Shown piece after piece: positions 1-64,000 of a stretch of 64,000 nt of DNA. Source of the stretch: Mesorhizobium sp. (GTDB lineage: Bacteria > Pseudomonadota > Alphaproteobacteria > Rhizobiales > Rhizobiaceae); contig SAQL01000006.1 of NCBI GenBank assembly GCA_004020645.1, positions 62,001-126,000 on the forward strand. Direction: 5' to 3'. The notes under the pieces were generated by a model that worked only from the letters and a program-made list of their open reading frames with translations, did no database searches and was not told where the DNA came from. How positions within the stretch are numbered: position 1 is the stretch's first letter; each line of letters starts with the position of its first letter. The translations under genes and the position numbers were made by a program.

Positions 1-1076
1 GTGGCGTCCGAATCCGTCCAGACCGCAATCGCGGCCGATCCGCCGGCATCAACCCGTCCGGCCGGTTCGAACCCGTCAGCCGGCATGTGTTCGATGATGG
101 CTGGAACTCGCTGGAGGAGCTGCCGCCCTTCAAGACCGAGGTGCAGGTCGAAAAGCCCCGCACCATCATCACCCGTAACGAATCGCCCGACATTTCCTTC
201 GACCGCTCGATCAACCCCTATCGCGGCTGCGAGCATGGCTGCGTCTATTGCTTCGCGCGGCCGACGCACAGCTTCATGGGCCTGTCGCCGGGGCTGGATT
301 TCGAATCGAGGCTGTTCGCCAAGCCGGATGCGGCGCGGCTACTCGACAAGGAACTGTCGAAGGACGGCTACCAGCCGCGCACCATCGCCATCGGCACCAA
401 CACCGATCCCTATCAGCCGATCGAGAAGCAGTACCGGATCATGCGCGAGATCCTCGAAGTGCTGGAGGCGCGCGGCCATCCGGTCGGCATCGTCACCAAA
501 TCCGCGCTGGTGACGCGCGACATCGACATTCTGTCGCGCATGGCCGAACGCGGTCTGGCCAAGGTGGCGCTGTCGGTGACGACGCTCGACCGGATGCTGG
601 CCAGAACGATGGAGCCACGCGCGTCGACGCCGACCAAGCGGCTGGAGGCGATCAGGCAGCTTTCGGACGCCGGCATTCCGGCCTCGGTCATGGTCGCTCC
701 GATCATCCCCGGTCTGACCGATCAGGAGATGGAACGCATCCTCGATTCGGCACGTGCGGCAGGAGCGCGCGAGGCCGGCTATGTCGTGCTGCGCCTGCCG
801 CTGGAGGTCGCGCCGATCTTCAAGGATTGGCTGCTGCGCCATTATCCGGACCGCTACCGTCACGTCATGTCGCTGATCCGCTCGATGCGCGACGGCAAGG
901 ATTACGATTCGGATTGGGGCAAGCGCATGAAAGGCTCCGGCCCCTATGCCTGGCAGATCGGCCGGCGCTTCGAGATCGCCGCCAAACGGCTTGGCCTCAA
1001 CGCCGAACGGCGGTCGCTCAGGACCGACCAGTTCGTCGTCGCGGCCAAGGCAACCGAGCAACTGATGCTGCTGTGA
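1..1076 (+). CDS. PA0069-family radical SAM protein (5' end missing)
   Basis: The reading frame is open from base 3 of the window, so the true start lies upstream. The first visible residues (GRSAGINPSGRFEP) are typical of the N-terminal region of this family. The radical SAM cluster motif CEHGCVYC is visible about 75 residues in, followed by a TIM-barrel-like stretch and a conserved GSGPYAWQIGRR segment near the C-terminus. Family members bind a 4Fe-4S cluster and S-adenosylmethionine, but the substrate of the PA0069 group is unknown to me. RnhB follows on the same strand after about 155 bases. The family call is firm; the function is open. Confidence 0.9.
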   Translation, partial: GVRIRPDRNRGRSAGINPSGRFEPVSRHVFDDGWNSLEELPPFKTEVQVEKPRTIITRNESPDISFDRSINPYRGCEHGCVYCFARPTHSFMGLSPGLDFESRLFAKPDAARLLDKELSKDGYQPRTIAIGTNTDPYQPIEKQYRIMREILEVLEARGHPVGIVTKSALVTRDIDILSRMAERGLAKVALSVTTLDRMLARTMEPRASTPTKRLEAIRQLSDAGIPASVMVAPIIPGLTDQEMERILDSARAAGAREAGYVVLRLPLEVAPIFKDWLLRHYPDRYRHVMSLIRSMRDGKDYDSDWGKRMKGSGPYAWQIGRRFEIAAKRLGLNAERRSLRTDQFVVAAKATEQLMLL

Positions 1077-1156
1077 AGACATCGTGTGCCGCCGCTGCCG
1101 GCGGCACATGAAAAATCCCGTCCGGCCTGTCCTTGTCCCCGGGCTTGCAGACGGTG

Positions 1157-1191
1157 CCCTCCGGGTCCGGTGCCTCACCCGACCCGGAGGG
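1157..1191. repeat. Perfect inverted repeat between radical SAM gene and rnhB
   Basis: CCCTCCGGGTC (1157-1167) and GACCCGGAGGG (1181-1191) are perfect 11-bp inverted arms around a 13-nt loop. There is no T-run after it on either strand, so it is a weak terminator candidate. It may instead be a dispersed palindromic repeat. It lies upstream of the chosen rnhB start. Confidence 0.5.
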
Positions 1192-1231
1192 GCTTGCGGA
1201 GAATCGGAGCCGATGCGAACCTCGCCGCAAC

Positions 1232-1927
1232 ATGGCTCGCGCGCGTTCTGATTCTCCGCTTCTCTTCGAAATCGTTGAGAGACCCGATTTCTCCTTCGAG
1301 ACGAAGGCGATGGGCGAAGGCCTGTGGCCGGTGGCGGGAATGGACGAGGCAGGCCGTGGCCCGCTCGCCGGGCCGGTCGTGGCGGCTGCGGTGGTGCTCG
1401 ATCCCGCCAACATTCCCGACGGCCTCGACGATTCCAAGCGCCTCAGCCATCTGCAGCGCGAGGCGCTGTTCCTGAAAATCCTAGGCTCCGCTCTTGGCGT
1501 GTCGATGGCTTCGGTCAGCGCCGAAGGCATCGATGGCAGCAATATTCTCAAGGCAAGCCTCGAGGCGATGCGTCGCGCTTTGGTCGGGCTCTCGGTGCAG
1601 CCAAAGCTGGCCCTGGCCGACGGGCGCGACGTGCCACCCGGATTGCCATGCGAAGGCAGAGCGCTGATCAAGGGCGACCAGCGCTCGCAGTCGGTCGCCG
1701 CCGCCTCGATCGTCGCCAAGGTGATGCGCGACCGCATGATGTGCGGCTGCGGCAGCCATCACGCGCATTACGGTTTCGAACTCCATATGGGCTACGCCAC
1801 AGTCCGCCACCGTGCCGCGATCGAGATGCATGGACCGGTGGCGCGGCTGCACCGCGCGTCCTTCGCACCGTTCCGGCTTGGCGGAACCGAAGTGCTCGAC
1901 GAAGAGAGCTTTTCGGGTCTGGATTGA
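1232..1927 (+). CDS. rnhB: Ribonuclease HII
   Basis: This enzyme cleaves the RNA strand of RNA-DNA hybrids and removes misincorporated ribonucleotides in the cytoplasm. The N-terminal catalytic motif [14 protein letters not shown] supplies the acidic D-E pair. Further on, ADGRD, then [18 protein letters not shown] with a following RDR, match the type 2 RNase H core, and GYATVRHR is the late conserved motif. I chose the ATG at 1232 ([12 protein letters not shown]), giving 231 aa, normal for the family. The open frame extends upstream to a TTG at 1133, but that part runs through the inverted repeat and looks non-coding. The ribosome binding site is weak. Confidence 0.93.
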
Positions 1928-1937
1928 GGCGAGCGCC

Positions 1938-2105
1938 AATCTCCCCCCTCGAGGGGCGATGTCGCCGAAGGCGACAGAGGGGTCGTCTCGGCTGGCGCGA
2001 CGCCATGTGGGACAAAAGAGAAGGTTGGCGCTTCACGCGCGGCTACCCCCTCTGGCCTGCCCTCTTTGCCAAAACTTGGCATCTCCCCCTCAAAGGGGGG
2101 AGATT
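1938..2105. repeat. MITE-like intergenic element with terminal inverted repeats
   Basis: The left end (1938-1956, AATCTCCCCCCTCGAGGGG) and right end (2086-2105, CCCCTCAAAGGGGGGAGATT) are near-perfect inverted copies of each other. Inside are two more palindromes: GTCGCC-gaa-GGCGAC at 1961-1975 and TGCCAA-aac-TTGGCA at 2067-2081. It sits between the convergent rnhB and atpF genes and holds no credible gene. From memory, similar C/G-rich elements are common between genes in Mesorhizobium genomes; copy number needs a genome search. Confidence 0.7.
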
Positions 2106-2133
2106 ACGCACTCAGCCGCTTTCGCCAATGCGC

Positions 2134-2161
2134 AAAAAAGCCGCCAGGTTGCCCGGGCGGC
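2134..2161 (-). terminator. Rho-independent terminator of the atp F0 operon
   Basis: Read on the minus strand, a stem GCCGCCCGGG / CCTGGCGGC (one mismatch) is followed by six T residues (2139-2134). It lies 26 bases past the atpF stop codon, where a terminator of the minus-strand operon would be expected. Confidence 0.7.
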
Positions 2162-2186
2162 TTCGATTACACGACCGTTGTGGCCC

Positions 2187-2678
2187 TTAATTCAGCTTCG
2201 ACTTCACGTCCTGAAGCGAGGCCTTGAACAGGTCGGCACCCGCCTTTGCGTCAATCTTGCCGGCGAGCAGCGTGCGTGCGGCTTCGACGGCGATATCGAC
2301 GGCGCTGGCGCGCACCTCGCTGATCGCCTCGCGCTCGGCCTGACCGATCTTCTGTTCGGCTAGTGCGGTGCGCCGGGCGACATAGTCCTCGGTCTTCTTG
2401 TGCGCCTCGGCAGCCAGCATGTCGGCCTCGCGCTTGGCGGCGGCGACGATGGCGGCGGCCTCCTGCTCGGCTTCCTTGCGCTTGCGCTGGTATTGGCCGA
2501 GCAATTGCTGGGCCTCCTCGCGCAGCCGGCGCGCTTCTTCAAGCTCGTTGCTGATCTTGTCGGCGCGGGCGTCGAGCGCCTTGGCGATCAGCTTAGGCAC
2601 CTTGATGTAGACGGCAATGGCCAGGAAAATGACCAGGGCAACGGTGGCCCAAAGCGTCGCGAGTGATGTGGCGTCCAT
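2187..2678 (-). CDS. atpF: F0F1 ATP synthase subunit b
   Basis: This is one of the two peripheral-stalk subunits that hold F1 against the membrane motor. The protein has 163 aa. A single N-terminal membrane helix (about residues 5-25, ATLWATVALVIFLAIAVY) is followed by a long charged coiled coil with many Ala, Glu, Lys and Arg residues. I chose the ATG at 2678 because GGTGAGGAG lies just upstream; an extension to 2750 would run into the previous gene. It is the last gene of the minus-strand F0 operon, 10 bases after the b' gene. The call is firm. Confidence 0.95.
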   Translation of the reverse strand: MDATSLATLWATVALVIFLAIAVYIKVPKLIAKALDARADKISNELEEARRLREEAQQLLGQYQRKRKEAEQEAAAIVAAAKREADMLAAEAHKKTEDYVARRTALAEQKIGQAEREAISEVRASAVDIAVEAARTLLAGKIDAKAGADLFKASLQDVKSKLN

Positions 2679-2688
2679 GATGCGCTCC

Positions 2689-3288
2689 TCACCGGGCCAC
2701 GGATTTGACGGCTGCCGCGATCTCGGCCTTGCTGGCCTTGCCGCCGACAAGCGCCTCGACGATAGCAGAAGCCGTGTCCTCGGCGATCGTGCCGACTTCC
2801 TTCATGGCATTGGCCTTGATGGATGAAATGCGAGCCTCGGCTTCGCCAAGCTTCTGGTCGAGGGCAGCCTCGACCTTCTTGCGGGCGGCCTCGGCTTCCG
2901 CCTTGGCGGCATCGTTGGCCTGCTGGCCGATCGCATTGGCCTTGGTCTTGGCCTCCGCCAGTTCCTGCTCATAAGCGGCAACGGCTGCATCGGCCTCGGC
3001 CTTCAGCCTGGCGGCATGGTCGAGGTCCTGCGTGATGCGGTCGTTGCGGACATCGATGATGCCGCCGACACGCGGCATCACCACCTTCTTAAGGAACAGG
3101 TAGAACAGCCCGAAGGTGATCGCCAGCCACAGAAGCTGCGACGGGAATGTCGCCGGATCGAATGGCGGGAACACGCCGTGCGCCTCGGCAGGCACGCCGG
3201 TGCCGGAATGCGTATCGCCTTCCGTGCCGGTGTGGCCGTCTTCGACGGCGGGCGCGGACTCTTGCGCAAAGGCAGATGTCACGAACAT
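2689..3288 (-). CDS. atpF2: F0F1 ATP synthase subunit b'
   Basis: This is the second peripheral-stalk subunit, found beside b in alphaproteobacteria, cyanobacteria and chloroplasts; the rhizobial gene is also called atpG. The protein has 199 aa. A poorly conserved N-terminus rich in Gly, Thr and acidic residues precedes one membrane helix (about residues 50-68, SQLLWLAITFGLFYLFL) and an Ala/Lys/Glu-rich coiled coil. The ATG at 3288 has AGGGGA upstream. The N-terminal FAQESAPAVEDG segment could look like a signal peptide, but similar tails are usual in rhizobial b' proteins. The gene lies between atpE and atpF. Confidence 0.93.
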   Translation of the reverse strand: MFVTSAFAQESAPAVEDGHTGTEGDTHSGTGVPAEAHGVFPPFDPATFPSQLLWLAITFGLFYLFLKKVVMPRVGGIIDVRNDRITQDLDHAARLKAEADAAVAAYEQELAEAKTKANAIGQQANDAAKAEAEAARKKVEAALDQKLGEAEARISSIKANAMKEVGTIAEDTASAIVEALVGGKASKAEIAAAVKSVAR

Positions 3289-3364
3289 GGACTATCCCCT
3301 GATATCAGGCCCGCCGCTGTTTGCGGCCGGCCCGTCCAATTCCCAATGTTAGCCGAACAGGGGC

Positions 3365-3589
3365 TCAGCCGAACAGGGCCAGAAGCGCGATGAGAAGGGA
3401 GAAGATGCCCAGCGCTTCGGTCACGGCGAAGCCGAAGATCAGGCGGCCGAACTGGCCATCCGCGGCCGACGGGTTGCGCAGCGCGCCCGCCAGATAGCTG
3501 CCGAAGATGTTGCCGAGGCCAATACCGGCGCCACCCATGCCGAGGCATGCGATGCCGGCGCCGATGAACTTTGCTGCTTCTGCTTCCAT
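3365..3589 (-). CDS. atpE: F0F1 ATP synthase subunit c
   Basis: This is the proton-carrying rotor ring subunit, 74 aa, with two membrane hairpin helices. The first helix carries the Gly-rich packing motif ([14 protein letters not shown], residues 17-30). The second carries the essential carboxylate Glu58 in [14 protein letters not shown]. The polar loop [12 protein letters not shown] joins them and contacts F1. The ATG at 3589 is preceded by AAGGAG at good spacing, so the 14 extra upstream in-frame codons are excluded. It lies between atpB and b' in the F0 operon. Confidence 0.97.
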
Positions 3590-3667
3590 TTGTTCAACTC
3601 CTTTGGATCTAAAATTCCGTTGCAATTCCATCCGGCAGCAATGCCGGAAACTCTTGGCCAGCCTGGG

Positions 3668-4426
3668 TCAGTGCCCGGGATGCAGGGCGTCGTTCAGATA
3701 CATGCAGGTCAGCACGGCAAAGACGTAGGCCTGCAGGAAGGCGACCAGCAGTTCCAGCGCCGTCAGCGCCACGGCCATCGCCAGCGGCAGGACCGATCCG
3801 GCAATGCCAAGCGTGCCAAGCGCGCTCAAGCTCACCACGAAGCCAGAGAACACCTTCAGCGTGATGTGGCCGGCCAGCATATTGGCAAACAGACGAACCG
3901 AGAGGCTGACCGGGCGCGAAACGAAGGAAATCACCTCGATCAGCACCACCAGCGGCAGCAGGTAAATCGGCACGCCGTGGGGGACGAACAGTTTCAGGAA
4001 ACCGAGGCCGTGCTTCATGAAGCCATAGACGACGACGGTTCCGATCACCAGCGCGGCAAGGCCGAAGGTAACGATGATGTGGCTGGTGACAGTGAAAAAG
4101 TACGGGAAAAGACCGAGCAGATTGGCAACGAGCACGAACATGAACAGCGAAAATACCAAGGGGAAGAACTTCATGCCTTGCGTTCCGGCTGCGTCCCTCA
4201 GCATGTTGCCGACGAATTCGTAGGCCATTTCCGAGACCGACTGAAGACGGCTGGGAACGAGGCTGCGGCTCGAGGTGCTGAGATAGAGGAACGCCGACGC
4301 AACGGCGACGGTCGCGACCATGAAGAGTGCCGAATTGGTGAAAGACAGGTCGTAGCCGCCGATCTCGATCGGAATCAGCTTGTTGATATGGAACTGGTGG
4401 ATCGGATCGACCTTGTCAGCAGCCAC
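3668..4426 (-). CDS. atpB: F0F1 ATP synthase subunit a
   Basis: This is the proton channel subunit beside the c ring, 252 aa with five to six membrane helices. The essential arginine is visible in [12 protein letters not shown], and the last helix ends in [19 protein letters not shown], both hallmarks of the family. The start codon is GTG ([12 protein letters not shown]), which is common for this gene in rhizobia. It follows atpI after 74 bases and precedes atpE after 78 bases. The call is firm. Confidence 0.96.
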
Positions 4427-4500
4427 TTTAAAAAATCCCCATCAAAGCCGCACGCGGCTTTAGTGTCCTGTTCACTGCGCCGGCAAACGGCGCCTCAAGT

Positions 4501-4899
4501 TCATTCTTTCGGATCGCGGGTTTTGTCGCCCTGTCCGAATTCCGCCATAAGCCCTGCGGAGCGCAGGACGTTGAGCACGCCGGCGCCAAAACCCAGCAGC
4601 AAAAAAACGATCAGACCCCATGGCGATGTCCCCGCCACACGGTCGATGATCCAGCCGAGACCAGCACCAACCACTATCCCGGCGATGAACTCGCTGGATA
4701 GCTTGAGCGCCTGGCCATATCCGGCCGCACTGCCCGCTTTCGCGTCGTCTTTCCCCTCGAGCCGGTCCGGCCGCCTTGTCGCAAGCGATGCTTCAAGGTC
4801 GCGCCGGCGGCGCTCAAGATCGTCGTCGCGGATGTCGGCTTGACGCAGTTTGCCGCGGCCGGTTTCTCCGGTTCCGTCTGGCCCATTCTTGTCGGCCAT
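4501..4899 (-). CDS. atpI: AtpI / AtpZ-type ATP synthase accessory protein
   Basis: This 132-aa protein is the first gene of the F0 operon. A charged, disordered N-terminal half (about 60 residues rich in Asp, Arg and Lys) precedes two membrane helices: SSEFIAGIVVGAGLGWIID and WGLIVFLLLGFGAGVLNVLR. AtpI proteins help c-ring assembly and may transport magnesium; that role is known for relatives and not shown here. The ATG at 4899 is a reasonable start. No strong promoter is obvious in the 240 bases upstream. Confidence 0.9.
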   Translation of the reverse strand: MADKNGPDGTGETGRGKLRQADIRDDDLERRRRDLEASLATRRPDRLEGKDDAKAGSAAGYGQALKLSSEFIAGIVVGAGLGWIIDRVAGTSPWGLIVFLLLGFGAGVLNVLRSAGLMAEFGQGDKTRDPKE

Positions 4900-5141
4900 C
4901 GCAACCCCCTTGCCCGGTCAGATCGTCACCGTCCGTCCGCTCTTAAGTCGCCGGCAACATAGTTAGAGGGTCCGCGCCCGTCAAGCCACGGGCGGGACTT
5001 CCGCCTTAAGTATTTTCTCTATTCATATCAATGGCTTGCCAGGGTGCGACATCGTGCCCGCTACCGCCACTGGCGTGCCGCGACCGAATCCCTCCAGCGA
5101 TGGGTCTTCGATCGGTCGCGGCCGGGGCCTTGCCGGAGCGC

Positions 5142-6377
5142 TCAGCTCCAGCCGCCGCCATAGGTGCGGTAAAAGATATGCAGGCCGATCTTGGTCATTT
5201 TTTTCATCGTCCGCGCCCAACCCGGGTTGACGTAGTTGGCGTAGTAATGGGTCGACGATCCGACTTCCGGGATGAAGATCTTGCCGGCAGTGACCGCCAT
5301 GGCGATATCCTGCGCGGTCTTGTAGTGGGCCGGGCTCTGGATGCGTTTCTTCCTGCCGTCGCAAGCGAAGGAAAACTGGCAACGGTTGAACCACTTGTCG
5401 TTCTGGTAGACGACGCCGCAGATCGAGTTCGGATAGGCCGGATTGCGAACGCGATTGAGGATGACCTGGGCGACGGCGGCCTGGCCGCGCACGGATTCAC
5501 CGCGCGCCTCGAAATAGATGCCGTTGGCGAGGCAAGTCTGTTCCGCCTTGGAGAAGACGCTCGCCGGCAGCGGAGTTTGCATCCACGAATGATCGCCCTT
5601 GGCCACCGGCGGAATGAAGCGGCCATCGTTCGGCTTCTCGTCCTGAAGCAAGGCCTCGAAGGGCGAAGCCTGGGCATAATCAGGCGCGGCCGCTGCGTAG
5701 GCGGTCGCCAGGACGTCGGGGCGATCGTTGTTGACCAGCGCGGCCAGCATGGCCGGCACGCCAGGATCCGGCTTCTTGTCGACGCGCCTATGAAACGCGG
5801 CGGCAATCTGGATCTCCTTGCCTTTGATCTCGGGCTTGGCGAAAGCCATTTTCAGGCCGCTGTCCATGCTCGGGCGAAGCAGCGAGGAGGTGCGCTCGAA
5901 AACCGAGCCGGCGTTGAAGTTCTTCGGCGGCGCGACCGGCGAGACGATGATGATGCGACCCTTCTTGTCGGCGCGCATGATGCGGTCCTCGTCGGGCGTC
6001 GTGCTGGCCACGCTGCCCTTGCCGCGAAACGACACGGCGCCGATCCCGGGCAACCGGACGCCGGAACCCGAGATCGAGCCGGTGGTGTCGGAATCGAGGA
6101 AAGGCATTTCGGCGGCATGGACCGAGCCGGCGACGGATTTCTCGACATAGGCGTTCCAGCGGGCGTTCGGCGCCTTGAGGCCCGAGACCAGGCTCGTCAT
6201 GTCCTGATAGGCAATGACATTGGGAAAGCCGACCCAGATGCCAAGTCCAATGACCAGAGGAGACAGAAAGGAACGTCTTTTCTCACCGGCGAAAGCGACA
6301 AGCCGCTTCAAAACACGTCGATGCACGGAACTCTCCAGAAACGCAACGGACCCCACTGGAGAGGCACGATGATGCAT
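5142..6377 (-). CDS. Cell wall hydrolase, SleB family
   Basis: This 411-aa protein is predicted to cleave peptidoglycan. The C-terminal catalytic domain (about residues 285-411) carries CLANGIYFEARGESVRGQ with the likely catalytic Glu, then AAVAQVILNRV and THYYANYVNPGW, as in the SleB/CwlJ hydrolase_2 family. A membrane anchor or uncleaved signal (FLSPLVIGLGIWVGF, about residues 37-51) lies near the N-terminus, and a 230-residue variable linker joins the two. The ATG at 6377 gives the full frame; a later start nearer the membrane segment is possible. It is monocistronic, divergent from nothing and followed by the atp operon 240 bases downstream. Confidence 0.88.
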   Translation of the reverse strand: MHHRASPVGSVAFLESSVHRRVLKRLVAFAGEKRRSFLSPLVIGLGIWVGFPNVIAYQDMTSLVSGLKAPNARWNAYVEKSVAGSVHAAEMPFLDSDTTGSISGSGVRLPGIGAVSFRGKGSVASTTPDEDRIMRADKKGRIIIVSPVAPPKNFNAGSVFERTSSLLRPSMDSGLKMAFAKPEIKGKEIQIAAAFHRRVDKKPDPGVPAMLAALVNNDRPDVLATAYAAAAPDYAQASPFEALLQDEKPNDGRFIPPVAKGDHSWMQTPLPASVFSKAEQTCLANGIYFEARGESVRGQAAVAQVILNRVRNPAYPNSICGVVYQNDKWFNRCQFSFACDGRKKRIQSPAHYKTAQDIAMAVTAGKIFIPEVGSSTHYYANYVNPGWARTMKKMTKIGLHIFYRTYGGGWS

Positions 6378-6586
6378 TAACCTTGATGGGGCGTTAACGG
6401 AGTTCGACAGCGCCAGTCATTTCAAAGGCTTTGTTGGCAACGGCTCCAACGGTCCCAACAACCGCTCCGCAGAGCGCTGTTCAGAGATGGAGGGATTCTC
6501 CTCTATGCCACGAACATGCTTAACGGCCCGTCATCGGCGAGCGGTCTCTTGCTTCAATGAGGTTTTTCGGTGGCGTGCTGGTCCGG

Positions 6587-7477
6587 TCAGGGGATAATTC
6601 CCCGAGGGCCCCGGCGCAGCTGGATCTGGCGGGTACCGCAGCATTTCTTGAACTTCATACCAGAACCGCAAGGACATTGATCATTGCCGCCGCGTTGCAG
6701 CCGGCCGACCAGGGGCAGCAACGCTGCGGAAGGCAGGAGCGATGCCGCAAGGGCAGCCAACTTGGCCGAGATTCCCGGCACGACGAGGCGACGACCGGAT
6801 TTGAACCCTCGCCACGCACGTTCGGCCACATACCCCGCATCCACCTTGGGCAAGACGTTGAAGAGCACCGTCTGATTGGCGCCTGACCTTGCGAGAAACT
6901 CCGTCGACACCGGGCCTGGTGCCACGCATGTGACCGTCACACCGGTTCGGCGCAATTCCTGGTGAAGCGCCTCTGAGAAGAAACGCACGAAACCTTTGCT
7001 TGCGAAGTACAGAGCCATATAAGGTCCGGGAAGGAACCCGGCCACGGAACTGAGATTGAGCACCCCGCCCCGTCGGCGCGCCACCATTCCGGGCAGAAAA
7101 TGGAGGGTCAGTTCTGTGAGCGAATGTATGTTGAGATCGATGATGCCGAGTTGACCATCAGCAGGCAGCGCCGTCGCGGCGCCCCGCAGGCCATGGCCGG
7201 CGCTGTTGACCAGGACATCACAGACCAGGCCGTGTGCGGTCAGAAAGCCCTCCAGGCGCGTTGGCGCATCGCCTGCCACGAGATCCAGTTCGAGCGTGAA
7301 TGCCTCGCCACCCGCCTCCCGAACCTCAGACGCCGCGGCGGCCAAACCCTCGGGCGAGCGGGCAACCAGCACAACCGCACCGCGCTCCCGTGCAGCGACG
7401 CTCGCAATTGCCCGGCCAATTCCACCCGAGCCGCCAATCACGACGACGGCTGGCCGCAATTCACGGTGCGAAATCAC
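6587..7477 (-). CDS. SDR-family oxidoreductase with a C-terminal SEC-C zinc motif
   Basis: This 296-aa protein starts with a classical short-chain dehydrogenase domain. The NAD(P)-binding motif GGSGGIG is at residues 15-21, VNSAGHG at 90-96, SS at 143-144 and the catalytic YxxxK pair at Tyr157/Lys161. After about residue 262 an unusual tail carries CPCGSGMKFKKCC (Cys268, Cys270, Cys279, Cys280), the zinc-binding SEC-C motif best known from the SecA C-terminus. It is the last gene of a three-gene operon; its ATG overlaps the acyltransferase stop codon (ATGA). The substrate is unknown. The SDR call is firm and the fusion is directly visible in an uninterrupted frame. Confidence 0.9.
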   Translation of the reverse strand: MISHRELRPAVVVIGGSGGIGRAIASVAARERGAVVLVARSPEGLAAAASEVREAGGEAFTLELDLVAGDAPTRLEGFLTAHGLVCDVLVNSAGHGLRGAATALPADGQLGIIDLNIHSLTELTLHFLPGMVARRRGGVLNLSSVAGFLPGPYMALYFASKGFVRFFSEALHQELRRTGVTVTCVAPGPVSTEFLARSGANQTVLFNVLPKVDAGYVAERAWRGFKSGRRLVVPGISAKLAALAASLLPSAALLPLVGRLQRGGNDQCPCGSGMKFKKCCGTRQIQLRRGPRGIIP

Positions 7478-8256
7478 GTCGCGTTCCTCTGTCTTGCAGG
7501 AGCGGAAACACTTTGACCGAGCAGCACCACTTCATTGGCGACAGTGCCATTCAGAATCTTTTCGAATCGCTCCAGTGCTCGCGCGACGTTCGCTCCATCC
7601 ATGACCCGGTGATCGTAGTGTATGCGGACATTCACCGATCCGTCTTTGCCGATCGGACCGTAATTTAGAAGCGTGGTCAATGGTGTCAGCGGGTTGAGTG
7701 ATTCCGCACCGAGACCAGAATAGACGGACAGTTGGAAGGTACCGAAGTAATTTGCCCTTTGCCGGCCGATGTTCAACCCTAGCCACATCAGCAGCCACCT
7801 GACTGGCGCGGGCGCACCTGCCATCCGCAGGGCACGCCGGAACTCCGGAACCTCGAGGATCGGCCGTGATCGAGCCGCGTGGATGGACCCCTCAAGTTCC
7901 GTGATGGAGTAGCGCTCCGGGCACTTGATGCAGCTCAGCAGAACGGCCGGCTCGCCATCATATTCGCGCTCGTGGGCAATTGAGGCTACGCTTGCCGGAT
8001 ACTCGTAAAGCTGCGGCCAGGGCAACTTGACATAGGCGCGCCGCAGCTCCGGCATCTCCAGGGCGAGAAGCGCATATCCTTTCAGGAAGATCGCGGTCCA
8101 CGAGGGCCTGGTCTGCTGCGCTATTCTAGCCCTTACGAGTGGGCCGAGATTCATCTGACGCTGAACCGCGACCCGTGGCACGCCGATCGAAAACCTCATC
8201 AGATCGCCAACAAGGCGCCGGGGCGCCGAAAGCTTGATGGCTCGGCCTCGCATCAA
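7474..8256 (-). CDS. Stand-alone 2-oxoacid dehydrogenase E2-type acyltransferase
   Basis: The 260-aa protein resembles the catalytic domain of dihydrolipoamide acyltransferases (and chloramphenicol acetyltransferase) but has no lipoyl or E1/E3-binding domain. The catalytic motif HRVMDG at residues 216-221 gives His216 and Asp220. Upstream, LNYGPIGKDGS corresponds to the substrate-channel region. With no E1 or E3 genes nearby it is unlikely to belong to a ketoacid dehydrogenase; an acyl or acetyl transfer to a small molecule or lipid is an inference. It lies between an ICMT-like gene (7 bases upstream) and the SDR-SEC-C gene (4-base overlap), so the three are probably co-translated. Confidence 0.8.
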   Translation of the reverse strand: MMRGRAIKLSAPRRLVGDLMRFSIGVPRVAVQRQMNLGPLVRARIAQQTRPSWTAIFLKGYALLALEMPELRRAYVKLPWPQLYEYPASVASIAHEREYDGEPAVLLSCIKCPERYSITELEGSIHAARSRPILEVPEFRRALRMAGAPAPVRWLLMWLGLNIGRQRANYFGTFQLSVYSGLGAESLNPLTPLTTLLNYGPIGKDGSVNVRIHYDHRVMDGANVARALERFEKILNGTVANEVVLLGQSVSAPARQRNAT

Positions 8257-8263
8257 ACGACCT

Positions 8264-8857
8264 CTAATAAAGATAAGGGAATATTCGCTTGGTCCTTTCC
8301 ATATAGGCGCGGTATTGCGAGCCTAAATTCTCCAGCATCATACGCTCTTCCTTATCCACTCTCAGCAGGAAAAGGACTGCGAAACCAATCAAACCGGATA
8401 TGCCCGCAACCCAGTTCGGCAGCAGAAAGAGCTGGCCGAGCCCCATAAGCAGGAACGAGGTGTACATCGGGTGACGGACTAAGGCGTATGGCCCGGCGCT
8501 GATCAGTTCATGCCGTTCGCGAATCTCAAGCGTAATCGACCAGTTACGGCCAAGTTCCTTGTGGGACATGCGAAAAATCCACAGCGCGGAGCAGAAGATG
8601 ATGGTTCCGAGCGCCACTGACCACACGCTGGCCGGATGGTCAGCCGCTTCGGGGATGCCGGTGGCGACATAGAAGCCAGGCAGGATCGCGAGGCCAAGGA
8701 GAGCCGATGCAAGCCCGACGGTGTCGGAACTTGAGCGGCCGCCAGCTACAATTCGCACCCGCCTTGCCCGGCGCTCGAAGGGATACCGGATCACGTACCA
8801 AGCGACGATGCCGATCACCCATATGATCTCGCCAAGTGAAGCTACAGCAATGGTCAC
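8264..8857 (-). CDS. Isoprenylcysteine carboxyl methyltransferase (ICMT)-like membrane protein
   Basis: This 197-aa integral membrane protein has about five hydrophobic segments. The conserved C-terminal part reads SAGPYALVRHPMYTSFLL (residues 120-137), then DKEERMMLENLGSQYRAYM, which fits the SAM-binding RHP...EE pattern of ICMT/PEMT methyltransferases. Bacterial members methylate diverse carboxyl, isoprenoid or lipid groups, and the substrate here is unknown. It is the first gene of the minus-strand operon with the acyltransferase and the SDR-SEC-C gene. Local base composition is less GC-rich than in the atp genes, which suggests an accessory origin. Confidence 0.82.
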   Translation of the reverse strand: MTIAVASLGEIIWVIGIVAWYVIRYPFERRARRVRIVAGGRSSSDTVGLASALLGLAILPGFYVATGIPEAADHPASVWSVALGTIIFCSALWIFRMSHKELGRNWSITLEIRERHELISAGPYALVRHPMYTSFLLMGLGQLFLLPNWVAGISGLIGFAVLFLLRVDKEERMMLENLGSQYRAYMERTKRIFPYLY

Positions 8858-9010
8858 CTCAGGTCACCGGAGCCTTTTCTCGATCTGGGACCACGATAAG
8901 CCGTCGCAACGATGTCACCGTCCGAGTTGTCGACCGATAGACATTCAGAGCGCGTTGCTTTCGGACGTGACCGGGCGAATGACGCGAAAGCGGGTTTTGC
9001 CAATCGCATT

Positions 9011-9595
9011 TCAACCCCCGTTCATCTCCCGAAGCTTGGTTATGAATTGTTGCGGCCGGAGCCAGGTACCGGGGGTCTTATACCCCATCGATCTGGCGAT
9101 GTCCGCTACGAATGCGTTGCAGTTGTAGAGCGAGGCGTGCCAAAGCGGAGAACTGGCCTGCAACTTTCGTATGCTCGCGACGACTTTCCTATATTCGGCT
9201 TCGGTAAGTAAAACTCGCCAGCTTGCTGACCGGTAGGCATCTTCCAGGTCGCCGTCCGTCCACCCGGTCGAGGCTGGCACGGGCGCCAAATGGCCGAGAA
9301 CATAGACATTGGGATCATCGGACTTCGGAGCGAGCCCCGCGACTTCGGGGTTGACCATCCGTCCCGCCTGGTTCAATCGTCCAAAAATCACGTAGGAATG
9401 GCCGTAGGTAAGGGCGTATCGGGAGCGGAACTCGATGAAATGCCGTTGGGCCGCGCGCGCCGGCATCGCCGCGGTTTTCAGTGCCCGATCATTGGACACA
9501 AAAGTCGGCTGGGGCTTGTTGTCCTGCGACTGACATGACGCCGCGACAAGCGCGAGCAGGGCCACAATTGTTGAACGGCCACTTACAAGCGTCAT
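9011..9595 (-). CDS. Predicted lipoprotein of unknown function, possible papain-like fold
   Basis: The 194-aa protein begins with a lipoprotein signal (hydrophobic stretch, then VAASC with Cys21 as lipidation site). The mature part has a conserved-looking TYGHSYVIFG near residue 64 and LYNCNAFVADIAR near residue 160. A His followed about 95 residues later by a Cys in an NC motif suggests a circularly permuted papain-like amidase or hydrolase, as in NlpC/P60 relatives and DUF4105 proteins. That fold guess is inference only. It is monocistronic, between the ICMT operon and a second small lipoprotein on the same strand. Confidence 0.65.
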   Translation of the reverse strand: MTLVSGRSTIVALLALVAASCQSQDNKPQPTFVSNDRALKTAAMPARAAQRHFIEFRSRYALTYGHSYVIFGRLNQAGRMVNPEVAGLAPKSDDPNVYVLGHLAPVPASTGWTDGDLEDAYRSASWRVLLTEAEYRKVVASIRKLQASSPLWHASLYNCNAFVADIARSMGYKTPGTWLRPQQFITKLREMNGG

Positions 9596-9691
9596 CTCAT
9601 CCAGAACTCCGAGGACCGCAGACCTAGTGCCAGCCTATGCCCGCTAACCGCCCAAAGGTTACGAATCCGGCCTTGGCCCCTGCATATCGAT

Positions 9692-9718
9692 GGGGAAGGG
9701 CCCGGCAGGCCCTTCCCC
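9692..9718 (-). terminator. Strong hairpin downstream of small lipoprotein gene
   Basis: GGGGAAGGGCC (9692-9702) and GGCCCTTCCCC (9708-9718) form a perfect 11-bp stem with a 5-nt loop, 19 bases after the stop codon at 9738. It lacks a clear T-run, so termination efficiency is uncertain; it may also protect the 3' end of the mRNA. Confidence 0.5.
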
Positions 9719-9737
9719 AAATCACCGAAGCCGGTGC

Positions 9738-9875
9738 TTATTTAATCACTGGCTCTTCTACGGCAGCGGGTTCCGGCGGAGGAGCCTTCCCCTTTCCTTT
9801 ACCGATCACGTTCGCGCAGCCGCTCAGGCTGGTAACGGCGAGGGTGGCAACCATTACAATCAACATTCTGTTCAT
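9738..9875 (-). CDS. Small predicted lipoprotein (45 aa)
   Basis: The ATG at 9875 is preceded by GGAAAGGA. The product starts MNRMLIVMVATLAVTS and has a lipobox LSGC with Cys at position 19. The mature peptide is only about 27 residues, rich in Lys/Gly (GKGKGK) and then Pro/Glu (PPPEPAAVEEP). It resembles the short entericidin-like or peptidoglycan-proximal lipoproteins found in many rhizobia, but no family is certain. A strong hairpin follows the gene. Its coding status is supported by the signal peptide, lipobox and ribosome binding site together. Confidence 0.65.
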   Translation of the reverse strand: MNRMLIVMVATLAVTSLSGCANVIGKGKGKAPPPEPAAVEEPVIK

Positions 9876-10076
9876 CAAGCAATCCTTTCCCCAGGGGCGG
9901 AACAGCCTATAGAATCGCCACAAATAAAAAATTATATGCAGCCCCGCCAAGTTAGCTGCGATCTACACCAACGCCTAGTGCAGAAATGACACAGTCGGCG
10001 CCCGGTTGCAGGCGGCACCTTTGCGGTGACGTGCCGGCAGGGCTCACCATCCAACGGAGATCAGGCCTGCCCACCA

Positions 10077-10673
10077 TCAAACGACCACCACCGTCGTGCC
10101 CAAAGGAGTACGGTCGTAGAGGTCAATGATGTCGTCATTTGTCAAACGGATGCACCCGTTCGATACCGCTGTGCCTATCGTCCATGGCTCGTTTGTACCA
10201 TGTATCCGGAAGTGGGTGTCGCGCCCGTTGCGATAGAGATAAAGGGCACGCGCCCCAAGCGGGTTGTTTGGTCCGCCAGGGACCCCCCCTGCATACTTCA
10301 CCAGGCGCGGCTTGCGCCTCATCATGTTGGCGGTGGGTGTCCACGACGGCCAGTCCGCCTTGCGGGCGACGGTCGCTGTCCCCTTGAACGAAAGTCCCTG
10401 CTCGCCGACGCCGACGCCGTAGCGCGTCGCCCACCCGTCGCCCTCGACGGCATAGAGAAAACGTTGCGACGTATCGACGACGATCGTTCCAGCCGGCTCG
10501 TTTCCGTCGTACCGCACATGCTGCCGTCGGTAACGAGGACTGAGGCCACTTCTTGGTCCGAACGCGGATGAAATCGGCTCCGTCACCTGTCGTAACGTCG
10601 ACGTACATCCGGAGACCATCAGAGCCAGACTACCCAGCACGAGCCCCCGGCGCGCAATGTGGTGTTCTTCCAT
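10077..10673 (-). CDS. L,D-transpeptidase (YkuD domain) lipoprotein
   Basis: The 198-aa protein has an N-terminal signal ending in the lipobox VSGC (Cys23). The YkuD catalytic signature is complete: His158 in RIHGT and Cys174 in VSNGCIRL. Such enzymes make 3-3 crosslinks in peptidoglycan or attach lipoproteins to it. Other family features are YRRQHVRYDG...GTIVVDTSQRFLY near residue 65 and GGPNNPLGARALYL near residue 133. Length is normal for compact rhizobial members, which often occur in many copies. It is divergent from the downstream SDR gene and stands alone. Confidence 0.92.
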   Translation of the reverse strand: MEEHHIARRGLVLGSLALMVSGCTSTLRQVTEPISSAFGPRSGLSPRYRRQHVRYDGNEPAGTIVVDTSQRFLYAVEGDGWATRYGVGVGEQGLSFKGTATVARKADWPSWTPTANMMRRKPRLVKYAGGVPGGPNNPLGARALYLYRNGRDTHFRIHGTNEPWTIGTAVSNGCIRLTNDDIIDLYDRTPLGTTVVVV

Positions 10674-10777
10674 TTTTACCTGCTAGGAAACTGGTCAATC
10701 TACCCCACCCTTGTCTCTACCATTCCAGGGCCTGCGGGCCAAGTCTCGCTGTGTGGTGGCGAAATGAATTCACAGGA

Positions 10778-10806
10778 TTGACAAGCGAATTGGAGCGAAA
10801 CTTCTT
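10778..10806 (+). promoter_or_regulatory. Candidate sigma-70 promoter of the SDR gene at 10862
   Basis: A perfect TTGACA (10778-10783) is followed after 17 bases by CTTCTT (10801-10806). The -35 box is good and the -10 box is weak. The 188-base divergent region between the L,D-transpeptidase and SDR genes shows no other clear element. Confidence 0.35.
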
Positions 10807-10861
10807 GCGATAACCGTCTGCCTCTGTTCGGTTATGTCACAATGGGCATAGGACAGAGACG

Positions 10862-11617
10862 ATGAAGGCTGACTTCCATGGGAAAGTCGCGATTGTGACC
10901 GGTGCAGGCTCCGGAATAGGAGCGGCTGTTTCACGGCAACTCGCGCAAGAAGGAGCCGAGGTTGTTGTCGCCGACCTTGATGCCGAGGCCGCGCGCTGCA
11001 TGGCCGCCGAAATAAACGCGCAAGGAGGCAGGGCCTACGACTTTGCGGTCGATGTCACGGATGCGGCAGCCGTCGAAAAGCTGATCGAGTTCACTGTCCA
11101 GAAATGCGGCGGACTGGATATGGCGGTAAACAATGCAGGTATCGACGGCGTTCGAAAAGCAACGGCAGACTATCCGCTCGACAACTGGCACAAGCTGATA
11201 AACGTCAATCTAAATGGCGTTTTCTACAGCATGAAGTACGAAATCGCCGCCATGCTGGATCGAGGCGGAGGCGCCATCGTGAACATGTCCTCCATTCTCG
11301 GTTCCGTCGCCTTGCCAACTGCGTCCGCTTACACGGCAGCGAAACACGGGGTCGTCGGACTTACCAAGGTTGCGGCGATTGAATATGCGAGGATGGGCAT
11401 CCGTATCAATGTCGTCGGCCCCGGCTTGATCGAAACGCCTCTTTTGTCGGAGCAAGTGGAGGCATTAGCCACCCGGCGCATGGCAAGCCTTCAGCCGATG
11501 GGCAGGCGCGGGAAACCGGAAGAGGTAGCGGCTCTTGTGTGCTTCCTCTTGTCCGATCAGGCCAGCTTTATCACTGGGAGCTATCATCTGGTGGACGGAG
11601 CTTACACCGCCCATTAG
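10862..11617 (+). CDS. SDR-family NAD(P)-dependent oxidoreductase
   Basis: This 251-aa protein is a classical short-chain dehydrogenase. It has the cofactor motif TGAGSGIG, NNAGI at about residue 89, SS near 142 and the catalytic SAYTAAKHG (Tyr/Lys) near 155-159. PGLIETPLL and the C-terminal FITGSYHLVDGAY match the glucose 1-dehydrogenase/FabG-like subgroup. The substrate cannot be read from sequence. It stands alone downstream of a perfect -35 box, next to the convergent der operon 250 bases away. That 250-base gap shows no gene or clear signal. Confidence 0.88.
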   Translation: MKADFHGKVAIVTGAGSGIGAAVSRQLAQEGAEVVVADLDAEAARCMAAEINAQGGRAYDFAVDVTDAAAVEKLIEFTVQKCGGLDMAVNNAGIDGVRKATADYPLDNWHKLINVNLNGVFYSMKYEIAAMLDRGGGAIVNMSSILGSVALPTASAYTAAKHGVVGLTKVAAIEYARMGIRINVVGPGLIETPLLSEQVEALATRRMASLQPMGRRGKPEEVAALVCFLLSDQASFITGSYHLVDGAYTAH

Positions 11618-11867
11618 GTGCGGAGGCTGTCCCCACTCGTGCTGGCTACTGTCAGGGCGATGACGCCGCAGATCGCCGGGCTGCCCGCACTGCCTGAGAT
11701 GGGGCTGTTCCCGCACCGCAAGGAAGGCCGAGCCAGACCCAGTGGCGGCGCGACTTGCCGATATCCTGCTGCAGGTGGCGGTGGAATCGCCTGCCCGAGA
11801 ATGTGCAGGCCTGCCCGCGAGCGGCCTGCGGAGCGTAGCTGATGCTGCCGCCCAGAAGACGTGGCGC

Positions 11868-13301
11868 TCAGCGGCGTTTTTTCGCCTTGCCGGCGAACGG
11901 ATTTTCCGAGGTGCGCAAGGCGATGCGGATCGGCACGCCTGGCATGTCGAAGGCCTCGCGCAGACTGTTCGAGAGATAGCGGACATAGGATTGCGGCATC
12001 GCGTCCGGCCGTGAGCAGGACACGACGAAGCCAGGCGGGCGCGTCTTGGCCTGCGTGACATATTTGATCTTCAGCCGGCGACCGGCGACAGCAGGCGGCG
12101 GATGATGCGCCAGGATGCCTTCCAGCCAGCGGTTGAGCTTGCCGGTCGAGACGCGGCTGTTCCACACCCTGTGCGTCCTGATCACGGCATCCATCAGCTT
12201 GTCGAGGCCGCGCCCGGTCTCGGCCGAGACCGGCACCGCCTGCATGCCACGCGCCTGCGGCAACAGCCGCTCGGTCTTCTCGCGCAGTTCCGCCAGGAGT
12301 TCCTGGGGGTGGTCGATCATATCCCATTTGTTGAAGGCGATCACCGGCGCGCGGCCCTCGCGGATGATCAGGTCGGCGATCTGCAGATCCTGCTTCTCGA
12401 AAGGAATGGTGGCGTCGAGCACGATGATGACGATCTCGGCAAAGCGGATGGCGCGCAGGGCATCCTGCACCGACATGACTTCCAGCTTTTCGTGAATCCT
12501 GGCCTTGCGGCGCATGCCGGCGGTGTCGAACAGTTTCAGGCGGCGGCCATGCCAGTCCCAGTCGACGGAGATGGAATCGCGGGTGATGCCGGCTTCCGGT
12601 CCGGTCAAGAGCCGCTCCTCGCCGATCAGCGCGTTGATCAGGGTCGATTTGCCGGCATTTGGGCGACCGACGACGGCGATGCGCATCGGTTTGGTATCGT
12701 CATAGCTCGGCTCGGCATCCGGATCGGTGATGTCCTCGCCGATCAGTACCTCGCTGGCGGCGGTCTCCTCGTCCGCATCCTCTTCTTCTTCGCCGAAGGC
12801 GCGCGCCTCGCCCAGTGCTGATATCACCGCATCGCGCAGATCGGGCAGGCCCTGGCCATGTTCGGCCGAGACCGGGATCGGCTCGCCAAGGCCGAGTTCC
12901 CAGGCCTCCAGCATGCCGCCCTGGGCGCCGCGCGCCTCGGCCTTGTTGGCGACAACGACAACCGGCTTGCCGGACTTGCGCACGATCTCAGCGAAGGTCT
13001 TGTCGTCAGGCATCAGCCCGGACTTGGCATCGATCGTGAAAAAGATCAGGTCGGCTTCGCGGATGGCGATCTCGGTCTGGGCGCGCATGCGGCCCGGCAG
13101 CGTCGAAGCAGCAGCATCCTCGAAGCCGGCGGTGTCGATGACGTCGAAATGCAGATCGTAAAGCTTGGCGGCATGGACGCGACGGTCGCGGGTGACGCCG
13201 GGCGTGTCGTCGACAAGCGCCAGCTTCCTTCCCACCAGCCTGTTAAAAAGGGTCGATTTGCCGACGTTAGGCCGGCCAATGATGGCGACTTTGAACGTCA
13301 T
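11868..13301 (-). CDS. der: Ribosome-associated GTPase Der (EngA)
   Basis: Der is an essential double-GTPase needed for maturation of the 50S ribosomal subunit. Both G domains are intact: [12 protein letters not shown] and NKAE in the first, [12 protein letters not shown] and NKWD in the second, joined by an acidic linker (EEEDADEE). The C-terminal KH-like domain ([21 protein letters not shown]) is present. At 477 aa it has the normal length. The start is the ATG at 13301. The gene lies directly downstream of a TPR protein gene on the same strand, separated by three tandem palindromic repeats. Confidence 0.97.
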
Positions 13302-13320
13302 GCGGCCCTACATCTGCCAG

Positions 13321-13474
13321 CATGTCGTCGTCCCAAAACCGCTGCACACTTTTGGGCGACATGCATCTGCCATGCATGTCGTTGGCCCAAAACCGCAACA
13401 CACTTTTGGGCGACATGCATCTCCCATGCATGTCGTTGTCCCAAAACCGCAACACACTTTTGGGCGACATGCAT
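13321..13474. repeat. Three tandem 54-bp units of a palindromic REP-like element
   Basis: Three 46-bp copies lie at 13321-13366, 13375-13420 and 13429-13474, each separated by 8 bases, so the period is exactly 54. Each copy is an imperfect palindrome: CATGTCG and CCCAAAA on the left, TTTTGGG and CGACATG on the right, with a 4-base bulge and an 11-base loop. The copies differ at only a few loop positions. The last base of the third copy is the first base of the upstream gene's stop codon (TTA on the plus strand). From memory, single copies of this CCCAAAA...TTTTGGG element are scattered through Mesorhizobium genomes. Confidence 0.88.
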
Positions 13475-14139
13475 TACGACACGCTGCCCGACCCACGGAT
13501 CAGCTCGGACATCAACGTCGCCCGCTCGCGCGCGTTGCGCGGGGCGCCGTCATCCGAGGCGATCTGGTCGAAGAGTTTCAGTGCGTCCGTCGCCTTGCCT
13601 TCCTTCCAGGCGGCAAGGCCGAGCGCCTCGCGCGCGGTATGGCGCAGCGGATTGGTGTCGGCGGTGAGCGTCTCGACGCGGCTGGAGACATCGGCGAACG
13701 AACCGTGGTCGACGAGCAGCAGCGCTGCCCTGAGGCGCGCCATGTCGCGAAGGCCTGATGGAATGTCCGTGTCGGCGGCGACCTCGTCGAAGTCCTTGAC
13801 GGCGGCGGCGACATCGCCCTTATCCGCCTTGACGGTTGCCGCGCGCATGCGGGCGAGCAGCGGATAGGCGCCGTAGCCATCCTTTTCCAACGCAGCGAGG
13901 GCCGTCAGCGCTTCGTCGCTCTTGCCCTCATTGGCAAGCTTCAGCGCCTGCGAGAAGGCGTCGCCCGAGCGATTGGCGCGAGTCTCGTCCCAATAGCGAT
14001 AGCCGACGAAGGCCGCGGTGCCGACCACCACCAGTATCGCAAGCGCAAGCAAGGCAGGACCAAAACGGTCCCATAGCGCATGCGCCTGATCGCGACGCAT
14101 CTCTTCGTTGACTTCGCGGATAAAACTGTCGTCCGACAT
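13474..14139 (-). CDS. YfgM-like tetratricopeptide membrane protein
   Basis: The 221-aa protein has a short cytoplasmic N-terminus (MSDDSFIREVNEEMRRDQ), one membrane helix (about residues 27-47, GPALLALAILVVVGTAAFVGY) and a periplasmic helical part with TPR-like pairs (GDAFSQALKLANEGKSDEAL, then KATDALKLFDQIA). This layout matches YfgM (TPR_21), a chaperone-like partner of the Sec translocon in E. coli. YfgM also lies upstream of der there, with bamB between them; no bamB is present between these two genes here. I chose the ATG at 14139 because the family motif starts there. Confidence 0.85.
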   Translation of the reverse strand: MSDDSFIREVNEEMRRDQAHALWDRFGPALLALAILVVVGTAAFVGYRYWDETRANRSGDAFSQALKLANEGKSDEALTALAALEKDGYGAYPLLARMRAATVKADKGDVAAAVKDFDEVAADTDIPSGLRDMARLRAALLLVDHGSFADVSSRVETLTADTNPLRHTAREALGLAAWKEGKATDALKLFDQIASDDGAPRNARERATLMSELIRGSGSVS

Positions 14140-14171
14140 CTCAAAACCATCCTGCCCGCCCCCAGGGCGGT

Positions 14172-14265
14172 TTAGAGCGACGTGCGTCCATGGAAAGTAC
14201 GCTCTAACACTTTGAATTTGCGCATCGTGCTTCCTGAAAATCAATTCTGCTTTTCAGGCCGACGC
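14172..14265. repeat. Dispersed-repeat-like palindromes upstream of the TPR gene
   Basis: Two inverted repeats lie close together: TTAGAGCG (14172-14179) with CGCTCTAA (14200-14207), and CCTGAAAA (14233-14240) with TTTTCAGG (14251-14258), the latter extended outward by GCATCG/CGACGC. From memory this pair of palindromes occurs repeatedly between genes in Mesorhizobium. The 276 bases between the TPR gene and the deacetylase gene hold no other visible feature. Confidence 0.6.
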
Positions 14266-14415
14266 GGTAGCCCGCGTTTTAGCGAAATTTTGCCGGCATG
14301 GAAGGGGTTGGACAGGAAAATCGGCTAATCGCCGACACGTGGCCGCCCGAGGCACCGCACCAGCGCCACATTTCGCCGATAGCCGGTGCTCGAACCCTCC
14401 TCCAATCCAGATCAG

Positions 14416-15438
14416 ATGCTAATGCCTCGTTCGTCCCGCGTTGCTGCATTCTCCATCGCGTCGCTCGCTGCCGCGGGCGCCGCTGTCGCCGATCCGCCCG
14501 CGGCGCCAGCGCCGGCAAGGCCGAAGCAGGCCGTCATCATCTCGTTCGACAGCGCTCGCGATATTTCGCAGTGGAAGCGCAGCAGGGCGCTGGCCGCGCG
14601 CACCGGCGCGCATTTTACTTATTTCGTGTCCTGCGTCTTCCTGCTCTCGCCGGAAACACACAAGGAATACACAGCGCCCGGCAAGACATCAGGCAAATCC
14701 AGTATCGGCTTTGCCGCCTCGAAACAGGACGTCGCCGACCGGCTCGCGCAGATAAACCTTGCCGCCTCGGAGGGCCACGATATCGGCAGCCACGCTTGCG
14801 GCCATTTCGACGGCAAGGACTGGAGCAAGGCCGACTGGCTGAGCGAGTTCGGTTCGTTCCAGCATATTCTCGAGAACGCCTATTCGATAAACGCTATTAC
14901 CGCTGAACCCGCGGGTTGGCGCGAAATCGCGCGCAAGGCGGTCGGCTTTCGCGCCCCCTATCTGTCGGCAAACAAGGCACTCTACGAGGCGCTGCCAAAG
15001 GCGGGCTACCTGTTTGACGCGAGCGGCGTGTCACGCGGCCCTGCCCGGCCACCGACCCGCGACGGCATCACACGCTTTTCGCTACCGCAGATCCCGGAAG
15101 GTCCTGACACAAGGCGAGTGATCGCCATGGACTACAATCTCTATATCAGGCATTCCGGCGGTTTCGAGCGGCCGAGCAAGGCGAACGAATTCGCCGACCG
15201 GACATATGACGCCTTTCGCGCAGCCTTCGACGCTCAATACCAGGGCAAACGCATTCCGCTGGAACTCGGGTTCCATTTCACGCTGATGAATGACGGCGCC
15301 TACTGGAATGCGCTGGAGCGCTTTGCCGGCGAGGTCTGCACCAGGCCCGACGTCGAGTGCATCAGCTATCGCGACTATGTTTCGCGGCGCGATGGCGGCC
15401 AAACGCAGGCGTCGGTGGGCGGCTGGATCCGGAAGTGA
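14416..15438 (+). CDS. Polysaccharide deacetylase-family protein (secreted)
   Basis: The protein has 340 aa from the ATG at 14416. A signal peptide (MPRSSRVAAFSIASLAAAGA...VADPP) precedes a NodB-like domain. The first metal/catalytic motif reads ISFDSARD, where most members have TFDDG, and the second is GHDIGSHACGH, giving the HxxxH metal ligands. FRAPYLSANKALYEAL is the third conserved block. Such enzymes remove N- or O-acetyl groups from cell-wall or secreted polysaccharides. The altered first motif (Asp-Ser in place of Asp-Asp) could change activity. It stands alone, 17 bases from the convergent bacA gene. Confidence 0.85.
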   Translation: MLMPRSSRVAAFSIASLAAAGAAVADPPAAPAPARPKQAVIISFDSARDISQWKRSRALAARTGAHFTYFVSCVFLLSPETHKEYTAPGKTSGKSSIGFAASKQDVADRLAQINLAASEGHDIGSHACGHFDGKDWSKADWLSEFGSFQHILENAYSINAITAEPAGWREIARKAVGFRAPYLSANKALYEALPKAGYLFDASGVSRGPARPPTRDGITRFSLPQIPEGPDTRRVIAMDYNLYIRHSGGFERPSKANEFADRTYDAFRAAFDAQYQGKRIPLELGFHFTLMNDGAYWNALERFAGEVCTRPDVECISYRDYVSRRDGGQTQASVGGWIRK

Positions 15439-15454
15439 CCGCCGCTCGCCACTG

Positions 15455-16732
15455 TTAGCTCACCGGCTGATCCTCAGGGCGCAAGCCGGCTCGCTCTCGC
15501 TCCAGATAGTCCTGGTCGATTTCCGGCAGCGGCGCCCCTTCAAGCGTCGCCTCGAAGGCGCGCAGGCGCTTGTAGATAGATATCAGCTCGACGATAGTCG
15601 GCCAGGAATTCACGAGGTATTGGAACGAAGTGGCGACTTGTGAAAAGGCGGTGACAATTTGCTGGAAAACGCCAAATGTTATCTTGCCGATTGCCAAGGT
15701 TGGAACGAGAATAAGCGTGGCGAAGACGTTGTCGACTTGAAGGTATAGATAGCGGACCATGTCGAAATAGACATAGTGTGCATAGAGAGTGAAATAGTTC
15801 TTGCGAACATTTCTGAAAAGCTCGACCAACGTTGGTGGCTGCGCTCGCGCCGTATCGTCCTCACCGAGGACAAGTTCCTTGCGCAGAGCGGCTTCAACAC
15901 GCTGATTACGAAATTCCAGCCCGGGTAGCTTGACGCCGACGACTGCCAACAAGCCGGTGCCAAACAACGACCAGGCGATCGCCGCAACAACCAGCGGGTA
16001 AGGGATTGCTCCGACTATTGGGAGAGTTGGAACATGGAGAGAAAGGGATGCCAGCAAGGGTAGAAAAGCAATCAGAGTCATGATGGAGTCGATGAAGTTC
16101 ACTCCGAGCCCCTGCATTGTGCCCGAGAAGCGCATCGTGTCGTCCTGAACGCGCTGCGACGCCCCTTCGATATGGCGCAGCCTCGGCCAGTAAGCGGTAA
16201 AATAATCGTTCATCGCCGTACGCCAGCGGAAAACATAGTGCCTGACGAAGAAAACGTTCAGGACGGCAATGGTCATATAGACCAGGGCCAAAGACAGAAA
16301 CTGCCATACTCCGTAGTAAAGCTCGGCAGGCGCAACGGACCCCGGCGTGGTGAGCGCCTTCTGCACCATGTCGTAAAACATGCCGCGCCAGTCATTGAGC
16401 GCCACACTTATCTGCACGATGAAATTAGTGACGAAAATAATCAAAGCAGAGCCAAGGATCGACCAGTTCTGCCAGCGGTGTGGGGAATACAGCGCCCAAA
16501 AAAGGTAGAATACGCCCATACCCGCGAAGAAATATCCGTAGAACCAGAGGAATGCCGGCGTCAGGAATCTTATTGGGCTGATGACAGGCGCGGCCCGCGG
16601 GTCGACCGGCGGCATGCCGAGCATCGTGCCAAGGTGTTCGCCGCCGAAAAACCACAGGATAACCAGCAGAAGACTCCAGACGGCCGCCGAGATGAAAAAA
16701 AGCTTCGGCTGCGGGAAGAAGGATACAAACAC
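15455..16732 (-). CDS. bacA: BacA/SbmA-type peptide antibiotic transporter
   Basis: This 425-aa inner-membrane protein matches the SbmA/BacA family along its whole length. Recognisable blocks are [16 protein letters not shown], a WR(T/G)[26 protein letters not shown] segment in mid protein, and the C-terminal [20 protein letters not shown]. The family takes up proline-rich and cysteine-rich antimicrobial peptides using the proton gradient. In Sinorhizobium BacA is needed to survive NCR peptides in nodules; that role is known for relatives and not shown here. The gene is somewhat AT-richer than its neighbours and is monocistronic. Confidence 0.92.
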
Positions 16733-16854
16733 TGTGGGGAAATCCTCGGTCGATGCGCAAATCAGCGGCGTTGCTGTTCAGCGGGCATAAGGTCACACAT
16801 CGATCGGAATGAAAATGGCCGGTGCGTGATGCCCGGCACCGAGCAAGACCACAA

Positions 16855-18015
16855 TCATGGCGATTTTGGCGCAGCCGACCACATGACCGCGCCGGAGACA
16901 AGCAGTACGGCGGCGGCCACAATCGATGCGAGGAAGAAGTCGCCCGAGGCTTCGGCAAGCAGCCCGGCGACGATCGGACCGATGATCTGACCGAGGCCGA
17001 ACGAGGCCGTCATCAACGCCAGGATCCGGCGTGGCGCTTGCGGGGCAAGCTGCCTTCCGGTCTGCAGGCCGAGCGCGGTGATGGCGATGAAGGTCCCGCC
17101 AAGCAGAAATCCGCCGAGCAGCGGCCCAATGTGTCCGCCCATGGCGACGCTCGCGGTGACGCCGACCACCTCGACCAGGCACCCACAGGCATAGGCCCGG
17201 TAGAGCCCGATCTTTCCGGCGATCTTCTGCCAAAGCCAGACCGAGGGAATCCCGGCAAGGCCGGTGACCATCCACACCATGGCTTCGAAGACGCGGCCGC
17301 CGCCGCCTTGCCGGACGATGGCGACCAGAAAGGTCGCCGTCACAATGTAGCCGAAGCCGAACAGCCCATAGGCGACAATGATCTTCGTCAGCGAGCGGTC
17401 CTTCGGCAGCGCCGGTTCGCGACCATCGGCGCCGTTGGCGGTCGCAGTGCTGCCGAGCAGCAGCGCCACGACGGCAACGGCGCAGGCTGAGATCGCGGCC
17501 GACCAGAACCAGCCCGCCGGCCAGCCGGCATGTCCGGTGACGAGGACAGCCATCAGCGCCGAGGACGCCGCAATGCCGAGGCCGACGCCGCCAAAATGCA
17601 GCGCCTGCAGGTCGTTTCCGCCGGTCGCGGCCAGATGGCCGAAAACGATGCTCGACATGAACACCAGGACGAAGGCGCTGGCCACACCGGCCAGAAAGCG
17701 TATGACGAGAAAGGCCGCCATCGTGTCGACCAGGCCCATCAGCCCGGTGAGGACTGCGGTGGCGGCAAGACCGGCCAGCATCAGCAGGCGCTCGCGACCG
17801 TGCGCCCAGCCGCCGACGGCCGCCAGCGCACCAATGAGATAGCCGAGATAGTTGGCGGACGCGATCCAGCCGGCATCGGCCGGCGACAGGCCAAGTACCT
17901 CCATCATGCCGGGCAGGATCGGCGTGTAGACGAAGCGGCCGATGCCCATGGCGACGGCCAGGGCAATCATGCCGGCGAAGGCGAGGCGCAAAGGGGACGG
18001 CGAAGCGGCTTTCAT
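16855..18015 (-). CDS. YbfB/YjiJ-family MFS transporter
   Basis: The 386-aa protein has twelve predicted membrane segments. The opening MIALAVAMGIGRFVYTPILPGMM is the hallmark of the YbfB/YjiJ (formerly UPF0226) group of major facilitator transporters. GWIASANYLGYLIGAL follows in helix 2. The substrate is unknown; members are usually annotated as putative sugar or drug transporters. I chose the ATG at 18015 (MKAASPSPLRL) rather than an upstream in-frame start, because the family begins there. It is monocistronic and on the same strand as the small gene upstream. Confidence 0.85.
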   Translation of the reverse strand: MKAASPSPLRLAFAGMIALAVAMGIGRFVYTPILPGMMEVLGLSPADAGWIASANYLGYLIGALAAVGGWAHGRERLLMLAGLAATAVLTGLMGLVDTMAAFLVIRFLAGVASAFVLVFMSSIVFGHLAATGGNDLQALHFGGVGLGIAASSALMAVLVTGHAGWPAGWFWSAAISACAVAVVALLLGSTATANGADGREPALPKDRSLTKIIVAYGLFGFGYIVTATFLVAIVRQGGGGRVFEAMVWMVTGLAGIPSVWLWQKIAGKIGLYRAYACGCLVEVVGVTASVAMGGHIGPLLGGFLLGGTFIAITALGLQTGRQLAPQAPRRILALMTASFGLGQIIGPIVAGLLAEASGDFFLASIVAAAVLLVSGAVMWSAAPKSP

Positions 18016-18140
18016 TGCGGTGCACCATAGGTGCACGAGCCGGTTAAACAATCCGCTTGTGTTGGGCCAGAACGATTCGCAGCTTCTGTCTGGCAAGTGC
18101 CCGCCGCGGCGGCCGGTCCGCTAAATCTGTTTCGATGATT

Positions 18141-18353
18141 TCAGCCGCAACCCGCTTGCACGGAAGCTGTTTCGTAGGCAGTGCGCCGGGCCGTCAGCCT
18201 GAACGGCACGTCGCCGAGTTCACGCTCGGACATGGTGTCGAGCACAGGATGCGACAGCGGATCGGCCGCCCATCGGGTGGTCTCGCTTTCATACGACCGG
18301 CTTTGCTCTGTGCCGACAGCGGAAAAGACCGTGAGCAGTGACAAAATCTTCAT
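18141..18353 (-). CDS. Small hypothetical protein (70 aa), divergent from a LysR gene
   Basis: No family was recognised. A strong ribosome binding site (GTGGAGGA) lies 6 bases before the ATG at 18353, which supports coding. The N-terminus (MKILSLLTVFSAVGT) is hydrophobic and might be a weak signal peptide; the rest is polar, with LSHPVLDTMSERELGDVPF in the middle and a C-terminal Cys-Gly. It is transcribed divergently from the LysR gene with 96 bases between them, an arrangement in which the LysR protein often controls its neighbour. Confidence 0.5.
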   Translation of the reverse strand: MKILSLLTVFSAVGTEQSRSYESETTRWAADPLSHPVLDTMSERELGDVPFRLTARRTAYETASVQAGCG

Positions 18354-18449
18354 CGGATTTCCTCCACAGGTCTGCTTGTTTCCTTAAAATCTGCATTTCC
18401 GCCCTGTATTTCAATTGAGATTTCAACCGTGCCGGTTTAGAAAAACTGT

Positions 18450-19364
18450 ATGGCCATGTTGAACCGCGTCCACCTCAACGGCCTGCGCGCCGTGGAAACT
18501 GTCGCCCGCCTGGGATCGCTTTCGGCTGCTGCGAGCGAACTCAACGTGTCCGCCAGCGCCGTCAGCCAGCAGATCAAGCGCACCGAAAAGCAGCTCGGTC
18601 AGACGCTGTTCGAACGGACGCCGGGCGGACTGGTTCTGACGGAATTCGGTGTCGTCTTCACAGCGCGGCTCAGCGCCGGTTTCCGCGAGCTTGCGCAGGC
18701 GGTGGCGCTGGCCGACGAGGAGAGCGAATGCACGCTGGTGATTTCGGTGGCGCCGGCCTTCGCCTCGAAATGGCTTCTGCCGAGGCTGTCCAGGCATTTC
18801 GCCCGCCATCCAAACGTGCTGCTGCGCATCGACGCTTCGGGCCGGATCGCCGATCTCGACCATTCCGACATCGACATCGGCATCCGAATGGGCGACGGCA
18901 AATGGGCTGGCGTACGCGCAGAACTGCTACTGGCGCAGGAGGTGTTTCCGGTCTGCGCGCCGTCGATCGCTGCCAGACTGAAGTCGATCCAAGACCTGGA
19001 GCAGACCTGCGCCATCACCGACGAGCGGTCGATGATCAGTTGGGACAGCTGGTTCGAGGCGGCCGGGGTGAAGCCCGTCACCTTCCTCAAAGGTGCGCGT
19101 TTCACCGACCCGATGCTTTGCCTGGAATCGGCGATCGCCGGCCATGGCGTGATGCTCGCCTGGCAATTGTTGACGGCTGACGCTCTCGCTGACGGCCGGC
19201 TGGTCGCGCCATTCGGCGTGCGCGCCGAGAGCGGGCTGGGCTACTGGCTGGTGACCTCGACCAGCAAGAGCGAGAGCCGCAAGGTGCGCGATTTCAAGGC
19301 CTGGATCCGCGAAGAGATCGAGGCGACGATGGCGCAGTTCGGCGCGCTCGACAGCGCTGCCTGA
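18450..19364 (+). CDS. LysR-family transcriptional regulator (GcvA-like)
   Basis: The 304-aa protein has an N-terminal winged helix-turn-helix (LNGLRAVETVARLGSLSAAA, then SASAVSQQIKRTEKQLGQTLFER) and a LysR substrate-binding domain (about residues 92-295). VSVAPAFASKWLLPRLSRF-type wording and the DIDIGIRMG segment place it in the GcvA/AmpR-like subgroup. The effector is unknown. It faces a small gene on the other strand and is followed after 83 bases by the M29 aminopeptidase gene, either of which could be its target. The ATG at 18456 is an equally good start. Confidence 0.9.
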   Translation: MAMLNRVHLNGLRAVETVARLGSLSAAASELNVSASAVSQQIKRTEKQLGQTLFERTPGGLVLTEFGVVFTARLSAGFRELAQAVALADEESECTLVISVAPAFASKWLLPRLSRHFARHPNVLLRIDASGRIADLDHSDIDIGIRMGDGKWAGVRAELLLAQEVFPVCAPSIAARLKSIQDLEQTCAITDERSMISWDSWFEAAGVKPVTFLKGARFTDPMLCLESAIAGHGVMLAWQLLTADALADGRLVAPFGVRAESGLGYWLVTSTSKSESRKVRDFKAWIREEIEATMAQFGALDSAA

Positions 19365-19447
19365 GCCTCCTATCGCGATGGCGGTGGAAAGGACGGCGGC
19401 ACCGGTCTATGTAAGGACGAGACTCCCACATCACGGCAGGCAGGACC

Positions 19448-20704
19448 ATGACCACACATTCGCGCGGCGTTTCCGCAACGATCGACCCGGTGAAGCTCGA
19501 CAGGCTGGCGGAAGTCGCCATCAAGGTCGGGCTGCAGTTGCAACCGGGACAGGACCTGGTGCTGACATCGTCGATCGCAGCACTGCCTTTGACGCGACGG
19601 ATCGTCGAGCATGCCTACAAGGCTGGCGCCGGCCTGGTGACGCCGATCTTCAACGACGACGAGATGACACTGGCGCGCTTCCGCTATGGCGCCGATGCCG
19701 GCTTCGACCACGCCGCCGGCTGGCTCTATGAGGGCATGGCGAAGGCCTTCGCCAACAATGCGGCGCGGCTGGCCGTGCGCGGCGAGGATCCGTCGCTGCT
19801 GTCGGCGCAGGATCCGGCGAAAGTGGCGCGCGCCAACAAGGCGAACTCGATCGCCTATCAGCCGGCGCTGGAGAAGATCACCGGCTTCGACATCAACTGG
19901 AACATCGTTGCCTACCCCGACCTGGCCTGGGCCAGGCAGGTGTTTCCGGGCGATACCGACGACGTCGCCGTGGCAAAACTCGCCGATGCCATCTTTGCCG
20001 CCTCACGGGTCGATGTGGACGACCCGATCGGCAACTGGAAGGCGCATAATGCGGCTCTTCGCAGCCGCACCGAATGGCTAAACGGCCATAATTTCCATGC
20101 GCTGCATTTCACCGGACCCGGCACCGACCTGACCGTCGGGCTGGCCGACGGACATGAGTGGATGGGCGGTGCTTCGACCGCCAGGAACGGCATCACCTGC
20201 AACCCGAACATTCCGACCGAGGAGGTTTTCACCACGCCGCATGCCAGGCGCGTCGAAGGCCATGTTACGAGCACCAAGCCGCTGTCCTACCAAGGCACGC
20301 TGATCGACGGCATTGCGGTGCGTTTCGAGGCGGGCCGCATCGTCGAGGCCAAGGCCAGCCGCGGCGAGGATGTGCTGAAGAAAGTGCTCGACACCGATGA
20401 AGGCGCACGCCGGCTCGGCGAGGTCGCGCTGGTGCCGCATTCCTCGCCGATCGCGGCGAGCGGCCTGCTGTTCTTCAACACGCTGTTCGACGAGAATGCC
20501 GCCTGCCACATCGCGCTCGGCCAGTGCTATTCGAAGTGCTTCGTCGACGGTGCCTCGCTCAGCCAGGACGAGATCGCGGCGCGTGGCGGCAACAAGAGCT
20601 TTATCCATATCGATTGGATGATCGGTTCGGACAGGATCGACATCGACGGCGTCGGCAAGGACGGCAGCCGCGTACCGGTCATGCGTAAGGGCGAGTGGGC
20701 GTAA
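19448..20704 (+). CDS. M29-family metallo-aminopeptidase
   Basis: This 418-aa protein resembles thermophilic-type aminopeptidases of family M29 (AmpS/aminopeptidase T). The metal-site segments are visible: PTEEVFTTPHARRVEG (Glu and His), RRLGEVALVPHSSPIA (Glu, His), then HIALGQCY and HIDWMIGSD near the C-terminus. The family removes N-terminal residues using two divalent metals and usually works in the cytoplasm. The gene ends inside a 16-bp tandem duplication that includes the stop codon. It lies between the LysR gene and a DUF488 gene on the same strand. Confidence 0.92.
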   Translation: MTTHSRGVSATIDPVKLDRLAEVAIKVGLQLQPGQDLVLTSSIAALPLTRRIVEHAYKAGAGLVTPIFNDDEMTLARFRYGADAGFDHAAGWLYEGMAKAFANNAARLAVRGEDPSLLSAQDPAKVARANKANSIAYQPALEKITGFDINWNIVAYPDLAWARQVFPGDTDDVAVAKLADAIFAASRVDVDDPIGNWKAHNAALRSRTEWLNGHNFHALHFTGPGTDLTVGLADGHEWMGGASTARNGITCNPNIPTEEVFTTPHARRVEGHVTSTKPLSYQGTLIDGIAVRFEAGRIVEAKASRGEDVLKKVLDTDEGARRLGEVALVPHSSPIAASGLLFFNTLFDENAACHIALGQCYSKCFVDGASLSQDEIAARGGNKSFIHIDWMIGSDRIDIDGVGKDGSRVPVMRKGEWA

Positions 20705-20716
20705 GGGCGAGTGGGC
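20685..20716 (+). repeat. 16-bp tandem duplication at the aminopeptidase stop codon
   Basis: GTAAGGGCGAGTGGGC occurs twice head to tail (20685-20700 and 20701-20716) and a third partial copy (GTAAGG) follows. The stop codon TAA is at 20702-20704 in the second copy, so the protein end is unchanged by the extra unit. Confidence 0.85.
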
Positions 20717-20765
20717 GTAAGGAGCCGCCAGCAAGCCGTCTTGGCGGCCAACCCCGGAGTTGACG

Positions 20766-21122
20766 ATGAAACTCGACATCAAGGTCAAGCGCATCTACGA
20801 GCCGCCCTCGCCTGGCGATGGGCAGCGGGTGCTCATAGACCGCGTATGGCCGCGCGGCATCCGCAAAGAAGACGCTGCGCTGACGCTATGGCTGAAGAAC
20901 CTCGCGCCAAGCGATGAATTGCGCAAATGGTTCGGCCACGAGCCGACGCGCTGGATGGAATTCCAGCAGCGCTATCGCGGCGAACTCGACAGGAACAGCG
21001 ATGCGGTCGGACAGTTGCGCGCGCTGCTCGACAACGGCCGGGTGACACTGCTCTACGGCGCCCAGGACGACATGCACAATAACGCGGTGGCCTTGGCCGA
21101 CTATCTCAGCCTAAAGGGCTGA
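20766..21122 (+). CDS. DUF488 family protein
   Basis: The 118-aa protein matches the DUF488 family: KVKRIYEPPSPGDGQRVLIDRVWPRG at the start, LWLKNLAPSDELRKWFGHEP in the middle and TLLYGAQDDMHNNAVAL near the end. The family is small, cytoplasmic and of unknown biochemical role. I chose the ATG at 20766 over a TTG two codons earlier. It follows the aminopeptidase after 61 bases and may be co-transcribed with it. Its end is convergent with the UgpC-type gene. Confidence 0.9.
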   Translation: MKLDIKVKRIYEPPSPGDGQRVLIDRVWPRGIRKEDAALTLWLKNLAPSDELRKWFGHEPTRWMEFQQRYRGELDRNSDAVGQLRALLDNGRVTLLYGAQDDMHNNAVALADYLSLKG

Positions 21123-21198
21123 GGCAGCGCGCATGCATGCCTCGACCGGGAGCGGCCGGATCAACAACAGGCGTCGTGGAAGCGCGATGGCGAATCCC

Positions 21199-22266
<1,068 letters not shown>

Positions 22267-22301
22267 TCTCTATCTCTTTCCGGACGCTCGGATTCGGGTC
22301 G

Positions 22302-23027
22302 TCAGTATTTCTGCCTGGTCGGCGTGATGACGATTTCCTGCACGAGGGCGTTCTGCGGCATCTGGTAGGTGTGCAGCATGAGGTCAGCGACGTGCTCCGG
22401 CCCGATGCCGCCGCCGATCTTGAGCTTGTTGGCCTTGTAGTTGGCCAGCGTCTGCGGATCGAGGACGCCGCTCAGAACTTCGGTTTCGATCACCCCGGGC
22501 GAAAGCACGACCACGCGGACGTCATAGTCGGAAAGATAGTCGCGCAGCGATTCCGAGACGGCGTGAACGAAGAATTTCGTCCCGCAGTAGACGGTATGAT
22601 CCGGATAGACCTTCCGGCCAGCGATCGAACTCATCATGAACAACGTCCCATGACGGCGCTCCATCATGCCCGACATCACGGCGTGGACCGAATTCAGCAC
22701 GCCTTTCGTGTTGATGTCGATCATCTCGTCCCATTCCTCGGGCGGCTGCCGGCCTATGTCGGCAAGACGCGCGATGCCGGCATTGGCAAAGAGCATGTCG
22801 ACCGGTCCGTATTCGGCTTCCGCCTCCTTCACGGCGGCTGCGATCGCGGCGCGGTCGCGGACATCGACCTGCCGGGCCATGCTGTCGGGCAGGTTCAGCG
22901 CCTCCATGCGCTCCAGACGGCGGGCCATCATCAAAACAGGGTGGCCGGCGCGCGAAAACGCCTTGGCGACCGCCTCACCGATACCAGAACTGGCTCCTGT
23001 CACTGCTACGAGCTGTTTTCCAGCCAT
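22302..23027 (-). CDS. SDR-family oxidoreductase in a sugar/polyol ABC operon
   Basis: The 241-aa protein is a classical short-chain dehydrogenase: TGASSGIGEAV near the N-terminus, NAGIARL near residue 87, SS near 137 and the catalytic Tyr/Lys in HTVYCGTKFFVHA. PGVIETEVL follows the active site. Position in the importer operon suggests it oxidises the imported polyol or reduces a keto sugar, which is inference. I chose the ATG at 23027 (MAGKQLVAVTG) as family starts lie there. A strong hairpin separates it from the binding-protein gene upstream. Confidence 0.88.
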   Translation of the reverse strand: MAGKQLVAVTGASSGIGEAVAKAFSRAGHPVLMMARRLERMEALNLPDSMARQVDVRDRAAIAAAVKEAEAEYGPVDMLFANAGIARLADIGRQPPEEWDEMIDINTKGVLNSVHAVMSGMMERRHGTLFMMSSIAGRKVYPDHTVYCGTKFFVHAVSESLRDYLSDYDVRVVVLSPGVIETEVLSGVLDPQTLANYKANKLKIGGGIGPEHVADLMLHTYQMPQNALVQEIVITPTRQKY

Positions 23028-23057
23028 TGCTTTTCCTCTTGGGAACTGTCGATACCC

Positions 23058-23083
23058 GGGGTGGCGGCCAAGGCCGCCACCCC
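23058..23083 (-). promoter_or_regulatory. Perfect hairpin after the substrate-binding-protein gene
   Basis: GGGGTGGCGGCC (23058-23069) and GGCCGCCACCCC (23072-23083) form a perfect 12-bp stem around a 2-base gap, 7 bases after the binding-protein stop codon. There is no T-run. In such a place a hairpin usually protects the upstream mRNA or partly terminates, so that the binding protein is made in excess over the genes that follow. Confidence 0.7.
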
Positions 23084-23090
23084 GAAACAC

Positions 23091-24596
23091 TCAGCCCTTG
23101 GCGACGAGATCGTCGACCTGGGTTTTCAGAGCGTCGAGCGACTCCTTGGCCGAGCCCGACTGGCCGGCGAAGTATTTGCCCAGCGCAACCGGGATCATGT
23201 CGCTCGAGAGTTCTGCCCATGCCGGCAGGTCGGGCTCGGATCCCATGTAGTTGGCGATGGTGTCGCGCACGACCGGCAAATGGCGGGTCGTGCCGGCGCC
23301 GACACGCGCATTGGCCAGCACGCGCGGATCGTCATAGACGCTGGTGCGCGTTGGCCCCGTACCGCCACCCAGAACGGTTATCAGCGCCTGGGTATCGGCT
23401 GAGGTCGCCCATTGCATGAAAATCCAGGCAGCATCCGGGCTCTTCGAATATTTCGACACCGCGAGCGAAGAACCGCCCTGGTGACCAACGCCCGGGATTT
23501 CGCCGAATCCGGTCTGCTCTACCGTGCGCAGCGTGGCGGCAGGTTTCGGCGGAACCATCGCTTCCATCAGGCCGGAGACCTTGGAGGCCTTGGGATCATC
23601 GAAGAACGGGAAGAATTCGCCCCAGGACAGCATCGAGGCGGCGACGCCCTGGCCGACCGACTGGCCCTCGCCATCCCATGTCCAGCCGTCGACGCCGGGC
23701 GGCATCGTCGCCTTGAGCTTGTCCCAGTAGGCCATGGCGGCCAGCCCAGCCTCGTCGTTGCCGGTGAATTTGCCGTCGGGGCCGAAAATCGAACCGCCAT
23801 GACCCCAAAGCCACGCCGTCCAATCGCATTCGAGGCTGTAGTGGCCCGATTTCATCTGGCCGCTGGTGCCGTACATGTTCGGGCCCTTGGCGTCGGTGAT
23901 CGCCGCGGACGCCTGCAGCAAATCGTCCAGCGTGGCCGGAGGCGGCAGCTTGAGCTCGTCCCAGACGTCCTTGCGGTATTGCATGATGAAGATCGGGATG
24001 TCGTAGGGCACGCCGACCATGCGGTCCTCGTACATGGCGATACCGTCGACGAGCGGCTTCAGGAAGTCGTCGATGTTGTAGTTCGGCATTGCCAGATCGG
24101 CGTTCTTGAGCTGCTCGCGCGGATCGAAGACGTCCTGGCTGAAGCTCGCCGCCCAGCTCTGGTCGATATAATAGAGGTCGTAAGTGCCGAGGCTCGACGC
24201 CACGTCGAGCGTCAGCTTCTGCAGCACCTGCTCGAGCGGCAGCACTTCGATCTCGACCTTGATGCCGGTAGCCTCCTCGAAATACTGCTTGAGCTGCGTG
24301 GCGATGGCATTCGACGGCGGCGTCGATTCGGTAGCGAGACGGAGCGTCGTTCCGGCAAAGGGCTTGCCGACGTCCGAGAGCCACTTGGTGATTTCGGCGC
24401 TGGGCTTTAGTTCCTGTTCCTGTGCCGATGCCTGGCTGATGCCGTAGAACGGACGTCGTCCCAAGCCCATGCCGAGCGCGCCGGCGCCGAGGCCGAGGAT
24501 GCTTGCTGCGCGAAGAAACGAGCGCCGATCCATCTGTCCGCGAACGAAGCGGTCGGTGACAGAGGCAAGATGCGCCTTTCTGATGCTGTCTTTCAT
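23091..24596 (-). CDS. ABC transporter substrate-binding protein (family 1 type), Tat signal
   Basis: This 501-aa periplasmic binding protein delivers a sugar or polyol to its importer. The N-terminus carries a twin-arginine-type signal, DRRSFLRAASILGLGAGALG (residues 23-42). Matching blocks include GTTLRLATESTPPSNAI near residue 80 and PYDIPIFIMQYRKDVWDELK near 200. Its length and Tat signal resemble the longer rhizobial CUT1 binding proteins of polyol systems. The ATG at 24596 has GGAGG upstream. It is the third gene of the operon, after both permeases, which is an uncommon order. Confidence 0.9.
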   Translation of the reverse strand: MKDSIRKAHLASVTDRFVRGQMDRRSFLRAASILGLGAGALGMGLGRRPFYGISQASAQEQELKPSAEITKWLSDVGKPFAGTTLRLATESTPPSNAIATQLKQYFEEATGIKVEIEVLPLEQVLQKLTLDVASSLGTYDLYYIDQSWAASFSQDVFDPREQLKNADLAMPNYNIDDFLKPLVDGIAMYEDRMVGVPYDIPIFIMQYRKDVWDELKLPPPATLDDLLQASAAITDAKGPNMYGTSGQMKSGHYSLECDWTAWLWGHGGSIFGPDGKFTGNDEAGLAAMAYWDKLKATMPPGVDGWTWDGEGQSVGQGVAASMLSWGEFFPFFDDPKASKVSGLMEAMVPPKPAATLRTVEQTGFGEIPGVGHQGGSSLAVSKYSKSPDAAWIFMQWATSADTQALITVLGGGTGPTRTSVYDDPRVLANARVGAGTTRHLPVVRDTIANYMGSEPDLPAWAELSSDMIPVALGKYFAGQSGSAKESLDALKTQVDDLVAKG

Positions 24597-24655
24597 TGTC
24601 TACTCCTCCGGTTTAATTCGCGATTTTCACAAGGCTGCGAATTCGAGCCTCCCAT

Positions 24656-25528
24656 CTATTGTTTCAACGACCCCATCGTGAGACCGCGCACGAGGTGCTT
24701 TTGAACCAACAGAATGAAGATGAAAGCGGGAATGATGGATGCGGCGCCAAGCGCGGCCATGTTGCCCCAGGCGGTGCCGATCGAGGTGACGAAGGTCGAC
24801 GAGACGACGGGCACGGTCTTGAGCGACGTGGTGGTCAGGGTCAGCGCAAAGAGGAATTCGGTCCAGCTGAAGATGAAGCAGAGCACCGCCGTGGCGGCGA
24901 TGCCGCCCTTGGCCATCGGCAGCACGATCCGCCGGAAAATCATGAAACGGCTGGCGCCATCGACAATGGCGCTCTCGTCGATCTCTGAGGGAATGTCGTC
25001 GAAGAAGCTCTTCATCAGGAGGACGGCGAGCGGCAGGTTCATCAGCGCGTGGATCAGCACCATGCCGGTATAGGTGTCGATGAGCCCGAAATTCTTGTAG
25101 ATGAAGAACATCGGAACCGCGACCGCGACGGGCGGCATCATGCGCGTGGACAACACCCATCCGACGAAACTGTGGCGGCCGCGGAAGTTCATGCGAGACA
25201 GGGCATAGGCGGCAAGCGTGGCGATGACGACGGCGAGCACGGTCGACAGCGTCGCAATCACGATCGAATCCCAGACGCGGGGCGCCATGTAGAAATTGCC
25301 GCCGCCCGGCGTCACGGTGATGCCGCCGCTGCCGAGCGAAATCCCGAACACCTTCTGGAAATTGTCGAAGGTCGGCGTGAAGGCGAACAGTTTCGGCGGC
25401 CGGTTGAAGATGTCGTTGCCGTGTTTGAACGCCACCGATGTCCAGTAGTAGATCGGAAAGAAGAAGATTGCGACCACAACCCAGGCGGCGATGGTGCGAA
25501 GCATGCGCGTCGAGAAGGAGCCGTTCAT
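24656..25528 (-). CDS. Carbohydrate ABC transporter permease (MalG type)
   Basis: The 290-aa membrane protein has six predicted helices. The cytoplasmic EAA loop, DEIPSEIDESAIVDGASRF-like wording before the last two helices, couples it to the ATPase. The C-terminal GLTMGSLKQ is typical of MalG-type subunits. It starts 1 base after the first permease gene ends, so the two are translated together. The substrate is not evident; the operon context points to a sugar alcohol. Confidence 0.92.
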   Translation of the reverse strand: MNGSFSTRMLRTIAAWVVVAIFFFPIYYWTSVAFKHGNDIFNRPPKLFAFTPTFDNFQKVFGISLGSGGITVTPGGGNFYMAPRVWDSIVIATLSTVLAVVIATLAAYALSRMNFRGRHSFVGWVLSTRMMPPVAVAVPMFFIYKNFGLIDTYTGMVLIHALMNLPLAVLLMKSFFDDIPSEIDESAIVDGASRFMIFRRIVLPMAKGGIAATAVLCFIFSWTEFLFALTLTTTSLKTVPVVSSTFVTSIGTAWGNMAALGAASIIPAFIFILLVQKHLVRGLTMGSLKQ

Positions 25529-25529
25529 T

Positions 25530-26462
25530 CTACCATCTCACCTTCGCGATACGGATAAAGAGGTTGGCAATGACGAGGATAATCACGAGGGTGACGAGGC
25601 TGAGCGTGGCTCCGTAGCCCCACTTTACGAAGCTGAACGTCTGCTGCCATGCATAGAGGGAAAGCGAATAGGTCGACGCTCCGGGCCCGCCGGAGGTCAT
25701 GACGAAGACGTAGTCGAAGACGCGGAAGAGATCGATGCCGCGGACCAGGACGGCGATCGCGATCACCTTCGACATCATCGGCAAGGTGATGCGCCGGAAG
25801 ATCTGGAAAGACGACGCGCCGTCGATCATGGCGGCCTCGTAAGGCTCCGGCGGCAACGCCCTGAGACCGGCAAGGAAGATGAGGACCATGAACGGCGTCC
25901 ACTGCCAAATTTCCGCGACGAGAACGCCGGCAAGCGCGGTCGACGCCGTGGCGAGGATGGGGTTGTTCGGATTGAGCAGCCCGACCGACTGCAGGAGATA
26001 GCTGATCACCCCGAACTGCGGATCCTCCATCAGCAGATACATCATGCCGACGATGGCCGGCGGAATGACGAGCGTCATCGTCAGCACGCCGCGCAGGAAT
26101 CCGAAACCGAAGCCGTCGCTGTCGAGGAGCAGCGCGATCGCCATGCCGAGCACCAGTTCAAAGATCAGCGCGATGGCGAAATAGGTGAAGGTGATGACGA
26201 GCGACTGCCAGAACCGCGCGTCGTTCCAGAGCTGCACCCAGTTTTCCGTTCCGACGAATTCGAGCGCCCGCCTGCGCGGGACGAACCCGTGGAAGCTCAG
26301 CCAGATGTTGTAGATCAGGGGATAGACGGTGAAGACAAGCAGGATCGCCACCAACGGCAGCAGCCAGGGCAGCGGGTGGTCCGAAATGACGAAACGTCTG
26401 GCTTGGGCAACCCGCACGCGTTCCTCCCGAACCGCTTCGTTTTGCGATGCACAAATGTTCAT
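25530..26462 (-). CDS. Sugar ABC transporter permease (MalF type)
   Basis: This 310-aa permease has a cytoplasmic N-terminus, then six helices starting at LPWLLPLVAILLVFTVYPLIYNI. The EAA loop reads ALPPEPYEAAMIDGASSF. It is the first gene of the minus-strand importer operon. The start ATG at 26462 lies inside a candidate operator region shared with the divergent SorC-type regulator. Partner genes follow without gaps: permease, binding protein, SDR and ATPase. Confidence 0.92.
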   Translation of the reverse strand: MNICASQNEAVREERVRVAQARRFVISDHPLPWLLPLVAILLVFTVYPLIYNIWLSFHGFVPRRRALEFVGTENWVQLWNDARFWQSLVITFTYFAIALIFELVLGMAIALLLDSDGFGFGFLRGVLTMTLVIPPAIVGMMYLLMEDPQFGVISYLLQSVGLLNPNNPILATASTALAGVLVAEIWQWTPFMVLIFLAGLRALPPEPYEAAMIDGASSFQIFRRITLPMMSKVIAIAVLVRGIDLFRVFDYVFVMTSGGPGASTYSLSLYAWQQTFSFVKWGYGATLSLVTLVIILVIANLFIRIAKVRW

Positions 26463-26484
26463 GTCTTGTGCATTTGTTCAAATG
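26449..26484. promoter_or_regulatory. Candidate SorC-type operator in the divergent promoter region
   Basis: TGCACA (26449-26454) and TGTGCA (26467-26472) are inverted, and ATTTGTTCAAAT (26472-26483) is a near-perfect palindrome with a TTGNNCAA core. They overlap the permease start and lie about 90 bases upstream of the regulator start. SorC/DeoR regulators commonly bind such sites between themselves and their operons. The assignment is inference. Confidence 0.4.
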
Positions 26485-26572
26485 CTATATCGTCACCCTG
26501 TCTGTGGCAAGCACTTGTTGGCCGGCGACAGCGGCATTCGGACGGGTGCGCCACCTGCAGCGGAGGACCCTC

Positions 26573-27493
26573 ATGACGTCGATCGGTCTCCTGGCACGGG
26601 TTGCCCATCAATATTTCGTGCTGGGCGAAACGCAGCAGGCCATCGCCGAGCGGCTGCAGATCAACCGCACCAAGATCCACAGGCTGCTGGCCGAGGCGAA
26701 GGAACGCGGCATCGTCTCGATCCGAATCAACGCCGGGACGTCCCAGGCGCTCGAAATGGAAGAACAGCTCAGGCGGAAGTACCGGCTCGACATATGCAGC
26801 ATCACGCCTGATGACACCGGGTCGGAGCTCGGGCTCTCCGAAGTGATCGGCATCTATGCCGCGCAGACCGTCGAGACGCTGCTCAGGGACGACATGACGG
26901 TCGCCATGGCGTGGGGCCGAACCATGAGATGGCTCGCTTCCAACATCGAACCGGTGGCGCTCAGGAACGTCACCGTCGTGCCGCTTCTCGGCTCGCTGTC
27001 GCGCCGGTCGTCGATCGACAAATATGACGCCGCCGCCGTCTTTGCCCAGCGCACCCAGGCCGAATCCTATTATCTCCCCGGACCCATCATCTGCGACAGC
27101 CGCGAAAGCCGCGAGACGATCCTGCAGCAACCGAGCGCGCGCGAGGTTATCCAGAAGGCGCTGAACGCCGATCTTGCGCTGATGAGCGTCGGCGGCACAA
27201 CCAGCTCGACGCTTCGGAGCGTCGGTTATATGACCGACGAGGAATTCGACGACATCCTGAGACTGAAGCCGATCGGGAACTTTCTCGGCTACTTCTTCGA
27301 CCGCAACGCCGAACTCGTCGACCATCCCGTCAACGAACGCATTGTCGGGGTTTATCCTCTCGACACGCTCAACATTCCCAAACGCATCCTCGTTTCCGGC
27401 GGAAAGAACAAGGTCGGCATCATGGCCAAGCTCCTGGAAAAAGGGTTCTTCACCGGCCTCATCACCGACCAGGAGACGGGCAGCTCGCTGTGA
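26573..27493 (+). CDS. SorC/DeoR-type sugar-binding transcriptional regulator
   Basis: The 306-aa protein has an N-terminal helix-turn-helix (RVAHQYFVLGETQQAIAERL, then NRTKIHRLLAEAKERG) and a C-terminal sugar-phosphate-binding domain related to SorC. Typical blocks are VAMAWGRTMRW, VVPLLGSLSR and ALMSVGGTTSSTLRSVGYM. It is divergent from the permease-led importer operon and is its probable regulator. I chose the ATG at 26573 because CGGAGG precedes it and the family begins there; an extension to 26447 would run across the promoter region. Confidence 0.9.
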   Translation: MTSIGLLARVAHQYFVLGETQQAIAERLQINRTKIHRLLAEAKERGIVSIRINAGTSQALEMEEQLRRKYRLDICSITPDDTGSELGLSEVIGIYAAQTVETLLRDDMTVAMAWGRTMRWLASNIEPVALRNVTVVPLLGSLSRRSSIDKYDAAAVFAQRTQAESYYLPGPIICDSRESRETILQQPSAREVIQKALNADLALMSVGGTTSSTLRSVGYMTDEEFDDILRLKPIGNFLGYFFDRNAELVDHPVNERIVGVYPLDTLNIPKRILVSGGKNKVGIMAKLLEKGFFTGLITDQETGSSL

Positions 27494-27535
27494 CATCCCC
27501 CGGCCGGCATCGCGGTGGCAGCCGACGCTCGCTTT

Positions 27536-27571
27536 CATCTGAAAGCAGACTGGCATCTGAAAGCAGACTGG
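27536..27571 (+). repeat. 18-bp perfect tandem duplication
   Basis: CATCTGAAAGCAGACTGG occurs twice head to tail (27536-27553, 27554-27571) in the 172-base gap between the convergent SorC-type and HAD genes. No gene or terminator is evident in the gap. Confidence 0.85.
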
Positions 27572-27665
27572 CATCGAATCTTCCCTAAGCCGTCCCTGGT
27601 TCGGTTCCATCGCCTGCAGAACATCCTTTGCGTCTTTTGCAGCCCGCATATTTCGCGCCGGCCGA

Positions 27666-28475
27666 TCAGACCCCTCCCGACCTCCGGTTCGCCAGAATCA
27701 TGTCGGCAATCTCGACGAAGCCGCGTCCACCCCGCGACCTGGCGACGAAAGCGGGTTCGGCGTCGATCTGTCCTTGGAAATCCACGACATTCGCGACTCC
27801 GAACGAGTTCGGAAAGAACCCGAACATCGGGGCGTCGTTCGGGCTGTCTCCGACGAATGCATAGGCCTGCCTTTCAGCATCGAGATCGGTTCCCAGCCTC
27901 TCGCTCGCAAAGCGGCGCGTCATCGACAGCTTGTCGTATCGGCCAAACCAGCCGTTCACATGGATCGACGAAATCTTGGCGACAGCGCCGGCCTGCTCGA
28001 AAAGCTGCTTGATGCGCCTGGCATCGGACAGCGGCAGCGCCGGAACATCCTCGCAAAAGTCGATGGCCAGATCGGCTTCGCGATATCGCTGGTCGGCGGA
28101 TACCGCCGAACCCGGCACTTCCTGGACAATGCGCTTTTCCAGTTCGGCGAGCCTGCGCCTGTTTTCCCGGCGTTCCTCAGCGCTCGCCGCGAAAACTCGG
28201 ATCATCTTTCGCGTTGCCTGATCATAAGCGAAGTAAAAGGCGCCATTTTCGCCGACCACGCCGGTCACCGGCCAGAACCGGGCAATCATGTCGCACCAGC
28301 CTGCCGGTCTCCCGGTAATGGGAGCAACGACAAGGCCCGCCTGGTGCAGGCGTTCGAGCGCACGGTAGGCGTCGGCCGGAAGACGACCCTCGGTCGTCAG
28401 CGTGTCGTCGATATCGCAGAATACGCCGCGCATGCGCGACGCAGTTTCGGGTGCGAATTCGGCGAGGTCGCGCAT
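27666..28475 (-). CDS. HAD-IIB family phosphatase
   Basis: The 269-aa protein has the HAD motif I as CDIDDTLTT (nucleophile Asp21, acid/base Asp23), a motif II TGRPAG, and motif IV GDSPNDAPMFG. The cap arrangement fits subfamily IIB, which includes sucrose-, trehalose- and mannosyl-3-phosphoglycerate phosphatases. The substrate is probably a small phosphorylated polyol made by the neighbouring enzymes, by inference. I chose the ATG at 28475, 4 bases after the dehydrogenase stop codon, which suggests coupled translation. Confidence 0.85.
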   Translation of the reverse strand: MRDLAEFAPETASRMRGVFCDIDDTLTTEGRLPADAYRALERLHQAGLVVAPITGRPAGWCDMIARFWPVTGVVGENGAFYFAYDQATRKMIRVFAASAEERRENRRRLAELEKRIVQEVPGSAVSADQRYREADLAIDFCEDVPALPLSDARRIKQLFEQAGAVAKISSIHVNGWFGRYDKLSMTRRFASERLGTDLDAERQAYAFVGDSPNDAPMFGFFPNSFGVANVVDFQGQIDAEPAFVARSRGGRGFVEIADMILANRRSGGV

Positions 28476-28479
28476 CCAG

Positions 28480-29808
28480 TCAGGCTTCCCCGCGCGCAAA
28501 ATCCTCCAGCATTCCTGCATCTGCAGCAATGTCGAGGAAGGAGAAGCGATTGCGCATCTCCCGGCAATGAACGACGGCCTCGCGATAGAAATCGGCCGGC
28601 GTGCCCAGTTCGGCGGCTGAAATCGGGCCGCCGGTAGATTTCAGCAGGCGCTGCATCTCGTCGACAGGCACCATGAATTGCTTGAGCTCCTGCCTGAGTG
28701 TCGGCCAGACCTCCTGCAGCCGCTCGTTGAACGCGGCGGCGGCATTCTCGTCGAAGGCCTTCTTCTTCAGTTCGTCGAGACATTGTGCGGCGACAGCCGG
28801 CCCCATGCGGCGGACCATGTCGTCAGGATCGATCCTCGTCGCCTTCACCACCGGCGGCTTGTCGCTTGCAAGCATTGTTTGCTGCAATCGCGCCATGGTC
28901 AGTGAAGCGACGCCGACCTGTGTGCCGTGGAGCGTCCCGGGGTGACGCTCGCCGGCGAAGCAGTCGATGTAGTGCGATATTTGATGCTCGCCCATGGAAC
29001 CGTGATTGGAGACGCCGGTGAAGGAAATGCCGAGGCCGCACAGCGTCAGCACGCGATAGAGATAGCCATTGGCCTCGATGTCGCGTTCGGCAAGCTTTGC
29101 CGCACGCTCGTTGAGCGCCGCCTCATCCTTTTCCTGGATGAGAAACGGTACCTGATGGTAGGCAGTGCCAAGCAGACGGTGCGACATCCACCAGTCGATC
29201 TGGGCGACCGAGCGGCAAAGGCAGTCACCGAACCCCGCCGCCGCCAGATAGGTCGGAGCGGCAGCGGAGACGCCAAGGTCGACGAAAAAGCCTGATGGGG
29301 CGTGGGAAGGCAGCGATACCTTCAGGCCGCTTTCAAGTGTGATGGACGCGGTCGTCGATGTGTAGCCGTTCATCGAACCGGCCGTCCCGAACACGCAGTA
29401 GCGCCGTTCATTCCTTCCGGTGACGAACTTGCAGAGATCGTTGATCGTGCCGGAACCGACTGCGACCACGGCATCCGCATCCGCGAGTTTCACGGCCAGG
29501 TTTTCAACGTTGGCCATGTCGGCATGCGGGTGATCCAATATCAGGACATCGACAGGGCCGAGCGTCTTCAGCTCGCGCGCAACGCGTTCGCCAAGCGCAT
29601 CATAGGTCGCGGCATCCGCGACGACCGTGAACCGCTCACCCAGGTCGAGCTCCGAAACGAGATCGGCCGCCCGCCCTTCGAGGCTCTCTTCGATGACGAT
29701 CCGCTCATACGGGACCACGGCCTTTTTCCCGGTCTCCGGGTTGGTCCAGCGCCCGTCCAAAATGTCGTCGATTAGTGTCGTCCAGGATCCGGCTGCCGGA
29801 TTCGTCAT
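28480..29808 (-). CDS. sn-glycerol-1-phosphate dehydrogenase family protein (EgsA/AraM-like)
   Basis: The 442-aa protein belongs to the iron-containing alcohol dehydrogenase superfamily. The NAD-binding GSGTINDLCKF, the metal-site Asp in GFGDCLCRS, the His pair in GEHQISH and the last His in HPGTLHGTQVG are visible. Relatives reduce dihydroxyacetone phosphate to glycerol-1-phosphate in archaea, and AraM does so in Bacillus. Here it sits in a sugar or polyol locus, so oxidation of a polyol phosphate is more likely, by inference. The ATG at 29808 has GAGGA upstream. The HAD phosphatase follows at once, and a SorC-type gene is divergent. Confidence 0.88.
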   Translation of the reverse strand: MTNPAAGSWTTLIDDILDGRWTNPETGKKAVVPYERIVIEESLEGRAADLVSELDLGERFTVVADAATYDALGERVARELKTLGPVDVLILDHPHADMANVENLAVKLADADAVVAVGSGTINDLCKFVTGRNERRYCVFGTAGSMNGYTSTTASITLESGLKVSLPSHAPSGFFVDLGVSAAAPTYLAAAGFGDCLCRSVAQIDWWMSHRLLGTAYHQVPFLIQEKDEAALNERAAKLAERDIEANGYLYRVLTLCGLGISFTGVSNHGSMGEHQISHYIDCFAGERHPGTLHGTQVGVASLTMARLQQTMLASDKPPVVKATRIDPDDMVRRMGPAVAAQCLDELKKKAFDENAAAAFNERLQEVWPTLRQELKQFMVPVDEMQRLLKSTGGPISAAELGTPADFYREAVVHCREMRNRFSFLDIAADAGMLEDFARGEA

Positions 29809-29861
29809 GGCGTCCTCATTCTGGGGCAACCCTCTAATCGAGGCGGAGGTGCGTTGCGTCA

Positions 29862-29869
29862 TTGAACAA
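29862..29869. promoter_or_regulatory. TTGNNCAA half-palindrome in the second divergent promoter region
   Basis: TTGAACAA at 29862-29869 has the same TTGNNCAA core as the palindrome at 26472-26483 before the first SorC-type operon. The 140-base region between the dehydrogenase and second SorC-type genes may thus hold the operator of either regulator. One short match alone is weak evidence. Confidence 0.3.
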
Positions 29870-29948
29870 TAGTCATCTATCTCTGTCTTTTGTCAAGCAT
29901 TCGCCCGCGGCGCTTGACTTCGTTCTGCAAACCTGCGGAAAAAGGGAC

Positions 29949-30932
29949 ATGAATGCCAACGCCGACATCGACGTGGTTCGACCATCTGGGCTCTCGGCAC
30001 TGCCGCCCGAATTTGACAGCGCGGTGGCGTGGGCTGCCTGGCTCTACTATGTCGACCAGCTCAACCAGAGCGATGTGGCCAAGGTCATGAACGTCTCCAG
30101 GGCGAGCGTGGTACATTACCTGCAGGAGGCACGCGAAAGCGGACTTGTCGCCGTGCAGGTCGATCACGACGCTTTTGCCCGCACCTTGACCTCGCGGCGT
30201 CTCATGGAAAAATACGGGCTTCGCGGCGCGGCGGTCATCCCCGACCTTGATCCAAACGATGCCGACCGCCGCATAGGCGAAGCAGCAGGCCGGCTGCTGG
30301 CGTCGATGGTCGATCGGGGCGACACGATCGGCGTTGCCTGGGGAAAAACGGTGCTCGCTGCCGCCCGCTCGATTCCACGACTACGGCATGATCGGAACCT
30401 CACCGTCGTCCAGCTTTCGGGAAGCTCGATCGGCACCAGCGATTTCTCGCCGGAATTCTGCACCTCGCTGATGGCCAACCGGCTCGGCGCCCGCTGCATC
30501 AACCTGCTTGCCCCGGCGATCGTCTCCACCGAGGAACTGCACGACGAACTCATGCAGGAGCCGATGCTCGTCAACCAGTTCCGCATGATCCGTGCCGCCG
30601 GCAAAGTCATCTTCGGGATAGGCGATATCGGGCCGGAGAGCACCTATGCCCGAGCCGGGATATCGGATGCGGCCGCACTTGCCGGCATGATCGAGCAAGG
30701 CGCGCTCGGGGTCATTATCGGGCGGTTCATCGACGCTCAGGGAGCCGCTTTCGCAACGCCGCTCGACGGACGCACCGTCGGCATCACGCTCGATGAATTG
30801 AAAGCGGTGCCCGTCCGCATCTGCGCCGCCGGTGGCGTCCGCAAGATGGCGGCGATCAGGGCCGGGCTCGGCGGCGGATATGCGACACATTTTGTCACCG
30901 ACATGGCCACCGCGAACATTCTCTTGGAATAA
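29949..30932 (+). CDS. SorC/DeoR-type sugar-binding transcriptional regulator (second copy)
   Basis: The 327-aa protein has a helix-turn-helix (WLYYVDQLNQSDVAKVMNV, then RASVVHYLQEARESG) and a SorC sugar-binding domain with GVAWGKTVLAAARSI, VVQLSGSSIG and GIGDIGPEST. It is only distantly like the first SorC-type protein in this window, so the two probably sense different ligands. It is divergent from the dehydrogenase-phosphatase pair and followed after 39 bases by the FGGY kinase gene. The ATG at 29949 follows an AAAGGGA ribosome binding site. Confidence 0.9.
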   Translation: MNANADIDVVRPSGLSALPPEFDSAVAWAAWLYYVDQLNQSDVAKVMNVSRASVVHYLQEARESGLVAVQVDHDAFARTLTSRRLMEKYGLRGAAVIPDLDPNDADRRIGEAAGRLLASMVDRGDTIGVAWGKTVLAAARSIPRLRHDRNLTVVQLSGSSIGTSDFSPEFCTSLMANRLGARCINLLAPAIVSTEELHDELMQEPMLVNQFRMIRAAGKVIFGIGDIGPESTYARAGISDAAALAGMIEQGALGVIIGRFIDAQGAAFATPLDGRTVGITLDELKAVPVRICAAGGVRKMAAIRAGLGGGYATHFVTDMATANILLE

Positions 30933-30971
30933 CCGGCAGTCGGTCGAACTCATCGTCTCGGGAGGACAATC

Positions 30972-32468
30972 ATGGGCAGCAGCGACGGACCACTTGTCGT
31001 CGGCCTCGACAGTTCCACGCAATCCTGCAAGGCGATTGCCTGGAGCCGGGACGGACGAGCCGTGGCGGAAGGTCGCGCGCCGCTCGATCTGATGAAGCCG
31101 AGGCCGGACTATGTCGAGCAGGAGGTCACCGACTGGTGGCGGGCCGCAACGGTGGCGCTGCGGCAGCTTGTCGGCGCGGTCGATGCGAAACGCATCGCCG
31201 GTATCGCGATCTCCAACCAGCGCGAGACCGTAGCCCTCATCGACGTCGCCGGCGAGCCGATCGGACCCGCGAGCCTCTGGCTCGACGAACGCGCCGCCGG
31301 GCTGGTCGACCGTTTCGCGGCGGAGATCGGCCGTGAGCGGCTGCACGCGATCACCGGCAAGCCGATCGATGTGACGCCGGTCGTCTACCGCCTGAAATGG
31401 CTGCGCGAGAACGAGCCGGAACGGTTGGACCAGGCGAAGAAAATCCTCGACGTGCACGGCTATCTGACACTGAAACTGACGGGAACGCCAAGTGCGAGCT
31501 GGACGAGCGCCGATCCGTTCGGTCTCTTCGATATCTCGCGCAAGGCATGGTCGCAGCCGCTCCTCGATCATCTCGGCATCAAGCCGTCGCAACTTCCCGA
31601 TGCGGTGCGGTCCGGCACGCGGGTCGGGACCGTTAATGCCGCGGCCTCCGCCGCAACGGGCCTTTCCGAAGGTACGCCGGTGATTGCCGCCGGCGGCGAT
31701 GGGCAATGCGCCGGGCTCGGCGTCAATGCCATGCGCGACGGCGTGGTCTATCTCAATCTCGGAACTGCGATCATTGCGGGAATCTGGTCGCGGGAACCGG
31801 TGGTCGGCGCCTTCTGGCGTACCATGACCTCGCCGACAGGCGATGGCTATTTCCTCGAGGCAGTGCAGCGGGCGGGTGTCTATTTCGTCAACTGGTTCGT
31901 CGACATGTTTGCCGGCGGACGCTCCGATCCGGCGATCTTCGACCGCCTGGAAAGGGAAGCGGCGGCCGTCCCGATCGGCTCGGACGGACTTCTCGCCGGC
32001 ACCACCCTGGTCGGTTGCATGGATCCGCATTGGGATCCGAGCGCACGCGCGAGCTTCATCGGCATGCACCCCTCGCACACGCTCGGGCACTTCTATCGTG
32101 CGGGCCTCGAGGCGATGACGCTGCAAACCGCCCGGGCTCTCGAAGAGATGCGCAGCCATGGTCTTTCGCCGGCGCAAATGGTGGCGATCGGCGGCGGCGC
32201 CAACAGCAAGCTTTGGACAAAGATGATCGCGGACGCGACCGGGATCGCGATCCATAAGGGGCACAATGCCGAAGCCTCTTCCCTGGGCGCAGCGATCAGC
32301 GCGGCAGTCGGCGTCGGATGGTTCGAAAGTTTCTCCGAGGCTGCCGATGCCATGACCAGCATCACCGAGACGATCGAACCGGACCGACGCGATCGCGAAG
32401 CGTGGGACGCGCTGTCGGCCAGGCAGGCCAAGGTCTTCCCCGCGACCCAATTCGCCTGGCGGAATTGA
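30972..32468 (+). CDS. FGGY-family carbohydrate kinase
   Basis: This 498-aa kinase has both actin-like domains: GLDSSTQSCKAIAW at the N-terminus (phosphate 1), ISNQRETVALID near residue 78, and the C-terminal adenosine motif GGGANSKLWTKMIADATG near 400. The substrate group is a sugar or sugar alcohol; the sequence resembles xylulokinase-like members, but the exact substrate is open. A good ribosome binding site (GGGAGGAC) precedes the ATG. Co-transcription with the SorC-type gene upstream, and the facing dehydrogenase and phosphatase, suggest one shared pathway. Confidence 0.92.
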   Translation: MGSSDGPLVVGLDSSTQSCKAIAWSRDGRAVAEGRAPLDLMKPRPDYVEQEVTDWWRAATVALRQLVGAVDAKRIAGIAISNQRETVALIDVAGEPIGPASLWLDERAAGLVDRFAAEIGRERLHAITGKPIDVTPVVYRLKWLRENEPERLDQAKKILDVHGYLTLKLTGTPSASWTSADPFGLFDISRKAWSQPLLDHLGIKPSQLPDAVRSGTRVGTVNAAASAATGLSEGTPVIAAGGDGQCAGLGVNAMRDGVVYLNLGTAIIAGIWSREPVVGAFWRTMTSPTGDGYFLEAVQRAGVYFVNWFVDMFAGGRSDPAIFDRLEREAAAVPIGSDGLLAGTTLVGCMDPHWDPSARASFIGMHPSHTLGHFYRAGLEAMTLQTARALEEMRSHGLSPAQMVAIGGGANSKLWTKMIADATGIAIHKGHNAEASSLGAAISAAVGVGWFESFSEAADAMTSITETIEPDRRDREAWDALSARQAKVFPATQFAWRN

Positions 32469-32513
32469 GACCGGCGCAGGATTGTCGTCGATCGATAGTG
32501 CCTCGCCGTTCCG

Positions 32514-32897
32514 CTACTTCAACCCACCCACCACCTGCTGATAGACATCGGGCTTGAAGCCGACAAGGATGCGACCGCCAAGATCGAGGACCGGCCGCTT
32601 GATCATCGTCGGTTTGGCCAGCATCAGCGCCTTGGCCATCTTCTCGTCGAGACTCAGCTTGTCTTTGTCCGACAGTTCGCGAAATGTCGTGCTCGCCTTG
32701 TTGAGCAGGGTTTCCCAGCCGACCTTCCCGGACCAGCCGTCCAGCCGGTCCGCCTCCAGTCCTTCGACCCTGTAGTCGTGAAAACGATAGGCGACATCAT
32801 GGCTCTCCAGCCAGACACGCGCCTTCTTGATCGTGTCGCAATTGGTGATGCCGTACATCGTGATCGTCAAATTTTGGCCCTCGGACTGATCGCTCAT
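32514..32897 (-). CDS. ArsC-family (Spx/MgsR, YffB-like) protein
   Basis: The 127-aa protein has a thioredoxin fold of the arsenate reductase family. TMYGITNCDTIKKARVWLE contains a single redox Cys with no CxxC partner, as in the YffB group. TMIKRPVLDLGGRILVGFKPDVY is the conserved C-terminal block. YffB-like proteins are usually glutathione-linked reductases of unknown substrate, so arsenate reduction should not be assumed. The ATG at 32897 is one of two plausible starts; the other is the internal Met just before YGITNC. Confidence 0.87.
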   Translation of the reverse strand: MSDQSEGQNLTITMYGITNCDTIKKARVWLESHDVAYRFHDYRVEGLEADRLDGWSGKVGWETLLNKASTTFRELSDKDKLSLDEKMAKALMLAKPTMIKRPVLDLGGRILVGFKPDVYQQVVGGLK

Positions 32898-32981
32898 CGA
32901 ATCTGGCGCACCGTAAACCACCCCTCAGACAATGCCAGCGGCGACCCCGCAGGCATCCTCAGAGTTTTTGCGCTTGCCAAT

Positions 32982-33001
32982 ACTAAGGTTTTTACCTAAG
33001 T
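32982..33001 (+). promoter_or_regulatory. Candidate ArsR-type operator
   Basis: ACTAAGGT (32982-32989) and ACCTAAGT (32994-33001) are inverted arms with one mismatch and a 4-base T spacer, 33 bases upstream of the ArsR-type start codon. Autoregulatory sites of ArsR proteins usually lie in such a place over the promoter. Confidence 0.5.
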
Positions 33002-33034
33002 AACATAAATTATGTGCAGTGACGCGAGGACGAC

Positions 33035-33394
33035 ATGACCGTGGTACCAAGGCTGCTCTCCGCCAGCCAGCCGCCGATCGACGGCATCTTCCGGGCACTT
33101 TCCGATCCGACGCGCCGCCGTGTCGTCGAGCGGCTGAACAGAAGCCCCGCCTCCGTCAGCGAGCTCGCGCAGCCATTCGACATGGCCCTGCCCTCCTTCA
33201 TTGAACATCTCAGGGTTTTAGAAGGTTGCGGGCTGGTGCACTCGCAAAAGACTGGCCGGATCAGGACCTACCAACTCGCGCCTGAGCCGCTGAAGCTCGC
33301 GGAAAACTGGCTGGCGGAGCAACGCGCGCTGTGGGAACGCCGCCTCGATCAATTCGACGACTACGTCCTAAAACTCAAGGAGAAAGACAAATGA
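33035..33394 (+). CDS. ArsR-family winged-helix transcriptional regulator
   Basis: The 119-aa protein has the ArsR/SmtB helix-turn-helix: [46 protein letters not shown] and a wing [13 protein letters not shown]. No metal-binding cysteine pair (ELCVCDL) is present, so it is likely of the non-metal subgroup that is paired with SRPBCC proteins. Its stop codon overlaps the next start (ATGA). A palindrome upstream may be its own operator. Confidence 0.92.
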
Positions 33395-33876
33395 GTTCGA
33401 CCCTGCTGCTCAAACCCGACCCGAAACTCGACCTCGTCCTCGAACGCGTCATCGACGCGCCGCGCGAGCTTTTGTGGACAGCCTGGACGGCGCCCGAACA
33501 TGTTCGGCAATGGTTCACACCGAAGCCGTGGATCGTCACCGATTGCGAGATCGACCTCAGGCCCGGCGGGCTGTTCAGGACCCGCATGCAGTCGCCTGAT
33601 GGCAAGGAGGTCAATGACCGCCACTGCTGCTACCTCGACATCGTGCCCAACGAGCGGCTGGTGTGGACCGATGCGTTGCTGCCCGGCTATCGGCCGTCAG
33701 GGGACCCATTCATCACAGCGGTCATATCATTGCAGCCGGAAGGCAAGGCGACGCGTTATACCGCCACAGCCATCCACCGGGATGAAGCGACACGAAAGAG
33801 CCACGAGGAGATGGGCTTTTTCGACGGCTGGGGAACAGTGGCCGACCAGCTTGCGGCGTATGTCAGGACGATTTGA
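33391..33876 (+). CDS. SRPBCC / AHSA1-domain protein
   Basis: The 161-aa protein has the START-like AHSA1 fold: [17 protein letters not shown] at the start, [11 protein letters not shown], then [17 protein letters not shown] and a C-terminal [19 protein letters not shown]. Members bind hydrophobic ligands or act as Hsp90-activator-like proteins; no catalytic residue is assigned. It is translationally coupled to the ArsR gene by a 4-base overlap, a very common pair whose joint role is still poorly known. Confidence 0.9.
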
Positions 33877-33951
33877 GGCGTTGTCTTCTCACATGCGGCC
33901 GCGGCGTCGTCCTGGCCACTCAATTGCCAGCGGCCAAGAAACTCGGCTGGA

Positions 33952-34938
33952 TCAGGAAGAATAACAGCCGCGCTCGATGGCGAGGCGGCGCACCAGCGCC
34001 AGCACGCTGTCGATGGTGGGCGTCGGCTGGTCGGTCAGCCGGCCAAGCTCCTGGACTGCAGTCACCAGTGCGTCGATCTCCATTGGCCGGCCGCGCTCCA
34101 GGTCCTGCAACATCGAGGTCTTGTGCTCGCCGACGTCGCCGGCGCCCTTGATGCGGCGGTCGACGGATATCGGGAAACGGACACCAAGCCTTTCGCCGAT
34201 CGCCTGCGCCTCCAGCATCATGGCGCGGGCAAGGGTGCGGGTTGCCTCGTCGGCAGCGATTGCCGCAAGCGTGCTGCCGGTCAGCGCGGAAATCGGGTTG
34301 AAGGAGAGATTGCCCCAGAGCTTCACCCAGATTTCGCTTCGGATGTCGTCGCGAACCGGCACCTGCAGCCCCGCCGCAACCATCTCCTCGGCAAGCCGGG
34401 TGACACGTTCGCTCTTCTCGCCCGAGGGCTCGCCAAGCGAGAAGCGTTTTCCCTCGATATGGCGGACCAGGCCGGGCGCATCCACCTCGGCAGCGGGATA
34501 GACGACCGAGCCGATGACGCGATCCGGCCCGAGCCGATCCCAGATCACCCCACCTGGATCCACCGCTTGCAGCCGCGTACCTTCGAGCGATCCGCCGATC
34601 TTGTGGAAATACCACCACGGCACGCCATTCTGCATGGTGACGACGGCCGTCCCCTCGCCCAGCAGCGGCGCGATCTGGTCGAGCGCTGGCGCAAGCGAAT
34701 GGGCCTTGAGCGCCAGCACGACATAGTCCTGGACGCCTAGCTCCTGCGCCTGCGCGGCGGCCCTGACCGAGGCGACGGATTCATAACCGTCTTCGATCAG
34801 GCGAAGCCCGGCCGTCCTGATCGCGTCAAGATGAGCGCCGCGCGCCACGATCGACAGATCGACCCGGCCGGCCATGGCAAGTTTGGCCGCGAGATAGCCG
34901 CCGATCGCGCCGGCGCCAAAAATGGTGATCCGCATCAT
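33952..34938 (-). CDS. 2-dehydropantoate 2-reductase family protein (PanE/ApbA-like)
   Basis: The 328-aa protein has an N-terminal Rossmann motif GAGAIGGYLAAKL, the QNGVPWW block and the C-terminal catalytic KLWGNLSFNPISALTG, with SMLQDLERGRPMEIDAL, all typical of PanE/ApbA. Only one such gene is in the window. Its place at the end of a catabolic operon suggests reduction of another 2-keto acid or beta-dicarbonyl, not pantothenate synthesis, by inference. Its ATG overlaps the ligase stop codon by one base. Confidence 0.87.
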   Translation of the reverse strand: MMRITIFGAGAIGGYLAAKLAMAGRVDLSIVARGAHLDAIRTAGLRLIEDGYESVASVRAAAQAQELGVQDYVVLALKAHSLAPALDQIAPLLGEGTAVVTMQNGVPWWYFHKIGGSLEGTRLQAVDPGGVIWDRLGPDRVIGSVVYPAAEVDAPGLVRHIEGKRFSLGEPSGEKSERVTRLAEEMVAAGLQVPVRDDIRSEIWVKLWGNLSFNPISALTGSTLAAIAADEATRTLARAMMLEAQAIGERLGVRFPISVDRRIKGAGDVGEHKTSMLQDLERGRPMEIDALVTAVQELGRLTDQPTPTIDSVLALVRRLAIERGCYSS

Positions 34939-36488
34939 CAGCCAGGCCCGGGTTTGGCAAGCCCGGATTTGGCAAGACCGAGTTTGGTCGCGAGACCGAT
35001 GCGCTGCAGCTTGCCCGTCGCGCCCTTCGGGATTTCGTCCAGGATCAGGACAATGCGCGGCACCTTGAAGTCGGCAAGCCGGAGCGCGGCAAAGCTGCGG
35101 ATGTCACCTTCGGTGGCGGCCATGCCCTCGCGAAGCACGATCGCAGCCGCGACCTCCTCGCCGAGCTTGTCGTGTGGCGTGGCGAAGGTGACGACCTGGG
35201 CCACCGCCGGATGATCCATCAGCACGTCGTCGACCTCGAGCGGCGAGATCTTCTCGCCGCCACGGTTGATGATCTCCTTAAGCCGGCCGGTGACGCGCAG
35301 ATAACCGTCGTCGTCGAGCATGCCCTGGTCGCCGGTATGAAACCAGCCATGCGCGAAGGCGGTGGCATTGGCGTCCAGATTTTTCTCGTAGCCGGCGGTG
35401 ACATTGGGCCCGCGAATGACGATCTCGCCGGTCTCACCGGGCTGCAGCAATTGCCCGTCCAGCGCCATCACCGCCACTTCCGGTCCGGCGGCGGCGCCGA
35501 CGCTGCCCGGCTTGCGCAGGCCCGGCGGCAACCGGTTCGAGGCCATCTGGTGCGCGGCCTCGGTCATGCCGTAGGATTCGATCACCGGACAGCCGAAGGT
35601 CGCCTCAAGCTCCGCCATCACTTGCGGCGGGAGCGATGCCGAGGACGAGCGGATGAAGCGAAGAGGCGCGTCGGCCAATGCATCGGCATTGCGCGCCGCC
35701 CGCGGCAGGATCGCCTGATGCATGGTCGGCACGGCCGTGTACCAGCTCGGGCGCGCCTCGCTAAGCCAATGGAAGAAGCGCAGCGCGTTGAAGCCCGGCG
35801 TGCAGAAGACGCTGCCGCCGGCCGCGAGCGAGGACAACACCGCCGCGATCAGCCCATGAATGTGGAACAGCGGCATGATGTTGAGGCAGCGATCACCTGA
35901 TGTCAGGCCGAGCGTAGCGCCGATATGGGCGGCCGAGGCGGCGAGATTGGCATGGCTGAGCGGCACCAGCTTGGGTCGTGACGTAGTGCCGGACGTGTGC
36001 AGCAACAGCGCGATGTCGCCGTCCTCAGCCAATTCGGGCGCAGCCGGCTGGCCGATCGGTTCACCCTCGATCCCAAAGCTTCCGGCTGGCGCGTCACGGA
36101 GTGCTATGAGCCTCAGCACAGCTATGCCGAGACGCTCGGCAACCGCGACCGCCGGGCCGCTTTCCTCCTCGGCGACGAGGATTGCCTTGGCGCCGATGTC
36201 GGTCAGGTAAAAATCGAGCTCGTCGGCCCGGTAGGCCGGATTGAGCGGCGCCGTCGACGCCGCCGCCGCCACCGCGACAAAGGCCGTCGCCATCTCCGGC
36301 CCGTTCGGCAGCACGATGGCCACCCGGTCGCCACGGCCGAGGCCCAGCGCATGCAGTTGCGCCGCCGTCTCGGAGATCAGGCGGCGCAGTCCGCCATGGG
36401 TGAGCGTGATCCTGTCGGGCGCCGAAATCGCCGGCGCATCATCCGCGCCGGCAGCAAGTCGTTCAATGATCGACGCGGCTTCAGACAA
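34938..36488 (-). CDS. AMP-forming acyl-CoA ligase, oxalate-CoA-ligase-like
   Basis: The 516-aa adenylate-forming enzyme activates a carboxylic acid with ATP and CoA. Core motifs are intact: HTSGTTSRPK (P-loop), PLFHIHGL, SYGMTEAAHQM, GWFHTGD and GRLKEIINRGGEKISP. From memory the spacing and wording are closest to plant AAE3 and yeast Pcs60, which act on oxalate; that match needs checking. The start is a TTG at 36488, overlapping the hydrolase gene by 8 bases; no upstream ATG fits. The C-terminal tail has a GLAK-rich repeat (KLGLAKSGLAKPGPG). Confidence 0.88.
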   Translation of the reverse strand: MSEAASIIERLAAGADDAPAISAPDRITLTHGGLRRLISETAAQLHALGLGRGDRVAIVLPNGPEMATAFVAVAAAASTAPLNPAYRADELDFYLTDIGAKAILVAEEESGPAVAVAERLGIAVLRLIALRDAPAGSFGIEGEPIGQPAAPELAEDGDIALLLHTSGTTSRPKLVPLSHANLAASAAHIGATLGLTSGDRCLNIMPLFHIHGLIAAVLSSLAAGGSVFCTPGFNALRFFHWLSEARPSWYTAVPTMHQAILPRAARNADALADAPLRFIRSSSASLPPQVMAELEATFGCPVIESYGMTEAAHQMASNRLPPGLRKPGSVGAAAGPEVAVMALDGQLLQPGETGEIVIRGPNVTAGYEKNLDANATAFAHGWFHTGDQGMLDDDGYLRVTGRLKEIINRGGEKISPLEVDDVLMDHPAVAQVVTFATPHDKLGEEVAAAIVLREGMAATEGDIRSFAALRLADFKVPRIVLILDEIPKGATGKLQRIGLATKLGLAKSGLAKPGPG

Positions 36489-37179
36489 CGCGAACCTCTA
36501 GGTCGCCGACGTCATCGATATGACCGCGAAGAACATCACCGCGAACAACCGCGCCGACGCCCGCCGGCGTGCCGGAAAGAATGATGTCCCCCGGCATCAG
36601 CGTGAAAAGACCTGAGAGATAGCTGATCATTTCCGGAACTTTCCAAATCATCTGGTTGAGGTCGCCGGTCTGTTTTCGCTGGCCATTGACGTCCAGCCAA
36701 ATCGCTCCCTGGGTTGGATGGCCGATCGAGCTTGCCGGAACCAATGGCGTGCATGGTGCCGATGCCTCGAAGGCCTTGCCGACCTCCCATGGACGGCCCA
36801 TGTCCTTCGCCTTACCTTGCAGGTCGCGCCGGGTCATGTCGAGACCTACGCCATAACCGAACACGCAGTCCAGAGCCTTTTCGACCGGGATATCCGTACC
36901 GCCGCTTTTCAGCGCCACGACCATTTCGATCTCGTGATGGACATCGTTGGAGGCCGGAGGATAGGGAAATTCCCCTGTCGTATCGAGGTTATCCGGGTTC
37001 TTCTGGAAGAAGAACGGCGGCTCCTTGTTGGGGTCGTGTCCCATCTCGACTGCATGCGCGGCATAGTTCCGCCCGACGCAATAGACCCGGTGCACCGGAA
37101 ACATTTTGTCGGTTGCCGCCACCGGGATGCTGGGGACTGCGGTCGGTTCGATGACATAGCTTGAGGTCGTGCCGTGCAT
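36481..37179 (-). CDS. Fumarylacetoacetate hydrolase family protein, fumarylpyruvate-hydrolase-like
   Basis: The 232-aa protein has the FAH fold with VYCVGRNYAAHAVEMGH at about residue 31, the metal-binding Glu pair in HHEIEMVVAL, and GDIILSGTPAGVG near the C-terminus. Wording and length are closest, by memory, to fumarylpyruvate hydrolases of the gentisate pathway, which yield fumarate and pyruvate. No ring-cleaving dioxygenase gene is nearby. The ATG at 37179 is 2 bases past the permease stop. A long in-frame extension upstream lies inside the permease gene and is not used. Confidence 0.88.
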   Translation of the reverse strand: MHGTTSSYVIEPTAVPSIPVAATDKMFPVHRVYCVGRNYAAHAVEMGHDPNKEPPFFFQKNPDNLDTTGEFPYPPASNDVHHEIEMVVALKSGGTDIPVEKALDCVFGYGVGLDMTRRDLQGKAKDMGRPWEVGKAFEASAPCTPLVPASSIGHPTQGAIWLDVNGQRKQTGDLNQMIWKVPEMISYLSGLFTLMPGDIILSGTPAGVGAVVRGDVLRGHIDDVGDLEVRVV

Positions 37180-37181
37180 GT

Positions 37182-37937
37182 TCACTGTCTTGCTCCTGCG
37201 TAGTATTCGACTTTGGCTTCGGCCCTTTCGATCAGTTCGGCGATCAGCAGGGCGAAGGCAAAAAGGATGATGGTCAAGGCCCAGAATTCGGCCATGCGGA
37301 AATTTCGCGAGAAGGTCTCGAACAGCGCACCGTAGCCGACGATGGCGACGAGCAACTGGCCGATGACGACGCCCTTGACGCCGCGGATGAGGCCGAGGCG
37401 GATGCCGGCAAGGATCTCCGGAAGAGCCGCCCACAGGATGATCTTGGTATAAAGCGCCGGGCGCGAGGCGCCATAGGAACGCGCCATCTCGATCAGCGAC
37501 GGTGAGATATGGCGGACCCCCGCGCGGGTGTCGAGAACGATGATCCAGATCGCAAACAGGAACACCGCCGCAACGATCGTTTTCTCGCCGAAGCCGAACA
37601 GGATCATCAGCACCGGGACGATCGCCGAAAGCGGTGCGCTTGAAAAGATATTGACCCACATGCCGAGCAGGTCGTCGGCGATCTTGACGCGTCCCATCAA
37701 GATGCCCAATGGCACGCCGATAACGATCGACAGGGCCATGCCCATGGCGAAGGCACGAAGGGTCGTGACTGTCGCACTCTGCCAGGACGGCGTCTGCACC
37801 AGACTGACCGCTGCAACCAGCACGTCGCTAAACGGCGGCAGCAGAAAGACAAGGTCGAGCCGGCCGACGACTTCCCATACGACGCACCAGACGAGCAGGG
37901 ATGCCATCATTGGTACACGGTAGCCAAACAAGGTCAT
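37182..37937 (-). CDS. ABC transporter permease, SsuC/TauC type
   Basis: The 251-aa permease has six helices, with the conserved permease loop EMARSYGASRPALYTKIILWAALPEILAGIRLG before the last helices. It is the second permease of the operon, 6 bases after the ATPase gene and 2 bases before the hydrolase gene. Related systems import nitrate, sulfonates, taurine or aromatic acids. Two different permeases in one operon suggest a heterodimeric channel. Confidence 0.92.
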   Translation of the reverse strand: MTLFGYRVPMMASLLVWCVVWEVVGRLDLVFLLPPFSDVLVAAVSLVQTPSWQSATVTTLRAFAMGMALSIVIGVPLGILMGRVKIADDLLGMWVNIFSSAPLSAIVPVLMILFGFGEKTIVAAVFLFAIWIIVLDTRAGVRHISPSLIEMARSYGASRPALYTKIILWAALPEILAGIRLGLIRGVKGVVIGQLLVAIVGYGALFETFSRNFRMAEFWALTIILFAFALLIAELIERAEAKVEYYAGARQ

Positions 37938-37943
37938 GGCCGG

Positions 37944-38747
37944 TTATTCCACATATTGCTTCAGCCCCTGCCAGATCTCATCGACGGTATCGAGATAGTG
38001 CCTGTCGCGATGAATGCGCTCGGGGTCGCCGGAGCGGTCGATTTCCGGTTCGATAATCTGCGAAACGCGGCCGGGTCTCGGTGACAGCAAGACGATGCGG
38101 TCGGAAATGTAGACCGCCTCCTCGATCGAGTGCGTCACGAAGATGAAGGTCTTGTTCTGGTTGGTGCGCAGCCGGATCAGGTCTTCCTGGAACTTCCGCC
38201 GGTTCTGCTCGTCGACCGCCGAAAACGGTTCATCGAGCAGCAGGACGTCGGCATCGACCGACAAGGCCCGCGCCAGGCCGACTCGCTGGCGCATGCCACC
38301 CGACAGTTCGTGCGGATATTTGTCCTCGAAGCCGGCGAGACCCACCTCGGCGATATAGCGGCGGGCGATCTCCTCGCGCTCGGCCTTGTTGGTGCCGCGC
38401 AATTCCAGCCCGAAGGCGACGTTGCGTGTCACGGTCGCCCAAGGCATCAGCGCAAAGTCCTGGAACACGAAAGCGCGTTCGGGGCCTGGGGCGCTGACGC
38501 GCTTGCCGTTGATCGCGACGGTGCCGCCATCGGCCCGTATCAGGCCAGCTATGATCTTCAACAGCGTCGTCTTTCCGCAACCGCTGGGTCCGAGAAGGCT
38601 GGTCAGCTTGCCCCTGGGAAAGTCGAGATCGATGCCGCGCAACGCCTCAACATTGCCGTAGGTCTTGGAAATTCCCCTCACTTCCACGATCGAATCGATC
38701 GGTGCGGGAACCGGCGACGGTCCATTTCGCAATGCGGTCGCGCCCAT
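37944..38747 (-). CDS. ABC transporter ATP-binding protein, SsuB/TauB type
   Basis: The 267-aa ATPase has Walker A (GPSGCGKTT), Q-loop (VFQDFALMPW), signature (LSGGMRQRVGLARA), Walker B (LLLDEPFSAVD) and H-loop (THSIEEAVY). The M-R wording of the signature is typical of the nitrate/sulfonate/taurine importer group. It lies between the two permease genes. I chose the ATG at 38747 (MGATALRNG), 1 base after the first permease stop, with AGAGGTG upstream. Confidence 0.93.
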   Translation of the reverse strand: MGATALRNGPSPVPAPIDSIVEVRGISKTYGNVEALRGIDLDFPRGKLTSLLGPSGCGKTTLLKIIAGLIRADGGTVAINGKRVSAPGPERAFVFQDFALMPWATVTRNVAFGLELRGTNKAEREEIARRYIAEVGLAGFEDKYPHELSGGMRQRVGLARALSVDADVLLLDEPFSAVDEQNRRKFQEDLIRLRTNQNKTFIFVTHSIEEAVYISDRIVLLSPRPGRVSQIIEPEIDRSGDPERIHRDRHYLDTVDEIWQGLKQYVE

Positions 38748-38748
38748 C

Positions 38749-39576
38749 TTAAGCACCTCTACTCTCGGGCCTGAAAACACGGACTTCCACCCACTGCAGA
38801 AAGACGAGCGTCAGGGTGGAAAGTGCGATGATCGAGGCGATTGTTGCGTACATCTCGGCGTAGTCTGCGCGCGAGCGGTGGAAGGTGATGAGGTCGCCGA
38901 TGCCGGTCGGGGTGATCAGCAATTCGGCGAGCACCACGCCGACGAACCCGGCAGCGACTCCGAGGCGCAAGCCGGCAAAAATTACCGGGCTGGCGTCCGG
39001 AAGAATGATCTTGGCGACGGTCTGCCAATTTGTGCCCAGGAACGATCGGCACATGACCAGCAGCGACTCGTTGACATTGCGCACGGCCTTGTAGGTGTTG
39101 AGCACAATGACCGGCAGCGCCAGGATCATGACGGCGAGCGTCTTGGCGGTCATGCCTATTCCGTAGACGAAGGTGACCATCGGAATGAAGGCGGCGACAG
39201 GTGCAGCCTGAAGCACGATGAACACCGGGATCACCAGCCATTCGCCTGTGCGCCACAGGCCACAGATCGTGCCAAGACTGACACCCAGGAATGCCGAAAG
39301 AACGACGCCGAGCACCAGCGGCTGCAGTGTCGAAAGGTAGGCCGTTGCCAAGCTGCCGTCGGCGAGCAATCCGAAAAACGCGACGACCGTGTCGGAAAAG
39401 GTCGGAAAGGCGAAGCTGACGGGAATGCGCCCGGCCACCTCCCAGATTCCCGCGAACAGGGCGATCGACACAAGCCTGAGCAGGATCGGCTGGTCCCAAG
39501 ATGCGCCCGTTGCACTGCGATTGGATGAGGAAGCGAGGCCGGCAGCCTCGCCGTCGGTTCTGATGCTTACGGCCAT
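38749..39576 (-). CDS. ABC transporter permease, SsuC/TauC type
   Basis: This 275-aa permease is the first of two in the operon. It has six helices after a polar N-terminus of about 30 residues. The loop CRSFLGTNWQTVAKIILPDASPVIFAGLRLG marks the family. It follows the binding-protein gene by 7 bases. The pair of permeases differ clearly in sequence, so they are not a recent duplication. Confidence 0.92.
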   Translation of the reverse strand: MAVSIRTDGEAAGLASSSNRSATGASWDQPILLRLVSIALFAGIWEVAGRIPVSFAFPTFSDTVVAFFGLLADGSLATAYLSTLQPLVLGVVLSAFLGVSLGTICGLWRTGEWLVIPVFIVLQAAPVAAFIPMVTFVYGIGMTAKTLAVMILALPVIVLNTYKAVRNVNESLLVMCRSFLGTNWQTVAKIILPDASPVIFAGLRLGVAAGFVGVVLAELLITPTGIGDLITFHRSRADYAEMYATIASIIALSTLTLVFLQWVEVRVFRPESRGA

Positions 39577-39588
39577 CCGGCAGGCCGC

Positions 39589-40584
39589 CTATTTCTTGCC
39601 GAGCTTGGCGACGGCGCGGTCGATTGCGGAGACATCCCAGAAGTCTTCGACCTTGAGGCTCGCGGGATCGCCTTCGATCTGGCCGGCAAGGCTGAAGAAG
39701 GCAAAGTCGTCTTTAGCCGCATCCGCTCCGCCGCCATTCAGGGCAAGGCTGCCGGCTTCCGCGGTTTCCTTGTAGTATTCGGTGATTTCGCTGTCCGCCT
39801 CCGCGCCGAGATCCGGCAGCAGTTTGTACTTGTTGCGGAGCTCGACCGCGACAGCCGGATTCGCGGTTATTTCCCGCGCGGTCTTCATCAGTTCCTCGAC
39901 CAGGATGTCGACGTCGGCGGCGTTGTTCTTCAGATAGTCTGCGGTCGCGAAAAGCGCTTCGTCCGAGGCCCCGAGATCCTCGACCGGCAGAACGATGAAC
40001 TTGCCGGGGGCTTCGGCCTCGAGCGCGCGCCTGTTGGCGGCATCGACGATCGACGCCTTGATGGTCCCCTGGAGCAGCGCATTGCGGCGAACCTCGGAAC
40101 CCGGGACATAGCTGATGTTGCCGAGCTTGATGCCGTGGTTTTTCGCCATCAGGAGCATGACAGCCTCGGTGCCGGAGCCGCGCGCCTGAACGGCGACTTC
40201 CTGCCCGTCGAGATCCTTCCATTCCTTGTAGAATTCGCTGTTGACGACAGGGAAGAAGCGCAGCGTCGATATCTGCGCGAAGATGCGGATCGGCACGCCG
40301 ACCTTCTGGATCAGAGTGTAGGGAGCGCCAATGCCAACATCGGCCTGGCCGCCGACAATCGCCTGGGCTGCCAAATCCTCGTCATTGAGAACAATGAGCT
40401 CGACATTCACGCCGCGTTCCTTGGCGCGCTCTATCGCGGCGAGCGTCTGGATGGATTCGATCCCGGGAAGGTCGCCGAAGGCGATGCGCATGTCGCCCGC
40501 ATTTGCGGCCGACAGGGGCAGTGACCATGCCAGAGCCGCGGCGAAAGCGGTGGCAAGGATAGTACGTCTGGTCATGCTGGCCAT
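39589..40584 (-). CDS. ABC transporter substrate-binding protein, nitrate/taurine (NMT1) type
   Basis: The 331-aa periplasmic protein has a Sec-type signal (MTRRTILATAFAAALAWSLPLSAANA). The mature part (GDMRIAFGDLPGIESIQTL, then GGQADVGIGAPYTLIQK and QARGSGTEAVMLLMAKNHG) follows the NMT1/SsuA fold. The ligand is unknown; the enzymes of the operon suggest an organic acid. I chose the ATG at 40584 since GGGAGGA is at proper distance; an ATG at 40590 is too close to it. It leads the seven-gene minus-strand operon. Confidence 0.9.
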   Translation of the reverse strand: MASMTRRTILATAFAAALAWSLPLSAANAGDMRIAFGDLPGIESIQTLAAIERAKERGVNVELIVLNDEDLAAQAIVGGQADVGIGAPYTLIQKVGVPIRIFAQISTLRFFPVVNSEFYKEWKDLDGQEVAVQARGSGTEAVMLLMAKNHGIKLGNISYVPGSEVRRNALLQGTIKASIVDAANRRALEAEAPGKFIVLPVEDLGASDEALFATADYLKNNAADVDILVEELMKTAREITANPAVAVELRNKYKLLPDLGAEADSEITEYYKETAEAGSLALNGGGADAAKDDFAFFSLAGQIEGDPASLKVEDFWDVSAIDRAVAKLGKK

Positions 40585-40605
40585 TGTCATTCCTCCCGTT
40601 TTTTG

Positions 40606-40756
40606 TAACCATTACCTTAATTGGTTAAGGCTCCGGAGAGGATTGGTCAAGGAGAAACTGCGCATGTCGGACATGCGGGCCTGGAAAACTCGGCAGTTGA
40701 CGGTTTGAGCTAATCGTTTTAACACCGACAAAGGGAATCATACGCGGATTGGTTAA
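40606..40756. promoter_or_regulatory. Candidate GntR operator cluster between importer operon and regulator
   Basis: TAACCA (40606-40611) and TGGTTA (40622-40627) are perfect 6-bp inverted arms. The word (A/G)ATTGGT(T/C)AA occurs three times: 40619-40628, 40641-40650 and 40747-40756, the last just before the regulator start. These sites fit autoregulation of the divergent GntR-type gene and control of the importer operon. The assignment is inference. Confidence 0.5.
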
Positions 40757-40761
40757 AATTG

Positions 40762-41454
40762 ATGGACGATCCCGGCAATGGCGGCCACGCCGCCCTGGTT
40801 CAGCTTCAGGCCTATCTTGCCCAGATGGACCATGCCGGCGAGACGCGGCTGCCTGCCGAGCGGGAACTGTCCGAGAGCCTCGGCGTATCGCGCGGCGATC
40901 TGCGCAAGGCGCTGGCGGTGCTCGAGAAGGACGGCCGCATCTGGCGTCACGTCGGCAGGGGCACCTTCGTCGGCAGTGGACCGGTCGAGGAGACGATCGG
41001 GATTTCGGAAATCGCAGGGCGCACCAATCCGGCCGACGTGATGCGCGCGCGCCTCATCATCGAGCCCGAGATTGCGCGCGAAGCGGCGCTGCACGCCACG
41101 CTTTCCGATATTGCGGCGATGCGGCAATCGCTGGTGCAGACGCGGGACGCCGTCACATGGCGGCAATATGAGAACATCGACAATCTGCTCCACCGGCAGA
41201 TTGCGCAGGCGAGCCGAAACAATGTGCTGCTCGGCCTGTTCGACGTCCTGAACGCCGTGCGCCGAACCGTAGTCTGGGGACGTCTTCGCTCAGAAGGCGC
41301 CCGCCCTCCGGCAGACCATCACAGCTTCGCCGACCATGAACGGATCGTCGAAGCGATCGCCGAGCGCGACCTTGGCGGCGCGGCGGCGGCGATGCGGCTG
41401 CATCTCCAACAGGTCGAGCGGCGCCTGATCCCTGTCCGCGAAGCCGCCGAATAG
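40762..41454 (+). CDS. GntR-family (FCD domain) transcriptional regulator
   Basis: The 230-aa protein has an N-terminal winged helix (GETRLPAERELSESLGVSRG, then DLRKALAVLEKDGRIWRHVGRGTFV) and a FadR-like all-helical C-terminal domain. FCD metal-site residues appear in RARLIIEPEIAREAAL and in HRQIAQAS and FADHERIVEAIAERD. It is divergent from the seven-gene uptake and catabolism operon and is its likely regulator. The ATG at 40762 is used; a TTG one codon earlier is also possible. Confidence 0.9.
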   Translation: MDDPGNGGHAALVQLQAYLAQMDHAGETRLPAERELSESLGVSRGDLRKALAVLEKDGRIWRHVGRGTFVGSGPVEETIGISEIAGRTNPADVMRARLIIEPEIAREAALHATLSDIAAMRQSLVQTRDAVTWRQYENIDNLLHRQIAQASRNNVLLGLFDVLNAVRRTVVWGRLRSEGARPPADHHSFADHERIVEAIAERDLGGAAAAMRLHLQQVERRLIPVREAAE

Positions 41455-41470
41455 CTCGGATTGACCCGCT

Positions 41471-41507
41471 ACAGCGCCGCGCGTCCTTCTTGGATGCGCG
41501 GCGCTGT
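41471..41507. terminator. Strong stem-loop between convergent genes
   Basis: ACAGCGCCGCGC (41471-41482) and GCGCGGCGCTGT (41496-41507) are perfect 12-bp arms; four more inner pairs (with one G-U) close a TTCTT loop, and outer ACCCG/CGGGT can extend the stem. It lies between the GntR and aldehyde dehydrogenase genes, which converge, so a bidirectional terminator is likely. No clear T-run follows. Confidence 0.6.
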
Positions 41508-41519
41508 CCGGGTTAAGCC

Positions 41520-42947
41520 CTACGCGCCGTAGCCGATGATGCCCTTGATCTCGAGGAAATCGTGGATCGCCCAGTCGGCATATTCGCGGCCGTTGCCTGA
41601 CTGCTTGTAACCGCCGAAGGGCGCGAACGTGTCCCATTCCGGATAGTTGATCGAGACTTGCCCGGCGCGCAGGCGACCGGCGATTTTTCGCGCGTGATCG
41701 ATATCCCCGGACTGCACATAGGCGGCTAGGCCATAGACGGTATCGTTGGCGATCCTCACCGCGTCGTCGTCGTCATCATAGGAGATGACCGAAAGCACCG
41801 GCCCAAAAATCTCCTCCTTCTCGATGGTCATGCCTGGCGTGACATGGCCAAAGACGGTCGGCCTGACATAGTAGCCGCGGTTGAGGTGCTCCGGCCGGCC
41901 GGGTCCTCCGGTGACCAGCGTAGCACCCTCGGCGATGCCGGCCTCGATCAGCCGCTGGATCTTGTCGAACTGGATGTTGCTGACCACCGGCCCGAGCTTG
42001 GTTTCTTCCGAGCGCGGATCGCCGACCTTGTGCGCCTCGGCAGCCTTCTTGGCGATCACCAGCGCCTCATCGTGGCGGGCGGCCGGCACCAGCATGCGCG
42101 TCGGCGCATCGCAGGACTGGCCGCTATTGCCGAAACAGGCGTTGACGCCCTTGCGCACGGCCTTCTCGAAGTCGGCATCGGGCAGCACGATGTTGGCCGA
42201 CTTGCCGCCGAGCTCCTGCGCGACGCGCTTGACCGTCTCGGCCGCTGTTTTGGCGACGATGATGCCGGCACGGGTCGAACCGGTGAACGAGACCATGTCG
42301 ACGTCGGGATGGCCGGCCATGACCTGTCCGACATCGGGACCGGTGCCATTGACCATGTTGTAGACGCCCTTCGGCGTGCCGGCCGCTTCCATCACTTCCG
42401 AAAAGATGACGCCGCTGATCGGCGCGATCTCGGAAGGCTTCAGCACGACCGTGCAGCCGGCGGCGATCGCCGGCGCCACCTTGCAGACAATCTGGTTGAG
42501 CGGCCAGTTCCACGGCGTAATCAGCGCGCAGACGCCGATCGGCTCCTTGACCACCATGGTGGTGCCGCGCTTCTCGCTGAATTCATAATCCTCTAGCGCC
42601 TTGATCGTGGATTCCATATGCGCCCTGCCCGCCCAGGCCTGCGCCTCGCGCGCCCAGGTGATCGGCGCGCCCATTTCCTGGCTAACAGCCTGCGCGATGT
42701 CCTCGTAGCGCTCGTTGTAGACTTCGAGGATGCGCTTCAGCAGCTTCAGGCGCTCGGCCTTGCTGGTTTGCGAAAAGGCCGGAAAGGCCGCCTTCGCCGC
42801 TGCCACGGCGCGATCCACATCGGCCTTCCCACCGACGGAGATTTTCGTGTAGGCCTCTTCGGTTGACGGGTCGATCACATCCAGCGTTGCCGGCACCACG
42901 GGCGCGACCCATTTTCCATCGATAAAGAAGTTCAGGTGATTGCTCAT
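41520..42947 (-). CDS. NAD(P)-dependent aldehyde dehydrogenase
   Basis: The 475-aa enzyme has the class 1/2 ALDH signature: catalytic Cys279 in FGNSGQSCDAP, Glu245 in QELGGKSAN, the FTGST cofactor motif at 221-225 and WNWPLNQI near 147. It is the last gene of the polyamine-type operon, 38 bases after the PotA-like gene. There it probably oxidises the aminoaldehyde made by the PuuB-like oxidase, by inference from position; many ALDHs with this sequence type have broad specificity. Confidence 0.93.
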   Translation of the reverse strand: MSNHLNFFIDGKWVAPVVPATLDVIDPSTEEAYTKISVGGKADVDRAVAAAKAAFPAFSQTSKAERLKLLKRILEVYNERYEDIAQAVSQEMGAPITWAREAQAWAGRAHMESTIKALEDYEFSEKRGTTMVVKEPIGVCALITPWNWPLNQIVCKVAPAIAAGCTVVLKPSEIAPISGVIFSEVMEAAGTPKGVYNMVNGTGPDVGQVMAGHPDVDMVSFTGSTRAGIIVAKTAAETVKRVAQELGGKSANIVLPDADFEKAVRKGVNACFGNSGQSCDAPTRMLVPAARHDEALVIAKKAAEAHKVGDPRSEETKLGPVVSNIQFDKIQRLIEAGIAEGATLVTGGPGRPEHLNRGYYVRPTVFGHVTPGMTIEKEEIFGPVLSVISYDDDDDAVRIANDTVYGLAAYVQSGDIDHARKIAGRLRAGQVSINYPEWDTFAPFGGYKQSGNGREYADWAIHDFLEIKGIIGYGA

Positions 42948-42985
42948 GGTAGTGCTCCGGTTTTCTGGATAGGACGGGGATCAGA

Positions 42986-44071
42986 TTAGCCGGGTAGCAT
43001 AGGGCAGTTAGCGCCGCGGCGCAGGCTGATATGCGCCACATCGCCGACGCTGAATTGAAAACCTTCCGCCCGGCGTGGCGCATCGATCACCACTGGTATC
43101 CCCTGCCCCAATTCAGCGTGCAGGCGCAAGGTGCGACCGTGAAAGACGATGCTGCTCACCCGCACCGGCGCGGTGCCGGTCGCTGCTTCGGTCGTCGCCA
43201 AAAGATCCTCCGGACGTACGCCGATGGTTCGCACCGCGCCTTCTCCCGGCGCTTCGCCGGTTTCCGACGTGGCTTCGAGCGGCAGGGCGCCAGCGGCGAA
43301 ACGCAACCGATCGCCGTCACGGCCGACAAAGCGCGACTGCAGCAGGTTCATCGTGCCGATGAAACTGGCGACGAATTTGGTGGCGGGCCGATCGTAGAGC
43401 GTGGCCGGCGGCGCGATTTGCTCGATGCGGCCCTTGTTCATGACGACGATACGATCGGAGATCGACAGCGCCTCGGTCTGGTCGTGGGTGACCAGGACGA
43501 AGGTAGTGCCGAGCCGCGACTGCAGCCGCTTCAATTCAACCTGCATCTGTTCGCGCAGATGAGCGTCGAGCGCCGACAGCGGCTCGTCGAGCAACAGCAC
43601 ACGCGGTTCGCAGACGATGGCACGGGCGAGCGCGACGCGCTGGCGCTGGCCGCCCGACAATTCGGACACGCGGGCGCCGAGCTTCTCGGCAAGGCCAACC
43701 ATGTCGAGCGCTTCGCCGACGCGCCTTGCTTGTTCTGCCCCGGAAAGCTTGCGCAGCGACAGGCCGAAGCCGACGTTTTCGGCGACGTCCATGTGCGGAA
43801 ACAGCGCATAGTCCTGGAACACGGTGTTGACGGGACGGTCGAACGGCCGCAGCGAAGTGACGTCACGGCCGTCGAGCAGCACCCGTCCGCTCGACGGGCT
43901 TTCGAACCCTGCGATCACCCGCAGGCTTGTGGTCTTGCCGCAGCCGGATGGGCCGAGCAAGGTCAGGAATTCGCCGCGGGCAATGTCGAGATCGACGGCG
44001 TCGAGACCGACGATGCCGCCGGGGAAAATCTTCGACACCGCATCCAGCCGGACGAGAGGATCAGGCGCCAT
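42986..44071 (-). CDS. Polyamine-type ABC transporter ATP-binding protein (PotA-like)
   Basis: The 361-aa ATPase has Walker A (GPSGCGKTTSLR), Q-loop (VFQDYALFPHMDV), signature (LSGGQRQRVALARA), Walker B (LLLDEPLSALDA) and H-loop (THDQTEAL). A C-terminal TOBE domain (about 280-361) is present, as in PotA/PotG. The ATG at 44071 overlaps the XRE-cupin gene by 11 bases, so the two are translationally coupled. It lies apart from its permease genes, with the regulator in between. Confidence 0.92.
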   Translation of the reverse strand: MAPDPLVRLDAVSKIFPGGIVGLDAVDLDIARGEFLTLLGPSGCGKTTSLRVIAGFESPSSGRVLLDGRDVTSLRPFDRPVNTVFQDYALFPHMDVAENVGFGLSLRKLSGAEQARRVGEALDMVGLAEKLGARVSELSGGQRQRVALARAIVCEPRVLLLDEPLSALDAHLREQMQVELKRLQSRLGTTFVLVTHDQTEALSISDRIVVMNKGRIEQIAPPATLYDRPATKFVASFIGTMNLLQSRFVGRDGDRLRFAAGALPLEATSETGEAPGEGAVRTIGVRPEDLLATTEAATGTAPVRVSSIVFHGRTLRLHAELGQGIPVVIDAPRRAEGFQFSVGDVAHISLRRGANCPMLPG

Positions 44072-44669
44072 CGCGAACCTCGGACGGCTTGGTCGTGTTG
44101 ACCCAGAGGATCTGGCAGCGCTCGCTGCCGGGATTGCGGAAGGCATGCAGCAAGGTGCTTTTGAAGGCGAAGCTGTCGCCGGTCTTCAGCCCGTAGGTGG
44201 TTGAATCGATCACGAGTTCGACTTCGCCCGATAGGACGAAACCGAATTCGTGGCCGGGATGGGCGTAGGCTTCGACGGTGCCGCCGCCGGCTTCCACCGT
44301 CACCAGCATGCCGGTGAGCGTAGCGGCCGGCGGCGATAGCAGCGCCTTGGCGATGCCTTCCGACCTCACCGGGATCTGGCGCCGACTGTTGGCGCGCACG
44401 CAATAGAGGTCGCTGACTGCATCGTTGCCGTCAGCAATCAGCGCCGACGGCTCGATGTCGAGCGCGGCGGCCAGCGGCCAGATCACTTTGACCCGAAGCG
44501 AGGACAGGCCGCGCTCGATCTGGCTGAGCGCCCCGATCGAAACGCCGGCCTTGGCGGCAAGCTCGGCCAGCGAAAGATTGCGTTCCAGCCTGAGCGCCCG
44601 CACGCGCCGGCCGACCCGCAAGTCAGCGTCGTCCTTCGGCTTTTCAGCCGCGTGGTCCAGTATATCCAT
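44061..44669 (-). CDS. XRE-family regulator with C-terminal cupin domain (PuuR-like)
   Basis: The 202-aa protein has a Cro/C1 helix-turn-helix (RVRALRLERNLSLAELAAKAG, then SIGALSQIERGLSSLRV) and a cupin domain near residues 120-190 (HPGHEFGFVLSGEVEL, then LKTGDSFAFKSTLLHAFRN). This domain pair is typical of PuuR and other regulators of amine catabolism. It is encoded inside the operon it probably controls. A shared 16-bp palindrome in front of the permease and oxidase genes is a candidate binding site. I chose the ATG at 44669. Confidence 0.9.
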   Translation of the reverse strand: MDILDHAAEKPKDDADLRVGRRVRALRLERNLSLAELAAKAGVSIGALSQIERGLSSLRVKVIWPLAAALDIEPSALIADGNDAVSDLYCVRANSRRQIPVRSEGIAKALLSPPAATLTGMLVTVEAGGGTVEAYAHPGHEFGFVLSGEVELVIDSTTYGLKTGDSFAFKSTLLHAFRNPGSERCQILWVNTTKPSEVRDGA

Positions 44670-44706
44670 CTGTTTCCCGACCTCGTTTTCGGTATCCTGG
44701 AGCGGA

Positions 44707-44730
44707 GCCGCGCAGTCGAAACCGCGCGGC
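44707..44730 (-). promoter_or_regulatory. Hairpin between binding-protein and regulator genes
   Basis: GCCGCGC (44707-44713) and GCGCGGC (44724-44730) are perfect 7-bp arms with a 10-base loop, 11 bases after the binding-protein stop codon. Its place matches two other hairpins after binding-protein genes in this window and may protect the upstream mRNA. Confidence 0.5.
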
Positions 44731-44741
44731 ACCTCAGAAGC

Positions 44742-45812
44742 TCAGCCGCCTGCCTTGACCTTCTCGAACATCTTGGCGAGTTCGTCATTCTGTTTCATCG
44801 GCCCGGTGAAGACGGTGGTCTTCAGCATCACTTCCGGATCGGACGGCAGTTGCAGCTTTTCCAGTTCCTCCTTCGGCACCGCGGCGAAGGCCGAGCTGTT
44901 TGAGCTGCCGTAACCATAGGCCTGAATCAGGTATTTTCCCGAATCCGTCTCCAGCCGGCTGTTGATGAAATCATAGGCGAGATCGACATTCTTGGCGTCC
45001 TTGAGCAAGACGAAGCCGCACGCCCAGGTCAGCATGCCTTCCCTAGGCTTCATGAACTCGACCGGCACGCCCTGCTTCTTCAACGAGGTGGCCGACGCGT
45101 TCCAGGTCATTGCGGCGACCAACTGGCCACTGGCCAGCGCCTGTTCGACCGAGGTCATGTCGGTGGTGTAGTTGGAGATCAGCGGGCGCTGCTCGCGCAG
45201 TTTTTCAGCCACCTTTTCCATCTGTTCCGGCGTCATGTCGAACGGATTGACGCCGGCGAGAAGGGCCGCTACCACCGGCGTGTCGTGGACGGCGTCGATC
45301 GTCGCCATGCGCCCGGCATATTGCTTGTCCCACAAAAGGTTCCAGCTGGGTTCCGGGTTCTTCACCAGATCGGTGCGGTAGAGGATCGAGGTGTTGCCCC
45401 AGTCCCACGGCACCATCCAGACCTTGCCGTCGCCGGCCTGCAGGTCGGGCAGGTTCTTGAAGACTGGGAAGATCGAATCCCAGTTCTTGATGCGTTTGGT
45501 GTCGATCGGCTGCAGCAGGCCTTCCTTGTTCCAGCGCGCCACCTTGTCGTAGCAGGGATGCGCGACATCCGGGCGGAAACCGGCCTTGACCTTGGTGAAG
45601 GCGTCATCGTCGTCGCCGAACATCGAGGCCTCGACGCCATCGGGGTGTGCGGCGAGGAAGCTCTTGTTGAAGTCGGGAAGTTCGTAGCCCGACCAGGTGA
45701 AATATTGCAACTTGTCGGCCGCAAGCGCGACGGTCGACGAAAGCGCCAGCGCGAAGGCTGCCAATCCGGCTTGGACTGTCTTGCGATTTATCGATTTCAG
45801 GTCGAATGCCAT
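44742..45812 (-). CDS. Polyamine-type ABC transporter substrate-binding protein (PotD/SpuD-like)
   Basis: The 356-aa periplasmic protein has a Sec signal (about residues 1-31, ending in STVALAA) and a mature start DKLQYFTWSGYELPDFNKSF, the typical opening of PotD/PotF-type proteins. DLQAGDGKVWMVPWDWGNTSILYRT is the second marker. The ATG at 45812 overlaps the end of the permease gene by 16 bases and has GGAGAACTGCA upstream. The ligand is putrescine, spermidine or a related amine or amino-acid-like compound, which the sequence cannot settle. Confidence 0.9.
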   Translation of the reverse strand: MAFDLKSINRKTVQAGLAAFALALSSTVALAADKLQYFTWSGYELPDFNKSFLAAHPDGVEASMFGDDDDAFTKVKAGFRPDVAHPCYDKVARWNKEGLLQPIDTKRIKNWDSIFPVFKNLPDLQAGDGKVWMVPWDWGNTSILYRTDLVKNPEPSWNLLWDKQYAGRMATIDAVHDTPVVAALLAGVNPFDMTPEQMEKVAEKLREQRPLISNYTTDMTSVEQALASGQLVAAMTWNASATSLKKQGVPVEFMKPREGMLTWACGFVLLKDAKNVDLAYDFINSRLETDSGKYLIQAYGYGSSNSSAFAAVPKEELEKLQLPSDPEVMLKTTVFTGPMKQNDELAKMFEKVKAGG

Positions 45813-46675
45813 TGCAGTTCTCCTCTTTCGGTTTCTTCTGGTTTGGACAGGTTGGCGGGCACCGGCCGCCGAGCGGCGGCGAGCCCGCGATGGCGCAGGA
45901 TTTCGGCAATTGCCGCGATGACGAAGGACACGGCCAGGATGGCCGTGCCCAGTGCCATGACGGTGGGCAGCGATTTCGGGAAACGCAGCTGGCTCCAGAT
46001 GTAGAGCGGCAAGGTCGGCTCGGTGCCGGCGAGGAAGAAGGCGACGATGAACTCGTCGAAGGACGTCAGGAAGGCCAGCATGAACGCTGACACAATGGCG
46101 GGCAGGCTGAGCGGCAGCATGACCCGCCTGAACGTCGTCCAGTCGGACGCGCCGAGATCGAGCGCCGCCTCGCGGATGGTCTTGGGGATAGCGGCGAAGC
46201 GGCTTTTCATGATCACCACCGTCGTCGGCAGCGCCACCAATATGTGGCCGAGCACGATGGCCGTGCGTGACGGTCCGAAGCCAATGAGGTTGACCAGGAT
46301 CAGCAGCGAGATGCCGACGATGACGCCGGGGATCAGGATCGGCAGCCGCGCGATGGCGCTGATCGTGGCGGCAAGCGGCGAGCGGCCGAAGAGATCCATA
46401 TAGGACACGGTGATGCCGCAGAGCGTGGCACCGGTGGCGGCAATCGCACCGATGACGAGGCTGTTGGCAAGGGCGCCGGACAGCGCCGAATTGCCGGACA
46501 GCGTCTTGTACCATTCAAACGTGAAGCCTTGCAGCGGAAACGCCGCCTGGATCGAATCGTTGAAGGAGAAAAGCGGGATCAGCAATACCGGCAAATACAG
46601 GAATACCAGGTAGACAAGGACGTAGGCGCCGAGCCAGCGGCCACCTTGCTTTGCGTCTATGCGCGCGGCGCTCAT
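45797..46675 (-). CDS. Polyamine-type ABC transporter permease (PotC-like)
   Basis: The 292-aa membrane protein has six helices and the permease loop EAALDLGASDWTTFRRVMLPLSLPAIVSA. The opening AYVLVYLVFLYLPVLLIPLFSFNDS is typical of PotC/PotI. Its ATG overlaps the stop codon of the first permease (ATGA). The C-terminal tail extends over the start of the binding-protein gene. It forms the channel with the PotB-like partner. Confidence 0.92.
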   Translation of the reverse strand: MSAARIDAKQGGRWLGAYVLVYLVFLYLPVLLIPLFSFNDSIQAAFPLQGFTFEWYKTLSGNSALSGALANSLVIGAIAATGATLCGITVSYMDLFGRSPLAATISAIARLPILIPGVIVGISLLILVNLIGFGPSRTAIVLGHILVALPTTVVIMKSRFAAIPKTIREAALDLGASDWTTFRRVMLPLSLPAIVSAFMLAFLTSFDEFIVAFFLAGTEPTLPLYIWSQLRFPKSLPTVMALGTAILAVSFVIAAIAEILRHRGLAAARRPVPANLSKPEETERGELQWHST

Positions 46676-47559
46676 ATTCGACTGCCAAATCTGCGGTCGG
46701 CGGAACGCACGACCAGCACCACGGCAAGGATGACCAGCATGACGGCAACGGCGAGTGCTGCGCCAAACGGCCAGTCGTTTGCCTTGCCGAACTGGGCCTG
46801 GATCAGCGAGCCGATCATAGTGCTGGCAGGGCCGCCGACCAGCGCGGGGGTGACATAGTCGCCGACCGTCGGCACGAAGACGACGAGAGCCGCCGCCAGC
46901 ACGCCCGGCATCGAGTTCGGCAGCACGACGCGGCGGAAGCTGGTGAACGGTCTGGCGCCGAGATCGGAAGCAGCTTCGAGCAGCGATTTCGGGATCGTGT
47001 CCAGCGCCACATAGATGGGCAGGATGGCGAACGGCGCATAGGCGTGGGCCAGCGTGACGACGACGGCGGCCGGCGTGTTGAGAAACGCCAGTGTCGGTTC
47101 GGACCAGATGCCGCTTTCGATAAGCGCCGAGTTCAGCACGCCATTGTAGGCAAGCACGATCTTCCAGGCGAAAACGCGCAAGAGATAGCTGGTCCAGAAC
47201 GGCAGCGTCACCAGAAACAGCAGCAGCCCGCGCCGCCGTCTGGCATGGAAGGCCAGGTAGTAGGCGACGGGATAGGCTGTGACGACCGTCGCCAGCGTCA
47301 CCAGGCCGGCAATGGCCAGCGAGCGCAGCGTTACCGTCCAGTACAGCGGGTCGGATGCCACGGTGATGAAATTCGCAAAAGTGAAACCGGCGCCCAGCAG
47401 CGAACCGTCATTGCCGCGAAGGGCGAGGAAAACCACGAGGCCGAGGGCAAACAGGATCAGGAAGAAGGTGACCAGCCCGCCCGGCAGCAGCATGGCCAAC
47501 CGGAAACCCGTCGAGGACCTGGATTCCGGCAGCGGCTGCCTTGCAACGATGGTCGACAT
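46672..47559 (-). CDS. Polyamine-type ABC transporter permease (PotB-like)
   Basis: The 295-aa membrane protein has six helices and the loop EAASDLGARPFTSFRRVVLPNSMPGVLAA. LPFWTSYLLRVFAWKIVLAYNGVLN in mid protein is typical of PotB/PotH. I chose the ATG at 47559 (MSTIVARQPLPESR); an in-frame TTG at 47592 would add 11 residues. A palindromic 16-bp site lies upstream at 47598-47613, which supports a promoter before this gene separate from the oxidase. Confidence 0.92.
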   Translation of the reverse strand: MSTIVARQPLPESRSSTGFRLAMLLPGGLVTFFLILFALGLVVFLALRGNDGSLLGAGFTFANFITVASDPLYWTVTLRSLAIAGLVTLATVVTAYPVAYYLAFHARRRRGLLLFLVTLPFWTSYLLRVFAWKIVLAYNGVLNSALIESGIWSEPTLAFLNTPAAVVVTLAHAYAPFAILPIYVALDTIPKSLLEAASDLGARPFTSFRRVVLPNSMPGVLAAALVVFVPTVGDYVTPALVGGPASTMIGSLIQAQFGKANDWPFGAALAVAVMLVILAVVLVVRSADRRFGSRI

Positions 47560-47597
47560 CGGGGTTGCCCATCGAAATTTGAAATCACTCAAGAATT

Positions 47598-47613
47598 TTT
47601 CAGAATCATGAAA
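47598..47613. promoter_or_regulatory. 16-bp palindromic candidate operator, copy 1
   Basis: TTTCAGAATCATGAAA has perfect 5-bp arms TTTCA/TGAAA. The reverse complement of the site at 48974-48989 differs from it at one position only (15 of 16). It lies 39 bases upstream of the PotB-like start codon. The in-operon XRE-cupin protein is the likely binder, by inference. Confidence 0.6.
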
Positions 47614-47645
47614 CTGTCAAGGCTGATTCCTGCATCGGCATAAAA

Positions 47646-48929
47646 TCAGCGCTCGAATGCATCCAGCATACGATACCAGGCGATCGTCGCGGCGACGCCG
47701 ACCTGCCGAAAGAGGTGGAATGGGATCGGCCGGATCAGCGAAACCGGGAACGGCAATTGCCTGGCGTCGCCGCTCGCCAGATAGCCGGCAATGCGCTCGC
47801 CAAGCGCGGTCATCAGGCCGACGCCACGGCCCTGGCAGCCGACCACGGCCATCAGGCCCTGCTCGGGCTCGTGGATATGCGGGAGGTGATCCGGCGTCAT
47901 CGCCACCCGGCCAAACCAGCGCTTTTGGATGGCGACGCCGGATAGCGCCGGATAGAGCCGGAGCAGCGCGCGCTCGAGATGCGCCCAATTACTTTCGCTG
48001 GTCGGCAGCGCCATCCGGCCGCGCCCGCCGAGCACCAGCCGCCCGTCGGCACTCTTGCGGTAATAAACGAGGATGCGGCGCGAATCCGATACTGCTTGCC
48101 CCTGCGGCAGAATCCCGGCCGCCAGATCGGGCGGCAGCGGTGCTGTCGCGATCTGGAAGGAGTGCAGCGGAACGATCGTCTCGGCGAGACCGGGGAGCAG
48201 GTCGCCGGTATAGGCGTTCGTCGCCAGAATGACAGCCTTCGCCTGCAATTCGGCGCCGTCCTCCGTCGAGATGCGCCAAAGGCCGGCGTTCTTATCGAGG
48301 CGCACCGCCTTCTGGTGCTCGGCGATCTTCACGCCCGCGGCCGAGGCGATCCGTGCCAGTTCCGACGTGTAGGCAAGCGGATCAATCACGCCGGCGCGGC
48401 GGTCGAGCCAGCCGCCGAGATAGCCCTGCGCGCCAGTCAACGCGGCGATCTCGGTCTGGCTCAGAAGCCGGACATCGGCGCCACGGTTCCGCCACTGCCG
48501 GTCCCTGTTCGCCACCGCCTTCAGCGCCGTCTCGGTGTGGGCTGCCTGGATCCAGCCGTTGCGGACGAACGGCACCGCCAGTTTCTCGTCGCGGATCAAT
48601 TCGAAGACGGCGTCCGCCGTCGAGGCGGCAAAATTGACGAGGATCTCGCCGCGTTCGGAGCCAAAATGCTCCAGCAGCCATTCCGGATCATATTTCAGGC
48701 CGGGGATGACCTGACCGCCATTCAGGCCCGATGCGCCCTGGCCGATGTCGCCGGCTTCCAGCACCTGCACGGCAAGGCCGAACCGGGCTGCATGCAAGGC
48801 TGTCGATAGACCGAGAATCCCGCCACCAACGATGACGACATCGGCACCCTGGCCGCCGGGAAAAAGCGACTGGAACGCAGGGGCCGCCGGCGGCTTCTGC
48901 CAGATCGGATCGGAAAACGGTATGGGCAA
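47646..48929 (-). CDS. FAD-dependent amine oxidoreductase (PuuB/DadA-like)
   Basis: The 427-aa flavoprotein has the FAD-binding motif VVIVGGGILGLSTALHAARFG (residues 31 on), the FAD-site GASGLNGGQV near residue 65 and a C-terminal GCQGRGVGLMTALGERIAGYL. Length and wording fit gamma-glutamylputrescine oxidase (PuuB) and related rhizobial amine oxidases. No PuuA-type gamma-glutamyl ligase gene is present in the cluster, so a direct amine substrate is possible. The start is a TTG at 48929 with AGGTGA upstream; an in-frame stop lies just before it, so no longer form exists. Confidence 0.88.
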   Translation of the reverse strand: MPIPFSDPIWQKPPAAPAFQSLFPGGQGADVVIVGGGILGLSTALHAARFGLAVQVLEAGDIGQGASGLNGGQVIPGLKYDPEWLLEHFGSERGEILVNFAASTADAVFELIRDEKLAVPFVRNGWIQAAHTETALKAVANRDRQWRNRGADVRLLSQTEIAALTGAQGYLGGWLDRRAGVIDPLAYTSELARIASAAGVKIAEHQKAVRLDKNAGLWRISTEDGAELQAKAVILATNAYTGDLLPGLAETIVPLHSFQIATAPLPPDLAAGILPQGQAVSDSRRILVYYRKSADGRLVLGGRGRMALPTSESNWAHLERALLRLYPALSGVAIQKRWFGRVAMTPDHLPHIHEPEQGLMAVVGCQGRGVGLMTALGERIAGYLASGDARQLPFPVSLIRPIPFHLFRQVGVAATIAWYRMLDAFER

Positions 48930-48973
48930 GGGTCACCTGAACGCACTTCGTCAAATGAAAATCCTAGTGACGA

Positions 48974-48989
48974 TTTCATGATTTTGAAA
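48974..48989. promoter_or_regulatory. 16-bp palindromic candidate operator, copy 2
   Basis: TTTCATGATTTTGAAA has 5-bp arms TTTCA/TGAAA. It lies 44 bases upstream of the oxidase start on the minus strand, in the 264-base divergent region shared with the XylX-like gene. Its reverse complement matches copy 1 at 15 of 16 positions. No other clear element was seen in that region. Confidence 0.6.
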
Positions 48990-49193
48990 GAGCGTTTGAT
49001 CTAGGCATCAGCGGATTGAAGAGGATGGCGTCCGCCGATGCGAAATGCAGCGGAGCCTCGACCGCGAGGAACGGGATAGACCTTTGGCGGGAATTTGTTG
49101 AAAGTGCCGCCGCCGCTGGCCAGGTTCTGATGAACTATTGGTCCGGCAGCGATGACCGTCGCAGCGGAACAAGACAGCAGAGGACCGCAAGCC

Positions 49194-50351
49194 ATGACAA
49201 ACACCACTCTCCTGCCTGACGAGGGCCTCTTCATCGGCCGCGCCAGGACAAGCGAAGCATCCCATCCGCTGGTGGTCACGGTGCGCGGCGGCACGGTGTT
49301 CGACATCACGTCGAGCATGGCACCAACGGTGCGCGACGTCTGCGAGATGCCGGACCCAGCAGGGTACGTCCACGCGGCCGGGGGCGAACCGATTGGATCG
49401 CTTGACGCAATCGCCGCCAACTGTTTCCAGGCCGCGCGCGATCCGCAAAAACCAATCCTGCTTTCTCCGGTCGATCTGCAGGCGGTCAAGGCGTCGGGCG
49501 TCACCTTCGTCGTCAGCCTGCTCGAACGGGTCATCGAGGAGCAGGCGCGTGGCTCGGCCGAGAAGGCGGACGCCATTCGCGCCGACATTGCCGGGCTGAT
49601 CGGCCACGATCTGTCGAAGCTCAAGCCCGGCTCGCTGGAGGCGATGGAGATCAAGGCCAAGCTCATCCAGCGCGGCGCCTGGTCGCAATATCTGGAAGTG
49701 GGCATCGGCCCCGATGCCGAGATCTTCACCAAATGCCAGCCGATGGCATCGGTCGGCTTCGGCGCCGATGTCGGCCTGCATCCGGTTTCCACCTGGAACA
49801 ATCCGGAGCCGGAAATCGCCATGATCGCTGCCAGCAGCGGCAGGATCGTCGGCGCGACGCTCGGCAACGACGTCAATCTGCGCGACGTCGAAGGGCGCTC
49901 GGCGCTATTGCTCGGCAAGGCCAAGGACAACAATGCCTCGGCCGCGCTCGGCCCTTTCATCCGGCTGTTCGACGATAATTTTTCCATCGATGACGTGAAG
50001 CAGGCCACCGTGCGCCTGAAGGTCGAGGGCGAGGACGGTTTCTCGCTGGAGGGCGCCAGCTCGATGGCCGAGATCAGCCGCTCGCCGGAAGAGCTGGTCG
50101 CGGCCGCCATGGGTCCGCATCACCAATATCCGGACGGGCTGGCGCTCTATCTCGGCACCATGTTCGTGCCGTCGAAGGATCGCGGCGAAAAGGGCAAGGG
50201 CTTCACGCACAAGGTAGGCGACATCGTCACCATCTCATCGGAGAAATTCGGCGCCTTGGTCAACCGGGTGCGGCTGTCACCCGACTGTCCCCACTGGACC
50301 TACGGCGCCAGCCATCTGATGCGCGACCTCGCCAGGGCCGATCTTATCTAG
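49194..50351 (+). CDS. FAH-family 2-keto-3-deoxy-pentonate dehydratase-like protein (XylX-like)
   Basis: The 385-aa protein has an N-terminal extension (LFIGRARTSEASHPLVVTV, TVFDITSSMAPTVRD) and a C-terminal FAH domain with a metal-site EPEIAMI and GNDVNLRDVEGRSALLLGKAKDN. This long form matches, by memory, dehydratases of the oxidative pentose pathway that turn 2-keto-3-deoxy-xylonate or -arabinonate into 2-ketoglutarate semialdehyde. The ATG at 49194 is chosen. A FrcBCA-like sugar importer follows on the same strand, which fits a pentose role. Confidence 0.85.
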   Translation: MTNTTLLPDEGLFIGRARTSEASHPLVVTVRGGTVFDITSSMAPTVRDVCEMPDPAGYVHAAGGEPIGSLDAIAANCFQAARDPQKPILLSPVDLQAVKASGVTFVVSLLERVIEEQARGSAEKADAIRADIAGLIGHDLSKLKPGSLEAMEIKAKLIQRGAWSQYLEVGIGPDAEIFTKCQPMASVGFGADVGLHPVSTWNNPEPEIAMIAASSGRIVGATLGNDVNLRDVEGRSALLLGKAKDNNASAALGPFIRLFDDNFSIDDVKQATVRLKVEGEDGFSLEGASSMAEISRSPEELVAAAMGPHHQYPDGLALYLGTMFVPSKDRGEKGKGFTHKVGDIVTISSEKFGALVNRVRLSPDCPHWTYGASHLMRDLARADLI

Positions 50352-50424
50352 GTTCCCGCCCCGACTGCGACGGAGAGATGTCCCGGCCTGGTGCTCGAAT
50401 TGAGGATCCGCCTGCGTGGAAAAT

Positions 50425-50461
50425 ATCAGCCAAACTGATGCAATCTGATGGGACTGCTGAT
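50425..50461 (+). promoter_or_regulatory. Candidate LacI-type operator with phased CTGATG repeats
   Basis: ATCAG (50425-50429) and CTGAT (50435-50439) are inverted, and CTGATG occurs three times at 50435, 50445 and 50456, spaced by about one helical turn. The site is in the 275-base gap upstream of the importer operon, which is otherwise empty of clear genes. Confidence 0.4.
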
Positions 50462-50626
50462 GGCGCCTTGTCGCGCGCCAACTACCACTGGAAAATGGAG
50501 GCTTGCCATATGTCGAAAAAGCGGATGCTCTGATGCATCCAGATCGGCGCTGGCAAGAAATACGATCAGGGTTTGCCGTGATCGTCGCCGGAGGTGGAGG
50601 AAGTCTTCAAAATGGGAGGAAATCAA

Positions 50627-51559
50627 ATGCTGACAAGGCTACGACTATTTGTATTCGGCTTGATCGTGGCGCTGGCCATCCCAGCGGCGGCACAGGCCAA
50701 GACCTTCTACTGGATTTCGCATGGCGGCCCGGCCGATCCGGTCTGGACCTACTTCCTCGCCGGCGCCAAGCAATGGGCGACAGACACCGGCAACACCGTC
50801 AACACCTCGTTCCACAATGGCGACGTGTCGTCCCAGCAGGAGGCTGTTCGCGCGGCCATCGCCGCCAAGGCGGACGGCATCACCACCACCAGCCCCGACC
50901 CGGGCAGCCTTATCGAGCTCGCTAAGGAAGCACGGGCGGCAAACATCCCGATCATCAATTTCAACACGCCCGATCCGAAGGCGGACTTCAACGCCTATGT
51001 TGGCGGCGACAACGTCACCTTCGGCAAGAACTGGGCGCAGTATCTGGTCGACAAGGGCCTGGTGAAGAAGGGCGATTTTGTCTGGATGCCGGTCGAAATC
51101 CCGGGCGCCACCTATGGTGTTCAGGAAGAAGAAGGCATCAAGAGCGTCTTCGAGCCGCTCGGCATCACTTATGAAATCACCGAAGCCACGCTCGATCAGG
51201 CCGAAGCGATCAACCGCATGGTCGACTACCTCACCGCCAACAGGGCCAAGGTCAAGGCGATCATCGGTCTCGGCGACCTGGTGACCGGCTCGATCAAGCG
51301 GGTGTTCGACCAGGCCGGCATCAAGCCGGGTGAAATCCCGGTCGTCGGCTGGGGCAACTCGCTCGACACCACCCAGGAGGTGCTGACCGGCTACGTCAAT
51401 GCCGCCCAATGGCAGGATCCGCAGGCGACCAGCTATGTGGCGCTTTCGATCGCCAACATGGCCGCCAGCGGCATTCCGCCCGGCTTCGACGTGATCACCG
51501 GCGCACTCTACGAAAAGGACACCGCACAGGTCTACGACGACATCCTGTCCGGAAAATAA
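50627..51559 (+). CDS. Sugar ABC transporter substrate-binding protein (FrcB/RbsB type)
   Basis: The 310-aa periplasmic protein has a Sec signal (about residues 1-24, ending AAAQA) and a type-1 binding fold. The mature start KTFYWISHGGPADPVWTYF is typical of CUT2 sugar-binding proteins, with TSPDPGSLIELAKEARAANIPIINFN and GWGNSLDTTQEV further on. The ATG at 50627 is preceded by GGGAGGA. The ligand is a monosaccharide or related compound, not resolved. A strong hairpin follows the gene. Confidence 0.9.
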   Translation: MLTRLRLFVFGLIVALAIPAAAQAKTFYWISHGGPADPVWTYFLAGAKQWATDTGNTVNTSFHNGDVSSQQEAVRAAIAAKADGITTTSPDPGSLIELAKEARAANIPIINFNTPDPKADFNAYVGGDNVTFGKNWAQYLVDKGLVKKGDFVWMPVEIPGATYGVQEEEGIKSVFEPLGITYEITEATLDQAEAINRMVDYLTANRAKVKAIIGLGDLVTGSIKRVFDQAGIKPGEIPVVGWGNSLDTTQEVLTGYVNAAQWQDPQATSYVALSIANMAASGIPPGFDVITGALYEKDTAQVYDDILSGK

Positions 51560-51569
51560 AACTGCGATC

Positions 51570-51603
51570 GGGATGGTCGCGGCACGCCTGCCGCGGTCAT
51601 CCC
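51570..51603 (+). promoter_or_regulatory. Strong hairpin between binding-protein and permease genes
   Basis: GGGATGGTCGCGGC (51570-51583) and GCCGCGGTCATCCC (51590-51603) form a 14-bp stem with a 2-base internal mismatch and a 6-base loop, 10 bases after the binding-protein stop codon. No T-run follows. It probably protects the mRNA end or attenuates transcription, so that the binding protein is made in excess. Confidence 0.65.
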
Positions 51604-51679
51604 CATCATTCCGCCGAGCTTTCGAACCGCCTTATGCGGCGCCGGGCTTGGCCAGTTCCAACCATGTCGCGGGTCCAAC

Positions 51680-52666
51680 GTGGAAAATAGCTCCATCATC
51701 CAACGCTCGATCGCCAGGCCGGAATTCGGGCCCTTCGTGCTGCTTGTCGTCGAGCTCGCTGTGTTCTGGGGGTTCAACCACGACTTCCTGTCGCCGCAGA
51801 ACATCAGCAACATACTGGCCTTCACGGTCGAGCTCGGCCTGATCGCGCTGGCGATGACGCTGTTGATGACTTCAGGCGAATTCGACCTCTCGGTCGGATC
51901 GCTGTTCGGTTTCTCGCCCGTCTTGATGTGGACGCTCTTCAACAGCGGCCTCACCTCGCTGGAAGCCGGCTTTATCGTAGCCTTGCTGGTTGCCGCCTTC
52001 ATCGGGCTGGTCAATGGCTGGTTCGTGACGCAACTCAAGATTCCTTCCTTCTTGGTAACGCTCGGCATGCTGCTGGTGGTGCGCGGCACCGCTCTGTTCG
52101 TCACCAGCGGATTTCCGCAACGCACCTGGAGCGCCGAAGGCAGCTGGCTCGCCGAGGCGCTGGTCGGCGATTTCTTCATCGGGCCGTTCCGCATCTATAT
52201 GTCGCTGTTCTGGTTCATCGCAGCCGCGATCGCACTCGGCTACGTGCTGACACAGAGCCGGACCGGCAACTGGATCCAGGCGGCCGGCGGCAACCCCAAT
52301 GCGGCAAGGGCGCGCGGTGTCAATGTCAGCGGCGTCAAGATCGGCCTGTTCATCCTGTCGTCGATCATGGCTTCGCTTGCCGGCGTCATCAGCTCGCTGC
52401 GCACCTCGGCGGCCAACCCGAACAGCGGCACCGGCTACGAGCTCGAAGTCATCGCCATGGTGGTGATCGGCGGCACGGCGCTGACCGGCGGACGCGGCAC
52501 CATCATCGGAACCGTGCTCGGCATCCTAATCCTGCGCGTGATGCGCAACGGCATCGTGCTGATCGGCGTGCCAGGGCTTGCCTACAACATCTTCATCGGC
52601 GCGATCATCCTCGGCATGATGGCGCTCCACTCGTGGCTGGAACGCCGGCATCAGGCGGGGACTTGA
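51680..52666 (+). CDS. Sugar ABC transporter permease (FrcC/RbsC type)
   Basis: The 328-aa permease has eight to ten helices. LMTSGEFDLSVGSLFGFS near residue 64 and GGNPNAARARGVNVSGVKI near 205 are the CUT2 permease marks; VIGGTALTGGRGTIIGTVLG follows. The start is GTG at 51680 (MENSSIIQRS). It is followed after 3 bases by the ATPase gene, so the two are coupled. Confidence 0.92.
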   Translation: MENSSIIQRSIARPEFGPFVLLVVELAVFWGFNHDFLSPQNISNILAFTVELGLIALAMTLLMTSGEFDLSVGSLFGFSPVLMWTLFNSGLTSLEAGFIVALLVAAFIGLVNGWFVTQLKIPSFLVTLGMLLVVRGTALFVTSGFPQRTWSAEGSWLAEALVGDFFIGPFRIYMSLFWFIAAAIALGYVLTQSRTGNWIQAAGGNPNAARARGVNVSGVKIGLFILSSIMASLAGVISSLRTSAANPNSGTGYELEVIAMVVIGGTALTGGRGTIIGTVLGILILRVMRNGIVLIGVPGLAYNIFIGAIILGMMALHSWLERRHQAGT

Positions 52667-52669
52667 ACC

Positions 52670-53464
52670 ATGGCCGAACCGCTTGTCCGCATGGAAAACA
52701 TCCGCAAGTCCTACGGGCGTGTGCAAGCGCTGGTAGACGCCAATTTCCATGTCAATGAAAGGGAGATCGTCGGTCTGCTCGGCGACAATGGCGCCGGCAA
52801 ATCGACGCTGATCAAGGTGCTGTCGGGTGCGGTCCCGCTGACCAGCGGCGACATCTTCATCCGCGGCAAGAAGGTGGATTTCCGCAGCACCAGCGACGCC
52901 ATCGCCCACGGCATCGAGACGATCTACCAGGACTCCGCACTGGTCACGCAATTGTCGATCGCGCGCAACTTGTTCCTCGGGCGGGAGCCGATCAAGCCGC
53001 CGCGTTTCCTCAACCGTATGGACCAGGAGGCTATGAACGTGGTCGCCCGCGATCTGCTCAAGCAGGTCGGCATCTCGAAGAACATCCCGCCGACCACACC
53101 GATCGGCTCGCTCTCCGGCGGCGAGCGGCAGGCCGTGGCGATCGCACGCGCCATGCATTTCGATAGCGACCTCATCATCCTCGATGAGCCGACCAACAAT
53201 CTCGGCGTCGCCGAGACGCAAGGTGTGCTGAGCTTCGTGCGCAGCGCCCGCGATTCGGGCCATTCCTGCATCTTCATCGCCCACAACATCCATCACGTCT
53301 TCCAGGTGGTCGACCGCATCGTCGTCATGCGCCGCGGCAAGGTGGTTGCCGACGATATCGACCCGAAGAACACCAGCGTCACTGAGGTCGAACGGATTAT
53401 CACCGGCATGTCCGACGAGGAGATCCGTGACGCCATCGTGCAGGGGAAACAATCGCAGGCCTGA
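52670..53464 (+). CDS. Sugar ABC transporter ATP-binding protein, single-domain FrcA type
   Basis: The 264-aa ATPase has one nucleotide-binding domain: Walker A (GDNGAGKST), Q-loop region (IYQDSALV), signature (LSGGERQAVAIARA) and Walker B (LIILDEPTNNL). Most CUT2 systems use a double-domain protein of about 500 aa (RbsA); the single-domain form is known from FrcBCA of Sinorhizobium, which takes up fructose, mannose and ribose. So the importer is of FrcBCA type, but its ligand is not proven. Confidence 0.93.
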   Translation: MAEPLVRMENIRKSYGRVQALVDANFHVNEREIVGLLGDNGAGKSTLIKVLSGAVPLTSGDIFIRGKKVDFRSTSDAIAHGIETIYQDSALVTQLSIARNLFLGREPIKPPRFLNRMDQEAMNVVARDLLKQVGISKNIPPTTPIGSLSGGERQAVAIARAMHFDSDLIILDEPTNNLGVAETQGVLSFVRSARDSGHSCIFIAHNIHHVFQVVDRIVVMRRGKVVADDIDPKNTSVTEVERIITGMSDEEIRDAIVQGKQSQA

Positions 53465-53521
53465 GCGGGCCACGCGGAAACCGGTTGGCCGTATCTCTGG
53501 TACAGGATCACATCCGCTCCT

Positions 53522-54556
53522 ATGACTGCGACAATGAAAGCCACCGTTGCGGACATCGCCAGAAGCTGCGGGCTGTCGACCGCGACGGTCGACCGGGTGC
53601 TGAACAGCCGGCCGGGCGCCAGCGCCGCCAACCGGCAGCGCGTGATGGAGGCGGCCAAGCAGCTCGGCTATTTGCCGGTCGTGGATCAGGTCGTGTTGCC
53701 CTCGCGGCCGGCGCATCTCGAGTTCTTCCTGCCGATCGGCTCCAATGCCTTCATGATGGATCTGGCAAATCATATCGAGGATTATGCGGCACGCCTGCCG
53801 CTTGTCGCCTCCTGCCGCATCCACAAGCTTGCCGGGATCTCGCCGAACGCGTTGCAGGCGGCAGTCGAAAACCTCTCGCTCAAGGCAAACGGCGTCGGCG
53901 TCATTGCGATCGATCACCCGAGAACGCGCAACATCCTGCGCGAGATCGTCGAGGCCGGCATCCGCCTGGTCACGCTGGTGTCGGACGTTCCGGGCGCACC
54001 GCGATCGGCCTATGTCGGCATCGACAACCGTGTCGCCGGGCGCACCGCAGCCCTTTTGATGGGACGTTTCCTGGGCGGGCGCACGGGCCATCTGGCGATG
54101 GTCGTCGGCTCACGCTCCTATCGCGGACATGAGGAACGCGAAATGGGCTTTCGCTCGGTGCTCAGCGAGGAGTTCCCCAATCTGACCGTGACCAGCGCCG
54201 TCGAGATCAACGACGAGCCTGATATCAGCTACACGGCGACGATGAAGGCGCTGCACAACGAGCCGGAACTGCTCGGCATCTATTGCGTCGGCGCCGGACG
54301 CTCTGGCGTGGCGAAAGCGCTGCTGGAAGCCAAGCCGCAAAGGAAGCCGGTGTTCGTCTGCCACGACCTGACGAGGGCGACACGCGGCTATCTCGTCGAC
54401 GATCTGCTCGATGTCGTGATCGACCAGAATGCACGGCTGATCGCCGAGCAATCGGTCATTCGCCTGCTCGGCTCGATCGCTTCCTCGGCGCCCTATCTGA
54501 CGCGGAAATTCATCGAACCGCGCCTTGTCTTCAAGGAAAACGTGCCCGTCCAGTGA
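53522..54556 (+). CDS. LacI-family transcriptional regulator
   Basis: The 344-aa protein has the LacI helix-turn-helix and hinge helix (ATVADIARSCGLSTATVDRVLN, then NRQRVMEAAKQLGY) and a periplasmic-binding-like sensor domain with GVGVIAIDHPRTRNIL and the YVGIDNRVAGRTAALLMGRFL block. It is the last gene of the plus-strand pentose-type cluster. It probably controls the importer and the XylX-like gene through the CTGATG-type site upstream. Two start ATGs (53522, 53534) are possible. Confidence 0.92.
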   Translation: MTATMKATVADIARSCGLSTATVDRVLNSRPGASAANRQRVMEAAKQLGYLPVVDQVVLPSRPAHLEFFLPIGSNAFMMDLANHIEDYAARLPLVASCRIHKLAGISPNALQAAVENLSLKANGVGVIAIDHPRTRNILREIVEAGIRLVTLVSDVPGAPRSAYVGIDNRVAGRTAALLMGRFLGGRTGHLAMVVGSRSYRGHEEREMGFRSVLSEEFPNLTVTSAVEINDEPDISYTATMKALHNEPELLGIYCVGAGRSGVAKALLEAKPQRKPVFVCHDLTRATRGYLVDDLLDVVIDQNARLIAEQSVIRLLGSIASSAPYLTRKFIEPRLVFKENVPVQ

Positions 54557-54643
54557 TGCCGCGCAACGGCCACGGTCACTTGCCCCGATGGTTAAAATTC
54601 GGTTGATACCGCGAATCTGCGCATCTGCTATGCATCTTTTGCT

Positions 54644-54664
54644 ATTGCCGAATCATTGGGCAAT
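54644..54664. promoter_or_regulatory. Inverted repeat upstream of the sRNA gene
   Basis: ATTGCC (54644-54649) and GGCAAT (54659-54664) are perfect arms with a 9-base spacer. They end about 15 bases before the first sRNA hairpin, where promoter elements are expected (possible -10 CGATAG at 54665-54670). A regulator site or a promoter element is possible. Confidence 0.35.
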
Positions 54665-54675
54665 CGATAGTTTCG

Positions 54676-54795
54676 CAGGTGTCGGCCATCTACTCCTCCC
54701 AGATGCGATGCCGACGCTGAGTGCGGCACACCTCCTCCCGTGCCGTATTCGAAATCGAGCCCGCTGCCACCTCCTCCCGGCAGCGGGCTTTTTTT
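54676..54795 (+). ncRNA. Three-hairpin sRNA of alpha-r14 / cuckoo (CCUCCUCCC) type
   Basis: Three hairpins follow one another, each with an anti-Shine-Dalgarno word in its loop. Hairpin 1: GTCGGC-CATC (54681-54690) pairs with GATG...GCCGAC (ending 54715), loop TACTCCTCCCA. Hairpin 2: CGGCAC (54724-54729) with GTGCCG (54740-54745), loop ACCTCCTCCC. Hairpin 3: GCCCGCTGCC (54759-54768) with GGCAGCGGGC (54779-54788), loop ACCTCCTCCC, followed by seven T residues: a good Rho-independent terminator. Size about 115-120 nt and three CCTCCTCCC loops match, from memory, the alpha-r14 family (NfeR1 in Sinorhizobium) that represses mRNAs at their ribosome binding sites. The 5' end is estimated. It lies alone between the LacI and TetR genes. 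Confidence 0.85.
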
Positions 54796-55022
54796 GTTCC
54801 GGCTCCGGATGAGCGCCGGGGGCCGTCACCAGGGTTGATGCCGACAGCACATTCGCCCGCAAAGGTGCGAGCGGTAGGGCATGTTGCAGCCGCGATCGGC
54901 GGATCCGTCGGAATCCCGTCACACTTGTCACTCTCACCAATTCGTTGTCGGTCCTATCCTGCCTCACCAACAAGCAACAGGTAGCAAATAGTGCGGCGAC
55001 AGACCGGCAAAGGAGAAGCGCG

Positions 55023-55076
55023 ATGACAGCACGTCCGAACGGACACAAGAGTATTCTGCGGCGCGGCTCGCAATGA
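55023..55076 (+). CDS. Possible 17-aa leader-like peptide
   Basis: An ATG at 55023 follows AAAGGAG at good spacing and opens a 17-codon frame (MTARPNGHKSILRRGSQ). The product is basic and matches nothing I know. It is in the otherwise empty part of the gap before the TetR gene (54796-55108). The ribosome binding site is the only support. Confidence 0.2.
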   Translation: MTARPNGHKSILRRGSQ

Positions 55077-55108
55077 ACACGCTACCGATCGTTTCGCCGC
55101 TGGCGAGA

Positions 55109-55690
55109 CTATCTGGCCCTGAAAGAGCTGATCAAACCTTCCGCCATGCGGACAAATTGCGCGCTGGGGCCTTCGGCTCCGACGCTTTGAAGGCTGACAC
55201 GGGCGCCTTCAAGCAGCAGCGACAATGTGTCGGCGAGCAGCTCCGGCTGGCCGATGCCGGCATCCCGGCACAGGCCGACAAGACGGTCGCGCTGGGCCTG
55301 CTTGAGTTCCTTGATCACACGCCTCGCCGGATGGTCGGTCTCGCTCAATTCGATGGCGGCGTTCGCCATATCGCAACCGCGACCGTCCATCATCAGGCAA
55401 TCGGCCGCCATCCGAACCCAGGCGTGCAGTTGCGCAAGCTTGTCGCCCGGATGCTCGGCCTCGAACTTTTGCCACATCGCGTTGGCGCTGCATGCGGTCG
55501 CCCGCAGGCACTCGATGACCAGATCGTCTTTGGACTCGAAATGACGGTAGAGCGTCATCTTGTTGGTACCGGCGGCCTCAGTGATCGCGTCGACGCCGAC
55601 GCCCTTGATGCCATGCTTGTGGAACATATCCCGTGCCGTCTCCAGGATGCGATCCCGGGGGCGGATGCGTTCCGCAGTGCCGTCTTCCAT
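55109..55690 (-). CDS. TetR/AcrR-family transcriptional regulator
   Basis: The 193-aa protein has a TetR helix-turn-helix (RILETARDMFHKHGIKGVGVDAITEAAGTNKMTLYRHFESKDDL) and a helical ligand-binding domain with MDGRGCDMANAAIEL. It is divergent from the efflux genes, with a large palindrome between them. The ATG at 55690 is preceded by AAGGAGG; a TTG one codon earlier also fits. It is the probable repressor of the RND system. Confidence 0.92.
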   Translation of the reverse strand: MEDGTAERIRPRDRILETARDMFHKHGIKGVGVDAITEAAGTNKMTLYRHFESKDDLVIECLRATACSANAMWQKFEAEHPGDKLAQLHAWVRMAADCLMMDGRGCDMANAAIELSETDHPARRVIKELKQAQRDRLVGLCRDAGIGQPELLADTLSLLLEGARVSLQSVGAEGPSAQFVRMAEGLISSFRAR

Positions 55691-55748
55691 CAAAACCTCC
55701 TTGGTTTCCGGGGTTTCCGAAAAATCCCTCGGTACGCCTCTTGACTAG

Positions 55749-55794
55749 GGTGTTACCGGTCTGTAACTTCTAGATGTTACTTACTGGTAACACC
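55749..55794. promoter_or_regulatory. Large nested palindrome, candidate TetR operator
   Basis: GGTGTTACC (55749-55757) and GGTAACACC (55786-55794) are perfect 9-bp arms; inside, GTAAC (55763-55767) and GTTAC (55776-55780) form a second inverted pair around the same centre. The four half-sites have a GTTAC core at near-helical spacing. The site is between the TetR gene and the efflux genes and is probably bound by two TetR dimers. Confidence 0.75.
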
Positions 55795-55949
55795 CCCATT
55801 GCCTCGTGTCAATCTCGCAGGCGCCTGTGAATAGCCTCCGCCGAACCGGCCCAGGCATGAAACTGCGCCCCAGGCGACTTTGGCCGCGAACAGGAAGACC
55901 ACGCGATCTGCGGCCTACGCTACAGATCGCCAAGCCAGGAGCCGCTACG

Positions 55950-56207
55950 ATGTCGCAGCGCAAAGATTTGACGATCGACGAAGTTGTGAAGGATCCGATG
56001 ATCCGGATGCTGATGAAGGCGGACCGTGTCGACCCGCGCTCTTTCGAGACGATGCTGCGTACCCTTGCGGATGCGCAAGGCCGCGGCCGCAAGGCGCCGC
56101 CTCGTTTCCTGGAGGATTCCGGGCACAGGCGCAGCCGGCGGCTGTCCAGAGTGGCCAAGGCCTTTGGCCAGGCGAGAGCATCGGGCGAGGCGTACGTGTC
56201 ATGGTAA
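55950..56207 (+). CDS. Small conserved-looking protein (85 aa) coupled to the RND gene
   Basis: The ATG at 55950 follows CAGGAG. The product starts MSQRKDLTIDEVVKDPMIR and continues with LMKADRVDPRSFETMLRTLA; its C-terminal half is basic (GRGRKAPPRF, RRSRRL). Similar short proteins with a T-I-D-E-V-L-x-D-P-x-I-R opening are, as I recall, common hypothetical proteins in rhizobia. It overlaps the pump gene by 7 bases, so the two are translationally coupled. Its function is unknown. Confidence 0.65.
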   Translation: MSQRKDLTIDEVVKDPMIRMLMKADRVDPRSFETMLRTLADAQGRGRKAPPRFLEDSGHRRSRRLSRVAKAFGQARASGEAYVSW

Positions 56208-59200
56208 ACTTCTTCATCCACCGTCCGATCTTCGCATCGTCGATCGCCATCATCATGGTGCTCGCCGGGACGATCTGCTATTTCCTGCTGCCTGTCTCGC
56301 AGTTTCCCGACATCACGCCGCCTCAGGTCGTGGTTAGCGCCAACTACCCGGGCGCCAGTGCGCAAGTCGTGGCCGACACCGTCACGACGCCGCTTGAACA
56401 GCAGATCAACGGCGTTGAAGGCATGACCTATATGTCGTCGTCGAGCTCCAATGACGGCTCGTCGACGATCACCGTTACCTTCGAGGTCGGCTATCCACTG
56501 AGCACCGCCGCCGTCGATGTCCAGAACCGCGTCTCACAGGCGGCGTCCTCACTGCCGGCCATTGTCAACCAGGGCGGCGTGACGATCAAGAAGCAGAATC
56601 CGAATTTCGTCCTAATCGTCAACCTCACCTCGCCCGACGGCTCCGTCGATCCGGTCGCGCTCAGCAACCTCGCCTACCTGCAAGTGGTCGACCCGCTGAA
56701 GCGCCTGCCGGGCGTCGGCGACGTGCAGATCTTCGGCGAGCGGCGCTATTCGATGCGCGTATGGCTCGATCCCGACAAGCTCGCCAATCTCGGCATTACC
56801 GCCGTCGATGTCCAAAACGCCATCGCCGAGCAGAATGTCCAGGTCGCGGCCGGCAAGATCGGGCAGTCGCCGGCGCCGGCCGGCACCGCATTCGAAATGC
56901 AGGTCAACGCGGTCGGCCGACTGAGCGATCCCAAGGAATTCGGCGATATCATCGTGCGCGCCGATGCCGCGAACGGTTCGTTGGTGCGCTTGCGCGACGT
57001 TGCGCGCATCGAACTCGGCGCTCTGCAATATTCGTCGTCGGCGTTCTTCGGCGAAGACCCGACCGTGGTGCTCGCTGTCTACCAGATGCCGGGCTCGAAC
57101 GCGCTCGATCTGCAGCAGCGCGTCAAGGACAAGATGCAGGAACTGTCGGCCCGCTTCCCCAAGGGCGTCAGCTACGCCATGCATTACGACACGACACGTT
57201 TCGTTTCGGCGTCGATGCACGACGTGCTGGTCACGCTCGGCGAGGCGCTGGTCCTGGTCGTCGCAGTGGTGTTCATCTTCCTGCAGAGCTGGCGCACCAC
57301 GATCATCCCGACGATTGCGATTCCCGTGTCGCTGGTGGCCACGCTCGTCGTCATGTACATGTTCGGTTTCTCGCTGAACATGCTCAGCCTGCTCGGCATG
57401 GTGCTGGCGATCGGCCTCGTCGTCGATGATGCGATCGTCGTCGTCGAGAACGTCGAGCGCCAGTTGGAGGCCGGCCTCAAACCGCTGGCTGCCACGCGCG
57501 CGGCGATGGCCGAGGTTACCGGCCCGATCATCGCCACGACCGCCGTGCTGATGGCCGTGTTCGTGCCGGTCGCCTTCATACCCGGCGTTTCCGGCCGGCT
57601 CTACAACCAGTTTGCGCTGACGGTGGCGATCTCCTTCGGCATCTCCGCCTTCGTCTCGCTGACGCTCACCCCGGCGCTCAGCGCCACCTTCCTGCGCCAT
57701 CGCCCGGCAACGCAGTTCGTGCTGTTCCGCTGGTTCAACACGGGCTTCGATCGGCTGTCGCATGCCTATGCCCATGGTGTGCGCTTCCTCATCCGCCTGC
57801 GGTGGATCATGCTCGGCATATTCGCGGCCGGGCTTGTCGCGACCTATTTCGTCTGGCAGCGCCTGCCCTCGACCTTCCTTCCGGTCGAGGACCAGGGCTA
57901 TTTCTTCGTGGTCATCCAGTTGCCGGATGGGGCGTCGCTGGAACGCACCGACGCGGTGGCGCGGAAGGCACGCGACATCCTGCAGAACACGCCCGGTGTC
58001 GACATCGTCGGCTCGATCAGCGGCTTGAACTTCCTCACCAGTGCGGCCCAGTCGAACTCGGCGGTGGAATTCGCCATCCTGAAACCATGGGACGAACGCG
58101 GCCCTGACCAGAGCGCGTCGAAGCTCGTTGCCGACGTGCGTTCGAAGCTCATGGAACTTCCGGAAGCGTTCGCGCTGAGCTTCGATCCGCCTTCGATCCC
58201 GGGCATCGGTACGACCGGCGGCTTTGAATTCCAGGTGGAGGACCTGACCGGTCGTGGCAGCGCTGCGCTCAACGACGCGACGCAAGCCGTGCTCGCCGAA
58301 GCGCGTAAACAGCCCGAGCTTAACCCGCAGCAATTGTTCTCGTCGTTCTCGACCTCGACGCCGCAGTTCAACTATGACCTCGACCGCAATAAGGCGAAGC
58401 TGCTCGGCCTCAGCCTGCCTGACGTGTTCAACACGCTGCAGATCTATCTCGGCTCGCTCTATGTGAACGATTTCAACCTGTTCGGCCGCACCTTCCGGGT
58501 GACGATCCAGGCCGACAAGGATGCGCGTGCGGGTGCTGCCGACATTTCGCGGCTCTATGTGCGCAATGCCTCCGGCGGCATGGTGCCGTTGAGCACGCTC
58601 GGCAAGCTGGTGCCTGTCGTCGGCCCGGAAACCGTCCCGCATTACAACAACAATGCGTCGGCCCTGATCAACGGCGGTGCCGCACCCGGCTTCTCCTCAG
58701 GCCAGGCGGTCGCGGCGATGGAACGTGCCGCCGCCACGGCACTGCCGAAGGATTTCGGCTACGAATGGACCGGGATCACCTATCAGGAGCTCAAGGCTGG
58801 ATCGATCGCCTCGATTGTCTTCGGTCTCGCCATGGTCTTCGTCTTCCTGATCCTCGCCGCCCAATATGAGAGCTGGGCCATGCCTTTCATGGTTCTGCTC
58901 GCGGTACCGCTTGCCCTGTTCGGTGCGTTTGTCGCCCTGTTGATGCGCGGCATGCAGATCGACGTCTATTCGCAGATCGGCTTCGTCATGCTGATCGGGC
59001 TGGCGGCGAAGAACGCCATTCTGATCGTCGAGTTTGCCCGGCGCCGGCGCGAGGAAGGTCTCAGCATCGTCGACGCCGCAATGGAAGCGGCGCGCCTGCG
59101 GCTGCGGCCCATCCTGATGACCGCTTTCGCGTTCATCCTCGGTGTGCTGCCGCTGATGTTCTCCACAGGTGCTGGTGCAGCGAGCCGCCAGTCGATCGGC

Positions 59201-59377
59201 ACCACCGTCTTTGGCGGCATGGTCGCAGCGACGATCCTGTCGCTGGTGTTCGTGCCGGTCTTCTATGCGGTTATCGAGCAGCTGCGCGAGCGCGGCAGCA
59301 AGAGCGAACCTGTTGCCGAACCGACTGAACCAACTGCCGAACCCGCTTTCGAGCGATTGGCCGAAGCGGCCGAATAG
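56201..59377 (+). CDS. RND multidrug efflux transporter, permease subunit (HAE-1 type)
   Basis: The 1058-aa protein is a full-length AcrB/MexB-type proton-driven pump. The N-terminus MVNFFIHRPIFASSIAIIMVLAG is the first membrane helix; two large periplasmic parts and twelve helices follow. The helix 4 proton-relay pair is seen in GLVVDDAIVVVENVER (Asp-Asp). GAASRQSIGTTVFGGM and the last helix FVPVFYAVIEQLRE end the core. I chose the ATG at 56201; a 107-codon extension upstream crosses the small gene in another frame. The adaptor gene follows after 16 bases. Confidence 0.95.
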   Translation: MVNFFIHRPIFASSIAIIMVLAGTICYFLLPVSQFPDITPPQVVVSANYPGASAQVVADTVTTPLEQQINGVEGMTYMSSSSSNDGSSTITVTFEVGYPLSTAAVDVQNRVSQAASSLPAIVNQGGVTIKKQNPNFVLIVNLTSPDGSVDPVALSNLAYLQVVDPLKRLPGVGDVQIFGERRYSMRVWLDPDKLANLGITAVDVQNAIAEQNVQVAAGKIGQSPAPAGTAFEMQVNAVGRLSDPKEFGDIIVRADAANGSLVRLRDVARIELGALQYSSSAFFGEDPTVVLAVYQMPGSNALDLQQRVKDKMQELSARFPKGVSYAMHYDTTRFVSASMHDVLVTLGEALVLVVAVVFIFLQSWRTTIIPTIAIPVSLVATLVVMYMFGFSLNMLSLLGMVLAIGLVVDDAIVVVENVERQLEAGLKPLAATRAAMAEVTGPIIATTAVLMAVFVPVAFIPGVSGRLYNQFALTVAISFGISAFVSLTLTPALSATFLRHRPATQFVLFRWFNTGFDRLSHAYAHGVRFLIRLRWIMLGIFAAGLVATYFVWQRLPSTFLPVEDQGYFFVVIQLPDGASLERTDAVARKARDILQNTPGVDIVGSISGLNFLTSAAQSNSAVEFAILKPWDERGPDQSASKLVADVRSKLMELPEAFALSFDPPSIPGIGTTGGFEFQVEDLTGRGSAALNDATQAVLAEARKQPELNPQQLFSSFSTSTPQFNYDLDRNKAKLLGLSLPDVFNTLQIYLGSLYVNDFNLFGRTFRVTIQADKDARAGAADISRLYVRNASGGMVPLSTLGKLVPVVGPETVPHYNNNASALINGGAAPGFSSGQAVAAMERAAATALPKDFGYEWTGITYQELKAGSIASIVFGLAMVFVFLILAAQYESWAMPFMVLLAVPLALFGAFVALLMRGMQIDVYSQIGFVMLIGLAAKNAILIVEFARRRREEGLSIVDAAMEAARLRLRPILMTAFAFILGVLPLMFSTGAGAASRQSIGTTVFGGMVAATILSLVFVPVFYAVIEQLRERGSKSEPVAEPTEPTAEPAFERLAEAAE

Positions 59378-59393
59378 GATTGGAGAATTGATC

Positions 59394-60563
59394 ATGCGTA
59401 AATGGAAAATTGCGTTGGGAGCGGCCGTTGCCGTGGGAGCGATCTCGGTGGCGAGCGTTCACTTGCTCGACATGGGCAATTTCGGCCTCAACGCCGGTAC
59501 GGCAGGAGCAGCAACGCCCGAACCCGCGGCGCCCGAGCCCGCAGCGTTTGTCATGCCGGTGCCGGTGGTGAGCGTCGTCAAGAAGACGATCCCGATCTAT
59601 CTCGACTATGCGGCCCGCACCGAGCCGATCCGCAGCATCACGCTGCAGGCGCGCGTACCGGGGTATCTGCAGGAGCAGGTCGCGCCCGACGGCAGCGATG
59701 TCAAGAAGGGCGACCTTCTCTACAAGATCGCTCCAGAGGATTTCCAGGCTGCCCTTGAACAGGCGAAGGCTCAGGTCCAGCGTGACGAAGCAACGCTCGA
59801 CTATGCCCGTTCCAGCCTTGGTCGCGGCACCGAGCTGGCCAAGAGCGGATACATCGCCAAGGATGCATTCGACCAGCGCACCAGCAGCTTGCGCGAGGCC
59901 CAGGCCTCGCTCGCCGTGAACCAGGCGGCTGTGCGGACCGCCGAGCTCAATCTGAGCTATTCGGAAATCAAGGCGCCGTTCGCCGGGCGCGTCGGCCGCA
60001 ACCAGGCCTCGGTCGGAACGCTGGTCAGCGTCGCCGGTACGGTGCTCAACACACTGGTGCAGCTCGACCCGATCTATGTCACCTTCAATCCGAGTGAAAC
60101 GGATCTGGTGCAGATCGAGGAAGCCCGCGCGGCGGGGCCCATCGATGTCGACGTCCTGCTTCCCGGCGATACGGAACCGCGCCAGAGAGGTCAGCTCACC
60201 TTCATCGACAACACAGTCGATCGTTCGACCGGCACCATCACCGCACGGGCGACGATCGGCAACGCCAAGTTCACGCTGCTGCCGGGCCAATATGTTCGTG
60301 TGAGACTGCACATCAAGCAACAGCCCGATGCACTGATGGTGCCGCAGACGGCATTGGGATCGAGCCAGCTCGGCAAATACCTTTACGTCGTCGGCAAGGA
60401 CAACACTGTCGACCAGCGTATCGTTTCGCTCGGGCCGACCAATGGCGATCTGGTGGCCATCTCGAGCGGCGTATCGGAAGGCGACCAGGTGATAACTGGC
60501 AATCTGCAGAAGATCGGCCCGGGAATGCCTGTCTCGCCGCTGCCGCAGAAACCGGCCACCTGA
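59394..60563 (+). CDS. RND efflux periplasmic adaptor subunit
   Basis: The 389-aa membrane-fusion protein links the pump to an outer-membrane channel. An N-terminal anchor (IALGAAVAVGAISVASVHLL) has no lipobox. PRVPGYLQEQV-like wording (QARVPGYLQEQVAPDGSDVKKGDLLYKI) gives the lipoyl half-motif, followed by a coiled-coil hairpin (AALEQAKAQVQRDEATLDYARSSLGR) and the second half ELNLSYSEIKAPFAGRVGRN. No TolC-type gene is in the window. The adaptor lies after the pump gene, the reverse of the acrAB order. Confidence 0.93.
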   Translation: MRKWKIALGAAVAVGAISVASVHLLDMGNFGLNAGTAGAATPEPAAPEPAAFVMPVPVVSVVKKTIPIYLDYAARTEPIRSITLQARVPGYLQEQVAPDGSDVKKGDLLYKIAPEDFQAALEQAKAQVQRDEATLDYARSSLGRGTELAKSGYIAKDAFDQRTSSLREAQASLAVNQAAVRTAELNLSYSEIKAPFAGRVGRNQASVGTLVSVAGTVLNTLVQLDPIYVTFNPSETDLVQIEEARAAGPIDVDVLLPGDTEPRQRGQLTFIDNTVDRSTGTITARATIGNAKFTLLPGQYVRVRLHIKQQPDALMVPQTALGSSQLGKYLYVVGKDNTVDQRIVSLGPTNGDLVAISSGVSEGDQVITGNLQKIGPGMPVSPLPQKPAT

Positions 60564-60586
60564 TACCCCCCTCAGGCCCGGTCCAG

Positions 60587-60619
60587 CGGCGCCCCCGGCT
60601 ATGCCGAGGGCGCCGTTTT
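60587..60619 (+). terminator. Rho-independent terminator after the efflux operon
   Basis: CGGCGCCC (60587-60594) and GGGCGCCG (60608-60615) form a perfect 8-bp stem, with four T residues after it (60616-60619). It is 24 bases past the adaptor stop codon. Confidence 0.65.
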
Positions 60620-60674
60620 GCTGAGCAGTTCGACCGGGCCGCCTAAGGCGCCGGCTTTCTCAATTGCCGAAGCC

Positions 60675-60796
60675 GGCGCAGCCCCTCATCGCCCTGCCGG
60701 GCACTTCTCCCCCGGGGAGAAGGGGGCTTGCTGCAACGCTGGCGATCCCCCTCTCCCCGTTTTTCACGGCGAGAGGGCCAGGGTGAGGGCTGCGCC
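60675..60796. repeat. MITE-like intergenic element with terminal inverted repeats
   Basis: GGCGCAGCCCCTCA (60675-60688) and TGAGGGCTGCGCC (60784-60796) are inverted ends with one extra base. Inside, CTTCTCCCC and GGGGAGAAG (60704-60722) form a perfect palindrome, and C/G-rich tracts follow. It occupies most of the 474-base gap between the adaptor and enolase-family genes. From memory, similar elements are frequent between Mesorhizobium genes. Confidence 0.7.
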
Positions 60797-61037
60797 AACG
60801 ACAGGAAAGTAAGCGGCGAATTCAAATCCGTCTTGGGTCTCCGGCTCGGCCCATCGCGAGCATATCGATCTCGATTTCGAAGAATTGCTTGCCTATGCGT
60901 GCAGCCTCGAACAGGGTGCAGAGGCGCCAAGGCCGATCGCGCTGGCCCGACGCGCAACCGACCAGATGGCAGCTGAGCCGACAGAAGCCCGCCAATTGGC
61001 GGTTTCGTCGCGACATCACAGACAACGGACAGAGAAC

Positions 61038-62144
61038 GTGCAGATCGAAACCATCAAGGCCTACCATGTCGTGCAGCCCTTCGTGGACGGCCCCTACCGA
61101 ATGTCGAAAGGGCGTGTCGCCGGCGCGTTCGACGCGGTGATCGTCGCCATCACCTCCGACAGTGGGCTGACCGGCTGGGGCGAGATGGCGCCGCTCGGCA
61201 ATTTCTACTCGCCGGCCTTCGCGGCCGGCGTTCGCGCCGGCGTCATCGAAATTGCACCGCATCTGCTCGGTCACGATCCTCGCGCGTTGGCCAGTATCGG
61301 CAGGCTGATGGACACGGTGTTCAAGGGTCACCCCTACATCAAGTCGGCGCTGGACATGGGATGCTCGGATCTCGCGGCACGTGCCGCCGACATACCGTTG
61401 GTGACGCTGCTCGGCGGGCGCGAGAGCGAGACGGCGGAGCTCTACAAGGTCGTCACCCATGGCACGGTCGACGCCATGGCGGCACTGGCCAAGCGCATCG
61501 TCAAGGACGGATTCCACCGGCTGCAGGTCAAGGTCGGCGGCAACGTCCATGACGATATCGAGCGCGTCACCGCAGTCGCCGATTCGGTGCCTAAGGGCAC
61601 GGTGATCTTCTGCGACGCCAATGCCGGCTGGACGCCCTATCAGGCGCGCCAGTTCACTGACGCGACGCGCGCCATCGACTACACGTTCGAGCAGCCCTGC
61701 ACCACGATCGACGAATGCATGTCGGTGCGCCGCTCGCTCGACAAGCCGATGGTGCTCGACGAATCCGTCGCCTCGCTGGACGACATGCTCGACATCCACC
61801 GCAAGGGCGCGGCCGACGGGCTGACGCTGAAAATCTCGCGGCTCGGCGGCGTGACCAAGACGCGGCAGATCCGTGACCTTGCCGTCGATCTTGGTTTCAT
61901 GATCACCGTCGAGGACACCGGCGGCGCCGAGATCGACACATCAGCCATGGCGCATCTGTCGCTGTCGACGCCGGAGGAGCGCCGGCTGCACGCCATTGCC
62001 TTCCACGAATGGGTGACGGTGCGCACCGCATCGAACAAGCCGCCGGTTTCGGGAAGCCGAATGGGCATTCCTGACGGGCCGGGCCTCGGCATCGACGTTG
62101 TTCCCGACCTGCTTGGCGCGCCCTTCTTCGAGGTCGGCAGCTGA
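61038..62144 (+). CDS. Mandelate racemase / muconate lactonizing enzyme family protein
   Basis: The 368-aa protein belongs to the enolase superfamily. Metal ligands fit Asp193 (FCDANAGW), Glu218 (TFEQP) and Glu242 or Asp241 (VLDESV). Lys165 (LQVKVGG) and Lys265 (LKISRLGG) are the likely acid/base pair; the position two before Lys165 is Gln, not Lys. This residue set resembles the hydroxyproline betaine epimerase / cis-3-hydroxyproline dehydratase group, but I cannot assign the substrate. The start is GTG at 61038, where relatives begin; upstream in-frame codons look non-coding. Confidence 0.87.
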   Translation: MQIETIKAYHVVQPFVDGPYRMSKGRVAGAFDAVIVAITSDSGLTGWGEMAPLGNFYSPAFAAGVRAGVIEIAPHLLGHDPRALASIGRLMDTVFKGHPYIKSALDMGCSDLAARAADIPLVTLLGGRESETAELYKVVTHGTVDAMAALAKRIVKDGFHRLQVKVGGNVHDDIERVTAVADSVPKGTVIFCDANAGWTPYQARQFTDATRAIDYTFEQPCTTIDECMSVRRSLDKPMVLDESVASLDDMLDIHRKGAADGLTLKISRLGGVTKTRQIRDLAVDLGFMITVEDTGGAEIDTSAMAHLSLSTPEERRLHAIAFHEWVTVRTASNKPPVSGSRMGIPDGPGLGIDVVPDLLGAPFFEVGS

Positions 62145-62489
62145 TATACTGGCATGCGCCGAGCATGCCGGCTGGCGCTATCTGTTGCGCGGCTTCGTCG
62201 TTAGCGATTGGCGCAGCGGCAGCTGAGCGGCCATGAAACAGTTTTCGCTGCACTCGCTCGCTTGCGAGAAGCGAGGTGACGGTCGTCGCCGCCTGCATCC
62301 CTAGCCTTCTTCTCTGCTCCCTAGCTGACTGCGCTGCCAGGTCGCATGCCAAGGGCGCACAAATTGAAATCACAGAATATTGGGGGACGGCTGCCGAATT
62401 GGCGGGTTGAAATATTTTTCATTTAGAAATAGGAATGTTCAAAATGATGACTTCGACGCTGCGGCGCGTCAGGAACTGGAGGAAGCGAC
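62145..62489. other. 345-base gap with two hairpins and an AT-rich promoter-like segment
   Basis: No gene was seen. GGCATGC/GCATGCC (62151-62169) forms a hairpin 6 bases after the enolase-family stop codon and may end that transcript. CTCGCTT/AAGCGAG (62257-62275) is a second perfect hairpin. The stretch 62405-62450 is unusually AT-rich for this window (GAAATATTTTTC, near-palindromic) and probably holds the promoter and an operator for the gene at 62490. Confidence 0.45.
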
Positions 62490-63812
62490 ATGGCCCATCC
62501 GCAATTTGCGGCGGAACTTTTGCAGCGCGCTGAGAAGCAGGGACCGATCACCATCGGGCTTGCCGGCGCCGGGCAGATGGGCACCGACATCGTCGTCCAG
62601 GTCGCGCTGATGCCGGGCATGCGGATCGGCGCAATCTCCGAGGTCAGGCCGCAGGCGGCGATCGAAGCAGCGCTGCTCGCCGGCCACGACCGCTCGGATA
62701 TTGTGCAAGCCGGTAATGCAGCGGCAATCGACCGCGCCATCGAGGCCGGCAAGATCGCGGTGACCGAAGATTTGCACGCGCTGGCGGCGGCAGGCCGCAT
62801 CGACGTCATCATCGACGCGACAGGCAATCCCAACATCGGCACGCTGTTCGCACTCGAAGTGATGAAGAACGGTAAGCACATCGTCATGCTCAACGTCGAG
62901 GCCGACATCACGATCGGCCGCTTCCTCAAGGAGGAGGCGCGCAAGGCCGGCGTCGTCTATACGGGTGCGGCCGGCGACGAGCCGGCCTGCACACTGGAGA
63001 TCATCGGCTTTGCCAGGAGCCTCGGCTTCAACATCATCGCCGCCGGCAAGGGCAAGAACAATCCGCTGAAGATCGACGCCATGCCGGCCGACTACGAGAA
63101 GGAGGCGGCCGAGCGCAACATGAATGCGCGCATGCTGGTCGAATTCGTCGACGGTTCGAAGACGGCGATCGAGATGGTGGCGATCGCCAATGCCACCGGC
63201 CTGGTGCCCGACGTGCCGGGCATGCACGGCCCGACCGCGACGCTGGAGGAGCTCGCCAGCGTGCTCTGCCCGCGCGAGGATGGCGGCGTGCTGCACCGCA
63301 AGGGCGTGGTCGATTATTCGATCGGCAAGGGCGTGGCGCCCGGCGTGTTCTGCATCATCGAGACCCGGCATCCGCGCGTGCTGGAGCGCATGATCGACCT
63401 CAAGGTCGGCAAGGGCCCCTATTTCACGATCTTCCGCCCCTATCACCTGACCAGCCTGGAAGTGCCGCTGTCGGCGGCGCGCGCCGTGGTCTACAAGCGC
63501 GCCGACATGGAGCCGCTCGACCATCCGGTCGCCGAGGCGGTGGCGGTTGCCAAGAGCGAGCTTGGTCTTGGCCAGTCACTGGGCATGATCGGCGAGAACG
63601 ACTATCGCGGCTTCGCCATGACCTGGGAAGACGCACGCGCCCGCGGCGCCCTGCCGCTCGGCCTCGCCGAGCGCGCCAAGGTGGTCAAGCCGATCAAGAC
63701 CGGCGACTTCCTCACCTATGAAAATTGTGTACCCGACGATTCGATGGTGATAACCCAGATCCGCCGTCGTCTCGACCAGTCGGACGGACGGTTCGTTACG
63801 AACGCCGCCTAA
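62490..63812 (+). CDS. Homoserine-dehydrogenase-like NAD(P)-binding protein with SAF domain
   Basis: The 440-aa protein has an N-terminal Rossmann fold (TIGLAGAGQMGTDIV, GAGQMG at residues 26-31), a homoserine-dehydrogenase-like middle part (GDEPACTLEIIGFARSLGFNI) and a C-terminal SAF domain (LAERAKVVKPIKTGDFLTYENC). This architecture occurs in catabolic oxidoreductases of rhizobia whose substrates are mostly unassigned. The ATG at 62490 follows GGAGGAAG. A FGGY kinase starts 19 bases downstream, so it probably acts on the same carbohydrate or its phosphate. Confidence 0.85.
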   Translation: MAHPQFAAELLQRAEKQGPITIGLAGAGQMGTDIVVQVALMPGMRIGAISEVRPQAAIEAALLAGHDRSDIVQAGNAAAIDRAIEAGKIAVTEDLHALAAAGRIDVIIDATGNPNIGTLFALEVMKNGKHIVMLNVEADITIGRFLKEEARKAGVVYTGAAGDEPACTLEIIGFARSLGFNIIAAGKGKNNPLKIDAMPADYEKEAAERNMNARMLVEFVDGSKTAIEMVAIANATGLVPDVPGMHGPTATLEELASVLCPREDGGVLHRKGVVDYSIGKGVAPGVFCIIETRHPRVLERMIDLKVGKGPYFTIFRPYHLTSLEVPLSAARAVVYKRADMEPLDHPVAEAVAVAKSELGLGQSLGMIGENDYRGFAMTWEDARARGALPLGLAERAKVVKPIKTGDFLTYENCVPDDSMVITQIRRRLDQSDGRFVTNAA

Positions 63813-63831
63813 ATCGCTGGATTTCCACCTG

Positions 63832-64000
63832 ATGGACGATGTCGTAATCGGGATCGACGCCTCGACCACGGCCGTGAAAGCGATTGCCTTCACGCGCGAC
63901 GGCAAGGAGCTGTTCCAGGCGCGCGAAGCCTATCCGCTTTCAAATCCCAAGCCCGGCCATTTCGAGCAGGATGCCGAACATTGGTGGACCGCGCTGCTCG
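63832..64000 (+). CDS. FGGY-family carbohydrate kinase (3' end missing)
   Basis: Only the first 56 codons are in the window. They start MDDVVIGIDASTTAVKAIAFTRDGKELFQA, with the phosphate-1 motif of FGGY kinases (GIDASTT), then GHFEQDAEHWWTALL, the usual second block. The opening is like that of the FGGY kinase at 30972-32468 but clearly not a copy. It follows the SAF-domain oxidoreductase after 19 bases and is likely its operon partner. Confidence 0.88.
   Translation, partial: MDDVVIGIDASTTAVKAIAFTRDGKELFQAREAYPLSNPKPGHFEQDAEHWWTALL

What the first reader, a model, noticed from the sequence alone, without database searches (positions are those of the whole stretch)
54676..54795. Unflanked sRNA gene with three anti-Shine-Dalgarno loops (alpha-r14/cuckoo type)
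Seen directly: three perfect or near-perfect hairpins in 115 bases, all with CTCCTCCC exposed in the loop, and the last one ending in a seven-T tract. The loops are complementary to GGGAGGAGG-like ribosome binding sites. From known families: the alpha-r14 sRNAs of rhizobia (NfeR1 in Sinorhizobium) and the CCUCCUCCC RNAs of Rhodobacter have this design and act on many transporter mRNAs. Inference: it may repress ABC genes in this same window, several of which have GGAGG or GGGAGGA sites.
Basis: partly seen in the sequence, partly recalled or inferred. Interest (0 to 1): 0.75.

Follow-up and report, generated by a model that had tools for sequence, protein, structure and literature searches.

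The report
Three-loop αr14 small RNA, Mesorhizobium
This is a real gene for a known type of regulatory RNA that probably blocks ribosome binding on nutrient-importer messages; what looks new is its fixed place beside a sugar-importer operon and its unusual conserved promoter.

Summary
Window 54677-54794 (+) matches Rfam RF02344 (ar14) at 76.4 bits (cut-off 58.8): three hairpins, an anti-Shine-Dalgarno motif in each loop, a T7 tail. The genome is a nifH-positive Mesorhizobium with eight ar14 hits, seven over the cut-off. An alignment of 68 distinct relatives shows compensatory changes in hairpins 1 and 2; hairpin 3 is almost invariant. The gene and its upstream DNA match in 134 of 146 genus genomes. 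In 20 of 20 inspected it lies directly behind the same ABC sugar-importer operon and LacI-type regulator gene, and the operon's binding-protein gene has GGGAGGA before its start. Importer binding-protein genes of this genome carry GGGAGGA more often than other genes, even among genes with a GGAGG core. Two further points: the promoter has two TGC-N11-GCA dyads, the signature published for NtrC on nfeR1, in 54 of 54 window-type copies examined and 0 of 32 top-scoring other ar14 copies; and a second window-type copy often lies near nifH. Verdict: new member of a known family, in a possibly new regulatory setting.

The parts
54677..54794 (+). αr14 (ar14) sRNA gene, three hairpins
   Evidence: Rfam RF02344, 76.4 bits, E 5.3e-12; fold z -6.7
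54678..54718 (+). hairpin 1, loop motif CTCCTCCC (54693-54700), two alternative inner registers
54719..54750 (+). hairpin 2, loop motif CCTCCTCCC (54731-54739); 7 of 11 pairs with two-sided changes
54757..54795 (+). hairpin 3, loop motif CCTCCTCCC (54770-54778), with T7 tail; probable intrinsic terminator; nearly invariant among the 68 aligned sequences
54618..54634 (+). dyad 1, TGC-N11-GCA (TGCGCATCTGCTATGCA), about -59 to -43
   Evidence: two such dyads in 54 of 54 window-type copies
54646..54662 (+). dyad 2, TGC-N11-GCA (TGCCGAATCATTGGGCA), inside the core promoter
   Evidence: two such dyads in 54 of 54 window-type copies
54645..54673 (+). proposed core promoter: TTGCCG, 17 nt, TAGTTT; start expected near 54677-54680 (inference)
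   Evidence: conserved block; the E. coli-type consensus scan found none
53522..54556 (+). LacI-type regulator gene directly upstream
   Evidence: PF00356 and PF13407; same place in 20 of 20 genomes
50627..51559 (+). ABC sugar-type binding protein; candidate target; ribosome site GGGAGGA at 50614-50620
   Evidence: PF13407; GGGAGGA in 20 of 20 genomes
51680..53464 (+). permease (51680-52666) and ATPase (52670-53464) of the same importer
   Evidence: PF02653, PF00005; syntenic in 20 of 20
39589..40584 (-). NMT1-type binding protein; candidate target, GGGAGGA before the start
23091..24596 (-). SBP_bac_8 binding protein; candidate target, GGAGGAG before the start

Best explanation
The locus is a stand-alone, terminator-ended gene for an αr14-family trans-acting sRNA of about 118 nt. 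Its three loops present (CC)UCCUCCC, which pairs with GGGAGGA-type Shine-Dalgarno sites. It most likely keeps ribosomes off mRNAs for nutrient importers, above all periplasmic binding proteins of ABC systems; one likely target is the importer operon next to it. Shown here: family membership, conserved and covarying structure, conserved upstream DNA and synteny, and enrichment of complementary sites on binding-protein genes. Inferred: transcription, pairing in the cell, repression, and control by a protein that binds the two promoter dyads.
For: Rfam match; fold z -6.7. Covariation on 68 distinct rows: 95.2% of cells paired against 32.7-45.7% when partners are slid; 12 of 37 pairs changed on both sides, a number 0 of 500 shuffles reach. 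All three CTCCTCCC motifs intact in 66 of 68 rows. Gene plus upstream DNA matches in 134 of 146 genus genomes. Seven or more bases of GGGAGGAGGU at the start in 34 of 84 binding-protein genes against 3 of 60 TetR and SDR genes, p 6e-7; 34 of 82 without two LacI-like members. GGGAGGA in 25 of 84 against 35 of 1339 other predicted genes; among genes with a GGAGG core 25 of 42 against 35 of 156, p 9e-6. Neighbouring importer operon and its GGGAGGA site conserved in 20 of 20. Published: S. meliloti NfeR1 of this family silences two binding-protein mRNAs and ntrB through these motifs (PMC10746234, passages; PMC7143759, passages).
Against: No transcript data. In S. meliloti only one of six copies was reliably detected by Northern (PMC7143759), so this copy may be weakly expressed. 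AbcR sRNAs also regulate nutrient uptake (PMC10746234), so the GGGAGGA enrichment need not be due to this RNA. ntrB pairs weakly here. The consensus scan found neither promoter nor terminator (it allows loops of 3-8 only, hairpin 3 has 10). One covariation measure, further pair types, did not exceed shuffles (142 of 500), and shuffles do not allow for kinship of the rows. Pairing scores ignore mRNA structure, and start codons were chosen partly by ribosome-site strength.
Confidence: 0.85

Rival explanations
1. A silent or dying paralogue: one of several αr14 copies, kept for no function, with the tandem DUF1127-linked pair on contig C54 doing the work.
For: The genome has 8 ar14 hits, and the C54 pair scores highest. 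In S. meliloti only one of six copies was reliably detected (PMC7143759). Two sibling copies, L006 and L007, have damaged loop motifs.
Against: The window copy keeps all three loops, its upstream blocks and its place across the genus, and compensatory changes point to selection on its stems.
Confidence: 0.1
2. A sponge that binds another GGAGG-bearing sRNA and not mRNAs.
For: A sponge acting on an sRNA family is known in an alphaproteobacterium (CrfA in Caulobacter, PMC12559287, passages).
Against: The loops match mRNA ribosome sites, and mRNA silencing is shown for NfeR1 (PMC10746234). No candidate partner sRNA was sought here.
Confidence: 0.04
3. A cis element, or the long 3' untranslated region of the importer-LacI operon, not an independent gene.
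For: It follows the LacI gene on the same strand in 20 of 20 genomes.
Against: A conserved promoter-like block lies between the LacI stop codon and the RNA, and two copies with the same double dyad in other genera showed no LacI relative in the stretch fetched (L361, L362).
Confidence: 0.06

Closest known systems
NfeR1 (SmelC397/Smr14C2) of Sinorhizobium meliloti, αr14 family
   Same: Three hairpins with anti-SD loops, several copies per genome, complementarity to binding-protein mRNAs.
   Different: The LsrB box TGCA-N6-GCAT reported at -72 to -60 is absent from the 85 nt scanned (0 of 54) and TGC-N11-GCA occurs twice, at about -57 and -29, where nfeR1 has it at -116 to -101 (PMC10746234). 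Loop 1 is CUCCUCCC. Hairpin 3 is almost invariant. Pairing with ntrB is weak.
RFMSmelA075/RFMSmelA099 families (PMC3927594, passages)
   Same: Three or four hairpins, CCUCCUCCC loops, several copies, at least one on each S. meliloti replicon.
   Different: The importer-LacI synteny and the double dyad are not in the passages I saw.
CcsR1-4 RNAs of Rhodobacter sphaeroides, co-transcribed with the DUF1127 gene ccaF1 (PMC10253847, passages)
   Same: Related class by the literature; that CcsR loops carry CCUCCUCCC is recalled, not seen in a call.
   Different: The window copy has no DUF1127 gene beside it; the tandem pair L001/L002 of this genome does.
AbcR1/AbcR2 sRNAs
   Same: Regulate ABC transporter mRNAs (abstract of PMC3712013 in a search listing).
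   Different: A separate family; ar14 is the only Rfam match over threshold in the window.

Membership tests
αr14 / Rfam RF02344 | covariance-model score over the gathering cut-off | tested here: met
   76.4 against 58.8 bits, model positions 1-123
αr14 / Rfam RF02344 | three hairpins with an unpaired anti-SD motif in every loop | tested here: met
   loop 1 has CUCCUCCC, one base short of CCUCCUCCC
αr14 / Rfam RF02344 | last hairpin followed by a U tail | tested here: met
   T7 at 54789-54795
αr14 / Rfam RF02344 | stems vary while pairing is kept | tested here: inconclusive
   met for hairpin 2 and the outer stem of hairpin 1; hairpin 3 has 1 of 12 pairs with a two-sided change
αr14 / Rfam RF02344 | transcribed as a separate RNA of about 120 nt | not testable with these tools
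   no RNA data for this genome
NfeR1 promoter type | LsrB box TGCA-N6-GCAT upstream | tested here: not met
   0 of 54 window-type copies, 85 nt upstream scanned
NfeR1 promoter type | NtrC signature TGC-N11-GCA | tested here: inconclusive
   present twice in 54 of 54, but near -57 and -29, not at -116 to -101; binding untested
DUF1127-linked CcsR-like locus | DUF1127 gene directly upstream | tested here: not met
   the upstream gene is LacI-type; DUF1127 genes precede the L001 copy

The most novel reading that the evidence does not exclude
In Mesorhizobium one αr14 lineage has become a fixed companion of a sugar-importer operon. A dimeric regulator, perhaps NtrC, controls it through two TGC-N11-GCA operators, one of which overlaps the core promoter, and the RNA tunes importer translation to nitrogen status. 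A copy of the same lineage with a different promoter travels with the symbiosis genes, giving nodule bacteria a separately controlled version of the same regulator.
Probability: 0.2. Interest if true: 0.6.

Novelty: new member of a known kind. Interest (0 to 1): 0.4.

Why it matters
It offers a concrete, testable case of how a multi-copy anti-SD RNA family may divide labour: the same loops, but distinct promoters and genomic addresses (importer-linked, DUF1127-linked, near nifH). The excess of GGGAGGA over other GGAGG-core ribosome sites on importer genes suggests that these sites are tuned to such RNAs and not only to 16S rRNA.

Tried and rejected
LacI control of the sRNA: the importer promoter has a conserved triple CTGATG repeat that the sRNA upstream DNA lacks, and the double dyad persists in L361 and L362 where no LacI relative was found in the stretch fetched. 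LsrB control by the published box: not found. ntrB as a target: best loop energies -6.2 and -6.8 kcal/mol at the chosen start, against -14 to -18 for the best importer sites. Protein-coding role: one-base insertions and deletions occur between relatives, so the overlapping mechanical ORFs are not conserved frames. M. huakuii sRNA survey (PMC5596092): the 40 candidates of its Table 1 include no ar14 entry (section 5), so it gives no expression evidence.

By title six of these are Mesorhizobium, one 'Rhizobiaceae bacterium' and one 'Bacterium M00.F.Ca.ET'; the other 72 are presumably chance. In other genera of the family, 2 of 13 loci inspected (L361, L362) keep both dyads at the same spacing.

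Pfam tallies of GGGAGGA genes (36 of 39 scanned) and of a strong-SD control set (80 of 164) are descriptive only, because the tool shows the first 25 families. The pattern GGGAGGA-N4-10-ATG occurs four times in the window, one of them the complement of the sRNA itself, against 0.95 expected; 3 of 100 shuffles reach four.

Extra window-type copies and nifH: two or more copies in 61 of 100 genomes with a full or partial nifH match and in 10 of 46 without (10 of 33 after dropping 13 small genomes, p 0.003); total ar14 counts no longer differ after that drop (p 0.12). Kinship is not corrected, and copy counts are capped at five per genome.

Full report
Observation. The sequence shows CTCCTCCC three times, each in the loop of a predicted hairpin, and a T7 run at 54789-54795. 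The fold is far more stable than shuffles, z -6.7. Rfam's ar14 model matches 54677-54794 on the plus strand at 76.4 bits, cut-off 58.8.

Organism and copies. The genome (7.66 Mb, 241 contigs) has eight ar14 matches, seven over the cut-off. All 146 genus genomes have an ar14 match at E 0.001, 145 over the cut-off, median five matches. The genome carries nifH over the cut-off. The eight copies are a window-type group (window, L004, L006, L007), a tandem pair (L001, L002) of which L001 lies directly behind DUF1127 genes, one copy behind a phasin gene (L005) and a weak one at 33.8 bits (L008).

Structure under selection. I aligned 68 distinct window-type sequences, from the 30 best loci, 40 hand-picked further loci, own-genome paralogues and two plasmid records. 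The named structure pairs in 95.2% of cells, against 32.7-45.7% when partners are slid; 12 of 37 pairs have two-sided changes, reached by 0 of 500 shuffles. They lie in hairpin 2 (7 of 11 pairs) and the outer stem of hairpin 1 (4 of 9); the inner helix of hairpin 1 has 0 of 5 and hairpin 3 has 1 of 12. Against: further pair types did not exceed shuffles (142 of 500), and the shuffles do not allow for kinship. Twelve rows have a differently built hairpin 1 that does not fit the inner helix. RNAalifold finds two-sided changes in 12 of its 31 pairs. All three loop motifs are intact in 66 of 68 rows; the exceptions are own-genome paralogues L006 and L007.

Setting. Gene plus upstream DNA matches in 134 of 146 genus genomes; eight of the 12 misses have genomes of 4.8 Mb or less. 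In 20 of 20 genomes inspected (of 134) the order is binding protein, permease, ATPase, LacI-type regulator, sRNA, and the binding-protein gene has GGGAGGA before its start in 20 of 20. The TetR gene beyond is at a variable distance and was not found in one of the 20.

Promoter. Two dyads TGC-N11-GCA, 28 bp apart, occur in 54 of 54 window-type copies examined (the window and 53 others, 85 nt upstream scanned). None of 21 other paralogues has two (5 have one), and none of the 32 top-scoring other ar14 copies (L001, L002, L009-L038; 130 nt scanned) has one; of the 12 of these printed, 10 show the end of a DUF1127-like frame just upstream. In the window the motif occurs 20 times in 64 kb, below the shuffled mean of 33.7, so it is not an over-common motif. 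In other genera of the family 2 of 13 loci inspected (L361, L362) keep both dyads at the same spacing; in L361 the arms of dyad 1 differ together (TGCA...TGCA against TGCC...GGCA), as expected for a dimer's site. TGC-N11-GCA is the signature published for NtrC at nfeR1, there at -116 to -101 (PMC10746234, passages). Which protein binds here is inference. The TTGCCG-N17-TAGTTT core is my reading; the consensus scan found nothing.

Targets. Start regions of 84 importer binding-protein genes of the own genome (all 25 PF00496 matches, the best 30 of 43 PF13407 and the best 30 of 36 PF13416; one locus without a usable start dropped) were compared with 60 controls (the best 30 of 42 TetR and 30 of 81 SDR matches). 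A run of seven or more bases of GGGAGGAGGU occurs in 34 of 84 against 3 of 60; without two LacI-like members of the PF13407 set, 34 of 82. The 16S pairing of binding-protein genes is also stronger (mean -9.2 against -6.6 kcal/mol), so I repeated the test within genes that share a GGAGG core: GGGAGGA occurs in 25 of 42 binding-protein genes and 35 of 156 other predicted genes, p 9e-6; overall 25 of 84 against 35 of 1339 (1.66 Mb, home-made gene calls; binding proteins of other families remain among the others). So importer genes favour the variant that fits the loops. Other RNAs, such as AbcR, may share responsibility. In the window four of 58 predicted genes carry GGGAGGA: 50627, 40584, 26417 (ABC permease) and 30972 (FGGY kinase).

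Copy near nifH. Among 28 nifH-positive genomes of five contigs or fewer that I picked, 21 have a second window-type copy. It lies 85-218 kb from a nifH in 17, 325 and 404 kb away on the same replicon in two, and elsewhere in two (distances worked out by hand; in G074 and G077 the second copy is a partial match, and several genomes have further, more diverged matches elsewhere). None of 10 nifH-negative genomes in the same set has a second copy. Symbiosis islands spread between strains, so these are not independent events, and on single-replicon genomes only the distance is informative. In S. meliloti each replicon is reported to carry at least one copy of a related RNA (PMC3927594, passages).

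Literature seen: passages of PMC10746234, PMC3927594, PMC7143759, PMC12559287 and PMC10253847; passages and section 5 of PMC5596092. Reinkensmeier and Giegerich 2015, the cuckoo RNA paper, is not held. That the double dyad or the importer linkage may be undescribed rests only on these and on the searches.

Judgement. The locus is ordinary in kind and well explained; its conserved setting makes it worth a test.

Noticed in passing
L001 1501-1965 (own contig C54): A tandem αr14 pair lies directly behind two small DUF1127 genes, the arrangement reported for Rhodobacter ccaF1-CcsR.
   Followed up: partly
50435-50462 (upstream of the binding-protein gene 50627): Three CTGATG repeats, starts 10 and 12 bp apart, are conserved with few changes in the 21 aligned importer promoters: a possible operator of the LacI-type regulator or another protein.
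   Followed up: partly
own contigs C207 and C212 (L006, L007): Two paralogues of the window copy have damaged loop motifs and may be decaying.
   Followed up: partly
G133 contig 1, 343440-343772: A partial and a full window-type copy lie in tandem on the replicon that also carries nifH.
   Followed up: no
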